NCBI GenBank assembly: GCA_030611765.1
Contig: JAUWPE010000010.1
Span: 1-39,235 of the forward strand
Origin: Candidatus Cloacimonadota bacterium
Lineage (GTDB): Bacteria > Cloacimonadota > Cloacimonadia > JGIOTU-2
DNA length: 39,235 nucleotides
Direction of reading: 5' to 3'
Below, piece after piece: positions 1-39,235 of this stretch. The notes under the pieces are model-generated. The model worked only from the letters and a program-made list of their open reading frames with translations. It did not search any database and had not been told where the DNA came from. Numbering within the stretch: the stretch's first letter is position 1; the number at the start of each line of letters is the position of its first letter. The translations under genes were made by a program, and so were the position numbers.

Positions 1-1
1 C

Positions 2-316
2 CGAAAATATCAAGATGGTGTATTATATCTTTCTTCAAATAAGGATCATTCAGGAAGAGGTTTTACAAAAGAAGAAGTGGAAAGTGCAGTCAGGAACGAC
101 GGATTGCAATTATTGGAAAGTGGTTATGCAGATGCACCTCCTTGGAAATCTGACCCTCTTGAAACAGGTCAGAAATCATCTAAAATGAAGATTCCAATTT
201 TATCAAAATTGGCGCCAGTTTTATTTACAGTATGGATTCCGGCCTTTGAACGATTTTACAAAAAGAGACGAAAAGCACATATTGTTTGGGTATTTGGGGT
301 AGTTGATGAAAAATAA
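2..316 (+). CDS. C-terminal part of an unidentified protein (5' end outside window)
   Basis: The frame is open from base 2 to a TAA at 314-316, so this is the last ~104 residues of a gene that begins before the window. I do not recognise the family. The visible part is soluble-looking and basic near its end (FYKKRRKAH), with one moderately hydrophobic stretch (LAPVLFTVWIPAF) about 35 residues from the C-terminus. The in-frame GTG at 77 has no special claim to be a start because the frame is open upstream. Its stop overlaps the start of the flippase-like gene by 11 nt, so the two are probably co-transcribed. A SAM-dependent methyltransferase tail is conceivable but I cannot support it with a motif. 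Confidence 0.6.
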   Translation, partial: RKYQDGVLYLSSNKDHSGRGFTKEEVESAVRNDGLQLLESGYADAPPWKSDPLETGQKSSKMKIPILSKLAPVLFTVWIPAFERFYKKRRKAHIVWVFGVVDEK

Positions 317-1295
317 ATTGAATATTATAATTGGTATGATAATTGGTATTGCCTTTCTTTGTTTGTGGTTTCTCCTGGTTGATATAAATGAAATCTGGTC
401 ATATCTAAAACGATTAAATGTTTTTAATTTATTAATATTTTCATTTTTTTATGTTTTTGCATATTTTATTCGTTCTTATAGATGGCGACTTATATTGAAG
501 CCGATCTTTACTATGAAAATCATTGAATCTTTCTACTATTTTATGGCGGGTATGTTAATTAATTATCTTATCCCAGTTCGAGCGGGTGAGGTTGCAAAAA
601 GTTTTTTTCTTAAGAAAAATGAAGGTGTAAAAATTTCAAAATCCCTTCCTTCAATATTCATCGACAAACTAACTGATTTATTTCCAATTATTGTAATTAT
701 TATACTAATTCCAATTCTATCAATTCCTGTTGGAAGAACACTCACTTGGGTAATTGTCTCCATACTTGCCATATATGCGATATTAATGATTGTTTTGTTA
801 TTATCAGTAAAAAAACCTGAATTTATGCATCTGCTATTGATGAAATTATCGTTTTTCCTTCCCAATAAACTCAAACTTAAACTCGAAGAATTTTTTGTCA
901 GCTTCATTGATGGAATGGGAATTCTCAAAGGACGACTTAAGGACACAATACTGATTTATGTTTTAACAATTGTTGCTGTTTTGTCAGAAGGGTTTTTTGT
1001 ATATATGATTTTTAAAAGTTTAGGACTGCAAGATGTTGGATTTATTAAAATTCTTTTTGGTTATACACTTATGAATCTTACTTATATCTTGCCAACCCCT
1101 CCAGCACAGATTGGTTCAAATGAATTCATGTGGGTTGTGATTTTTTCTTTTGCACTTGGTGTAAATAATAACTTAACCGGGGCTGCCGTTGCAACCGTTC
1201 ATATACTAACAACAATTATGATTTTTTCAATTGGAGCAATATCACTTTCTTCAATTGGGATAAGATTTACAGAGGTTTTGAAATCAAATAATTAA
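306..1295 (+). CDS. Flippase-like / lysylphosphatidylglycerol synthase TM-region protein (UPF0104, AglD-like)
   Basis: A protein of 329 residues that is almost entirely hydrophobic, with about eight membrane segments. The pattern RSYRWR early on, then GMLINYLIPVRAGEVAKSF and FIDKLTDL, is characteristic of the LPG_synthase_TM / YbhN family. These inner-membrane proteins are thought to move or help modify lipid-linked substrates; the real substrate here is unknown. The C-terminal third has the conserved PTPPAQIGSNEF stretch. I chose ATG 306 over TTG 303 because GGGG at 296-299 sits 6 nt upstream. It overlaps the preceding gene by 11 nt. No soluble aminoacyl-transferase (MprF) domain is attached, so lysyl-PG synthesis itself is not supported. 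Confidence 0.85.
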   Translation: MKNKLNIIIGMIIGIAFLCLWFLLVDINEIWSYLKRLNVFNLLIFSFFYVFAYFIRSYRWRLILKPIFTMKIIESFYYFMAGMLINYLIPVRAGEVAKSFFLKKNEGVKISKSLPSIFIDKLTDLFPIIVIIILIPILSIPVGRTLTWVIVSILAIYAILMIVLLLSVKKPEFMHLLLMKLSFFLPNKLKLKLEEFFVSFIDGMGILKGRLKDTILIYVLTIVAVLSEGFFVYMIFKSLGLQDVGFIKILFGYTLMNLTYILPTPPAQIGSNEFMWVVIFSFALGVNNNLTGAAVATVHILTTIMIFSIGAISLSSIGIRFTEVLKSNN

Positions 1296-1299
1296 ATTA

Positions 1300-1328
1300 T
1301 TGACAAAATTATTAAGAGGATTTTTAAA
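1300..1328 (+). promoter_or_regulatory. Candidate promoter for the surface-protein remnant
   Basis: TTGACA at 1300-1305 and TTTAAA at 1323-1328 are separated by 17 nt, and the GGAGGT ribosome binding site follows at 1340-1345. The -10 matches TATAAT at only four of six positions. The placement directly after the flippase stop fits a new transcription unit. Confidence 0.4.
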
Positions 1329-1350
1329 AGGAAAACTATGGAGGTGCGAC

Positions 1351-1608
1351 ATGAAAAGTAAGATAATAACAAGTATTTTATTTTTTGTTATAATAGCAAA
1401 TGTCTATCTATTACAAGCTGATTTAATTACTGTAAACGCTAATGGCGGTGCTCAATTTTTATCAATTCAAGAAGCAATCAATGTGGCAAGTAATGGGGAT
1501 ACAATTTTAGTACATCCAAGTACTTATTATGAAAACATTAATTTCAATGGGAAGAACATTGTTGTTGCATCTTTATTTCTCACAACAGGGAATAAAGATT
1601 GGAGCTGA
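1351..1608 (+). pseudogene. 5' remnant of a secreted beta-helix surface protein
   Basis: ATG 1351 follows a strong GGAGGT at 1340-1345. The 85-residue product has a signal peptide (MKSKIITSILFFVIIAN, then LLQAD) followed by the opening of a right-handed parallel beta-helix domain: a GGAQFLSIQEAIN segment, then GDTILVHPSTYYENINFNGK and NIVVASLFLTTG. In large FCB-group surface proteins this N-terminus leads into hundreds of further residues. Here the frame stops almost at once (TGNKDWS, then TGA). A matching 3' end in the style of such proteins is found at about 3300-4136. I infer that this is the front half of a gene cut by recombination or deletion. An expressed short secreted peptide cannot be excluded. 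Confidence 0.7.
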
Positions 1609-1681
1609 AAACCAGCAAATAACTAGAATAATGCTATAATTGAAACTTATATGGGACGGAAAATTTATTAGGAGTAACCAA

Positions 1682-3049
1682 ATGACTAAGGAAAAATTTT
1701 TAGCTAGGTATGATAAATTAAGATTAGATGAAAAGAAAAACTATAAGCAGATTGATGCTCTTTTTTTGAATACCATAGAAAGTGAAGGAATCGATTTTTT
1801 TATCAAAAATAAGATATTGTCAAGATTGGCAAGATGCGAAAAAACAATATATCTGTACTGCCAAACATGTGAAAAAAATTTGGATAGTCTCAGCAGAGTT
1901 GAAATAATGGCATTATTTTACAGCTATCTGCACCTCTCTAAAGTAAAGAAGGCAAGAGCGATTCTAACATTGCTTGATTTATCAAACACATCAACATACG
2001 ATGAAGTCTTGAGTGGCTTAGCATGTGGGAAATTTGTTAAAAAAAGGCATAACCCTTTCATTATTAAATATGATCTTACTATCAAGGAAAAAATATTTTA
2101 CTTGATCGAAGGTATCGACAGCATCATAGATTTTATAAAAACTGGATACGATAACTTCCTGCTGAGACACATCTATCTTACCATTCTAAATGGAGATAGA
2201 TATGCCTTTATTGGCCCATTCATTAAGGAGATATTCATAAATACCGCTATCTATGAAATAAATGAGTATAACAGAAAGGTATTCCAACATTGTCTTGTGC
2301 ATGAATATACTCATCTTTATCAAAATCAATATTATACTTGGGGACTTTTAAAAGAAAAAAAGGAGGGAAGTGTTTGGAGGTTTGTTAATGAAATGTTTGC
2401 TGACTTTAAAGCATATAAATTTTTAGGTGTGTTGGATAGATACGCGGTACAGTCCAATTACTGTGCTTATCACCTTATAAATTCCAAAACTTTTACAATT
2501 GATGATATCTTGTATAGATTTACTGAGTGTACAAAAAGTACAAAAAAGAAATTGATAAGCTATCGATTTTTAGTTTCCTTTTGCATGTTCTTGATTGATA
2601 AATATGGATACGATCGGATTAATAAGCTCCCTGCTGCCAGCAGGGATTATGACCATGGACACTCGTTTCTAAAATATTTGATCCTTTATTTTGGCTGCGA
2701 TATAGAAATATTATTAAGGCAATGGAAAAAGAATATTTTGACTGATCATAAGCCAACACCTTCCCAATGTACGGATGATATTGTAGATTGCTTCAAGGTA
2801 GAAGGGGTTGATGACAAAAGTATTATCTTGTCCTATTCAGCCAAATACTACCTGTCTGTCTGGGACAATATAATAACATACAGTGGTGAAAGATTGATAG
2901 AGAGGGATGAAGTGACCAAACACAAATATCTAAAAGAAGGAAAGTTTAAAATTGATAAACAAAATTTGAAATTTGGAGAATTGGATGTTTTCATCCATTT
3001 TTACCAATATAGCCAGTATTACAAGATTGATTTGGTGAAATATATATAA
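1682..3049 (+). CDS. HEYTH zinc metalloprotease-like protein, family not recognised
   Basis: A 455-residue protein. ATG 1682 was chosen because AGGAG at 1670-1674 lies 7 nt upstream; the frame could open earlier at TTG 1640, without a site. Residues 207-211 are HEYTH, followed by LYQNQYYTW, and a second acidic motif NEMFADF places a glutamate at residue 237. HExxH plus a glutamate about 26 residues downstream is the gluzincin zinc arrangement (two His, one Glu). The N-terminal 200 residues are mostly helical and lack a signal peptide or membrane segment. The C-terminal ~80 residues look beta-rich. A putative lipoprotein gene follows after 12 nt. The gene sits between two pieces of a broken surface-protein gene, so it may be an acquired insert. 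Peptidase activity is inferred from the motif only. Confidence 0.75.
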   Translation: MTKEKFLARYDKLRLDEKKNYKQIDALFLNTIESEGIDFFIKNKILSRLARCEKTIYLYCQTCEKNLDSLSRVEIMALFYSYLHLSKVKKARAILTLLDLSNTSTYDEVLSGLACGKFVKKRHNPFIIKYDLTIKEKIFYLIEGIDSIIDFIKTGYDNFLLRHIYLTILNGDRYAFIGPFIKEIFINTAIYEINEYNRKVFQHCLVHEYTHLYQNQYYTWGLLKEKKEGSVWRFVNEMFADFKAYKFLGVLDRYAVQSNYCAYHLINSKTFTIDDILYRFTECTKSTKKKLISYRFLVSFCMFLIDKYGYDRINKLPAASRDYDHGHSFLKYLILYFGCDIEILLRQWKKNILTDHKPTPSQCTDDIVDCFKVEGVDDKSIILSYSAKYYLSVWDNIITYSGERLIERDEVTKHKYLKEGKFKIDKQNLKFGELDVFIHFYQYSQYYKIDLVKYI

Positions 3050-3061
3050 AAAGGAGGAATT

Positions 3062-3316
3062 ATGTATATAATATCAAGATATGTCATTATTATTTATTGC
3101 ATACTTATTATGGGATCATGCTCTAACACCTATCAGAAATTTAGGGTTTCTGTTACAGAAGAGATAGAATTGTGGGACAACAACGTGGCAGGAAAAGCTC
3201 AAGCCCTAAAAAGTGATTATTTATTAGTGTACCGTGGTTTTGAACCATTTTATGCAATAATTAAAATTAATGATGGAAAAATGGAAGAAGTCGCAATATT
3301 TGGTAGGTTACATTAA
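3062..3316 (+). CDS. Short putative lipoprotein, possibly truncated
   Basis: ATG 3062 has an excellent ribosome binding site (AAGGAGG just upstream). The 84-residue product starts with a hydrophobic stretch ending ILIMGSC, a lipobox-like cleavage site with Cys20 as the acylated residue. The remaining ~64 residues are soluble, with short beta-prone segments (YLLVYRGFEPFYAIIKIND). It lies 12 nt after the metalloprotease gene, so the pair is probably one operon. Its last ~50 nt overlap the beginning of the surface-protein 3' remnant in another frame, which suggests that the original C-terminus was lost at a recombination junction near 3300. I do not recognise a family. Confidence 0.55.
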   Translation: MYIISRYVIIIYCILIMGSCSNTYQKFRVSVTEEIELWDNNVAGKAQALKSDYLLVYRGFEPFYAIIKINDGKMEEVAIFGRLH

Positions 3317-4136
3317 CTTAGATAATCTGCAATTGTTGGTCGCTGATGTAAGTCTTGATTCTACTGTCTCAGCTTTGGACGCAACTATGATTCTACAATA
3401 TGGAGTTGGAATTATTGACACTTTGCCCTATCAGCCGGGATCATCCTACATAGCTAATGGTGATATAACAATGGAGGATCAAGTATATACCGGCGATCCC
3501 ATTGATGTGCCGATAATAATCACAAATGCAGAAAATATTTTTTCTTTCGAGGGTGTAATTCATTTTGACCCTGAATGTTTAACATTATCTGACGTTTATT
3601 GGTCTGAATATTTGGATGGTTTTTATATATGGACAGATGTTGAGTGTGGTGAATTTAAACTCGTAGTATCTGGAACTTTGCCATATGAGGAATACGGCGT
3701 GATGGCAACAATTAGATTTTATCCTAAAGATGGATTTAATACTAATGATTCAACAGTTGTATGTTTCGAAAATCTAAGATGGAATGAAAATGATATTATG
3801 CATAATGTTGCAACATCAATTATTACAAATAATTATGGAGCTAACAATCCTCAAGAACCAGAATTTATACTTCGCCAAAATAGTCCCAATCCATTTGCAT
3901 ATAACACAAAAATCCAATACTCGATGCCTTTGGGAAGCGCTGTTTCTCTGAAAATATATAATATAAAGGGTGAACTTATTGTTGATCTGGTTAATGAATT
4001 CAAAAACAAGGGTTCATATGATGTTGTCTGGGATGGTAGAGATAAATACGGTAATAAAGCTGTTAACGGGATTTATTTCTATAAATTTATTAGTGGCGAC
4101 TCAGAGATTATAAAAAGGATGATACTGCTTAGATAG
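3270..4136 (+). pseudogene. 3' remnant of a surface protein: dockerin-like, cohesin-like and T9SS-type sorting domains
   Basis: The open frame runs from ATG 3270 (no ribosome binding site, inside the lipoprotein gene) to TAG 4136. Homologous-looking sequence begins near 3309. The first part (VADVSLDSTVSALDATMILQ) resembles a dockerin calcium-binding repeat. Next comes a ~120-residue beta domain of cohesin type (IDVPIIITNAENIFSFEGVIHFDPE, abbreviated here). The last ~85 residues are a FlgD-like/type A sorting tail: NSPNPFAYNTKI, LKIYNIKGELI, WDGRDKYGNKAVNGIYFYK, ending KRMILLR. That tail is used in FCB bacteria to export and anchor proteins through type IX secretion. There is no signal peptide on this piece, so it could not be exported as it stands. 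The 1351-1608 piece supplies the kind of N-terminus it lacks. Confidence 0.7.
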
Positions 4137-4168
4137 TTAGATAGATTTGAAATAGGATATTAACCGGA

Positions 4169-4963
4169 TTACAATTTAAAAATGGACTTCAGTTTATTTT
4201 TCAGTGATCCGGATTTTTTCCTTTCATCGAAATAACCTTCAAAATTATGAATGAGGGGTTCGTTATTAAGAATTCTCTTTGGGTTTTCATAAAAAAGGAT
4301 TTGTGCAATTGCTTCAGAATGATTTGAGGCGACAAAATCATAAGCATCTTTCATAAGTATTGGACGTTTTTTTAGACCATGCACGTCCGACGCAATAAGG
4401 TGAACGCATCCGATATTGAGCATTTTTAATGCGAGGTCTCTCACTGCGTTTCCATACACTCCGAGAATACTTCCGCTGTTCATTTGAATATATATTTCTC
4501 TATTTACGATCGTAAGCAGGTAGTCGATATTGTTCATAAAAGGTGAAAATCTCTCTGCATGCGCTATAATTGGTCGAAATCCTTCTTGCTGAAAGTTAAA
4601 AAGGATCTCTTCAAAATTGTCTGGAAAACGTTGCAGTTCAGTTTCAATCAGAATATAATTACTCTGTGCTAGTGTAAGGTTTTCTCTTTTGACTTTGCTT
4701 ATCACATCGGGTTCACAATAGAGTTCTGCGCCGGGATGTATTTTAATACTAAGCTCCCGCTCCTCAATAATATCTTGCACTTCAATAAGCTTTCTGTCAA
4801 TTATACTGCGAGTATTTTCATACACGCCGGAAATGATATGCGGTGTGGCGACAAGTTCTGTTACTCCTTGATTGGCAAGTGCTTGTAATATCTCAAAGCT
4901 CTCGAATATATCCTGTGCCCCATCATCGATACCGGGAAGCACATGTGTATGAATGTCGATCAT
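4169..4963 (-). CDS. PHP-domain phosphatase, CpsB/CapC (YwqE) family
   Basis: 264 residues, the normal length for manganese-dependent PHP tyrosine phosphatases of the CpsB/YwqE type. The metal ligands are visible: MIDIHTHVLPGIDDGA at the N-terminus (HxH plus DD), ATPH, GAELYCEP, HAERF, and ASDVHG near the C-terminus. Known members remove phosphate from tyrosine kinases that control capsule or exopolysaccharide export. No such kinase or polysaccharide cluster is in this window. Instead, the gene starts 5 nt after the GGGP synthase stop, without its own clear ribosome binding site, as the last gene of the prenyl-lipid operon. That context makes a role in lipid phosphate removal possible, but this is inference. 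Confidence 0.88.
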   Translation of the reverse strand: MIDIHTHVLPGIDDGAQDIFESFEILQALANQGVTELVATPHIISGVYENTRSIIDRKLIEVQDIIEERELSIKIHPGAELYCEPDVISKVKRENLTLAQSNYILIETELQRFPDNFEEILFNFQQEGFRPIIAHAERFSPFMNNIDYLLTIVNREIYIQMNSGSILGVYGNAVRDLALKMLNIGCVHLIASDVHGLKKRPILMKDAYDFVASNHSEAIAQILFYENPKRILNNEPLIHNFEGYFDERKKSGSLKNKLKSIFKL

Positions 4964-4968
4964 ATCAG

Positions 4969-5715
4969 CTATGAATGAATTGCGTCTGCAAATTCTTTAA
5001 TAAGATCGGTCTGATTGTTCTTTTCAATGGCAGTGCCGATCACTATAAAATCTGCGCCTGCCGATACTTTTTCTCTGGCTTCTTCAGGAGTTCTTATACC
5101 ACCCCCGATGATCATTGGAATGGAAATATTTTCTTTAACCTTCTTGATCATTTCTGTTGGGACTGACTGTTTTGCTCCGCTTCCAGCATCAAAGAAGATA
5201 ACCTTCATGCCAAGATATTGAGCTGCAAGTGCATGCGAAACTGCAATGTCATATTTAGTTCTTGGAATTGGCAGACTATTGCTCATAAACTGTACTGAAG
5301 TGAGTGAACCGGATTCGATAAGGAAGTATCCTGTAGGAATTGCTTCGACCTCGTATTTTTTGATAAGAGGTGCTGTCCGAACCTGCTCTCCGATAAGCAA
5401 TTGAGGATTTCTGCTGCTCATCATACTTAGGAAGAGGATCGCATCGGCATAAGGGGAAACAAAATTGAATATGCCAGGGAATACAAGCACCGGTATTGTT
5501 ACTTGTTTTTTTATGACCCTCACAGTTTCATTAAAATTATTTTTGACCATCAAGCTGCCGCCAAGCAGAATTACATCTACACCATTGAGTTGGCATTTTT
5601 CAGCAAGCTTTGCAGATTCTACAGGATCTTGCTTGTCAGGATCAATAAGACAAAAGAAGCCGGCTTTTTTCTTACTTTTAATTGAATATAAAAATTGTAA
5701 TATGTTATCTTTCAT
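4969..5715 (-). CDS. Geranylgeranylglyceryl phosphate synthase (GGGPS, group II-like)
   Basis: Joins GGPP to sn-glycerol-1-phosphate, making the first ether bond of archaeal-type membrane lipids. I count 248 residues from ATG 5715, which overlaps the UbiA stop as ATGA and follows GGGTGG; an in-frame ATG at 5727 lacks such a site. This is a TIM-barrel: LIDPDK (23-28) for glycerol phosphate, LGGS (51-54), FPG (79-81), GYFLIESG (129-136), FDAGSGA (175-181) and the phosphate-binding GGGIRTPEEA (204-213). The segment FLSMMSSRNPQLLIGEQV matches group II enzymes of Bacteroidetes and some methanogens, which are geranylgeranyl-specific, more than Bacillus PcrB (heptaprenyl). It sits between a UbiA prenyltransferase and a PHP phosphatase, downstream of a prenyl synthase, as expected for the pathway. 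Confidence 0.92.
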   Translation of the reverse strand: MKDNILQFLYSIKSKKKAGFFCLIDPDKQDPVESAKLAEKCQLNGVDVILLGGSLMVKNNFNETVRVIKKQVTIPVLVFPGIFNFVSPYADAILFLSMMSSRNPQLLIGEQVRTAPLIKKYEVEAIPTGYFLIESGSLTSVQFMSNSLPIPRTKYDIAVSHALAAQYLGMKVIFFDAGSGAKQSVPTEMIKKVKENISIPMIIGGGIRTPEEAREKVSAGADFIVIGTAIEKNNQTDLIKEFADAIHS

Positions 5716-6548
5716 TGTGCCACCCATAAAATAATTAAAAATAGAAGCATGTGTACTTTCATAAAACTTTCCGAATATTTTGCTGTTTTTGTGGTTGTCT
5801 TAATTAAAAGTATTATCAAATCAATTAGAAGCAAAAATGCAATAGCAATCAATAATAAGATGAAGAATGTTAAGGAATAAAATCCAGGATAACACCAAAT
5901 AATTGTTGCTGTGAATCCTATCCAGAAGAGCAGTGAGAGCAGAAGTGTTTTTTTGTCACCCCACAAAAGCGGAAGAGTTTTTGCGTCAGCAGAACTGTCG
6001 CCATTTTTGTCTTCTATATCTTTAACGAGTTCTCTTATCATAGAATAGAAAAATGCACATAACGCTACAAAGAACGCATTTCTGAGATTGTTTGTAATAA
6101 AGCTGCCAAACAGAAAGGTGGAAGCAGTCACGAAGGCGACAAGAAGATTTCCCCAGAAATGTATTCTTTTACTTTTCATTGCGTAAACATATAGCAGGAA
6201 TGAATTTAAAGCAGCGATCGCGATCATCCACAGATTTCGTAAAAAGATACTAATAATTATTCCCGTAATAAAGAGACAAATCGCATAATATTTTGCCTTT
6301 CTGGGAGAAATCATACCTGAAGGTAAAACTCTTTCTTTCCGATTGATCATATCGATTGTATAATCATAGTAATCATTGATCACATAACCTCCTCCTGAGA
6401 TAAGTGCTGCTGCAATGCCTGCAAGAAGGGGATAAAAGAGCGGATATGCGGTCACTTTGTAGTAGGCGCCGAAGAGGACTGCGATCAAAACAAACAGAAA
6501 ATTCAGTGGTCTGAGGATGCGAATATATGCCAGGAAGCTTTGTATCAC
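5712..6548 (-). CDS. UbiA-family prenyltransferase, probable digeranylgeranylglyceryl phosphate synthase
   Basis: 278 residues with eight to nine predicted membrane helices. Both aspartate-rich motifs that bind Mg-diphosphate are intact: NDYYDYTIDMIN (58-69) and the RELVKDIEDKNGD segment (172-184), followed by TLP. Family members move a prenyl group onto an acceptor: quinone precursors, chlorophyllide, heme, or GGGP in archaea. The neighbours, a prenyl diphosphate synthase upstream and GGGP synthase downstream with a 4-nt overlap, make the DGGGP synthase role (second ether bond) the best reading. The start is GTG 6548, sharing one base with the TAG of the upstream gene (TAGTG). No ubiquinone or menaquinone genes are nearby to suggest the alternative. 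Confidence 0.85.
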   Translation of the reverse strand: MIQSFLAYIRILRPLNFLFVLIAVLFGAYYKVTAYPLFYPLLAGIAAALISGGGYVINDYYDYTIDMINRKERVLPSGMISPRKAKYYAICLFITGIIISIFLRNLWMIAIAALNSFLLYVYAMKSKRIHFWGNLLVAFVTASTFLFGSFITNNLRNAFFVALCAFFYSMIRELVKDIEDKNGDSSADAKTLPLLWGDKKTLLLSLLFWIGFTATIIWCYPGFYSLTFFILLLIAIAFLLLIDLIILLIKTTTKTAKYSESFMKVHMLLFLIILWVAQ

Positions 6549-7438
6549 TAGGGAATTCTGTCATGAATACGTTCTACAATTTCAAGGAGAACGTTATTAT
6601 TTGGTATGTATTTGATGATATTCTGTGCGTCATAAATGAGTTTTAGAGCTTGTCGCTTTGATTCTTCAATACCAAGAAGTGTAGGATAGGTGACTTTTTC
6701 ATTGCGCTGATCTTCACCAGATTCCTTGTCGAGTAGGTCGTCTGCTCCAACTTCATCGAGAATATCATCGATAACCTGATATGCAAGTCCGATATTCAGT
6801 GCAAAGTCACTTAACGCATTGGTTATCTGCTCTGTGGCATTTGCCAAAATACATGCGCAACGCTCAGCCGCACGGAGAAGAGCACCTGTTTTTTTAAGAT
6901 GAATATCTCTCAATATATGCAGTTTAACTCTTTTCTGTGAAGAAGTAATATCAACTACCTGTCCGCCGATCATACCTCTTGTGGATGCAGCTTCGATGAG
7001 CTCTTCAAGGCATTGGATAGCTTTTTTGCTGTTGCGAAGTTTGAGAACTGTTTCGAATCCTTTTGTCATGAGCGCATCGCCGGCAAGAATCGCAATGGCA
7101 TTACCGAATTTTTTATGGCAACTCGGTTTTCCGCGGCGTTCATCAGCGTTATCAATAAAAGGCAGATCGTCATGGACCAGCGAAGCAGTATGAAGCATTT
7201 CAATCGCACAGGCGACAGGAAGTGCCTGCTGTATAGCCCTTTTATCACGTCTGTTCACAAGCATCTCATAGGTCGCCAGCATCAACGTGGGACGGAGACG
7301 CTTACCTCCAGCCAACACAGAATATCTCATTGCACGATGAATTATCTCTGGTTTTGTATTATCCGAATCGAGATATTTCGCAAGAGCTTTATTGATAAGC
7401 TCTCTTCTATTTTCAAAATATTTATCTATTATCAACAA
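6548..7438 (-). CDS. Polyprenyl (probably geranylgeranyl) diphosphate synthase
   Basis: About 296 residues, IspA/CrtE-like trans-prenyl synthase that condenses IPP with allylic diphosphates in the cytosol. The GGKRLRP substrate loop lies at 44-50, the first aspartate-rich motif DDLPFID at 90-96 (DDx4D, bacterial type) and the second at 224-228 (DDILD). Residue -5 to the first motif is Ala85, where C15-making bacterial FPP synthases usually have Tyr; a small residue there lets the chain grow to C20 or longer. The start is uncertain: AGGAGG at 7440-7445 is followed by two TTG codons at 7438 and 7435, and the second is better spaced. It is first in the operon with UbiA and GGGPS and would supply their GGPP. 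Confidence 0.9.
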   Translation of the reverse strand: MLIIDKYFENRRELINKALAKYLDSDNTKPEIIHRAMRYSVLAGGKRLRPTLMLATYEMLVNRRDKRAIQQALPVACAIEMLHTASLVHDDLPFIDNADERRGKPSCHKKFGNAIAILAGDALMTKGFETVLKLRNSKKAIQCLEELIEAASTRGMIGGQVVDITSSQKRVKLHILRDIHLKKTGALLRAAERCACILANATEQITNALSDFALNIGLAYQVIDDILDEVGADDLLDKESGEDQRNEKVTYPTLLGIEESKRQALKLIYDAQNIIKYIPNNNVLLEIVERIHDRIP

Positions 7439-7459
7439 TCCTCCTGAGATAACGAACTT

Positions 7460-7493
7460 ATTGTAAAGTGCAAAACTCGCAAATTCTTGTCAA
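7460..7493 (-). promoter_or_regulatory. Candidate promoter of the ether-lipid operon
   Basis: On the minus strand, TTGACA (7493-7488) and TACAAT (7465-7460) lie upstream of the AGGAGG of the prenyl synthase gene. The spacing between them is 22 nt, longer than the 17 nt of ordinary sigma-70 promoters, so the pairing is tentative. The position, in the 87-nt gap after priA, is right. Confidence 0.3.
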
Positions 7494-7525
7494 CTTTTCC
7501 AGCTTCAATTGGAATTTAACTTCCT

Positions 7526-9907
7526 TTATAAAAGCGAAATGGGGTCGATGTCAATCTGCATTTTTATGTAGTTTGGAATTTTTACATTACTCTGTAACCA
7601 TTTAATAAAGCGGTTAATATTTTGTTGATGTTCAGCTTTTATCAATATATGATAACGATACTGTTTTCTAATTTTGCTTATAGGTGCAGGTGTCGGGCTG
7701 AGAATAATAAGTTTATCTTTTTGGGGATACCTAGCGATCTTATTTCTAATCCCGTCCATATATGAGCGAAGCCGATCTTCATTATTAAGCAGAAACAATA
7801 TTCGGGCAAGTTTGGTAAATGGAGGATAGTGAAGCTCCTGCCTGAGGTGAAGTTCATGTTCATAGAAACCTATAAAGTTCTGTTTCTGGGCATATTGAAT
7901 GCTGTAGTGTTTGGGATTAAAGGTTTGAACGATCACCTCACCCCCTTTTTCACTACGTCCTGCTCGCCCTGCAACCTGAATGATATGCTGAAAATTTCGC
8001 TCCGATGCTCTGAAATCAGGAAGATTGAGATTTACATCTGCCGAAACGATGCCGACTAAAGTTATGTTCGGAAAATCAAGCCCCTTGATGATCATTTGTG
8101 TGCCAAGCAGAATATCGATGTAGCCATTCCGAACTTGATCAAAAATATTCTGAAAACTGTTCTTTTTCGTTGTAGTATCTGTATCCATTCGAGCAATTCT
8201 TGCAGTCGGGAAAAGGAATTGCAGGTTCTGCTCGATCTTCTCGGTGCCGGGTGAGCCAAAATTAAAGATATAACCTCCGCATTCAGGGCAAGTGCGTGGC
8301 ATGGAGCGTTCATATCCACAGTAATGACACATAATTTTTTTATTTCGGGAATGATAGGTCATGCTGATATTACAATCCCTACACTGAAGCACATGACCGC
8401 ATTTTACGCACTGCACATAGGAAGCATACCCTCTGCGATTTTGAAAGAGTAGGATCTGCTCCTTTTTATTGAGCCGATCTTCGATCTTATCTTTGAGAAT
8501 TTTAGAAAAAATCTCTGTGTGATCTTCCTCCTGCCGCATATCAACTATTGTTAGATTAGGAAGTATCTGATTCTTCACCCTTTTGCTCATTGTAAGAAGA
8601 GAATATTTTTTATTTTGAGTATTATAGTAGGATTCAAGATAAGGAGTTGCGGTTCCCAGAAGTACAACGGCATTATTTATTTTTCCTCTAAGAACTGCCA
8701 TATCACGCGCGTTATAAAGAGGTGGTCGCTCATTCTGTTTGTAGGTGTTTTCGTGTTCTTCATCAACAATAATAAGCCCAAGATTTTCAAGCGGAGCAAA
8801 GAGCGCGCTTCTTGGTCCGATAGCTATCTTTCTATCACCTTTTTTCAGAAGGTTCCAGTAATGCAAACGCTCTCTGTCACTGAGCTTGCTGTGCAGAACC
8901 GCAATGATTTCACCAAAGTGGGAATATAATCTCTCCACTGTCTGTGGAGTTAGTGAGATTTCCGGTATGAGAAGTATCGCTGTTTTCCCATAAGAAAGAG
9001 CTTTTTTCATTGCACGAATATAGACTTCGGTTTTACCGCTCGAGGTTACACCATGAAGAAGGAAAGTGTGAAAATTATGCTCATCTATCTGGGCTTCTAA
9101 TTTTTTCAAAACCTCAGTTTGTTCTTCTGTAAGCTCGAAAGTAAAAGGTTTGCGCTGCACAATATGTGAAAAAATATCCGGATGTATTTCTTTCTTATAA
9201 ATCTCAATGAGATTTTTCTCTTTTAGTTTATTAATGATGCTGTAAGAAAATTTTTTTGAAATGTCTGCCATGAAGATCGGTTCTGAATGACTTTGTAGAG
9301 AATTCCAAAGTTCTTGCTGCTTGGGACTGAGAGATTCTTCAGATAAGTCTGAAATGAGCTTAATGCAGTTCACGACTTTTTTCTGAATTTTTCTCTTATA
9401 ATGACGCTCAATCTCGATAAATCCACGTTCCTCCATTTCGAGGAGATTTTTATAAAGAGGTGAAATTTTTGATTTTTTCAAATCTTCTATCGTACAGGCA
9501 TCACCATTTTTCTCAATATATTTGATGATTTTCAAGAAGTTTTTGTTTTCAGATTCAGTACTCTTCAGTACAATTTTTTGAATTGTATTTACATTTATGC
9601 CTGCAGGCAGCATTGCTTTGAAGACAAGTCCGATGGGGCAATGGTAATACTTTGAAATCCACTTTGCAAAGGTGAAAAGCTCTTTATTGATCAGAGGTTT
9701 CTCGTCTATAATTTCATGAATTTCTTTTATCTTGGCTTCATCATAAGCAGGTTTCTCGGGCAATCCAATAATGATCCCTGTCTGAATTCGGTAATTAAAA
9801 TCCACAATCACGCGCTGCCCGATTTTAGGTGAAACATTCTTCGGATAGGAATAAGTAAATGTTTCCTGAATATTAATTGGCAAAGCAACTTCGATATAAT
9901 TTTTCAT
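7526..9907 (-). CDS. priA: Primosomal replication-restart helicase PriA
   Basis: 793 residues, normal for PriA, the 3'-to-5' superfamily 2 helicase that reloads the replisome at collapsed forks. The N-terminal third is the DNA-binding region. The helicase core has a Walker A GVTSSGKTEV, a DEEH Walker B (IIVDEEHENTYK), and GTATP and QVAGRAGRSEKGGE motifs further on. Between the helicase lobes is the zinc-binding insert with paired cysteines (CVKCGHVLQCRDC, CHYCGYERSMPRTCPECGG), which can coordinate two zinc ions. ATG 9907 begins MKNYIEVALP, as in the family. It is transcribed divergently from yraN with only 41 nt between the starts, so the two share a very short control region. Confidence 0.97.
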   Translation of the reverse strand: MKNYIEVALPINIQETFTYSYPKNVSPKIGQRVIVDFNYRIQTGIIIGLPEKPAYDEAKIKEIHEIIDEKPLINKELFTFAKWISKYYHCPIGLVFKAMLPAGINVNTIQKIVLKSTESENKNFLKIIKYIEKNGDACTIEDLKKSKISPLYKNLLEMEERGFIEIERHYKRKIQKKVVNCIKLISDLSEESLSPKQQELWNSLQSHSEPIFMADISKKFSYSIINKLKEKNLIEIYKKEIHPDIFSHIVQRKPFTFELTEEQTEVLKKLEAQIDEHNFHTFLLHGVTSSGKTEVYIRAMKKALSYGKTAILLIPEISLTPQTVERLYSHFGEIIAVLHSKLSDRERLHYWNLLKKGDRKIAIGPRSALFAPLENLGLIIVDEEHENTYKQNERPPLYNARDMAVLRGKINNAVVLLGTATPYLESYYNTQNKKYSLLTMSKRVKNQILPNLTIVDMRQEEDHTEIFSKILKDKIEDRLNKKEQILLFQNRRGYASYVQCVKCGHVLQCRDCNISMTYHSRNKKIMCHYCGYERSMPRTCPECGGYIFNFGSPGTEKIEQNLQFLFPTARIARMDTDTTTKKNSFQNIFDQVRNGYIDILLGTQMIIKGLDFPNITLVGIVSADVNLNLPDFRASERNFQHIIQVAGRAGRSEKGGEVIVQTFNPKHYSIQYAQKQNFIGFYEHELHLRQELHYPPFTKLARILFLLNNEDRLRSYMDGIRNKIARYPQKDKLIILSPTPAPISKIRKQYRYHILIKAEHQQNINRFIKWLQSNVKIPNYIKMQIDIDPISLL

Positions 9908-9948
9908 AATTTATTTACAGAAAATTTTATTTTAAAAATTTTTGATTC

Positions 9949-10314
9949 ATGAATAAATCCTTTGCAACATTTGGCGAAGACACGGCAGCTCAGTTGCTTA
10001 CGAACAATGGCTACACCATTGTAGATCGGAATTATCACTCGCCGTATGGTGAAATTGATATTATCTGTAGCCTGGATGGAGAGCTCATTTTCGTGGAAGT
10101 CAAGGCACGAAGAACACACTCCTTTGGAGAACCATTGGAAGCTGTCACTGAGATCAAAAGACAAAAGATCATTAAAACTGCCTACCATTATCTCGCAAAA
10201 AAAGACATCGAAATGCCTGTTAGATTTGACATTATTACGCTTGACTATAACAAAAATTCAAAAGATTATTCTTTACGGCACATCAAAAATGCATTTCTTG
10301 GAGAGGACTACTAA
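9949..10314 (+). CDS. YraN/UPF0102 endonuclease-like protein
   Basis: 121 residues, typical for the family. The core is the PD-(D/E)xK-like signature GEIDIICSLDGELIFVEVKAR, with the N-terminal FGEDTAAQLL and NYHSPYGEID segments conserved. YraN proteins resemble Holliday-junction resolvases and restriction enzymes by fold, but their biochemical role is unsettled. It is the only plus-strand gene between 4.2 and 22.6 kb, divergent from priA and convergent with the GWxTD gene, whose end is 6 nt away. ATG 9949 has no clear Shine-Dalgarno sequence. Possible involvement in DNA repair is inferred from the fold and the replication neighbours. Confidence 0.92.
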   Translation: MNKSFATFGEDTAAQLLTNNGYTIVDRNYHSPYGEIDIICSLDGELIFVEVKARRTHSFGEPLEAVTEIKRQKIIKTAYHYLAKKDIEMPVRFDIITLDYNKNSKDYSLRHIKNAFLGEDY

Positions 10315-10320
10315 GAATTA

Positions 10321-11655
10321 CTATTGCAACTCATTTTTATCAAAGTAGGGTCCTAAATAATCTTGCCAGTTCGGATCACCGAACTCAAATTCATCATTTT
10401 CGACATAGACCAGTTTATAATTTCCCATTTTGGTGAAATCCACAAATATATAGATACGCTTTCCGCCAATATAATATTTCCAGATGATGTAGGGTTTTGC
10501 ATGATATTCGTAGCTTTTATCAATAATTTCTTCGGGCTTGCCCCGGCGTATGTAAATTCTACCTCTGTCGGATTTCCAGCCGTCGCCAAGGTAGGAAAAA
10601 TTTCTGTTTGTATAATTTATACGGCGAATGATTTCTTCTTTATATTCATTTTGTTCGGTTTTTGGATTTGGATCATTCTGCTCCCAAAACCGCTTGAGAA
10701 ATTCAACACGTCCTTCATCATCCAGGTGATTAAAAACATTCTCTTCATAGTTCGTCAGAAAATATTTGGCGTAGCGATATTCCTTATCAATTTCAGCTTT
10801 TGAAATGCTTTCTTTGGTCTCTTGAATGAAAATTAATTCTTTTCGTGATGCAATCGGTTCGTCAGAATTATCTTTTGAGTAAAGATTCAGGGATAGAGTA
10901 TAAGTTCCACTCTCCCATTGGGATATAGGTATCCAGTTCCAGAATGGGCTTATCGAATTGGTAGATGAAAACTCTTTTTCTTCATTATACGCAGTGTTTT
11001 GGTCTTTATTTTGAACGGTTAAAATCCAATTACCTTCCAGTGGCTTTTCTTCAGTTAACACATTTCGAAAAACCTCAAAATAATATGTGAAGCCCTCATC
11101 CTTAGCATGATCAAAAAGATGATTCGGGTTCACAAGGAATAGGACATTATCTCGTTTGAAATCTTGGAAACTTGAGGTTGAGTCGCTCTGATGAAAAGAG
11201 CTTATCTCTATATCACTCAAATTCATATGAGAAAATTCAAGGGTATGAAATGTTTTTTCCCAGGTTAAGCTTTCTTTGTTAACCCTATCTTGAATGTCAA
11301 TCGAGAATTTGTATAAGCCGGGAGTGACAGTTGCTTTCATCTTATCAATGAAAAATTCATCATGGTAAATAGAGGTTTTATCCAGATCGACTTTGATTTG
11401 CCTGATAAAATCTTTGTGATATAATTCTTGCCCGTCAACATCATAAATGTTGAAATTTACCAGAAGCTGAGCGATGAGGATATTATCTCTTGCCGTAAAA
11501 TCAAGGTCCGAATCAAAAACATTGTAGGTTATCTCAAAAGTTGTATTCTCATTTTCAGATGGAAAACGGTTGCAGTCAAAATACACATTCAGTTCTGCGA
11601 TGAGAAAGATCGGAATGAACACAAGTATAAGCGTAAATAACAATTTATTTTTCAT
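10321..11655 (-). CDS. GWxTD domain-containing secreted protein
   Basis: 444 residues with a signal peptide (MKNKLLFTLILVFIPIFLIAE). The first ~270 residues are beta-rich, Ig-like domains. From about residue 280 there is a helical part leading to the hallmark region FLKRFWEQNDPNP...NFSYLGDGWKSDRGRIYIRRGKPEEI. This is the GWxTD motif (here GWKSD) that names a family found in Cloacimonadota, Marinimicrobia, Acidobacteria and relatives. Its function is unknown; export to the periplasm or outer surface is likely. Its ATG overlaps the end of dnaE by 11 nt, so it is translated from the dnaE transcript. The coupling of an envelope protein to the replicative polymerase is odd and probably only historical. 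Confidence 0.88.
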   Translation of the reverse strand: MKNKLLFTLILVFIPIFLIAELNVYFDCNRFPSENENTTFEITYNVFDSDLDFTARDNILIAQLLVNFNIYDVDGQELYHKDFIRQIKVDLDKTSIYHDEFFIDKMKATVTPGLYKFSIDIQDRVNKESLTWEKTFHTLEFSHMNLSDIEISSFHQSDSTSSFQDFKRDNVLFLVNPNHLFDHAKDEGFTYYFEVFRNVLTEEKPLEGNWILTVQNKDQNTAYNEEKEFSSTNSISPFWNWIPISQWESGTYTLSLNLYSKDNSDEPIASRKELIFIQETKESISKAEIDKEYRYAKYFLTNYEENVFNHLDDEGRVEFLKRFWEQNDPNPKTEQNEYKEEIIRRINYTNRNFSYLGDGWKSDRGRIYIRRGKPEEIIDKSYEYHAKPYIIWKYYIGGKRIYIFVDFTKMGNYKLVYVENDEFEFGDPNWQDYLGPYFDKNELQ

Positions 11656-14600
11656 TGAAGTTCACCTTCATATTTTCTATAAAGTGTCCATTATTCTGCA
11701 AATATCTGTAAAGGTTTTTATGCGGATAGATCCTATAACGTTGGGATTCTATCTTGAGGGTGCCGAAAAGTTTTGTTCGGACATTGAACACAACCCGAAA
11801 ATTTCCAGGGTGAGTAAGAATCTGTTCTTCCACGAAATGCTTCAAGTCCTTTTCCGAGTATTGAGCTTCATCTATTTCAAAGGAAATAATTCCTGATATA
11901 TCTTTTTGCCAATCCTCTTCGAGTATGATCTGATCTGCAACAACAGAGAGCCGGTCCTGGTTCTCTCTTACTTTTGAAGATAGTTTTCCGATGACATAAA
12001 TAATATCTTTTTCATTTATGAGATCACCGAATTTTGTATATTCATTAGAGAAAAGAACTACTTCGAATTTGCCGTGCAAATCTTCACAAGAGACGAAAGC
12101 CATGGTTCTTTTCTTTTTATCTTTGATCAATTTTATCTCGTCCACAATACCGATTATTCTAACCTCTTGATTGCGCAATTCGTCGCGGTTGCCGCTTTTT
12201 ACAAGTTTCTTGTACTGTTTGGTGTTAAGATTAGTAAGGGTTTGAATATCCTTTTCATAGGATGTGAGAGGATGTCCTGAAATGTAGAAACCTAATAGAT
12301 CTTTTTCGAGATCAAGACGCCTGCCGAATTCCCATTCTTTTTTATCTGGAAGCAGAGGATATAAATCCTGATCATTTGCCTGCATGGATGCAAAGAGTGA
12401 AGATTGTCCTTTTTGGCGTTCACGCATTTTCTGTGAACCGAATTCCAGTGCGGTTTCCACGACAGTGTAGAGTTGGGCTCTGTTTCCATCAAGATTATCC
12501 AGAGCACCTGCACCGATAAGACTTTCCAGTGCAGTTTTATTAAGCTGATTTGCATCGACTTCTTCGCATAATTCGAAAATATTCTTAAAGGGTGGATGTT
12601 TTTTTCGTGTTTCAACGATCGCACGGATTGCATTTTCTCCCAGACTTTTGATCGCTTTCAAACCAAAAATTATCTTACCGTCTTTTACTGTGAAATTATA
12701 GTCACTGATGTTCACGTTTGGATGAAGCACTTCTATGTTCATTTTATGACATACTTCGATGAGACGGGCGATCTTTGCAGTATCATTTTCTACGGTCATC
12801 AAAGCTGCCATAAATTCTGCGGTGTAATGGGTTTTCAAATAAGCGGTTTGGTACGAAATTATACTGTAGGCAACACTGTGGGATTTATTGAAACCGTACC
12901 TGCCAAAGGTTTCAATACGCTCGAATATCTCGATAGCTTTTTCTCTGGATATGCCGTTTTTCACTGCACCTTCGATGAAAAGAGGGCGGTATTTATCCAT
13001 TAGTGATTTGTCTTTCTTGCCCATTGCTTTTCGTAGGACATCGGCTTCGCTCAGAGAAAATCCGGCTAATGTATGTGCGATTTGAATTACCTGCTCCTGG
13101 AAGACGATCACACCATAAGTTGTACGCAGAATGTCCTCGAGCATTGGATCCAGATAATCGACCTTTTCCTCATTATTTTTTCTGCGGATATAGACTTCAT
13201 GCATGCCACTATCCAGAGTGCCGGGACGGTACAGCGCATTGCATATAGCAAGATCTTCGATGGAATTTGGCTTGATACGTTTGAGAATTCCTCTCATTCC
13301 CGAGCTTTCAAACTGGAATACACCATCGGTTTCTGCGGTATGAAAGAGTTTGTAGGTTTCGGTATCATGCAGGTTGATCTCATCTATTTCGAGTTCTATG
13401 CCATGATGTTTCTTGATGAGCTGCAGGGCTTTTTCTATGATGGTAAGGTTTTTTAATCCCAGACAATCAATTTTCAATAAACCCAGTTTTTCGAGACATT
13501 TCCCATCATACTGGGTTATGATGGTCTTATCTTTTGGGCTTATTGCAAGGGGAATATGATTGGTGAGATTATCCGGTGCGATCACCACACCTGCAGCATG
13601 CACTCCTATATGTCTCGGTAATCCTTCGAGAGTTTTGGAATATTCCCAAAGCTCTTTATATTCATCTTTTGAGTTGACCAGTTCACGTAATTTTTCATTC
13701 TGCTCATATGCGCTTTCAAGATATACATCCGGTCCTACGGGTATTAGCTTTGCAATTGTATCGACTTCATAAAGAGGAATGCTCATTGCCCTGCCAACAT
13801 CACGGATAACCATTTTTGCACCAAGACTTCCAAGAGTACCGATCTGGCTGACGTTTTCCCGGCCATATTTCTTTACGATATATTCGAGCACTTTTGGACG
13901 GGTTTCATTAGAAAAATCAGTGTCAATGTCCGGCATGCTGACTCGTGCAGGATTGAGGAAGCGCTCAAAGAAAAGATTGTATCTGATGGGATCGACCCTT
14001 GTGATATCAATTAGATATGCAATTATACTTCCAGCACCGGAACCTCTGCCCGGACCGACAGTGACATTCATTTCCCGGGCTGACTTGATAATGTCCCACA
14101 CTATTAGAAAATAGCTCACGAATTCCATTTCTTTTATTACTGCAAGCTCATGTTCGATGCGATCTTTTATTTCGTCGGTGAGCTCGTCATATTTATTCTC
14201 AACCCCTTCATACACCAGTTTTCTCAAAAATTCATAATCGTCCGAATATCCTTCAGGAAGAGAGAAATTCGGGAAAAGAAAGCCCTCATAATCAAGTTCG
14301 AGATTGCATTTATCTGCAACTTTCAAAGTGTTCTCTATTGCTTCCGGAATATCACTGAAAAGATGCTTCATTTCATTTGGACTACGGAAATAGATTTGAT
14401 CCGTGGTGAATTTCATACGATTGGTGTCTTCAAGAATTTTACCTGTTTGAATACAGAGCAACACATCCTGTGCCTTGGCATCGATTTTTTTTATGAAATG
14501 ACAATCATTTGTCGCCACCAAAGGTGCGCCGGTTTTTTTGGATAGCTTCTTGAGTCCGTCGATCAGCTCCTCTTCTTTATCTAATCCCAACCGCATGACT

Positions 14601-15115
14601 TCAAGGTAGAAATTATCCTTTCCGAAGATCTTCTGATACTCTTCAACAGCTTTAACCGCTTTATCATATTTTTTTTGAAGAAGCATCTGAGATACTTCAC
14701 CCTGCATGCAGCCGCTGAGACCGATAAGCCCCTCAGAATATTTTGTGAGCAGGTTTTTATCAATTCGGGGTTTGTAGTAATACCCTTTGATAAAGGCAAT
14801 ACTCGAAAGTTTCATAAGGTTATGATAACCTGTTTGATCTTTCGTAAGTAGTGTGATATGATGACGGGGATTTTGCTTATCCTTTTCAGATAAAATGCTG
14901 CCGTTGATGATGTATCCTTCCATCCCGATAATAGGTTTGATATGATGAGCTTTTGCAGTTTTATAAAAATCTATCGCCCCATACATATTACCGTGATCGG
15001 TCATCGCGATTGCTGGCATTTGCCACTCGGAAGCCAGCCCCATAAGGTCGGAGATTCGGCTTGCACCGTCTAAAAGACTGTACTGAGTGTGGTTGTGAAG
15101 ATGGACAAAGGACAC
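11645..15115 (-). CDS. dnaE: DNA polymerase III alpha subunit (DnaE1 type)
   Basis: 1156 residues: the replicative polymerase. The N-terminal PHP domain (1-~210) keeps all nine expected metal ligands: H7, H9, D40, H41, E66, H85/86, C136 and the ND-C-H pair near 205. E. coli DnaE has lost several of these. The catalytic aspartates are in MPDIDTDF, and GPGRGSGAGSIIAYL marks the palm. The C-terminal OB fold (VRIIGIVDEIKLIKDKKKR) is present. The start is GTG 15115: AAGGAG lies 5 nt upstream, and the overlapping ATG is out of frame. It is preceded by the rpmA terminator and overlaps the GWxTD gene downstream. No epsilon (dnaQ) gene lies in the window. Confidence 0.97.
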   Translation of the reverse strand: MSFVHLHNHTQYSLLDGASRISDLMGLASEWQMPAIAMTDHGNMYGAIDFYKTAKAHHIKPIIGMEGYIINGSILSEKDKQNPRHHITLLTKDQTGYHNLMKLSSIAFIKGYYYKPRIDKNLLTKYSEGLIGLSGCMQGEVSQMLLQKKYDKAVKAVEEYQKIFGKDNFYLEVMRLGLDKEEELIDGLKKLSKKTGAPLVATNDCHFIKKIDAKAQDVLLCIQTGKILEDTNRMKFTTDQIYFRSPNEMKHLFSDIPEAIENTLKVADKCNLELDYEGFLFPNFSLPEGYSDDYEFLRKLVYEGVENKYDELTDEIKDRIEHELAVIKEMEFVSYFLIVWDIIKSAREMNVTVGPGRGSGAGSIIAYLIDITRVDPIRYNLFFERFLNPARVSMPDIDTDFSNETRPKVLEYIVKKYGRENVSQIGTLGSLGAKMVIRDVGRAMSIPLYEVDTIAKLIPVGPDVYLESAYEQNEKLRELVNSKDEYKELWEYSKTLEGLPRHIGVHAAGVVIAPDNLTNHIPLAISPKDKTIITQYDGKCLEKLGLLKIDCLGLKNLTIIEKALQLIKKHHGIELEIDEINLHDTETYKLFHTAETDGVFQFESSGMRGILKRIKPNSIEDLAICNALYRPGTLDSGMHEVYIRRKNNEEKVDYLDPMLEDILRTTYGVIVFQEQVIQIAHTLAGFSLSEADVLRKAMGKKDKSLMDKYRPLFIEGAVKNGISREKAIEIFERIETFGRYGFNKSHSVAYSIISYQTAYLKTHYTAEFMAALMTVENDTAKIARLIEVCHKMNIEVLHPNVNISDYNFTVKDGKIIFGLKAIKSLGENAIRAIVETRKKHPPFKNIFELCEEVDANQLNKTALESLIGAGALDNLDGNRAQLYTVVETALEFGSQKMRERQKGQSSLFASMQANDQDLYPLLPDKKEWEFGRRLDLEKDLLGFYISGHPLTSYEKDIQTLTNLNTKQYKKLVKSGNRDELRNQEVRIIGIVDEIKLIKDKKKRTMAFVSCEDLHGKFEVVLFSNEYTKFGDLINEKDIIYVIGKLSSKVRENQDRLSVVADQIILEEDWQKDISGIISFEIDEAQYSEKDLKHFVEEQILTHPGNFRVVFNVRTKLFGTLKIESQRYRIYPHKNLYRYLQNNGHFIENMKVNFNEK

Positions 15116-15150
15116 ATTTTCTCCTTAAAAATTTTGATTATTCACGCAGA

Positions 15151-15183
15151 TAAAAAAATGGCAGTCAAATATTTTCGACTGCC
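15151..15183 (-). terminator. Rho-independent terminator after rpmA
   Basis: A perfect 7-bp stem, GGCAGTC/GACTGCC, with a 10-nt loop lies at 15160-15183. On the minus strand it is followed by seven T residues (15158-15152). It sits 31 nt past the rpmA stop and separates the ribosomal-protein unit from dnaE. Confidence 0.88.
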
Positions 15184-15213
15184 GATGTAATTTTTATAGA
15201 ATTCTGAAAAGAC

Positions 15214-15498
15214 TCAGTTTGATTTTTCGTACACACTCACCTGACGGGTTCGTTTTCTTATAGTGCGAAAACCCGTGAATCGATAGGGCTCGAACTTAAC
15301 AAAACCATCGATGAGCGCATATATTGTATAATCATTACCGAGACCAACATTATTTCCGGGATGGATCTTTGTGCCTCTTTGACGAATGATGATATTTCCT
15401 TTTTCGACAAATTGACCGGCGTATTTCTTCACACCCAAATATTTGGGATTGCTATCTCTTCCATTTTGTGTACTGCCAACACCTTTTTTATGTGCCAT
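15214..15498 (-). CDS. rpmA: 50S ribosomal protein L27
   Basis: 94 residues. It begins [17 protein letters not shown] directly, without the cleaved N-terminal extension found in Firmicutes L27. The conserved core [11 protein letters not shown] and [16 protein letters not shown] is present. L27's N-terminal tail reaches the peptidyl-transferase centre of the large subunit. It lies 10 nt after rplU, the usual rplU-rpmA order, and a strong terminator follows. The C-terminal 15 residues are basic and a little longer than in E. coli. Confidence 0.97.
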
Positions 15499-15508
15499 AA
15501 TAAATCCT

Positions 15509-15826
15509 TTAATTAATAATTATATCTTTAATTTTTATTTCAGTAAAATCCTGACGATGCCCTTGTTTACGGCTGTAGCTTTTACGTTTTTTTTTCTTGA
15601 AAACAATGATCTTTTTGGCTTTTCCATGACCAAGAACTTCCGCAACTACTTTGGCACCTTTTACGGCTGGTTTGCCAATGTGCGTCTTTTTGTCATCATC
15701 AAGAAGCAAAAGGGAATCGATCTCGATCTCAGAACCGATCTCTTTGTCTTCAAGATATGCCACATGAAGGACATCATCTTTTTGCACTTTGTGCTGCTGT
15801 CCTTTGAAATCTATTATTGCGTACAT
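15509..15826 (-). CDS. rplU: 50S ribosomal protein L21
   Basis: 105 residues from ATG 15826, the start being decided by AGGAG at 15833-15837 and by the family N-terminus [14 protein letters not shown]. The frame stays open upstream to 16219 inside rng, but that part is a shadow. Conserved features are the [15 protein letters not shown] region and the basic [23 protein letters not shown] tail region (quoted in part), which contacts 23S rRNA. It lies between rng and rpmA. An 8-bp hairpin stands in the 73-nt leader between the rng stop and this start, and could be a regulatory element. Confidence 0.95.
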
Positions 15827-15848
15827 ATATGTCTCCTTATTATTAGGA

Positions 15849-15877
15849 ACTGCAAACTTCCAATGCACTTTTGCAGT
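15849..15877 (-). promoter_or_regulatory. Leader hairpin upstream of rplU (candidate r-protein autoregulatory RNA)
   Basis: On the minus strand, ACTGCAAA (15877-15870) pairs perfectly with TTTGCAGT (15856-15849) across a 13-nt loop. It lies 10 nt upstream of the AGGAG of rplU and 22 nt past the rng stop, with no T-run after it, so it is not a terminator. L21 leaders are known in other phyla; similarity to them was not tested. Confidence 0.45.
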
Positions 15878-15899
15878 GTCAAGTTTTATGAGATTTTCT

Positions 15900-17408
15900 C
15901 TAAACCCGATACAAATCAGTAATATCTCTCTTTGATTTTGAAGAAAATATCCTGTACTCCGTGATTCCCATTTCTCCATCGAGGATGAATTTCCAGGTAA
16001 AGGGATACTCCGTTTTGATCGTTGGCTTTTTTTCCAAAATATATTCATAAATCCAAGGATGAATGTGTATTTCCAGTTCGTCCGTTGAGTGATATTTTGA
16101 CGCCCGATCCATCCAGCGGAAGATATTATCGAGAATACTGATCCGCGACAGCACTCTTCCTGTACTCTGGCAGCTGGGGCAGGGCTCATAGAAATTAGAA
16201 AGCATATTTGTCTTTGCACGTTTACGGGTCATTTCTACCATGTTTAGAGGACTGGAGGAGAAAATTTTGTTTGGACAGTAATCTTTGCTCATCTCCTCGC
16301 GGAATGTTTTAAGCATTTTTAATCTGTTTCCCGGCTTGTACATGTCGATAAAATCGATAAATATCATACCTGTAAGATCCTGCAGGCGGATTTGACGGGC
16401 AATTTCTTTTGCGGCATCGATATTGGTTATTGTTACGGTGTGTTCAAGACTTTTATTGCCGACAAAACTACCCGTGTTAACATCGATTGAAACAAGTGCT
16501 TCGGTCTGCTGTATGACGATAAACCCGCCACTGTCCAGGTAGATGCGGGTGCGGAAAATTTTTGAGATTTCTTTTTCAACGCCGTAGGCATCAAATATGT
16601 TCGCATCCTCGTGATATAATCTAATTTTTTTTATAAAATCCGGAGCAATCGTTTTAAGTCGTTTGATAATTCTTGCCCGAACTTTCTTAGAATCAACAAT
16701 AACTTTGTCGATATTTTTATGAATAAGATCCCGAATTATTGTTGTAGTGAGATCGTTATCATTATAAATACAGGTTGGATTTGGTGAGTTCTTGAATTGT
16801 TCTTGAATTTCGAGCCATGTTTTCTTAAGATTTCTATATTCCTTTTTAAATTCCTGTTCGGTATGATATTCTGCAAAAGTCCTTACAATGAGTCCGACAT
16901 TCTTCTCTTTTAAATTTGAAAAAATATGTTTTAGGCGACGTCTTTCTTTGCTTGAACTTATCTTTCTGGAGATAGCAATATAATTTTTATTGGGCATGTA
17001 AACCATGAACCGTCCGGGTATTGATATCTCTCCGGTGAGTCGTGCGCCCTTTTTGGCAATGGGAGCTTTTTCTACCTCAACCATCACTTCCTGTCCGCTT
17101 TCGAGGAGTTCACCCATCTTATAAATATCGTTCTTGATCTCCCTCAAGTTGGAATCATCGATCTCTTCGAGGTCCATGAAATCCGGAACTGCATCGCGAA
17201 AATGCAGCAGAGCTGTACGTTCCAAGCCGATATCAATAAAACTGGCGCCCATGCCTGGGACATTATCTTTTACAATTCCCTTATAAATATTTCCAACGAT
17301 CTCGTTCTGGTCTTCCCTGTGAATGAATAATTCGACAAGTTTATTGTTTTCAAGAAGTGCCATTCGGTTTGCAAAAGGACCGATGTTGACCACTAATTCG
17401 CTTTTCAT
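15900..17408 (-). CDS. rng: Ribonuclease G/E family endoribonuclease
   Basis: 502 residues, RNase G length, without the long C-terminal scaffold of RNase E. The S1 RNA-binding domain lies near residues 35-130 (GNIYKGIVKDNVPGMGASFIDIG). The catalytic aspartates are in VSIDVNTGSF and MIFIDFIDM, and CPSCQSTGR forms the Zn-link that holds dimers together. The enzyme cleaves single-stranded AU-rich RNA in mRNA turnover and rRNA processing. ATG 17408 follows GGGAGG. It lies 34 nt downstream of the radical SAM/DUF2344 gene and upstream of rplU-rpmA, a neighbourhood conserved in many bacteria, which argues for one ribosome- and RNA-linked operon. Confidence 0.95.
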   Translation of the reverse strand: MKSELVVNIGPFANRMALLENNKLVELFIHREDQNEIVGNIYKGIVKDNVPGMGASFIDIGLERTALLHFRDAVPDFMDLEEIDDSNLREIKNDIYKMGELLESGQEVMVEVEKAPIAKKGARLTGEISIPGRFMVYMPNKNYIAISRKISSSKERRRLKHIFSNLKEKNVGLIVRTFAEYHTEQEFKKEYRNLKKTWLEIQEQFKNSPNPTCIYNDNDLTTTIIRDLIHKNIDKVIVDSKKVRARIIKRLKTIAPDFIKKIRLYHEDANIFDAYGVEKEISKIFRTRIYLDSGGFIVIQQTEALVSIDVNTGSFVGNKSLEHTVTITNIDAAKEIARQIRLQDLTGMIFIDFIDMYKPGNRLKMLKTFREEMSKDYCPNKIFSSSPLNMVEMTRKRAKTNMLSNFYEPCPSCQSTGRVLSRISILDNIFRWMDRASKYHSTDELEIHIHPWIYEYILEKKPTIKTEYPFTWKFILDGEMGITEYRIFSSKSKRDITDLYRV

Positions 17409-17442
17409 GAAAAAAGCCTCCCAAAAAATAAAATTTTATAAA

Positions 17443-19905
17443 TTAATACAGTTCGATTCTTTCTATATAAAAAGTTCCAATTTGCTCTTGTGAATAAAGA
17501 AAAGCCCTCTCAAGGAGTTCAAAAATGTTTAATCCTAATTTTTTAAAAACGTCGACTCCATTCGAAACCATCTTTACTTCCATAAAATACTCATTTAAAA
17601 ATATTTCTCTATTCTTTCTTTCTGAATAAAAACTTATATCCTGAAAATTATATATCTTTTGCCAATCAATCGATTTATCATTTGAAGTAATTCGTATATG
17701 CTCTCCTGTTAAGCGTATCTTATAGGAAGATCCCATATACACAACTTCTTTGAGAAAGAAATCTTGTGGCAAATTCACGTCAAGTTTTTTTCTTATTTCT
17801 TTTTCATTAAGGATCTCCAGCATTGAAAAAGTAAAAATTTCCCCTTTTCCTGACAAACCAAGACTGAGTGGAGGTCCGAAGGATATCTTTGGGTGACGAT
17901 TAAAACCCTCGGTGTGATATATTGGCAATGTACTCTTTCGAAGGATCGTGTAAATAAGTGCAGAAAGTTCTTTGTGGGAAATAAAACGCAACTTGTCGCC
18001 CTTCTCATAAATAACTTTATATACAAACCGGGGATCTTGATGTTTTACACTTAGCTGTGGCTTGTCCGAAATAATATTTGAAATGGGCTTCTCTGTTGTA
18101 TAAATTGGCGACATATTATCACATATTCCACACTTTGAACATACACCGTTCCTGCAATCCTCAGTTATAATTTGCTGCTTGGATTTGTTATACTCCTCGA
18201 TTAAAAATTTTTTCTTAATTCCACAGTCAATATGATCCCACGGGAGGACAGAGTTAATCGGAATCTCTTTGTGATATATATGAAGGTCTATTCCGGTTTT
18301 TTCTGCGGCGCGTTCCCACAATGAAAAATCAAAGTGGGTATTCCAGCTATCAAATTGTGCGCCCTTTTTATACGCTTCATAAATGAGTTTTCCGACCTCT
18401 CTACCACCTCGTGCAATGACAGCTTCAAGCTGTGACTGTTCGATCGTGTGGTATTTAATTGAGATCTTTTTGTGTTTTGAAAAATAATTCTTTATGAGTG
18501 ATATTTTATAAATGAATTCTTCTTTCGAATTCTGCCTGCACCACTGAAAAGGCGTATGAGCTTTTGGTACAAAAGGAGCTATACTGACATTGATCTTTGA
18601 AATTTTTTTCGGATTCACGGCGTACATCTTCTCAATGAGTGTTATGATTTCCTCAATATCTTTTTCAGTTTCATCAGGAAGTCCAACCATGAAATACAGC
18701 TTGATCGAACGGATGCCAAGATTAAGAGCTCGCGTCACAGAAGTGAGAATGTCTTCCTCACTGATATTTTTATTGATTCTATTTCTAAGCTGTTGCGAGC
18801 CGGCTTCTGGAGCGAGTGTGATTGTTTTTCCAAGGATCTTTGCAAGATGCGGTTGAAATTTTTCTTCAAAAGTATCAATCCGCAAAGAGGGTAATGAAAT
18901 TGTAATATTCGACTGAGGAAGGGTTTGCATAAGCGAAGATAGGAGAGGTTGTATAGCCGAATAATCCGAAGTCGAGAGAGAATTCAAAGAGATCTCTTCC
19001 CAGCCATTCAGTGCAATATCCTGATAGATTTGTTTTTCTAATAGACTGCTATCTCGCTCACGTACAGGACGGTAGATCATTCCTGCCTGGCAAAAGCGGC
19101 ACCCTCTTGCACATCCCCTCATTATCTCAAAAGCAGGTCTGCGATGCACAATGTCGATTATTGGCATCAGTTGGGGAAAATGCATTTTAGTCGGATTATT
19201 AAAATCTTTAAAAAACCTTTTTTTGATTGTTGGAGGAACATCATCTTTTTTGGGTGCAATATAAATTCCTGAATTGTCGCTTATTTGCGAGTAAAATATA
19301 GGAACATAGATGCCTTGAATTTGTGAAAGCAGGTAAAGCTTTTCCTCTCTTGTTTTCGATTTGTTGTTTCTCAGAAGTTCTGCAATTTCTATTATAACAT
19401 CCTCACCATCACCAATAACAAAGCAATCAATAAATAGTGAGAGAGGTTCAGGGTTGAATGCTCCGGGTCCACCGGCAATAATGATTGGATCAGATTCTGT
19501 TCTTTCTGTAGAAAATAATGGGATCTGTGCAAGCTCGAGCATAAGAAGAATGTTTGTGCAGGAAAGTTCATATTGTAGAGTGAAGCCGACCATATCGAAT
19601 TCTTTCAGAGGAATTTTATCTTCTATAGAAAAGAGCGGAATGGATTTTTCCCTCATAAGTTTGATAAGGTCAACATCCGGCGCATAAACTCTGTCGGCGA
19701 CAAGATGATCCTGAGAATTTATGATAGAATAGAGGATCTTTAGACCAAGATGCGACATGCCGATTTCATAAAGATCGGGGAAGGCAAGGGCAATATTAAA
19801 ATACTGTTCTGAAACCTGTTTTTTCTTTGTATTTAGCTCGTTGTTTGTATATCGCCCGGGTCTCGTAAGAAAGTATAGGTGTTTTTCAATATCAACTATA
19901 TGCAC
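17443..19905 (-). CDS. TIGR03960-type radical SAM protein fused to DUF2344 (TIGR03936)
   Basis: 820 residues. The N-terminal ~230 residues resemble a B12-binding-like domain (YEIGMSHLGLKILY, GGPGAFNPEPLSLFID). The radical SAM core starts with C265-x3-C269-x2-C272 (CARGCRFC), which holds the 4Fe-4S cluster. Around residues 581-598 is a second cysteine group (CRNGVCSKCGIC), a possible extra Fe-S or metal site. From ~615 the DUF2344 domain follows (KLRFISHKELSALIY, GFNRHPKISFGPPL). The fused form is common in FCB and some other phyla; its reaction is unknown, but the recurring link to rng and rplU/rpmA suggests RNA or ribosome modification. The start is GTG 19905 with AAGG upstream. Strict cobalamin binding is not assured. 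Confidence 0.93.
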   Translation of the reverse strand: MHIVDIEKHLYFLTRPGRYTNNELNTKKKQVSEQYFNIALAFPDLYEIGMSHLGLKILYSIINSQDHLVADRVYAPDVDLIKLMREKSIPLFSIEDKIPLKEFDMVGFTLQYELSCTNILLMLELAQIPLFSTERTESDPIIIAGGPGAFNPEPLSLFIDCFVIGDGEDVIIEIAELLRNNKSKTREEKLYLLSQIQGIYVPIFYSQISDNSGIYIAPKKDDVPPTIKKRFFKDFNNPTKMHFPQLMPIIDIVHRRPAFEIMRGCARGCRFCQAGMIYRPVRERDSSLLEKQIYQDIALNGWEEISLNSLSTSDYSAIQPLLSSLMQTLPQSNITISLPSLRIDTFEEKFQPHLAKILGKTITLAPEAGSQQLRNRINKNISEEDILTSVTRALNLGIRSIKLYFMVGLPDETEKDIEEIITLIEKMYAVNPKKISKINVSIAPFVPKAHTPFQWCRQNSKEEFIYKISLIKNYFSKHKKISIKYHTIEQSQLEAVIARGGREVGKLIYEAYKKGAQFDSWNTHFDFSLWERAAEKTGIDLHIYHKEIPINSVLPWDHIDCGIKKKFLIEEYNKSKQQIITEDCRNGVCSKCGICDNMSPIYTTEKPISNIISDKPQLSVKHQDPRFVYKVIYEKGDKLRFISHKELSALIYTILRKSTLPIYHTEGFNRHPKISFGPPLSLGLSGKGEIFTFSMLEILNEKEIRKKLDVNLPQDFFLKEVVYMGSSYKIRLTGEHIRITSNDKSIDWQKIYNFQDISFYSERKNREIFLNEYFMEVKMVSNGVDVFKKLGLNIFELLERAFLYSQEQIGTFYIERIELY

Positions 19906-19925
19906 ATCATTCCTTAACTACGTGA

Positions 19926-20552
19926 CTACTTGTTTTTCACATAACTGGGGAATACATGCCAGGATACATCTTTCCCTTTCAGGATATATTTTTTATAAAA
20001 ATCTTCTTTTTTATATGAATATATTTGAGTTTGCGTTTGTTCTAAATCACCAGAGCTGCTGAGTACATCTGCGCCATTTTGTTCTGCTAGTGCCGTGTTT
20101 TTGTCTTCAAAAAGGTTACGATGCAACACTCCCTTTTTCTGAAGATTCAAGCCAATAACAAACAACACCGCAACGATTATCACAAGTGCAGTGATCTTAA
20201 AAAAAACTTTTGGTATCAAAACTTTTTTCGCATTTTCTTTTTTTGTTGTAGCAAATCGGGTATTCTGTTTTCTCTCTTTCGGTGCATATTGCGCCGTATA
20301 GAGAGCCATAGTCTTATTGATATTAGCTCCGATGAAACGAGCATAGTTCAAAATGTGCATCCGCGCAAACCGAATGTCTATCAACTCATGCAGGGAATCA
20401 TTCTCGATTGCATTTAAAAAATGAAGCTTGATCATGGTTTTGGTATGCACGTCATCCAGACTAATATTCTTGAATATCCTGTGTGCCTGCAGGTATCCAC
20501 CGAGAGATTCCCTTTTTGGAGCGTCCATATTATTTGAAAATTTTATCGCCAT
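19926..20552 (-). CDS. RodZ-like protein: HTH_25 domain with one membrane helix
   Basis: 208 residues. Residues 15-90 match the RodZ-type helix-turn-helix: LGGYLQAHRIFKNISLDDVHTKT, then LHFLNAIENDSL and ARMHILNYARFIGAN. After a basic linker comes one membrane segment at ~115-137 (VFFKITALVIIVAVLFVIGL) and a short, probably periplasmic tail. RodZ links MreB filaments to the membrane in rod-shaped cells. The usual C-terminal beta domain is absent here, so it is a short relative. ATG 20552 has AAAGGA upstream. It is 20 nt ahead of the radical SAM gene and directly after the DUF2279-like gene, so it is likely co-transcribed with them. Confidence 0.8.
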   Translation of the reverse strand: MAIKFSNNMDAPKRESLGGYLQAHRIFKNISLDDVHTKTMIKLHFLNAIENDSLHELIDIRFARMHILNYARFIGANINKTMALYTAQYAPKERKQNTRFATTKKENAKKVLIPKVFFKITALVIIVAVLFVIGLNLQKKGVLHRNLFEDKNTALAEQNGADVLSSSGDLEQTQTQIYSYKKEDFYKKYILKGKDVSWHVFPSYVKNK

Positions 20553-20562
20553 TAAAAATCCT

Positions 20563-20904
20563 TTATTTCCAGATTAAAAACATCATTAACGAACCTGCCA
20601 TATTACAGGCAATATCTTTATAACTAAAATGTTGTTTCTTAACTTTATCGTCAAAAATTTCTTTCAATATTCCATAAAAACCTGTAAGACTAAATGCACA
20701 AATCATGCTGGTTCCAGATTCTACGTGCGCAGCATTTTTCAAAGTCTCATATTGCCAGCAATAGATAAAAGCAGACGAAAGAAAATGAGAGTATGAATCA
20801 TGAGCGAAAAGCGGCTCATTGAAAAGCTTCAAAGGTTCGGCATCCAATCGGAAGGAATAAGAACATATTGCAATAAGAACGAGCAAGATTATAAAAAATT
20901 TCAT
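20563..20904 (-). CDS. Small membrane protein, DUF2279/YfiM-like
   Basis: 113 residues. It has an N-terminal signal or membrane segment (FFIILLVLIAICSYSF), a DSYSHFLSSAFIY stretch with a conserved-looking D-x2-x-H, a GILKEIFDDK segment and a final hydrophobic helix (IACNMAGSLMMFLIW). This order (D..HF...GKE..D...F..KD...N..G) is that of the DUF2279/YfiM and VanZ-like small membrane proteins, whose function is not established. It precedes the RodZ-like gene by 10 nt and follows the CehA-like gene by 38 nt, all on the same strand. Family assignment is by pattern only. Confidence 0.65.
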   Translation of the reverse strand: MKFFIILLVLIAICSYSFRLDAEPLKLFNEPLFAHDSYSHFLSSAFIYCWQYETLKNAAHVESGTSMICAFSLTGFYGILKEIFDDKVKKQHFSYKDIACNMAGSLMMFLIWK

Positions 20905-20942
20905 AAAAACAATGTAGTTATTCGGAATTTTCTGTCAAAATT

Positions 20943-22535
20943 TCATTCTTTTTTTATCCAGATCGGATTAGTTAGACAGAAGGAATTTTGCTGTGAGAGA
21001 ACTTCGACACGGAAATAATCCTGTCCTTTGTTATCAATGGTGACAGTTTTAGAAAATGCAAAAACATCTTTGGGCTCATACTGAAATTCTATATCTTCAG
21101 TTTGTTTGTCATAATAACCGGCACAAAGAACTATTGAGCTGATCATTCCAAATTCCCGGGATGATACAACTTCGATATCGCACTTATAACTATTCTTCTC
21201 TTCGTTAGTTGATCCGATATCCTGACCATTTAGTGTGAAAGAGCCAAATATTCCATCAGACAGCACAATACGGTTTTTACGGAATTCCTGAAAGAAATTA
21301 TCAGGAGTCAGGTTCTTACCATCTGCCTTTATATAGGTTTTACATTGCCCGAAGACCTGATCGTGCGACGATTTGAGAGAAATAAAAGGAATATGTACTT
21401 CGCGTTTACAATTGAAATAGCCGTGCGCATCATTGCCGGCAATTGCAATAACCTTGTATCCTTTTAATAGAAGCTCGACCCATTTCTTTTTTGCATGAGC
21501 GATGTGCTTTTTCTCCTTTTTGTTGATTATTTGAAGATAGGTTATGTGATTTTCTTTTATATCCTGCTTATGCCATGTTCCGCGATTAAGCAAAAGAGTA
21601 TTTATAAGATTATTATTTTTCTCAAAGGTATGAGCTCCGATTTTCAGCGAATGTGCATTTGCAATTTTACATGCTTCTCCAATTGAGTGTTTCGGCTTGT
21701 TCCGGAACCATTTTTCTGCACTGTCTCCATATCCCGGAATGAAGTTCTCATTATTGATGATCAAAAGGTGTACGTTCTTTTTCTCAGCATTTCCGCAAGA
21801 AAGTTCTTCTCCATAAAATACGGGATATTTTTCTGTTTGCTGTAGTTGTGAAACCTCTTTTTTTAGTTTTTCCCATTTTGGAAATGCCGGATCATTTTTC
21901 AGATAATTATCTTCAGTATCATCGAGGTCGTAGGAATGATCTGTGACAAAGAACCAGTCGATGTTCATTCTTCGAGCCAATTCAATCGCACCTTTGATGT
22001 CACCACCAAACTCAACCTGATCATCAGTATAATATGAATGATAATGTGCTTCGCCGGCAAACCAGTTCTCAATTTTTGGTGAAGGGGATGCACTCAAGTA
22101 AGTAAATAATTTTGTATGAAGTCCGGGCAGGTTGTCGTTCTGAAAAACAAGCTGCTTCTTTTTGTTTGGTTTGTGCGCAGTAATGGAAATTTTTATCTCT
22201 ACTTTCTGCTCGACCCCCCAAGAATCATTCTGTATGATGAATATTTTTGACGTAAACTTCGTATCAAAAAGTTTTTCGATCGGCATTCTTTCTTTATAAA
22301 TGCACTTATTATCTGTCTGTGAAATGATATGAATATCCAAAAAATCCAGAATGATCGGATACTTATGCGCATCCTTCACTGTCAGCATGATTGGAATTGA
22401 GGATTTCCTGGAAACGTCAATACGATAGGGAACATCGGCAATGATCTCCGGCAGTCTGCGGAAATAAAGCGGATAGAGCAAACCCCAATGATAGTGGAGT
22501 TCCGGATAAAGAAGGATCGGCAGAAATTCAATCAT
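20943..22535 (-). CDS. CehA/McbA-like PHP-domain metal-dependent hydrolase
   Basis: 530 residues from ATG 22535. A GTG at 22568 would add 11 residues but lies within a terminator hairpin. The first ~150 residues look like a beta-sandwich. The PHP domain follows: GEAHYHSYYTDDQ (HxH), DWFFVTDHSYD (DH), YGEELSCG (E), VHLLII (H), IGAHTF (H) and AIAGNDAHGYFN (DxH), so all metal ligands are present. Relatives hydrolyse phosphoesters or carbamate esters; the substrate here is unknown. The C-terminal ~110 residues are another beta-rich domain. No signal peptide or good ribosome binding site is seen, so translation may depend on read-through transcripts. It is first of a run ending at rpmA. Confidence 0.82.
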   Translation of the reverse strand: MIEFLPILLYPELHYHWGLLYPLYFRRLPEIIADVPYRIDVSRKSSIPIMLTVKDAHKYPIILDFLDIHIISQTDNKCIYKERMPIEKLFDTKFTSKIFIIQNDSWGVEQKVEIKISITAHKPNKKKQLVFQNDNLPGLHTKLFTYLSASPSPKIENWFAGEAHYHSYYTDDQVEFGGDIKGAIELARRMNIDWFFVTDHSYDLDDTEDNYLKNDPAFPKWEKLKKEVSQLQQTEKYPVFYGEELSCGNAEKKNVHLLIINNENFIPGYGDSAEKWFRNKPKHSIGEACKIANAHSLKIGAHTFEKNNNLINTLLLNRGTWHKQDIKENHITYLQIINKKEKKHIAHAKKKWVELLLKGYKVIAIAGNDAHGYFNCKREVHIPFISLKSSHDQVFGQCKTYIKADGKNLTPDNFFQEFRKNRIVLSDGIFGSFTLNGQDIGSTNEEKNSYKCDIEVVSSREFGMISSIVLCAGYYDKQTEDIEFQYEPKDVFAFSKTVTIDNKGQDYFRVEVLSQQNSFCLTNPIWIKKE

Positions 22536-22537
22536 AC

Positions 22538-22580
22538 TAAAAATAAAAGAATTGCAGCTCTCGGGCACACAATTCTTTTA
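22538..22580 (-). terminator. Rho-independent terminator after the pilin-like gene
   Basis: A perfect 11-bp inverted repeat, TAAAAGAATTG/CAATTCTTTTA (22544-22554 and 22570-22580), has a 15-nt loop. On the minus strand a TTTTT run follows at 22543-22539. It lies 22 nt past the pilin stop and just before the ATG of the CehA-like gene. The stem is A/T rich, so it may leak. Confidence 0.65.
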
Positions 22581-22602
22581 TCGGAGTAAATGTTCAAAAA
22601 GT

Positions 22603-23007
22603 TTAGGGCAACCAGCTTTTATCGATCACATCTTTGGTGCCTTCAACTGTCCAATAATCTTTTTCGAAGTTATATACGATCTTTGCGCCGGCTTTTCCGA
22701 ATTTGGGTGTCGTGGTCGCGATCACTGTCGAGTCAGTCAACGCAAATTCAAAATAATGTTTGTCTTCGAGCTCGTCAGTGAGATTGAGCATGGTTACATC
22801 AAATGCGTAATAGCCCTGCTCTTCATTAAACTGTTCGTTTGCTTGCAGAATGATTTCAAAGGTTGGAAAAACTTCGAGATTCATTCGATCTCTATTACGT
22901 TTTTCTCCAATTGCAGGGAAAACAAGGATCACGATTATACCCACGATAAGTATAACCATCAAAACTTCTATCAATGTCGCCTTTTTTGCAGGATTTTGCT
23001 GTGCCAT
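22603..23007 (-). CDS. Type IV pilin-like / pseudopilin protein
   Basis: 134 residues from ATG 23007, with GGAGGT at 23011-23016. The N-terminus has the pilin methylation helix TLIEVLMVILIVGIIVILVFPAI (quoted partly), with Glu14 as the invariant E+5. The globular part has a GspG-like order: repeated small beta segments after EQGYYAFDV. What is odd is the cleavage site: the usual G|FTLIE is K|ATLIE here, with Lys9 at -1 and Ala10 at +1. It could still be cut after Ala10, or stay uncleaved as a membrane-anchored minor protein. There are no cysteines. It stands alone, with its own promoter region and terminator; no secretion or pilus machinery is nearby. Confidence 0.82.
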   Translation of the reverse strand: MAQQNPAKKATLIEVLMVILIVGIIVILVFPAIGEKRNRDRMNLEVFPTFEIILQANEQFNEEQGYYAFDVTMLNLTDELEDKHYFEFALTDSTVIATTTPKFGKAGAKIVYNFEKDYWTVEGTKDVIDKSWLP

Positions 23008-23022
23008 CGCACCTCCAATTTG

Positions 23023-23056
23023 GTATTAAAATTTGAAATCGATTTGAGCTTGTCAA
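23023..23056 (-). promoter_or_regulatory. Candidate promoter of the pilin-like gene
   Basis: On the minus strand TTGACA (23056-23051) is followed after 22 nt by TAATAC (23028-23023), then GGAGGT 6 nt later. The long spacing mirrors the arrangement before the ether-lipid operon. The pairing is tentative. Confidence 0.3.
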
Positions 23057-23115
23057 AATATTTATGATTTTCGGTATCAAGAGTATTATTCTTATCAATG
23101 ATTTTCACAAATTAG

Positions 23116-23147
23116 TTGACACAAAATTGCGAGTGGACGCATACATA
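23116..23147 (+). promoter_or_regulatory. Candidate promoter of the mannosyltransferase gene
   Basis: TTGACA at 23116-23121, with TACATA at 23142-23147 after 20 nt, lies in the 176-nt divergent gap and 36 nt before the ATG. No closer -10 element is better. Confidence 0.28.
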
Positions 23148-23183
23148 TTTCATCTTAATTTATATGAAATGAATTAAAAGATT

Positions 23184-23927
23184 ATGAAAGCATTAATAAT
23201 AATCCCCACGTACAATGAATCTGAAAATATTCCAAAACTTATTCCAAAAGTTCTTGGACAGGATGAGCGGATAGAAGTTCTCGTCGTTGATGACAATTCT
23301 CCGGACGGCACAGCCGGACTCGTCAAAGAGATAATTAAAACCAACCCGAAGGTGCATATCCTCGAGCGAGAAGGCAAGATGGGACTTGGAAGCGCCTACA
23401 TCGCCGGCTTCAAATATGCACTTGCAAATAAGTTTGATTATATTTTTGAAATGGATGCTGACTTTTCCCACAATCCCGACGAAATCCCGAATCTTCTGGA
23501 TGCGATTAAAAAGAATGATCTGGTAATCGGCTCACGTTATATCACCGGAGTAAATGTGATCAACTGGCCCTTCCGACGCCTTCTCTTGAGTATTGGAGCT
23601 TCAAAATATGTACGGCTTATTACAAGTATGCCGATCAAAGATCCGACAGGCGGATTTAAGTGTTTCAGGAAAGAAGTTCTCGAATCGCTCGATCTTGATA
23701 ACATTATTTCTGACGGGTATTCCTTTCAGATCGAAGTAAATTATAAAGTCTGGAAAAAAGGTTTACGAATTAAAGAGATTCCCATCATATTTTACGAGCG
23801 CATTAATGGCACATCAAAGATGTCCAAAAAAATTGTGAGAGAGGCGATTATCAGAGTCTGGCAGTTACGCTTCTTCCCGAATTACTGGGAGCGTCGTAGA
23901 AGAAAAAAACAGTTAAAAAATACATAG
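23184..23927 (+). CDS. Polyprenol-phosphate mannosyltransferase (DPM1-type, GT2)
   Basis: 247 residues, a soluble GT-A fold without the C-terminal membrane anchor of GtrB-type enzymes. Motifs: PTYNESENI near the N-terminus, VVDDNSPDGT for UDP/GDP-sugar binding, and MDADFSHNPDEI (the DxD-like metal site). GSRYITG and KDPTGGFKCFRKEV then match polyprenol monophosphomannose synthases. The product, polyprenyl-phosphate-hexose, would donate sugars on the periplasmic face of the membrane. The sugar (mannose or glucose) is not decided by sequence. It is followed after 28 nt by a YitT gene on the same strand. Confidence 0.9.
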   Translation: MKALIIIPTYNESENIPKLIPKVLGQDERIEVLVVDDNSPDGTAGLVKEIIKTNPKVHILEREGKMGLGSAYIAGFKYALANKFDYIFEMDADFSHNPDEIPNLLDAIKKNDLVIGSRYITGVNVINWPFRRLLLSIGASKYVRLITSMPIKDPTGGFKCFRKEVLESLDLDNIISDGYSFQIEVNYKVWKKGLRIKEIPIIFYERINGTSKMSKKIVREAIIRVWQLRFFPNYWERRRRKKQLKNT

Positions 23928-23955
23928 TTCATCGTTTTCACAACAAGTTATTATT

Positions 23956-24819
23956 ATGAAATCCAAAATAAAAGTTGTAGTAAATTATCTTTTCATCCTT
24001 ATCGGAGCAGCCATTATGGGATTGTCCCTTGTGGTGTTCCTTTCTCCCAATAAGATCGCTGCCGGCGGCGTTAGCGGTCTTGCTGTAGTTATCAATCATC
24101 TTTTTAATATCCCTATCGGCCTGATAATGCTGGTCTTTAACATTCCGCTTTTCCTGATAGCGATAAAGGTTCTCGGTAAACGATTCGGCATCCGCACACT
24201 CTTCGGCATGATCAGTTTTTCATTATTTACGGATTTTTTTAATAATGTACTACACCTTCCGGCAGTTACCGAAAATCCCCTTCTTGCCGGTCTTTACGGA
24301 GGACTGTTGCTCGGTGTTGGACTGGGTATTGTATTCAAAGTAAATGGTTCTACCGGCGGCTCTGATATTATTGCCCAGATATTCAGCCAGAAACGGATCA
24401 TGACTGCCGGCAATACATTCATCTTGATAGATTTCTTGGTGATCAGCATTGCGGGATTTTGTTTCAAGGGAGTTGAATACGCCCTGTGGGGATTCATTGC
24501 GTTGTATATTTCCAGCAAAGTTATAGATGTTATCATAGCCGGACTGGGTTATGCAAAAGCTTCTTTGATAATATCCAACAAATCGGAAGAAATCAAGGAT
24601 ATAATCTTTGAGAAAATGAACAGAGGAGTGACATTTCTAAAAAGCGAAGGAGCATATTCCCACATAAAAAGAGATGTAATTCTGTGCATTGTTTCTCGAA
24701 GAGAAGTCGCAAAACTAAGCGAAATCGTGAAATCAACCGACCCCGATGCCTTTGTCATCATACAGGAAGTTCATCAGGTTCTCGGTAAGGGCTTTAAACC
24801 CCGTGAAAATATTGTATAA
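23956..24819 (+). CDS. YitT family membrane protein with C-terminal DUF2179
   Basis: 287 residues. There are five or six membrane helices in the first ~200 residues (LFILIGAAIMGLSLVVFLSP, GGVSGLAVVINHLF, GGLLLGVGLGIVFKVNGSTGGSDI). The cytosolic DUF2179 domain follows (SEEIKDIIFEKMNRGVTFLKSEGAYS...VILCIVSRRE), a fold related to PII-like sensors. YitT proteins are widespread but have no settled function; transport has been suggested. It probably shares a transcript with the mannosyltransferase 28 nt upstream. A 331-nt gap without a gene follows. Confidence 0.93.
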   Translation: MKSKIKVVVNYLFILIGAAIMGLSLVVFLSPNKIAAGGVSGLAVVINHLFNIPIGLIMLVFNIPLFLIAIKVLGKRFGIRTLFGMISFSLFTDFFNNVLHLPAVTENPLLAGLYGGLLLGVGLGIVFKVNGSTGGSDIIAQIFSQKRIMTAGNTFILIDFLVISIAGFCFKGVEYALWGFIALYISSKVIDVIIAGLGYAKASLIISNKSEEIKDIIFEKMNRGVTFLKSEGAYSHIKRDVILCIVSRREVAKLSEIVKSTDPDAFVIIQEVHQVLGKGFKPRENIV

Positions 24820-24890
24820 TTGAGGAGAAAAGAAATATCAACTACGAAATACACCCGTCTCCATTACATTACACCAAGGCAGGCGAAAGA

Positions 24891-24992
24891 CAAAAAAAAA
24901 TTATTTTCAAAGAAAAAAATTATTCAATTCAGGTAGCAATTTTTGAAGTATATAGAGAGATGGGCCAGGATTTTAATAGAATTGTATTATGA
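24891..24992 (+). pseudogene. Possible GxxExxY-protein fragment
   Basis: Read in the frame ending at TGA 24990-24992, the stretch gives KIIFKEKNYSIQVAIFEVYR followed by EMGQDF. This resembles the start of GxxExxY proteins (a K-Y-I-x-GAAxEVH/Y-x-ELGxGF pattern), but the expected GFLExxY is replaced by DFNRIVL and a stop. The frame upstream is broken at the A-run near 24892-24900. It is either a decayed gene fragment or chance similarity. Confidence 0.3.
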
Positions 24993-25052
24993 ATAAAAAA
25001 ATAAACAAAATTAATAAAATGAAGTTTAAAAGAATATTTTTCTTAAACAACA

Positions 25053-25079
25053 TTTTCGTGCTTTTCGAGTTTTTCGCCT
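25053..25079 (+). repeat. Three tandem 9-nt units (TTTTCGnnn)
   Basis: TTTTCGTGC, TTTTCGAGT and TTTTCGCCT follow each other without gaps at 25053-25061, 25062-25070 and 25071-25079. The first six bases of each unit are identical. It is intergenic, ~70 nt before pdxJ. Confidence 0.6.
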
Positions 25080-25150
25080 GCAACGGCGTCCTGTCAGGGC
25101 GTATCGAAGCGAAGACATGTGGTTAAAAATATTTATATGTAGGAGATTTT

Positions 25151-25858
25151 ATGGCAAAATTAGGTGTGAATATCGATCATATCGCAACAATACGGCAGGC
25201 GCGGAAAACTTTTGAGCCCGACCCCGTCGAAGCTGCTTTTATCGCAGAAAAACATGGCGCCGACCAGATTACGATCCATCTGCGCGAAGACAGACGCCAC
25301 ATGCAGGATAGGGATCTGCGGATTCTCAGAGAAACAGTGCAAACAAAACTGAACCTCGAAATGGCGCCCACAGAAGAGATGGTCGCGATCGCAAAAGCTG
25401 TGCATCCCGACACTGTTACATTGGTTCCGGAAAAGCGTGAAGAAGTCACCACAGAAGGTGGCTTGAATCTCGAACTGAAAGGTCTCGAGGAAAAAATACA
25501 GGAACTCAAAAAAGCAGAAATATTCGTGAGCGTCTTTATTGATCCTGACAACGAAGTGGTGAAAATGGCGCACAAATTGGGCGCTGACGCAGTCGAACTC
25601 CATACCGGTTATTTTGCGAATTCAAAAACCGATGAGGATATAGATAAAGAAGTGGAACGCATCAAAGAAGCTGTCCATGTTGGAAAAAAACTTGGACTTT
25701 ATATGGTTGTCGGGCACGGAATCACCTATTTCAATGCTCATTATCTCGCAAATATTAAGGATATTGAAGAATATAATATCGGACATTCAATCATATCCCG
25801 CGCCGTGATGGTCGGGCTGGGAAGAGCAGTTCAAGAGATGAAGGCGCTCGTTTCCTGA
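25151..25858 (+). CDS. pdxJ: Pyridoxine 5'-phosphate synthase
   Basis: 235 residues, full length. PdxJ condenses 1-deoxyxylulose-5-phosphate with 3-amino-2-oxopropyl phosphate to form pyridoxine phosphate, the last step of the DXP-dependent vitamin B6 route in the cytosol. Family signatures are KLGVNIDHIATIRQAR at the N-terminus, ITIHLREDRRHMQDRD, LVPEKREEVTTEGGL, ELHTGYFA and VGHGITYFNA, covering the phosphate and substrate sites of the TIM barrel. TAGGAG precedes ATG 25151. It leads a tightly packed plus-strand run; waaA starts 5 nt after its stop. Confidence 0.98.
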   Translation: MAKLGVNIDHIATIRQARKTFEPDPVEAAFIAEKHGADQITIHLREDRRHMQDRDLRILRETVQTKLNLEMAPTEEMVAIAKAVHPDTVTLVPEKREEVTTEGGLNLELKGLEEKIQELKKAEIFVSVFIDPDNEVVKMAHKLGADAVELHTGYFANSKTDEDIDKEVERIKEAVHVGKKLGLYMVVGHGITYFNAHYLANIKDIEEYNIGHSIISRAVMVGLGRAVQEMKALVS

Positions 25859-25863
25859 ATGAT

Positions 25864-27102
25864 ATGTACGCCTATCTTGCGATAATTTCTATTCTCTCAT
25901 TCTTGCTTATTCCTTTTTTCATCTTTAAATATATTAAAAATCCCTATGAGTGGAGGCAGCGACTCGGATTTATAAATGTTCCCAGGCACAGTAAAAAGAC
26001 TATCTGGTTCCATGCTGCTTCAGTTGGGGAGATCAATGCGCTCATTCCCCTTATTGAGAAATTCATTGAATCAAACAAAAGTAGTTTTTTCGTTGTAATT
26101 TCTACAATGACCACAACCGGTCATGAGAGAGCAAAGGAGCTGGCTGCAAAGTATCCTGAAAATATATTCCCGATCCTGATTCCGCTGGATATTTCTTTCG
26201 CAGTAAAAAAAGCATTAAGAAAAATATCACCCGATGTTCTTGTTATTTCAGAAACGGAAATTTGGCCTGTTTTGATTCATTATGCCAACAAATATTCCGC
26301 AAAAATTCTTATCATCAACGGCAGGATATCCCATAAAACGGTAAAAAGCTACAAGAGATTTTGGTTTATTTTTAAAGATACTCTTAAAAATATTGATGCA
26401 TTCGGTGTTCAAACCAATGAAGATAAGCGAAAATTTGCAGAATTAACAGATAAAGCGATAGATGTAACCGGCAACCTGAAATTTGCCCTCCACCTACCTG
26501 ATTATGATATAGAAGCGATCAAAAGTAAATGGTATCTCACTTCACCTTTCATAATAACTTTTGGAAGCTCTCGTCCGGGCGAAGAACTCCTTGTGGCAGA
26601 GCTGTATCATTTTCTTAAAAACAAGAAAATCGATTTCCAGATTATTCTTGCTCCCAGACATTTACAACGGCTCGACGAGATCGAAAGACTTCTCTCTCAG
26701 AATAAAGTTAAATTCCAAAAGCTGTCTGAAGTATTTTCCCCAGCACCTCTTCTTCTTATTGACACAATGGGGGAGCTAATAAAGGGCTATGCGGTTTCTG
26801 ATGTTGTTTTGGTTGGAGGAAGCTTTTATGATTTTTCCGGTCACAATCCACTCGAACCTGCGTATTTTTCCAAGCCGATCATTATGGGACCCTATTATTC
26901 GAGCTGTAAGGATTCTGTTGCTGCACTGAGTTCTGCGGGAGCTATTCAAATAGTGGAAAGGGAGCATTTGCCAGGTGTAATTCTTGATTTGTATGACAAT
27001 CCTCAAAAAATAATTGAAATGGGAATGAAAGCAAAGAAGGTTATGGAGCAGAACGGGGATGCTCTTGAAAAAAACTTGCAAATGATCCAACGTTTTCTTT
27101 AA
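25864..27102 (+). CDS. waaA: 3-deoxy-D-manno-octulosonic acid (Kdo) transferase
   Basis: 412 residues, GT30 family with an N-terminal membrane segment (YLAIISILSFLLIPFFIFKY). Conserved pieces are the WFHAASVGEINAL stretch with its catalytic glutamate, VVISTMTTTGHERAKEL, SETEIWPVLI, INGRISHKT, and the C-terminal GGSFYDFSGHNPLEPA donor-binding region. It attaches Kdo to lipid A precursors at the cytosolic side of the inner membrane. It is therefore good evidence for a lipopolysaccharide-bearing outer membrane. ATG 25864 lies 5 nt past the pdxJ stop, so the two are co-transcribed. Whether it adds one or more Kdo units is not readable from sequence. Confidence 0.95.
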   Translation: MYAYLAIISILSFLLIPFFIFKYIKNPYEWRQRLGFINVPRHSKKTIWFHAASVGEINALIPLIEKFIESNKSSFFVVISTMTTTGHERAKELAAKYPENIFPILIPLDISFAVKKALRKISPDVLVISETEIWPVLIHYANKYSAKILIINGRISHKTVKSYKRFWFIFKDTLKNIDAFGVQTNEDKRKFAELTDKAIDVTGNLKFALHLPDYDIEAIKSKWYLTSPFIITFGSSRPGEELLVAELYHFLKNKKIDFQIILAPRHLQRLDEIERLLSQNKVKFQKLSEVFSPAPLLLIDTMGELIKGYAVSDVVLVGGSFYDFSGHNPLEPAYFSKPIIMGPYYSSCKDSVAALSSAGAIQIVEREHLPGVILDLYDNPQKIIEMGMKAKKVMEQNGDALEKNLQMIQRFL

Positions 27103-27120
27103 TTCATGAGTGAGGTAAAC

Positions 27121-28116
27121 ATGAAAGAAGCAATGTTTTATAAAAAGCTTAATAACGGCTCGGTTCAGTGCCGTCTCTGTCCTCAGATGTGTGAGATCGA
27201 GGATGGGAAAAGGGGAATGTGCTTTGGCAGAAAGAATGAAAAGGGCATACTCTATGCAGAAAATTACGGTGAAACGATCTCCGTAGCAATCGATCCTATC
27301 GAGAAAAAACCTCTCTATCATTTCTATCCGGGAAAGGAAATTCTCTCAATCGGACCAAACGGATGTAATCTCACCTGTGATTTTTGTCAGAATTATACAA
27401 TCTCGCAGCAGAAAGCCCCGACAAGTGCTCTTAGTATGGGAGATCTGATCACATTATGCAAAAAATATAACTCGATCGGCGTTGCCTATACGTACACTGA
27501 ACCGCTCATCTGGTACGAATATATTCTGGATACCGCAAAGATATTACGCGCTCATGATCTCAAAGTTGTGCTGGTGACGAATGGTTTCATAAATCCCGAA
27601 CCTTTGAAACAATTACTTCCATACGTCGATGCGATGAATGTTGATCTCAAGGCATTCAATAATGATTTTTACAAAACCTATTGTTCAGGACGATTAGAAC
27701 CGGTGAAGAATACCATCAAAATCGCTGCGAAACACACGCATGTAGAAGTCACGAACCTGATTATCACAGATTTGAATGATTCAAGAAAGGAAATTGAGGA
27801 GCTGGTTGCCTTCATAGCCGATGTTAATAAAGATATTCCTCTGCATTTCTCACGATATTTCCCTGTATATAAAATGAAGAAACCTCCCACAAAGGTGGAA
27901 ACTCTGGAAATGGCGTATGAGATCGGGGAAAAGAAGCTTTCCTATGTTTATGTTGGAAATATAAATTTACCGAATACTCATGACACACACTGCCCAAATT
28001 GTAATGAGTTGCTGATAAAACGCTCAGGATTTTACACTTCAATCTCACATATTACTGAGCAAAATTCCTGCGAAAAATGCGGACAGAAGATTAAAGGAGT
28101 CCACCTTTTTGAATAG
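27121..28116 (+). CDS. amrS: AmmeMemoRadiSam-system radical SAM enzyme
   Basis: 331 residues from ATG 27121, chosen because GAGG lies 5 nt upstream; ATG 27106 is also in frame. The radical SAM motif is C-x3-C-x2-C in GPNGCNLTCDFCQNY. There is an N-terminal cysteine cluster (CRLCPQMCEIEDGKRGMC) and a C-terminal CxxC pair set (CPNCNELL, CEKCG) that may bind zinc or a second cluster. Further typical parts are ETISVAIDPIEKKPLYHFYPG and YTYTEPLIWYEY. The family normally accompanies MEMO1 and AMMECR1 proteins; neither is in this window. The reaction is unknown, though it is related to pyruvate formate-lyase activators. It is in the run after waaA. Confidence 0.92.
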   Translation: MKEAMFYKKLNNGSVQCRLCPQMCEIEDGKRGMCFGRKNEKGILYAENYGETISVAIDPIEKKPLYHFYPGKEILSIGPNGCNLTCDFCQNYTISQQKAPTSALSMGDLITLCKKYNSIGVAYTYTEPLIWYEYILDTAKILRAHDLKVVLVTNGFINPEPLKQLLPYVDAMNVDLKAFNNDFYKTYCSGRLEPVKNTIKIAAKHTHVEVTNLIITDLNDSRKEIEELVAFIADVNKDIPLHFSRYFPVYKMKKPPTKVETLEMAYEIGEKKLSYVYVGNINLPNTHDTHCPNCNELLIKRSGFYTSISHITEQNSCEKCGQKIKGVHLFE

Positions 28117-28480
28117 ATGCGAAATACTATCACATTTCACTCTTGCTGACGGAATACTGATCGTCTTTGTGATCGTTGCAATTATCGTCTCGTCTATCTT
28201 TGTTTATAAAAATGGTGCAGAAAGCGAATATGCAATTATTGAATACAATGGACAAACTGAGAATATTTCATTGAATAAAGATCAAATGATTTCATTGGAA
28301 AACGGTATGATGATCGAAGTAAAAGACGGCAGGATCCGTGTGAAAGATTCCGACTGCCCTCAAAAAATATGCGTAAAGCATGGTTGGATCCGCTACGGCA
28401 ATGACGTGATCGTATGCCTGCCGAACAAAACGATCATTTACCTCAAAAAAAAATCCGATCTTGATTACATAACAAGATAA
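28109..28480 (+). CDS. NusG domain II-containing membrane-anchored protein
   Basis: 123 residues starting at TTG 28109, overlapping amrS by 8 nt, with AAGGAG ~10 nt before. One N-terminal membrane helix (LADGILIVFVIVAIIVSSIFVY) is followed by a small extracytoplasmic beta domain. The hallmark SDCPQKICVKHGWI and NDVIVCLPNKTIIYL is that of the NusG-domain-II (DUF) family, with three conserved cysteines. It is unrelated in function to transcription factor NusG. The family commonly sits beside Gx transporter genes, as it does here (next gene 3 nt away), suggesting a shared envelope or uptake role. Confidence 0.88.
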   Translation: MNRCEILSHFTLADGILIVFVIVAIIVSSIFVYKNGAESEYAIIEYNGQTENISLNKDQMISLENGMMIEVKDGRIRVKDSDCPQKICVKHGWIRYGNDVIVCLPNKTIIYLKKKSDLDYITR

Positions 28481-28483
28481 CGC

Positions 28484-29017
28484 ATGAAAACATCAACTGA
28501 AAAGATACTCATCCTTGCTGCATATTCGATCATGGCTGTGCTGCTCTTCGTTGTTGAAAGTATTATTCCAAAACCTCTGCCTTTTATGCGGATCGGGCTG
28601 GCGAATGTGTTCATCTTGCTTATTCTTGTACATATCGATTTTACTTCTGCACTAGTTGTAACCCTGACAAAGGTTATTATAGGAAATCTTTTTTCAGGAC
28701 TGCTCTTTACTCCGCTTGTTCTTTTCTCTCTGGTAAGCAGCATCGTTTCTCTCGCTGTCATGTGGGCTCTTTATAAAAGCAGAATTTCTTTCAGTCTGAT
28801 TGGAGTGAGCATTGCAGGTGCTCTTTCACATCTGCTCACCCAGCTTGTGCTTGGTTATTTTCTTTTCATTCATTCTTCGAGAATTTTTGCTCTATTTCCG
28901 ATTATTCTGCTTATTGGTTTAATAAGCGGTTTGATCACAGGGATTTTGGTTATAATTCTATATAAGAATATTCGATTAAGTTTTGACAGTTCAATGGAAT
29001 CCTGCGAAAAAATGTAA
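28484..29017 (+). CDS. Gx transporter family membrane protein (Hpre_diP_synt_I)
   Basis: 177 residues with five or six membrane helices. Characteristic segments are IPKPLPFMRIGLANVFILL and LTKVIIGNLFSGLLFTP. Databases often call this family 'heptaprenyl diphosphate synthase component I', but the proteins are integral membrane, ECF-transporter-like and have no prenyl-synthase motif. I therefore do not connect it with the prenyl-lipid operon at 4.2-7.4 kb. It is packed between the NusG-II gene (3 nt) and the PBP gene (3 nt). The substrate is unknown. Confidence 0.9.
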   Translation: MKTSTEKILILAAYSIMAVLLFVVESIIPKPLPFMRIGLANVFILLILVHIDFTSALVVTLTKVIIGNLFSGLLFTPLVLFSLVSSIVSLAVMWALYKSRISFSLIGVSIAGALSHLLTQLVLGYFLFIHSSRIFALFPIILLIGLISGLITGILVIILYKNIRLSFDSSMESCEKM

Positions 29018-29020
29018 CGT

Positions 29021-31183
29021 ATGAAAAAAGTAAATTTTTGGAAAATTTTATTCATTGTGACCTGTGTGTGCTTATTCTTTACAGGACTTGTTGCCGGTTT
29101 GCTCTATCATTACAGTATTGAGCTTCCTCCTGTATCACAGCTTGAAGAATACGAGCTTATGAATGGCACCAAAGTGTTTGATAAAGATGGTAATCTTGTG
29201 AAAATATTTGCCAGTGAACATCGAAGAAGCGTGCCATTGTCAGAAATCTCAGACACACTTATCAATGCCTTTATCGCAATGGAAGATGAAAATTTCTATG
29301 ATCATATGGGAATCGATTTTACATCCATTGCCCGTGCAGTTCTTGCGAACTTTACAACAGGCAGGATACGCCAAGGAGCGAGCACCATTACACAGCAGCT
29401 TGCACGGGATATGTTCTTAACCCTCGAGCAGTCCATGGATAGGAAGATCAAAGAGGCGCTTCTCAGCTTCAAGATCGAGCGAACCTTTTCCAAGGATCAA
29501 ATCCTTGAGATGTATCTCAATAAAACTTATCTTGGCGGCGGCAATTATGGTGTGGAGTCAGCAGCTCAAAACTATTTTGGGAAGTCATCAAAAGACCTCA
29601 CGCTGGCGGAATGTGTACTTCTTGCAAGAATTCCACAAGCGCCATCATATCTTAACCCGCGCCTTAATTATGACGAGGTCGTTCGTCGAAGTAAATTTGT
29701 CCTCGCACAAATGTATGAGTTGGGCTACATAGATGATACCGCATATTACAAGGCATATTACGACACGGTGGAGATCAAAACACGGAAAAAAGCAAAGGAT
29801 TCTGCTGACTATTTCTTTGAATATGTGCGAAAATATATCGAGCAAAAATACGGCACTTCTATCCTGTATAATGGTGGCTTGCAGGTTTATACAACCCTTG
29901 ATCTGGATTTGACCAACTTTGCTGATTCGGTTCTTAACAATCATCTGGCTGAATTTGAAAATAAAATGAATTACGATGTGAAATATGATGAATTTCCTGC
30001 TGATACTTTTGATATTGATACCAAATATGTGCAGGGCGGTGTGTTCGCGATTGAGCCAAATACGGGATATGTTCGTGCAATGATCGGCGGCAGAAATTTC
30101 AATCATAGCAAATTCAATCGGATGCAGCAGGCACGGAGGCAACCCGGCTCAGCATTCAAACCTTTTATTTATACTGCTGCAATGGCAAATGGTTACACCG
30201 CTGCTACTATGATCAACGACCTTCCACTTGTATTTCTGCAGAATGATGCGACATACTGGAAACCAACGAACTACGCTGATAAATTCTACGGCTTGACACG
30301 GCTGCGCCTTGCACTCAAGCATTCAAGGAATATTCCGGTGATAAAGATATTCATGTATCTGACTCCTTATGAAGTGATAAAATATGCGGAACGTCTCGGT
30401 ATTGACAGCCCCTTATATCCATTTCCCGCACTCTCACTTGGTTCTGCAGAGGTTTATCCGGCTGAACTTATTTCTGCCTACTGCCCATTTGCAAATGGTG
30501 GCAAGCGGGTTGATCCCATCTACATCAAAAGAATTGATGATGAAACAGGAAAAATGCTTGAAGAACACCTTCCTCATTCCTTGCAGGTCATAAGCGAAGA
30601 GATCGCCTATCTTATGACAAATTTGATGCAGTCTGTTGTTGATGGGGGAACTGCCGGTGGGATTCGATGGCGTGGATTTTATCTTCCTGCCGCGGGAAAA
30701 ACCGGTACAACCGATAATTTTCAGGATGCCTGGTGCATTGCCTATACTACTCAACTTGTACTCGGTATCTGGGTTGGATTTGATGATAATATCACACTTG
30801 GAAAAGGGCAGGCAGGCGCTTATGTTGCGGTGCCGCCATGGCCCTATATTATGAAGAGAGCAGTATATAATAGTTCACTAAAAGATTCGACTGGAGAAGC
30901 GATCGTGAACAAAAAACTTTTTGAGTTTAACGAACCTTATAATATTATTCATGTGACGATCTCCGAGAAGACCGGATTGCTTGCCCAGCCCTTTGAAAAG
31001 GAAGTCACTGACGAAATATTTATCGGAGGAACCGAACCGACAATTCTTTCCGATAGTCTGGGTTATAACTTTGAGCCAATTGGTTATCAGGATTTGAGCA
31101 TAGATACTCTCTATATAGATATGGATGAATATTATCGTACTATGCGGTACAAGAAAAGTATTAGATCACACCGAACCGAATGA
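29021..31183 (+). CDS. Bifunctional class A penicillin-binding protein (PBP1a type)
   Basis: 720 residues with an N-terminal membrane anchor (ILFIVTCVCLFFTGLVAGLLY). The GT51 glycosyltransferase domain spans ~50-230: MEDENFYDHMGID (catalytic Glu), GASTITQQLARDMFL, KIKEALLSFKIE and LNKTYLGGGNYGVE. The transpeptidase domain has SAFKPFIY (active-site Ser), SRN and AGKTGTTDNFQDAW (KTG box). It polymerises and cross-links peptidoglycan in the periplasm. It follows the Gx transporter gene by 3 nt, and its stop overlaps the start of the GT2 gene as ATGA, so translation is coupled. Length and motifs are complete. Confidence 0.96.
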   Translation: MKKVNFWKILFIVTCVCLFFTGLVAGLLYHYSIELPPVSQLEEYELMNGTKVFDKDGNLVKIFASEHRRSVPLSEISDTLINAFIAMEDENFYDHMGIDFTSIARAVLANFTTGRIRQGASTITQQLARDMFLTLEQSMDRKIKEALLSFKIERTFSKDQILEMYLNKTYLGGGNYGVESAAQNYFGKSSKDLTLAECVLLARIPQAPSYLNPRLNYDEVVRRSKFVLAQMYELGYIDDTAYYKAYYDTVEIKTRKKAKDSADYFFEYVRKYIEQKYGTSILYNGGLQVYTTLDLDLTNFADSVLNNHLAEFENKMNYDVKYDEFPADTFDIDTKYVQGGVFAIEPNTGYVRAMIGGRNFNHSKFNRMQQARRQPGSAFKPFIYTAAMANGYTAATMINDLPLVFLQNDATYWKPTNYADKFYGLTRLRLALKHSRNIPVIKIFMYLTPYEVIKYAERLGIDSPLYPFPALSLGSAEVYPAELISAYCPFANGGKRVDPIYIKRIDDETGKMLEEHLPHSLQVISEEIAYLMTNLMQSVVDGGTAGGIRWRGFYLPAAGKTGTTDNFQDAWCIAYTTQLVLGIWVGFDDNITLGKGQAGAYVAVPPWPYIMKRAVYNSSLKDSTGEAIVNKKLFEFNEPYNIIHVTISEKTGLLAQPFEKEVTDEIFIGGTEPTILSDSLGYNFEPIGYQDLSIDTLYIDMDEYYRTMRYKKSIRSHRTE

Positions 31184-32307
31184 TCATTCTTATTATTTTT
31201 TTAGGCGTCCTTCTTTTCTATTATCTCATCTATCTCGGAATATTTTACAGAGGAATGGGACGGAAATACACTGCAGCAATGAATGCCAAACCCTTTGTCT
31301 CCGTGATTGTGGCAGCACGAAATGAAGAAAGCACAATTCCTCAACTCCTCACTTCTCTCATTAATCAGGATTATCCTGAAGATAAGTATGAGATCATCAT
31401 TGCAGATGACAATTCCGACGATAATACTGCAAGTATAGTTCAGGATTTTCAGAGAAAAAGTAATAATTTAATTTTGCTTCCTATAAATATTTTCGACGAT
31501 GTGGTTTCGCGCAAAAAAAATGCTCTTACTCATGCAGTACAAAAAAGCATAGGCGAGATCATTCTCACTACTGATGCAGATTGTGTTGTTACATATCAAT
31601 GGATTTCCGGCATGGTGCGATATTTTGGAAGAGGAGTGGGAATGGTTGCAGGTTTGTCCACACCTTTTATTCCACAATGGAAGGATGCTACCTTATTCCA
31701 GAAGTATGAATATGTGGATACTATCGGACTTTTTTTTGCTGCCGCAGGAGCACTTGGAGCAGGTAAAGCATTTTCCTGCAGCGGACAGAATATAGGGTTC
31801 ACAAGAGAAGCTTTTAATAAAGTTCAGGGTTATGAAACCATAAAAAGACATATTTCGGGAGATGACGTCCTTCTTATGCAACTCATTCAAAATGCAGGGT
31901 ATGAAATACGCTTCGCATTTGGCAAAGAGACACAGTCGCTCACAAAATCAGAAAGGAAATTGAGTAATTTTCTTAATCAGCGCACACGATGGGCTTCCAA
32001 TGAAAGATCTCAAATTTCCCTGAATATTGAATTTTATCTTTATCTTGCAGATGTGTTTTTACTAAATGTACTTATCATCGTTGGGCTTTTTTTTATACCT
32101 CTTTATGCTGCCGGGGCATGGTTGCTGAAAGCAATAGGAGAATATGTAATTCTACAAAAAGGTATCACGCGTTTTGAGTTGAATAAGAAATCCCTCTCAA
32201 ATTTTCCATTATGGGCAATTTTGCAACCTCTATATATCACGATCGTAGGAATCGGAGGAAAACTGCATCTCTTTTCATGGAACAAAAAACCACGAACAAG
32301 GTCATAA
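31180..32307 (+). CDS. Membrane glycosyltransferase family 2 protein
   Basis: 375 residues. It has an N-terminal membrane helix (IILIIFLGVLLFYYLIYLGIF), then a GT-A domain: SVIVAARNEESTIP, IIADDNSDDNT, TTDADCVV (DxD-like), SGDDVLLMQ and the QRTRW motif of processive-type enzymes. Two or three C-terminal membrane helices follow. This is the layout of polysaccharide and glycolipid synthases that work at the inner membrane; the product cannot be told. It overlaps the PBP gene by 4 nt and ends the plus-strand run that starts at pdxJ. A 386-nt gap follows. Confidence 0.9.
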   Translation: MIILIIFLGVLLFYYLIYLGIFYRGMGRKYTAAMNAKPFVSVIVAARNEESTIPQLLTSLINQDYPEDKYEIIIADDNSDDNTASIVQDFQRKSNNLILLPINIFDDVVSRKKNALTHAVQKSIGEIILTTDADCVVTYQWISGMVRYFGRGVGMVAGLSTPFIPQWKDATLFQKYEYVDTIGLFFAAAGALGAGKAFSCSGQNIGFTREAFNKVQGYETIKRHISGDDVLLMQLIQNAGYEIRFAFGKETQSLTKSERKLSNFLNQRTRWASNERSQISLNIEFYLYLADVFLLNVLIIVGLFFIPLYAAGAWLLKAIGEYVILQKGITRFELNKKSLSNFPLWAILQPLYITIVGIGGKLHLFSWNKKPRTRS

Positions 32308-32693
32308 CAAACAAGGACTCGGGATAATAAAAATCAGGTTCTCTTTCAAAAAACTATAGGTAGCGAAAATATTAACAGGAAATTGACTTGGATTAGATTT
32401 ATTAAAAAAGAAAAGAAGGATAATCCAATGTAAAATTCACTTGGAACCGAAAATATGGAAGTGCTATTTAAAGTGCAGGGATATTATATTCTGCGGGTGT
32501 AATTTATTAGTCGGAAGATGAGAATTAATGATAAACAGTTAGCAGTATTTTTCAAGAACTGATTGATTTATATAGTCAAGTAATTATGAACAATATTTTA
32601 GACCATTATATTTAATCCGATTTTATAATCTCTGAACTTTTTACTTGACAATCAAAATAAGAAAATTATTTTATTCTTCACAAGGGGAAAAAC
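32308..32693 (+). other. Gene-free 386-nt gap before the PD40 lipoprotein
   Basis: I see no convincing gene; all frames are short. There is an 8-bp inverted repeat, TTGGATTA/TAATCCAA (32388-32395 and 32421-32428), with a 25-nt A-rich loop, and the promoter-like sequence at 32645-32672. No RNA gene was recognised. Confidence 0.55.
32645..32672 (+). promoter_or_regulatory. Candidate promoter of the PD40 lipoprotein
   Basis: TTGACA at 32645-32650 and TATTTT at 32667-32672 are 16 nt apart. They lie 22 nt upstream of the ATG, with AAGGGG as ribosome binding site between them. Confidence 0.4.
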
Positions 32694-33656
32694 ATGAAAA
32701 GAATTATATTATTCTTTGTATATTTCTTGCTATTATTACTAAACGGCTGCAGTTGGGATGATGGTAATCATGATGATGGTAATCATGCAGAACCTCCCAC
32801 CACTGTCTATCCGCAAATTGATGATTGTCCCTGCTTCTCACCCGATGGGAATATTATTGCTTACCATCATTACCACATGAGATATATTCTTTCGAGTGGT
32901 TCATATAATTATGATATGGACTCTACCGGCATTTGGTTCATTGATACAGATGGTTCAAATCCTCGTATGTTCCTTCAAGGAGGAGATCTTCCAGACTGGT
33001 CTCCAGATGGAGAGTGGATCGCTTTTGTGGGTCCTGCAAAAAATATATGGAAGATCAAGTCAAATGGTGATAGCTTAACTCAATTTACATCTGGACGAAG
33101 AACCTTTTTTCCAGATTGGTCACCTGACTGCGCTAATATTGCCTATGACCAGAGTATTGCCACAGCAGGACATCCTTCTGGAATCTGGATTATGAATGCG
33201 GATGGAAGTAATGACCATAATTTGGGTTTAGGTAGAAATCCTAATTGGTCCCCCGATGGTTTACATTTAGTTTATCAAGGTCCTCCAGGTTCAACTGAAT
33301 CTGAATCTCAAATATGGGTCGCAGATACAAGTGGAACAAATCCAAATCAATTGTCCTTACAAGGTATGTCTAATAGAGGCCCTACCTGGTCACCAGATGG
33401 ATTAAAGATTGGGTTTTCTTCGCAAGAAATGGGTGAAGCGCCTCAGATATGGTTAATGGATGCTGATGGAAGTAATCCTCAGCAGTTAACTACAAAAGGC
33501 GGTATTACACCAGCCTGGTCACCGGGTGGAGACAAAATTGTCTACTCTCAGTATGATTGGAGAGTTTATAATCCACGGGAGAATGGAACTCTCTGGATTA
33601 TGAACACCGACGGCACAAATAATTGCCAATTAACCTTTGGCCCAAACAGCCAATAA
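32694..33656 (+). CDS. TolB-like PD40 (WD40-like) beta-propeller lipoprotein
   Basis: 320 residues. The signal peptide ends LLLLNGC, with Cys19 as the lipidated residue. Six propeller units are visible from FSPDG and WSPDG-type motifs: FSPDGNIIAYH, WSPDGEWIAFV, WSPDCANIAYD, WSPDGLHLVYQ, WSPDGLKIGFS and WSPGGDKIVYS. Each alternates with an IWxxxxDGSN-type strand, so a complete six-bladed TolB-like propeller is likely. Such proteins bind partner proteins in the periplasm or at the cell surface; TolB itself has another N-terminal domain that is missing here. Right after the Cys comes a perfect 15-nt tandem duplication (DDGNH twice). It has its own promoter-like region. Confidence 0.88.
   Translation: MKRIILFFVYFLLLLLNGCSWDDGNHDDGNHAEPPTTVYPQIDDCPCFSPDGNIIAYHHYHMRYILSSGSYNYDMDSTGIWFIDTDGSNPRMFLQGGDLPDWSPDGEWIAFVGPAKNIWKIKSNGDSLTQFTSGRRTFFPDWSPDCANIAYDQSIATAGHPSGIWIMNADGSNDHNLGLGRNPNWSPDGLHLVYQGPPGSTESESQIWVADTSGTNPNQLSLQGMSNRGPTWSPDGLKIGFSSQEMGEAPQIWLMDADGSNPQQLTTKGGITPAWSPGGDKIVYSQYDWRVYNPRENGTLWIMNTDGTNNCQLTFGPNSQ
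32757..32786 (+). repeat. Perfect 15-nt tandem duplication inside the PD40 lipoprotein gene
   Basis: GATGATGGTAATCAT occurs twice in a row (32757-32771, 32772-32786), encoding the linker repeat DDGNH-DDGNH just after the lipobox cysteine. The copy number could change by slippage without breaking the frame. Confidence 0.85.
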
Positions 33657-33677
33657 TTAATGGAGAATTATGTACAA

Positions 33678-33692
33678 AACTCGAGTCGAGTT
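33678..33692 (+). repeat. 15-nt palindrome AACTCGA-G-TCGAGTT
   Basis: Perfect 7-bp arms lie around one central G, 21 nt after the PD40 lipoprotein stop. No T-run follows, so it is not a standard terminator. It could be a protein-binding site; nothing else supports this. Confidence 0.4.
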
Positions 33693-33847
33693 AAGAATGA
33701 ATAATTTTGTATTAGAACAATTTGAATATTATAAAGTCAAACGGTGAATTTTATTATTCAGTATATTTTTCCTTAATCTGGCTTGGGGTTTTTTATTTGT
33801 CATGTTTATGAAATTTTTGTGGGTAGGTCAACCTGCATATTTATCCT

Positions 33848-33876
33848 TTGACAAATAAAATCAGTATTAAAATAAG
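33848..33876 (+). promoter_or_regulatory. Candidate promoter of the YfgM-like gene
   Basis: TTGACA at 33848-33853 lies 55 nt upstream of ATG 33909 in a 252-nt gap. A convincing -10 is lacking: AATAAG at 33871-33876 has the right 17-nt spacing but a poor match. Confidence 0.28.
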
Positions 33877-33908
33877 TGTCCTATCGAAAATCATAAAGGA
33901 AAGTTTAT

Positions 33909-34601
33909 ATGGCAAAGAAAATCAAACGGCATAAACACCATGAAATAAAAGAAGATAAGTTTATTACCACTGCTTTACTCTTCTCGGAATTTGTCCAAAA
34001 TCACTGGAAAAAGGTTGCTTTTGGCGCTGCAGGGCTCATTGTGATCATTATTGTGGTCGTTGCCTTGACATCCCGCTCCGGAAAAGTTAATACCCTTGCA
34101 CTGCGGCAGTTCGACAATGCGCTTGCACTCTATGAAGATGATCAAATGGATAATGCAGGAGAGGCATTTTCTACAGTGCTCGATGAGTACGGTTCCTCAA
34201 AATATAGTGGACTATCATACTTGTATCTTGGTAAGATCAATATCGAAAAGAGTGATCCCGACGTAGAACTGGCTGAGAAGTATTTCAAAAAAGCAAAATC
34301 CAGACTTCATGATCTTTTGCTTAAGGAAGCTGCCTGGATGGGGCTTGCAGAATGCACAAGACTGAGTGAGGGTGATGAAGCATACTACGAGTATCTTGCA
34401 CGCTTGATAAAAAAATTTTCCAACTCCTATAATGTTCCCCAGATCGCATTTAAGATCGCAGAGCATTATTTTGCGACCGATGAGTATGAAAAAGCAAAGG
34501 AATATTACTCTCTCATTGTGAAAAAATTTACAACCTCACCGAATTACTACAAAGCAAAACAACAGTTGGAATATATTGAGCAGTTGCAGCAGGATAAGTA
34601 A
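33909..34601 (+). CDS. YfgM-like membrane-anchored TPR protein
   Basis: 230 residues. A basic cytosolic N-terminus (KKIKRHKHHEIKEDK) is followed by one membrane helix at ~34-55 (KVAFGAAGLIVIIIVVVALTS). A TPR-like helical domain comes after it (ALRQFDNALALYEDDQMDNAGEAF and so on, YLYLGKINIE, AEKYFKKAKSRL, QIAFKIAEHYFATDEYEKAKEYY, each quoted in part). This is the architecture of YfgM/tol-pal-type tetratricopeptide proteins that assist periplasmic chaperones or the translocon. It has AAAGGAAAG before ATG 33909. It is monocistronic by layout: a 252-nt gap before and a strong terminator 16 nt after. Confidence 0.82.
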   Translation: MAKKIKRHKHHEIKEDKFITTALLFSEFVQNHWKKVAFGAAGLIVIIIVVVALTSRSGKVNTLALRQFDNALALYEDDQMDNAGEAFSTVLDEYGSSKYSGLSYLYLGKINIEKSDPDVELAEKYFKKAKSRLHDLLLKEAAWMGLAECTRLSEGDEAYYEYLARLIKKFSNSYNVPQIAFKIAEHYFATDEYEKAKEYYSLIVKKFTTSPNYYKAKQQLEYIEQLQQDK

Positions 34602-34616
34602 ATATCAACTTTTTTG

Positions 34617-34644
34617 AGCCCTTTTTCGTGAAGGGCTTTTTTTT
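34617..34644 (+). terminator. Rho-independent terminator after the YfgM-like gene
   Basis: The stem AGCCCTT/AAGGGCT (34617-34623 and 34631-34637) has a 7-nt loop and is followed by seven T residues at 34638-34644. It begins 16 nt past the stop codon. Confidence 0.92.
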
Positions 34645-34821
34645 GTTTTTATATAAATATCGAATGATGATTAACGATTTGAGATTTAAGAAGTTAACAG
34701 AGCAATACCATTCTGAAATCTCCAATCGGTGTTCGGTATTTTTAAATCAAAATAAAGAATACTTTTGCACCTTGATGGTAATTGATTTTAACTTAAATGA
34801 AAAACATCTTATTGTAATAAA

Positions 34822-36057
34822 ATGAAAAAGAACATACTCGGCTGGATTAGCTATGACTTCGCCAATTCTTCGTTCACAACGGTCATTGTAACAGTTGTGT
34901 ACAGTGTATATTTTAAGTCCGTTATAGTTGGCAAAGAAGGAATTGGAGATTCGCTCTGGGGGCTTTCTGTCAGTCTTTCCATGCTTATTGTTGCTCTTAT
35001 TTCACCGATTCTCGGAGCCATTGCAGATTACACACGCTCAAAAAAGAAATTCCTTTTTGTGTTCTGTTATACCTCCGTGCTTTTTACAGGATTATTATAT
35101 TTTGTCCACGCTGGTGCTGTTATGTGGGGTATGCTGATTTTTATGATCGCAAATATCGGTTATGAGGGCGGGAATGTCTTTTATAATGCCTTTCTTCCGG
35201 AGATCACAACAAAGAAAAATCTGGGGAAGGTGTCCGGTCTGGGATGGGGGATCGGTTATATTGGTGGGCTGAGTGCTCTTCTCCTTTCCTATCTGTTCAT
35301 TGAAACAAATGTGCCTCTTGTTTTCCCTTTGATCGCTGTATTCTTCGGGATTTTTGCAATTCCAATATTTGTTTTTTTAAAAGAATCAAAAACAAAAAAA
35401 CAGTCTCAAAATATAAACTATATCAAAGTTGGGTACGAGCGCATAAAAAATACTTTTCATCGCATTAAGGATTTGAAAGAGCTTTCCAGATTTTTGATCT
35501 CATTTTTTATTTATAATGACGGCATCAAAACTGTTATAGTGTTTGCAGCGATATACGGAGCGCAGCGCTTCGGCATGACCGGTTCGCAGCTTATTATCTA
35601 TTTTGTACTTGCAAATATCACTTCATTTATTGGCTCGATTATTTTTGGTTTTATTGTTGACAGGATCGGAGCTAAAAGAACAATTTCAATTACATTGCTT
35701 ATCTGGATCGCAGTGGTTGTCTGGGCCTTTTTCTGTAACAATGTGACGCAGTTTTATGGAGTCGGGCTGCTGGCAGGTATTGCGATCGGATCGTGCCAGT
35801 CTGCAAGCAGATCATTGTTTTCACTTCTTACACCTGAAGATAAACATGCAGAATTTTTTGGATTTTATGCAGTAAGCGGCAAGGCTGCTGCAATTATTGG
35901 ACCGTTGTTATACGGTTTGCTCGTGCTGATCTTACACAGTCAGCGACTGGCTATATTGAGTATTGCACTTTTCTTTGTGGCTGGATTTTTTGTTCTTCAA
36001 ACTGTGAATGAGGAAAAGGGAATTCATGTCGCATCGCATATTTTTAGAAAGGAGTAG
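34822..36057 (+). CDS. MFS transporter, UMF1 (Atg22-like) family
   Basis: 411 residues with about 12 membrane helices. The N-terminus NILGWISYDFANSSFTTVI is the signature of the UMF1/Atg22-like branch of the major facilitator superfamily. Further marks are ILGAIADYTRSKKKFL (the loop 2-3 motif), YNAFLPEI, GWGIGYIGGL and SQSASRSLFSLLTPE. Members are thought to export small molecules, such as amino acids in yeast Atg22; the bacterial substrate is unknown. No clear ribosome binding site precedes ATG 34822. glmS starts 2 nt after its stop, so the two are co-transcribed. Confidence 0.92.
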   Translation: MKKNILGWISYDFANSSFTTVIVTVVYSVYFKSVIVGKEGIGDSLWGLSVSLSMLIVALISPILGAIADYTRSKKKFLFVFCYTSVLFTGLLYFVHAGAVMWGMLIFMIANIGYEGGNVFYNAFLPEITTKKNLGKVSGLGWGIGYIGGLSALLLSYLFIETNVPLVFPLIAVFFGIFAIPIFVFLKESKTKKQSQNINYIKVGYERIKNTFHRIKDLKELSRFLISFFIYNDGIKTVIVFAAIYGAQRFGMTGSQLIIYFVLANITSFIGSIIFGFIVDRIGAKRTISITLLIWIAVVVWAFFCNNVTQFYGVGLLAGIAIGSCQSASRSLFSLLTPEDKHAEFFGFYAVSGKAAAIIGPLLYGLLVLILHSQRLAILSIALFFVAGFFVLQTVNEEKGIHVASHIFRKE

Positions 36058-36059
36058 TC

Positions 36060-37898
36060 ATGTGTGGAATAGTTGGCTATATAGGAAATAAACAGGCGCT
36101 TCCAATTGTGATTGAAGGCATCAAACGTCTGGAATATCGTGGGTATGATTCCTCAGGAATTGCGATCATAAATTCGGATGATGAGCTTGTTATTCACAAA
36201 AAAGAAGGCAAGATCGTTGAGTTGGAGCAGTCAATTCCAAAAGGAGTGAATTTCGAAGCTCATTTGGGTATTGCACATACGCGCTGGGCTACACACGGCG
36301 AACCGACAACCCTCAATGCTCATCCGCATATTGATTGCACTGGAAAGATCGCAGTAGTGCATAACGGCATTATTGAGAATTATAAACTCCTTCGAGAAAA
36401 ACTGGAAGAAGAAGGACATACTTTTACAAGTGATACAGATACTGAAGTTATCGCTCATCTTATTGAGCAATTCTATGTCCAATGCAAAGACATGCATAAC
36501 TCTGTGCGCATGATGCTCAAACAGGTTGAAGGAACTCTCGGTATCGCAGCCATTAATTTGGATATTCCGGACAAACTCTATGCTGCACGCAGAGGAAGTC
36601 CACTCATTATCGGTGTGGGAGAAGGGCAGAATTTTATCGCTTCTGATGCTGCCGCATTGGTCGTACATACAAAGAATGTTATCTATCTTCAGGATGATGA
36701 AACTGTAGAGATCTCAGCTAATGATTTCACTATAAAAACAATTGCAGATGACGAGGTGCAGCGCGAGATCATCAAGATCAATTGGGATATCTCGATGATC
36801 CATAAAGGCGAATATGATTTCTTTATGCAGAAAGAGATCTTCGAACAACCAACTACGATCGCTAATGCATTCCGCGGTAGAATTATGGACATATATAACA
36901 CATCTCGGCTTGGAGGAATTTCCCTTTCCATAGATGAGCTGAACAGCATCAAGAGTATTTGCATTGTTGCCTGCGGAACCTCGTGGCATGCGGGACTGGT
37001 CGGGCAGTATATTATTGAGCAAATAGCAAAAATACCTGTGCGTGTTGAATATGCATCTGAGTTCAGATACCGCAACCCGATTTTAGGTCCTGAAACTCTT
37101 GTGATCGTGATCAGCCAGTCAGGCGAAACAGCAGATACCCTTGCTGCCCTTAGAGAAGCAATGGCACGCGGCACAAAAGTCATGGGTATCACAAATGTAG
37201 TGGGCAGCACCATTGCCCGTGAAACTGATTTTGGTTCATACATCCATGCGGGAGCAGAGATCGGCGTTGCATCCACAAAAGCTTTTACTTCTCAAATAAC
37301 AGTGCTCTTCTTGCTTGCTCTCTTGCTCGGAAGAATGCGCACTGTATCACCCCAGAATGGCGCTCAATATATAAAAGAGATAAAATCGATACCTGAGAAG
37401 GTCGGTGAGATCCTTAATATGAACGATGAAATTCGGGTTATTGCAAAGAAGTATAAAAATTCAACGAATGCACTCTATCTTGGCAGGGGAATCAACTATC
37501 CTGTTGCTCTCGAGGGTGCTCTGAAGCTTAAAGAGATTTCCTACATTCACGCAGAAGGATATCCGGCAGCTGAGATGAAACATGGTCCTATTGCTTTGAT
37601 CGATGAAAATATGCCAGTTATCGTTGTTGCTCCTGATGATTTTGTGTACGGGAAGATCTTGAGCAATATGGAAGAGGTGAAAGCCCGAAAAGGGAAGATC
37701 ATTGCTGTTGCCAACGAGCCAAGCAACGGCTTGGAGGATCTCGCTGATGATATTATCTTTGTTCCAAGAACGCTACCTGCACTTACGCCACTTCTGACAG
37801 TAATTCCGCTACAGCTTTTTGCATATCATGTTGCAGTGCTGCGGGGGCTTGATGTTGACCAGCCGAGAAATCTTGCAAAGAGCGTTACAGTCGAATAA
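36060..37898 (+). CDS. glmS: Glutamine-fructose-6-phosphate aminotransferase
   Basis: 612 residues, full length. It makes glucosamine-6-phosphate, the first step toward UDP-GlcNAc for peptidoglycan and lipid A. The N-terminal glutaminase has Cys2 as nucleophile (MCGIVGYIG), RLEYRGYDSSGIA, HTRWATHGEP and the SDTDTEVI region. Two SIS sugar-isomerase domains follow (ACGTSWHAGLVGQY, ISQSGETADTLAAL, GRGINYPVALEGALKLKEIS), and the C-terminus NLAKSVTVE is typical. AAGGAG lies just before ATG 36060. I see no glmS ribozyme upstream; the preceding bases belong to the transporter gene. Confidence 0.98.
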   Translation: MCGIVGYIGNKQALPIVIEGIKRLEYRGYDSSGIAIINSDDELVIHKKEGKIVELEQSIPKGVNFEAHLGIAHTRWATHGEPTTLNAHPHIDCTGKIAVVHNGIIENYKLLREKLEEEGHTFTSDTDTEVIAHLIEQFYVQCKDMHNSVRMMLKQVEGTLGIAAINLDIPDKLYAARRGSPLIIGVGEGQNFIASDAAALVVHTKNVIYLQDDETVEISANDFTIKTIADDEVQREIIKINWDISMIHKGEYDFFMQKEIFEQPTTIANAFRGRIMDIYNTSRLGGISLSIDELNSIKSICIVACGTSWHAGLVGQYIIEQIAKIPVRVEYASEFRYRNPILGPETLVIVISQSGETADTLAALREAMARGTKVMGITNVVGSTIARETDFGSYIHAGAEIGVASTKAFTSQITVLFLLALLLGRMRTVSPQNGAQYIKEIKSIPEKVGEILNMNDEIRVIAKKYKNSTNALYLGRGINYPVALEGALKLKEISYIHAEGYPAAEMKHGPIALIDENMPVIVVAPDDFVYGKILSNMEEVKARKGKIIAVANEPSNGLEDLADDIIFVPRTLPALTPLLTVIPLQLFAYHVAVLRGLDVDQPRNLAKSVTVE

Positions 37899-37904
37899 AA
37901 TGAA

Positions 37905-38654
37905 ATGAGCCAGCGGATCAAGAAGTGTGATGCCTTTGCACTAAAAGTCACCGAATACAGCAATACCAGCCAGATCATACAGTTTTTTTCAAAAGAGTTT
38001 GGACATATCGGAGTAATAGCCAAAGGCACTCGAAATCCCAAGAATAAATATTACGGACTTATCCAGCAGCTTGGAAATTATGAGATAGTTATTTACAAAA
38101 AGGATACTACGCTTTCCTTGCTCAAAGAGATCTCGCTCATCAATGATCATAATCGTCTTACTTCCGATCTTAATATGACTACACTTGCGCATGCTGCAGC
38201 GGAGTTATATCTTCAGCTAATGTTCGAGAAGGATGATCATGAGAAATTTTATATCCTTCTCAATCAATTTTATGAATACCTTCCTAAAGTAAGAAAAAAT
38301 CATATTCTGGTTTTTTGGAGATTTTTACTGCGTGTTGCTGGCTTTCTTGGTTTTTCTCTGCAATTCAGTAAATGCCAGGTTTGTGGAATTCAAAACAGTG
38401 AACTCTTTCATGGCATATCTTTTGTTCACAATGGATTTATCTGTAGTAATTGTGCCGGAAAGAGAGCTGCAACCGAGCATTTCCAGATAAACGAATCAAC
38501 CAGAAAATTGCTACTGACACTCAAGAGTCTTCATAATCTGGAATCATTTGAAATTACCGAACAGGACATCAAGACTATCAATACGATTTTCCGAACCTAT
38601 CTCAGCCATCACCTTCATAAGAAAATTCATTTCAGGAGCTTGGAAGTTTTGTAG
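37905..38654 (+). CDS. recO: DNA repair protein RecO
   Basis: 249 residues. It has an N-terminal OB fold (ALKVTEYSNTSQIIQFFSKEFG, then GVIAKGTRNPKN; both quoted in part) that binds DNA and SSB. A helical middle follows, then a zinc-finger-like C-x2-C...C-x2-C (CQVCG and CSNCAG), which E. coli RecO lacks but many others have. RecO loads RecA at gaps together with RecR. ATG 37905 lies 6 nt after glmS, so it belongs to the transporter-glmS-recO unit. The gene is complete and is followed by a weak hairpin and a palindromic intergenic repeat. Confidence 0.94.
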   Translation: MSQRIKKCDAFALKVTEYSNTSQIIQFFSKEFGHIGVIAKGTRNPKNKYYGLIQQLGNYEIVIYKKDTTLSLLKEISLINDHNRLTSDLNMTTLAHAAAELYLQLMFEKDDHEKFYILLNQFYEYLPKVRKNHILVFWRFLLRVAGFLGFSLQFSKCQVCGIQNSELFHGISFVHNGFICSNCAGKRAATEHFQINESTRKLLLTLKSLHNLESFEITEQDIKTINTIFRTYLSHHLHKKIHFRSLEVL

Positions 38655-38670
38655 ACTTGTTTCAAGTTTT
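38655..38670 (+). terminator. Weak terminator-like hairpin after recO
   Basis: The stem ACTTG/CAAGT with a TTT loop (38655-38667) is followed by TTT and, soon after, AT. The stem is only 5 bp, so efficiency is doubtful. Confidence 0.35.
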
Positions 38671-38715
38671 ATCGGAAATCAAGTATTGGAAGAGCGAATA
38701 CTATTCATCATTGTC

Positions 38716-38736
38716 ATTCCCAACTCGATTGGGAAT
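38716..38736. repeat. Palindromic intergenic element (ATTCCCAA-CTCGA-TTGGGAAT)
   Basis: Perfect 8-bp arms surround a 5-nt loop, embedded in a GTCATTCCC...GGGAATCCAG context. That is the general form of small dispersed palindromes (REP-like) seen in many genomes. It lies between convergent genes, and a TTTTTT run starts 6 nt later, so it might also help end recO transcripts. Only one copy is in this window. Confidence 0.55.
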
Positions 38737-38809
38737 CCAGATTTTTTAAATTTAAATAGATTGGTAGAAATTACATCAGGGGGTAGAGATGGGTTTGTCC
38801 AGTTGAGAG

Positions 38810-39235
38810 CTATGTTATATTTATGAGTCCCTTCAACACAATCCGATAAGACGGTTTGTATAATTCTTTGTAAGTATCCGAATGTGAAAGATGTGAAAAA
38901 TTCTTCTTGTTCAGAATTAAATTCAATTCCTTCCATTGGTTTGGAGTAAAATTATTAAAATTCTTATTCTCGATCAATGAACCTAATTCGAACCAGCAGC
39001 TCATTAATCTTTTCTTGTCAGGAGTGATCTGCTTCGCAGTTTCATGCAGCATTTCAAAAAGTAAATCAGCATTTCCGTGATTTCGATATACTGGAATATT
39101 CAATCTTACAAGTTCATGATCCAGCGAAATATCAACATAAAGTTCCGTCTCATAATCTTCAAAATTGTATTCAAATTCCTTTTTCAGATACGAGTATGCA
39201 AGTGCTTCATTCTGTAAAATATGTGTAGGTCCCAT
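38810..39235 (-). CDS. Unidentified protein, runs to the window edge
   Basis: The frame is open from the last base of the window to a stop at 38810-38812, giving at least 141 residues. ATG lies exactly at the edge (39235), so this may be complete or the tail of a longer gene. The sequence is soluble, acidic to neutral, and rich in Asn, Leu and Glu, with no signal peptide, membrane segment or motif that I recognise (FEYNFEDYETELYVDISLD, NADLLFEMLHETAKQIT). It is convergent with recO. No function is proposed. Confidence 0.55.
   Translation of the reverse strand: MGPTHILQNEALAYSYLKKEFEYNFEDYETELYVDISLDHELVRLNIPVYRNHGNADLLFEMLHETAKQITPDKKRLMSCWFELGSLIENKNFNNFTPNQWKELNLILNKKNFSHLSHSDTYKELYKPSYRIVLKGLINIT

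Follow-up and report, generated by a model that had tools for sequence, protein, structure and literature searches.

The window analysed here, a stretch of 39,235 nucleotides, is one whole contig of a Candidatus Cloacimonadota MAG (2.23 Mb, 96% complete, 189 contigs). On its minus strand, within positions 4969-7438, it carries three ORFs that an earlier note on this DNA had described as genes for a prenyl diphosphate synthase, a UbiA-family prenyltransferase and a GGGP synthase (GGGPS), and their positions and profile matches agree with that description. The first gene of the cassette (6548-7438) encodes a polyprenyl diphosphate synthase that matches PF00348 with 203 bits, contains both Asp-rich motifs (DDLPFID and DDILD) and is a predicted GGPP synthase. 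It is followed by the gene of the UbiA-family protein (5712-6548; PF01040, 138 bits), assigned below as the DGGGP synthase (DGGGPS) for the second ether bond, and by that of the GGGPS for the first ether bond (4969-5727, with a possible start at 5715). The synthase starts with TTG and has AGGAGG immediately ahead; this ribosome-binding site is part of the intergenic leader (7439-7525, minus strand) that separates priA from the synthase gene. The synthase and UbiA genes overlap by 1 nt as noted earlier, and the 4-nt overlap given for UbiA and GGGPS holds if GGGPS starts at the ATG at 5715, which has GGGTGG ahead; with the upstream ATG at 5727 the overlap is 16 nt.

The proposed three-gene operon stands for these genes but overlooked a fourth one, a CpsB/CapC PHP-family phosphatase gene (4169-4963, minus strand; PF19567, 196 bits) with a conserved place in the locus and a putative role in the pathway. 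It begins 5 nt 3' of GGGPS, so that the locus appears as a four-gene operon in which the phosphatase is probably cotranscribed with the cassette. Scans of the region for promoters gave no match above chance, the terminator scan likewise stayed at chance level, and an Rfam search gave no match. Outside the operon, on the plus strand, lies waaA/kdtA (25864-27102), encoding a Kdo transferase of lipid A outer membranes: it matches PF04413 with 175 bits and has the NCBIfam Kdo-transferase models as best matches (281 bits, below their equivalog cut-offs), which bears out the waaA reported earlier. Two further plus-strand genes were observed, a flippase-like TIGR00374/LPG_synthase_TM gene (303-1295), whose relatives lie a few kb 3' of CpsB in other Cloacimonadota loci, and a gene whose product matches a T9SS type A sorting domain with 33 bits (3270-4136). 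The closest named relative is Candidatus Cloacimonadota NIOZ-UU3, with identities of 96% for the synthase, 90% for UbiA, 93% for GGGPS and 94% for CpsB and with the same gene order, GWxTD-YraN-priA-synthase-UbiA-GGGPS-CpsB.

The two ether-forming enzymes

The GGGPS matches the PcrB family with 150 bits and the NCBIfam GGGP equivalog model TIGR01769 with 220 bits, above its cut-off of 161.6, while the heptaprenylglyceryl-phosphate synthase model NF003197 gives only 33 bits, its cut-off being 260. As judged from these profiles it is of the GGGP type and far from the heptaprenyl type, in agreement with its earlier naming. In Bacillus, where AraM is present, the heptaprenylglyceryl-phosphate synthase PcrB is a homologous TIM-barrel prenyltransferase of a bacterium; the genome studied here differs in lacking AraM, in possessing a second prenylation enzyme and in the low NF003197 score. 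In one Cloacimonadota MAG the GGGPS frame is broken by one in-frame TAA (L050:3768-4532 and G076:C313:3813-4517), which is either an error or early decay.

The UbiA-family protein carries both Asp-rich motifs, which read NDYYDYTID and RELVKDIEDKNGD. Among solved structures, the M. jannaschii DGGGPS 6m31 is its best match (E = 7.9e-31). It scores 186 and 150 bits on the two DGGGPS models compared to 46 for UbiA, 49 for CyoE and 27 for MenA. Both DGGGPS scores remain under the trusted cut-offs of these equivalog models (186 vs 296 and 150 vs 353). The models derive from archaeal sequences, and similar scores (184 and 148 bits) are obtained for the NIOZ-UU3 enzyme that was active in E. coli. In a tree that included every outgroup, long branches limited the finer placement, so that smaller trees were built: here the protein falls with haloarchaeal DGGGPS and 6m31, split from an E. 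coli UbiA/CyoE outgroup with support values of 96/98, and one other outgroup set gave the same split with weak support. The trees do not fix the branching order of the Cloacimonadota, archaeal and Poribacterium proteins, but profiles, structure search and tree alike group UbiA with archaeal DGGGPS and apart from UbiA, MenA, CyoE and ChlG. The grouping by tree proposed in the earlier note thus came out in favour of its DGGGPS-type assignment, for which motifs, model scores and the 6m31 match speak as well.

Across the phylum, GGGPS was found in 67 of 125 genomes. The cassette-type UbiA is present in all 67 (counted in one of them from a contig-edge fragment only) and missing from the remaining 58, a few of which carry other, much lower-scoring UbiA proteins; a Fisher p-value for this co-occurrence ignores shared ancestry and is not to be taken at face value. 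The two genes lie within 400 nt of each other in 63 of the 67 genomes and on separate contigs in the remaining four.

Pathway genes outside the operon

The genome-wide search for a GGR, as proposed earlier, revealed an archaeal-type enzyme on contig 130 (TIGR02032, 228 bits over a cut-off of 158.8; catalytic domain PF22578, 97 bits) with 3oz2 as best structure (E = 3.6e-77). A GGR over the cut-off is present in every GGGPS-positive relative that is at least 87% complete. The genome furthermore encodes CdsA and four PlsY-type genes, and a PgsA-like ORF (L146:484-1035) was named from its sequence. No PF13685 match over the cut-off, i.e., no G1P dehydrogenase EgsA/AraM, was found in the genome or its family by a search whose control was positive in 13 of 14 genomes, and no CarS was found in the genome with a control positive in four of four archaeal genomes; the absence of these genes, noted earlier for the window, therefore extends to the genome-wide search. 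A weak match on contig 31 was considered as a G1P dehydrogenase candidate and rejected, as this gene, which has a DegT-type aminotransferase as its neighbour, encodes a classical Fe-ADH and not EgsA. Two observations together had been said to argue against archaeal-type lipids, a UbiA that groups with quinone or heme prenyltransferases and a genome with no source of G1P; the latter was found in that EgsA/AraM was not detected, whereas UbiA groups with DGGGPS.

In the genomes inspected across the phylum, the gene of a CTP_transf_1-family membrane protein comes after GGR, and in most of them that of a dolichyl-phosphate-mannose-synthase-like glycosyltransferase is next. The three genes are contiguous in G084, and in the family of the window thi genes separate GGR from the CTP_transf_1/glycosyltransferase pair. 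The CTP_transf_1-family protein has about 200-220 amino acids (e.g., L145:12350-13009, L158:6754-7368 and L176:3276-3899), its gene directly adjoins GGR in G084 and G108, and it is a candidate for a lipid kinase or a CarS substitute.

The prenyl synthase, the phosphatase and a family without GGGPS

The genome encodes two polyprenyl synthases. At position -5 of the first Asp-rich motif the cassette synthase has Ala, where E. coli IspA and the other synthase of the genome have Tyr, and this suggests a product longer than FPP; the enzyme also scores 304 bits on a general FPP-synthase model, above the cut-off of 275. In the GGGPS-negative sister family f3, the synthase gene lies directly beside CpsB and UbiA-GGGPS is absent in seven of seven genomes examined. 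In all seven, the third Asp of motif 1 and the DDxxD pattern of motif 2 have disappeared from the synthase, and a GGR over the cut-off was found in none of them. That the synthase lost its motifs where GGGPS, the cassette UbiA and GGR are gone suggests that the cassette synthase is dedicated to the ether-lipid pathway as its GGPP supplier, with which the Ala at position -5 agrees, and that f3 lost the pathway as a whole. Because the GGGPS-CpsB adjacency occurs in other phyla too, the pattern more likely reflects a loss in f3 than a gain elsewhere; as f3 is one clade, the loss may have been a single evolutionary event. The synthase homologues of f3 (L148-L154), full-length in seven of seven, are likely repurposed, non-catalytic proteins.

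The CpsB protein has intact PHP metal-site motifs and a basic C-terminal tail. Known CpsB proteins are tyrosine phosphatases, which is also how the PF19567 family is described. GGGPS is paired with CpsB in seven of seven named Cloacimonadota loci, in 9 of 29 named loci of other non-Bacteroidota lineages with sufficient downstream sequence and in none of 41 Bacteroidota loci. The paired CpsB invariably lies immediately 3' of GGGPS on the same strand, and the adjacency was found in Cloacimonadota, KSB1, Calditrichota, Latescibacterota and Eisenbacteria. A role of CpsB in the lipid pathway is possible.

Relation to the published pathway and interpretation

The pathway was described in 2020 for NIOZ-UU3, a MAG from the Black Sea, in which the GGGPS/DGGGPS pair was found co-localised and its transcripts were detected in the water column (Villanueva et al., 2020; PMC7852524). 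It was reported that purified NIOZ-UU3 GGGPS forms GGGP with G1P and with G3P as well, and that E. coli expressing GGGPS and DGGGPS makes PG-archaeol; the activities of orthologues about 90-93% identical to the two enzymes studied here were thus shown in vitro and in E. coli only. For the published MAGs, EgsA/AraM and CarS were reported as missing and GGR as present (PMC7852524). In genes, order, missing EgsA/AraM and CarS and presence of GGR, the window genome shows no substantial difference to what is described there for NIOZ-UU3; the main text of that paper is silent on the CpsB gene and on a dedicated synthase in the operon. Since this near-identical pathway was described, the reading of the window cassette is supported and already published. 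In comparison with the archaeal GGGPS/DGGGPS pathway (M. jannaschii 6m31), the ether-forming enzymes and the reductase (3oz2) are homologous; unlike there, EgsA and CarS are absent and bacterial ester-lipid genes and waaA coexist with the cassette.

It was stated that co-localisation of the pair in bacteria seems restricted to Ca. Cloacimonetes (PMC7852524), a statement that may need widening, as a Poribacterium genome (L070, Ca. Poribacteria Arabian9_MAG_50) carries UbiA-GGR-GGGPS in one stretch. Its GGR homologue (L070:4786-5979), located between a DGGGPS-like UbiA and GGGPS, contains an in-frame TGA exactly at a conserved Cys codon (PVR-TGA-AEG compared to PVRCAEG in the others), and a strong hairpin similar to a bacterial SECIS lies about 16 nt 3' of the TGA (33 nt, -12 kcal/mol, z = -4.3). 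This is possibly a selenocysteine GGR and otherwise an error or a pseudogene.

With high confidence, the locus is the archaeal-type ether-lipid operon of Cloacimonadota, with an unsaturated diether as predicted product that GGR would saturate and that would receive its head group via CdsA/PgsA. The cassette synthase would supply GGPP, which GGGPS would join with glycerol phosphate to form the monoether, and UbiA would add the second chain, resulting in the unsaturated diether phosphate. GGR would then saturate the chains, and, as no CarS is present, the bacterial CdsA and PgsA are predicted to attach the head group, following Villanueva et al. (2020; PMC7852524). Because the same cell keeps the enzymes for ester lipids and lipid A, either a mixed membrane or an ether lipid in minor amounts would be the expected outcome. 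Against this reading count the missing EgsA/AraM and CarS, the pass of the synthase on the general FPP-synthase model and the UbiA scores under the DGGGPS cut-offs. The earlier proposal that an FCB bacterium with lipid A carries a cassette for archaeal-type ether lipids is hence upheld by profiles, UbiA tree and NIOZ-UU3 orthologues, and has been published for the group (PMC7852524).

It might be argued that UbiA is a quinone or heme prenyltransferase located by chance beside GGGPS and that only the monoether is made, as in Bacillus, given that membership in the UbiA family is broad and that the protein does not reach the trusted DGGGPS cut-offs. This is very improbable and was rejected: the scores on the DGGGPS models far exceed those on UbiA, CyoE and MenA, the tree places the protein with DGGGPS, co-occurrence with GGGPS is perfect and accompanied by adjacency, and the NIOZ-UU3 protein, 90% identical, acted as DGGGPS in E. 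coli. Moreover, it is the only UbiA of its genome, in which MqnA/D-type menaquinone genes were looked for and not found. A binning or assembly artefact that carries archaeal DNA could be suspected in a MAG of 189 contigs. The cassette, however, is embedded in a 39 kb contig together with the bacterial genes priA, yraN and dnaE, its gene order is the same in NIOZ-UU3, the cassette is conserved in many independent MAGs, and the NIOZ scaffold was resequenced from Black Sea water (PMC7852524); with this conserved synteny, contamination was rejected as vanishingly unlikely.

A different end of the pathway would result if CpsB were a working pathway phosphatase, e.g., for GGGP or DGGGP, the product then being a neutral or re-phosphorylated diether and not one derived from CDP-archaeol. 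The recurrence of the GGGPS-CpsB adjacency in five lineages, even where UbiA is not adjacent, the intact metal site and basic tail, the absence of CarS and the CTP_transf_1-family protein linked to GGR would fit this role, while the activity of known CpsB proteins as tyrosine phosphatases counts against it. As CpsB survives in f3 without GGGPS, UbiA or GGR, this role of the phosphatase is regarded as a rival to the CdsA/PgsA route, and a quite improbable one. Rather unlikely, too, is a broader version, a dedicated module of GGPP synthase, GGGPS, DGGGPS, GGR, CTP_transf_1 protein and CpsB that would finish the ether lipid without CarS, using either a phosphatase plus a kinase or a glycosyl head group, and whose joint loss in the GGGPS-free family would have left the motif-less synthase behind.

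The core claim, archaeal-type ether-lipid genes in Cloacimonadota, is thus known since 2020 (PMC7852524), and the present analysis adds evidence suggesting that one bacterial family lost the whole pathway together. Such a unit-wise loss allows families that have the pathway to be compared with a family that lacks it, as in a natural experiment, and new candidates for the head-group step come from the genes clustered with GGR. Bacteria able to make both membrane types bear directly on how Bacteria and Archaea came to differ in their lipids.
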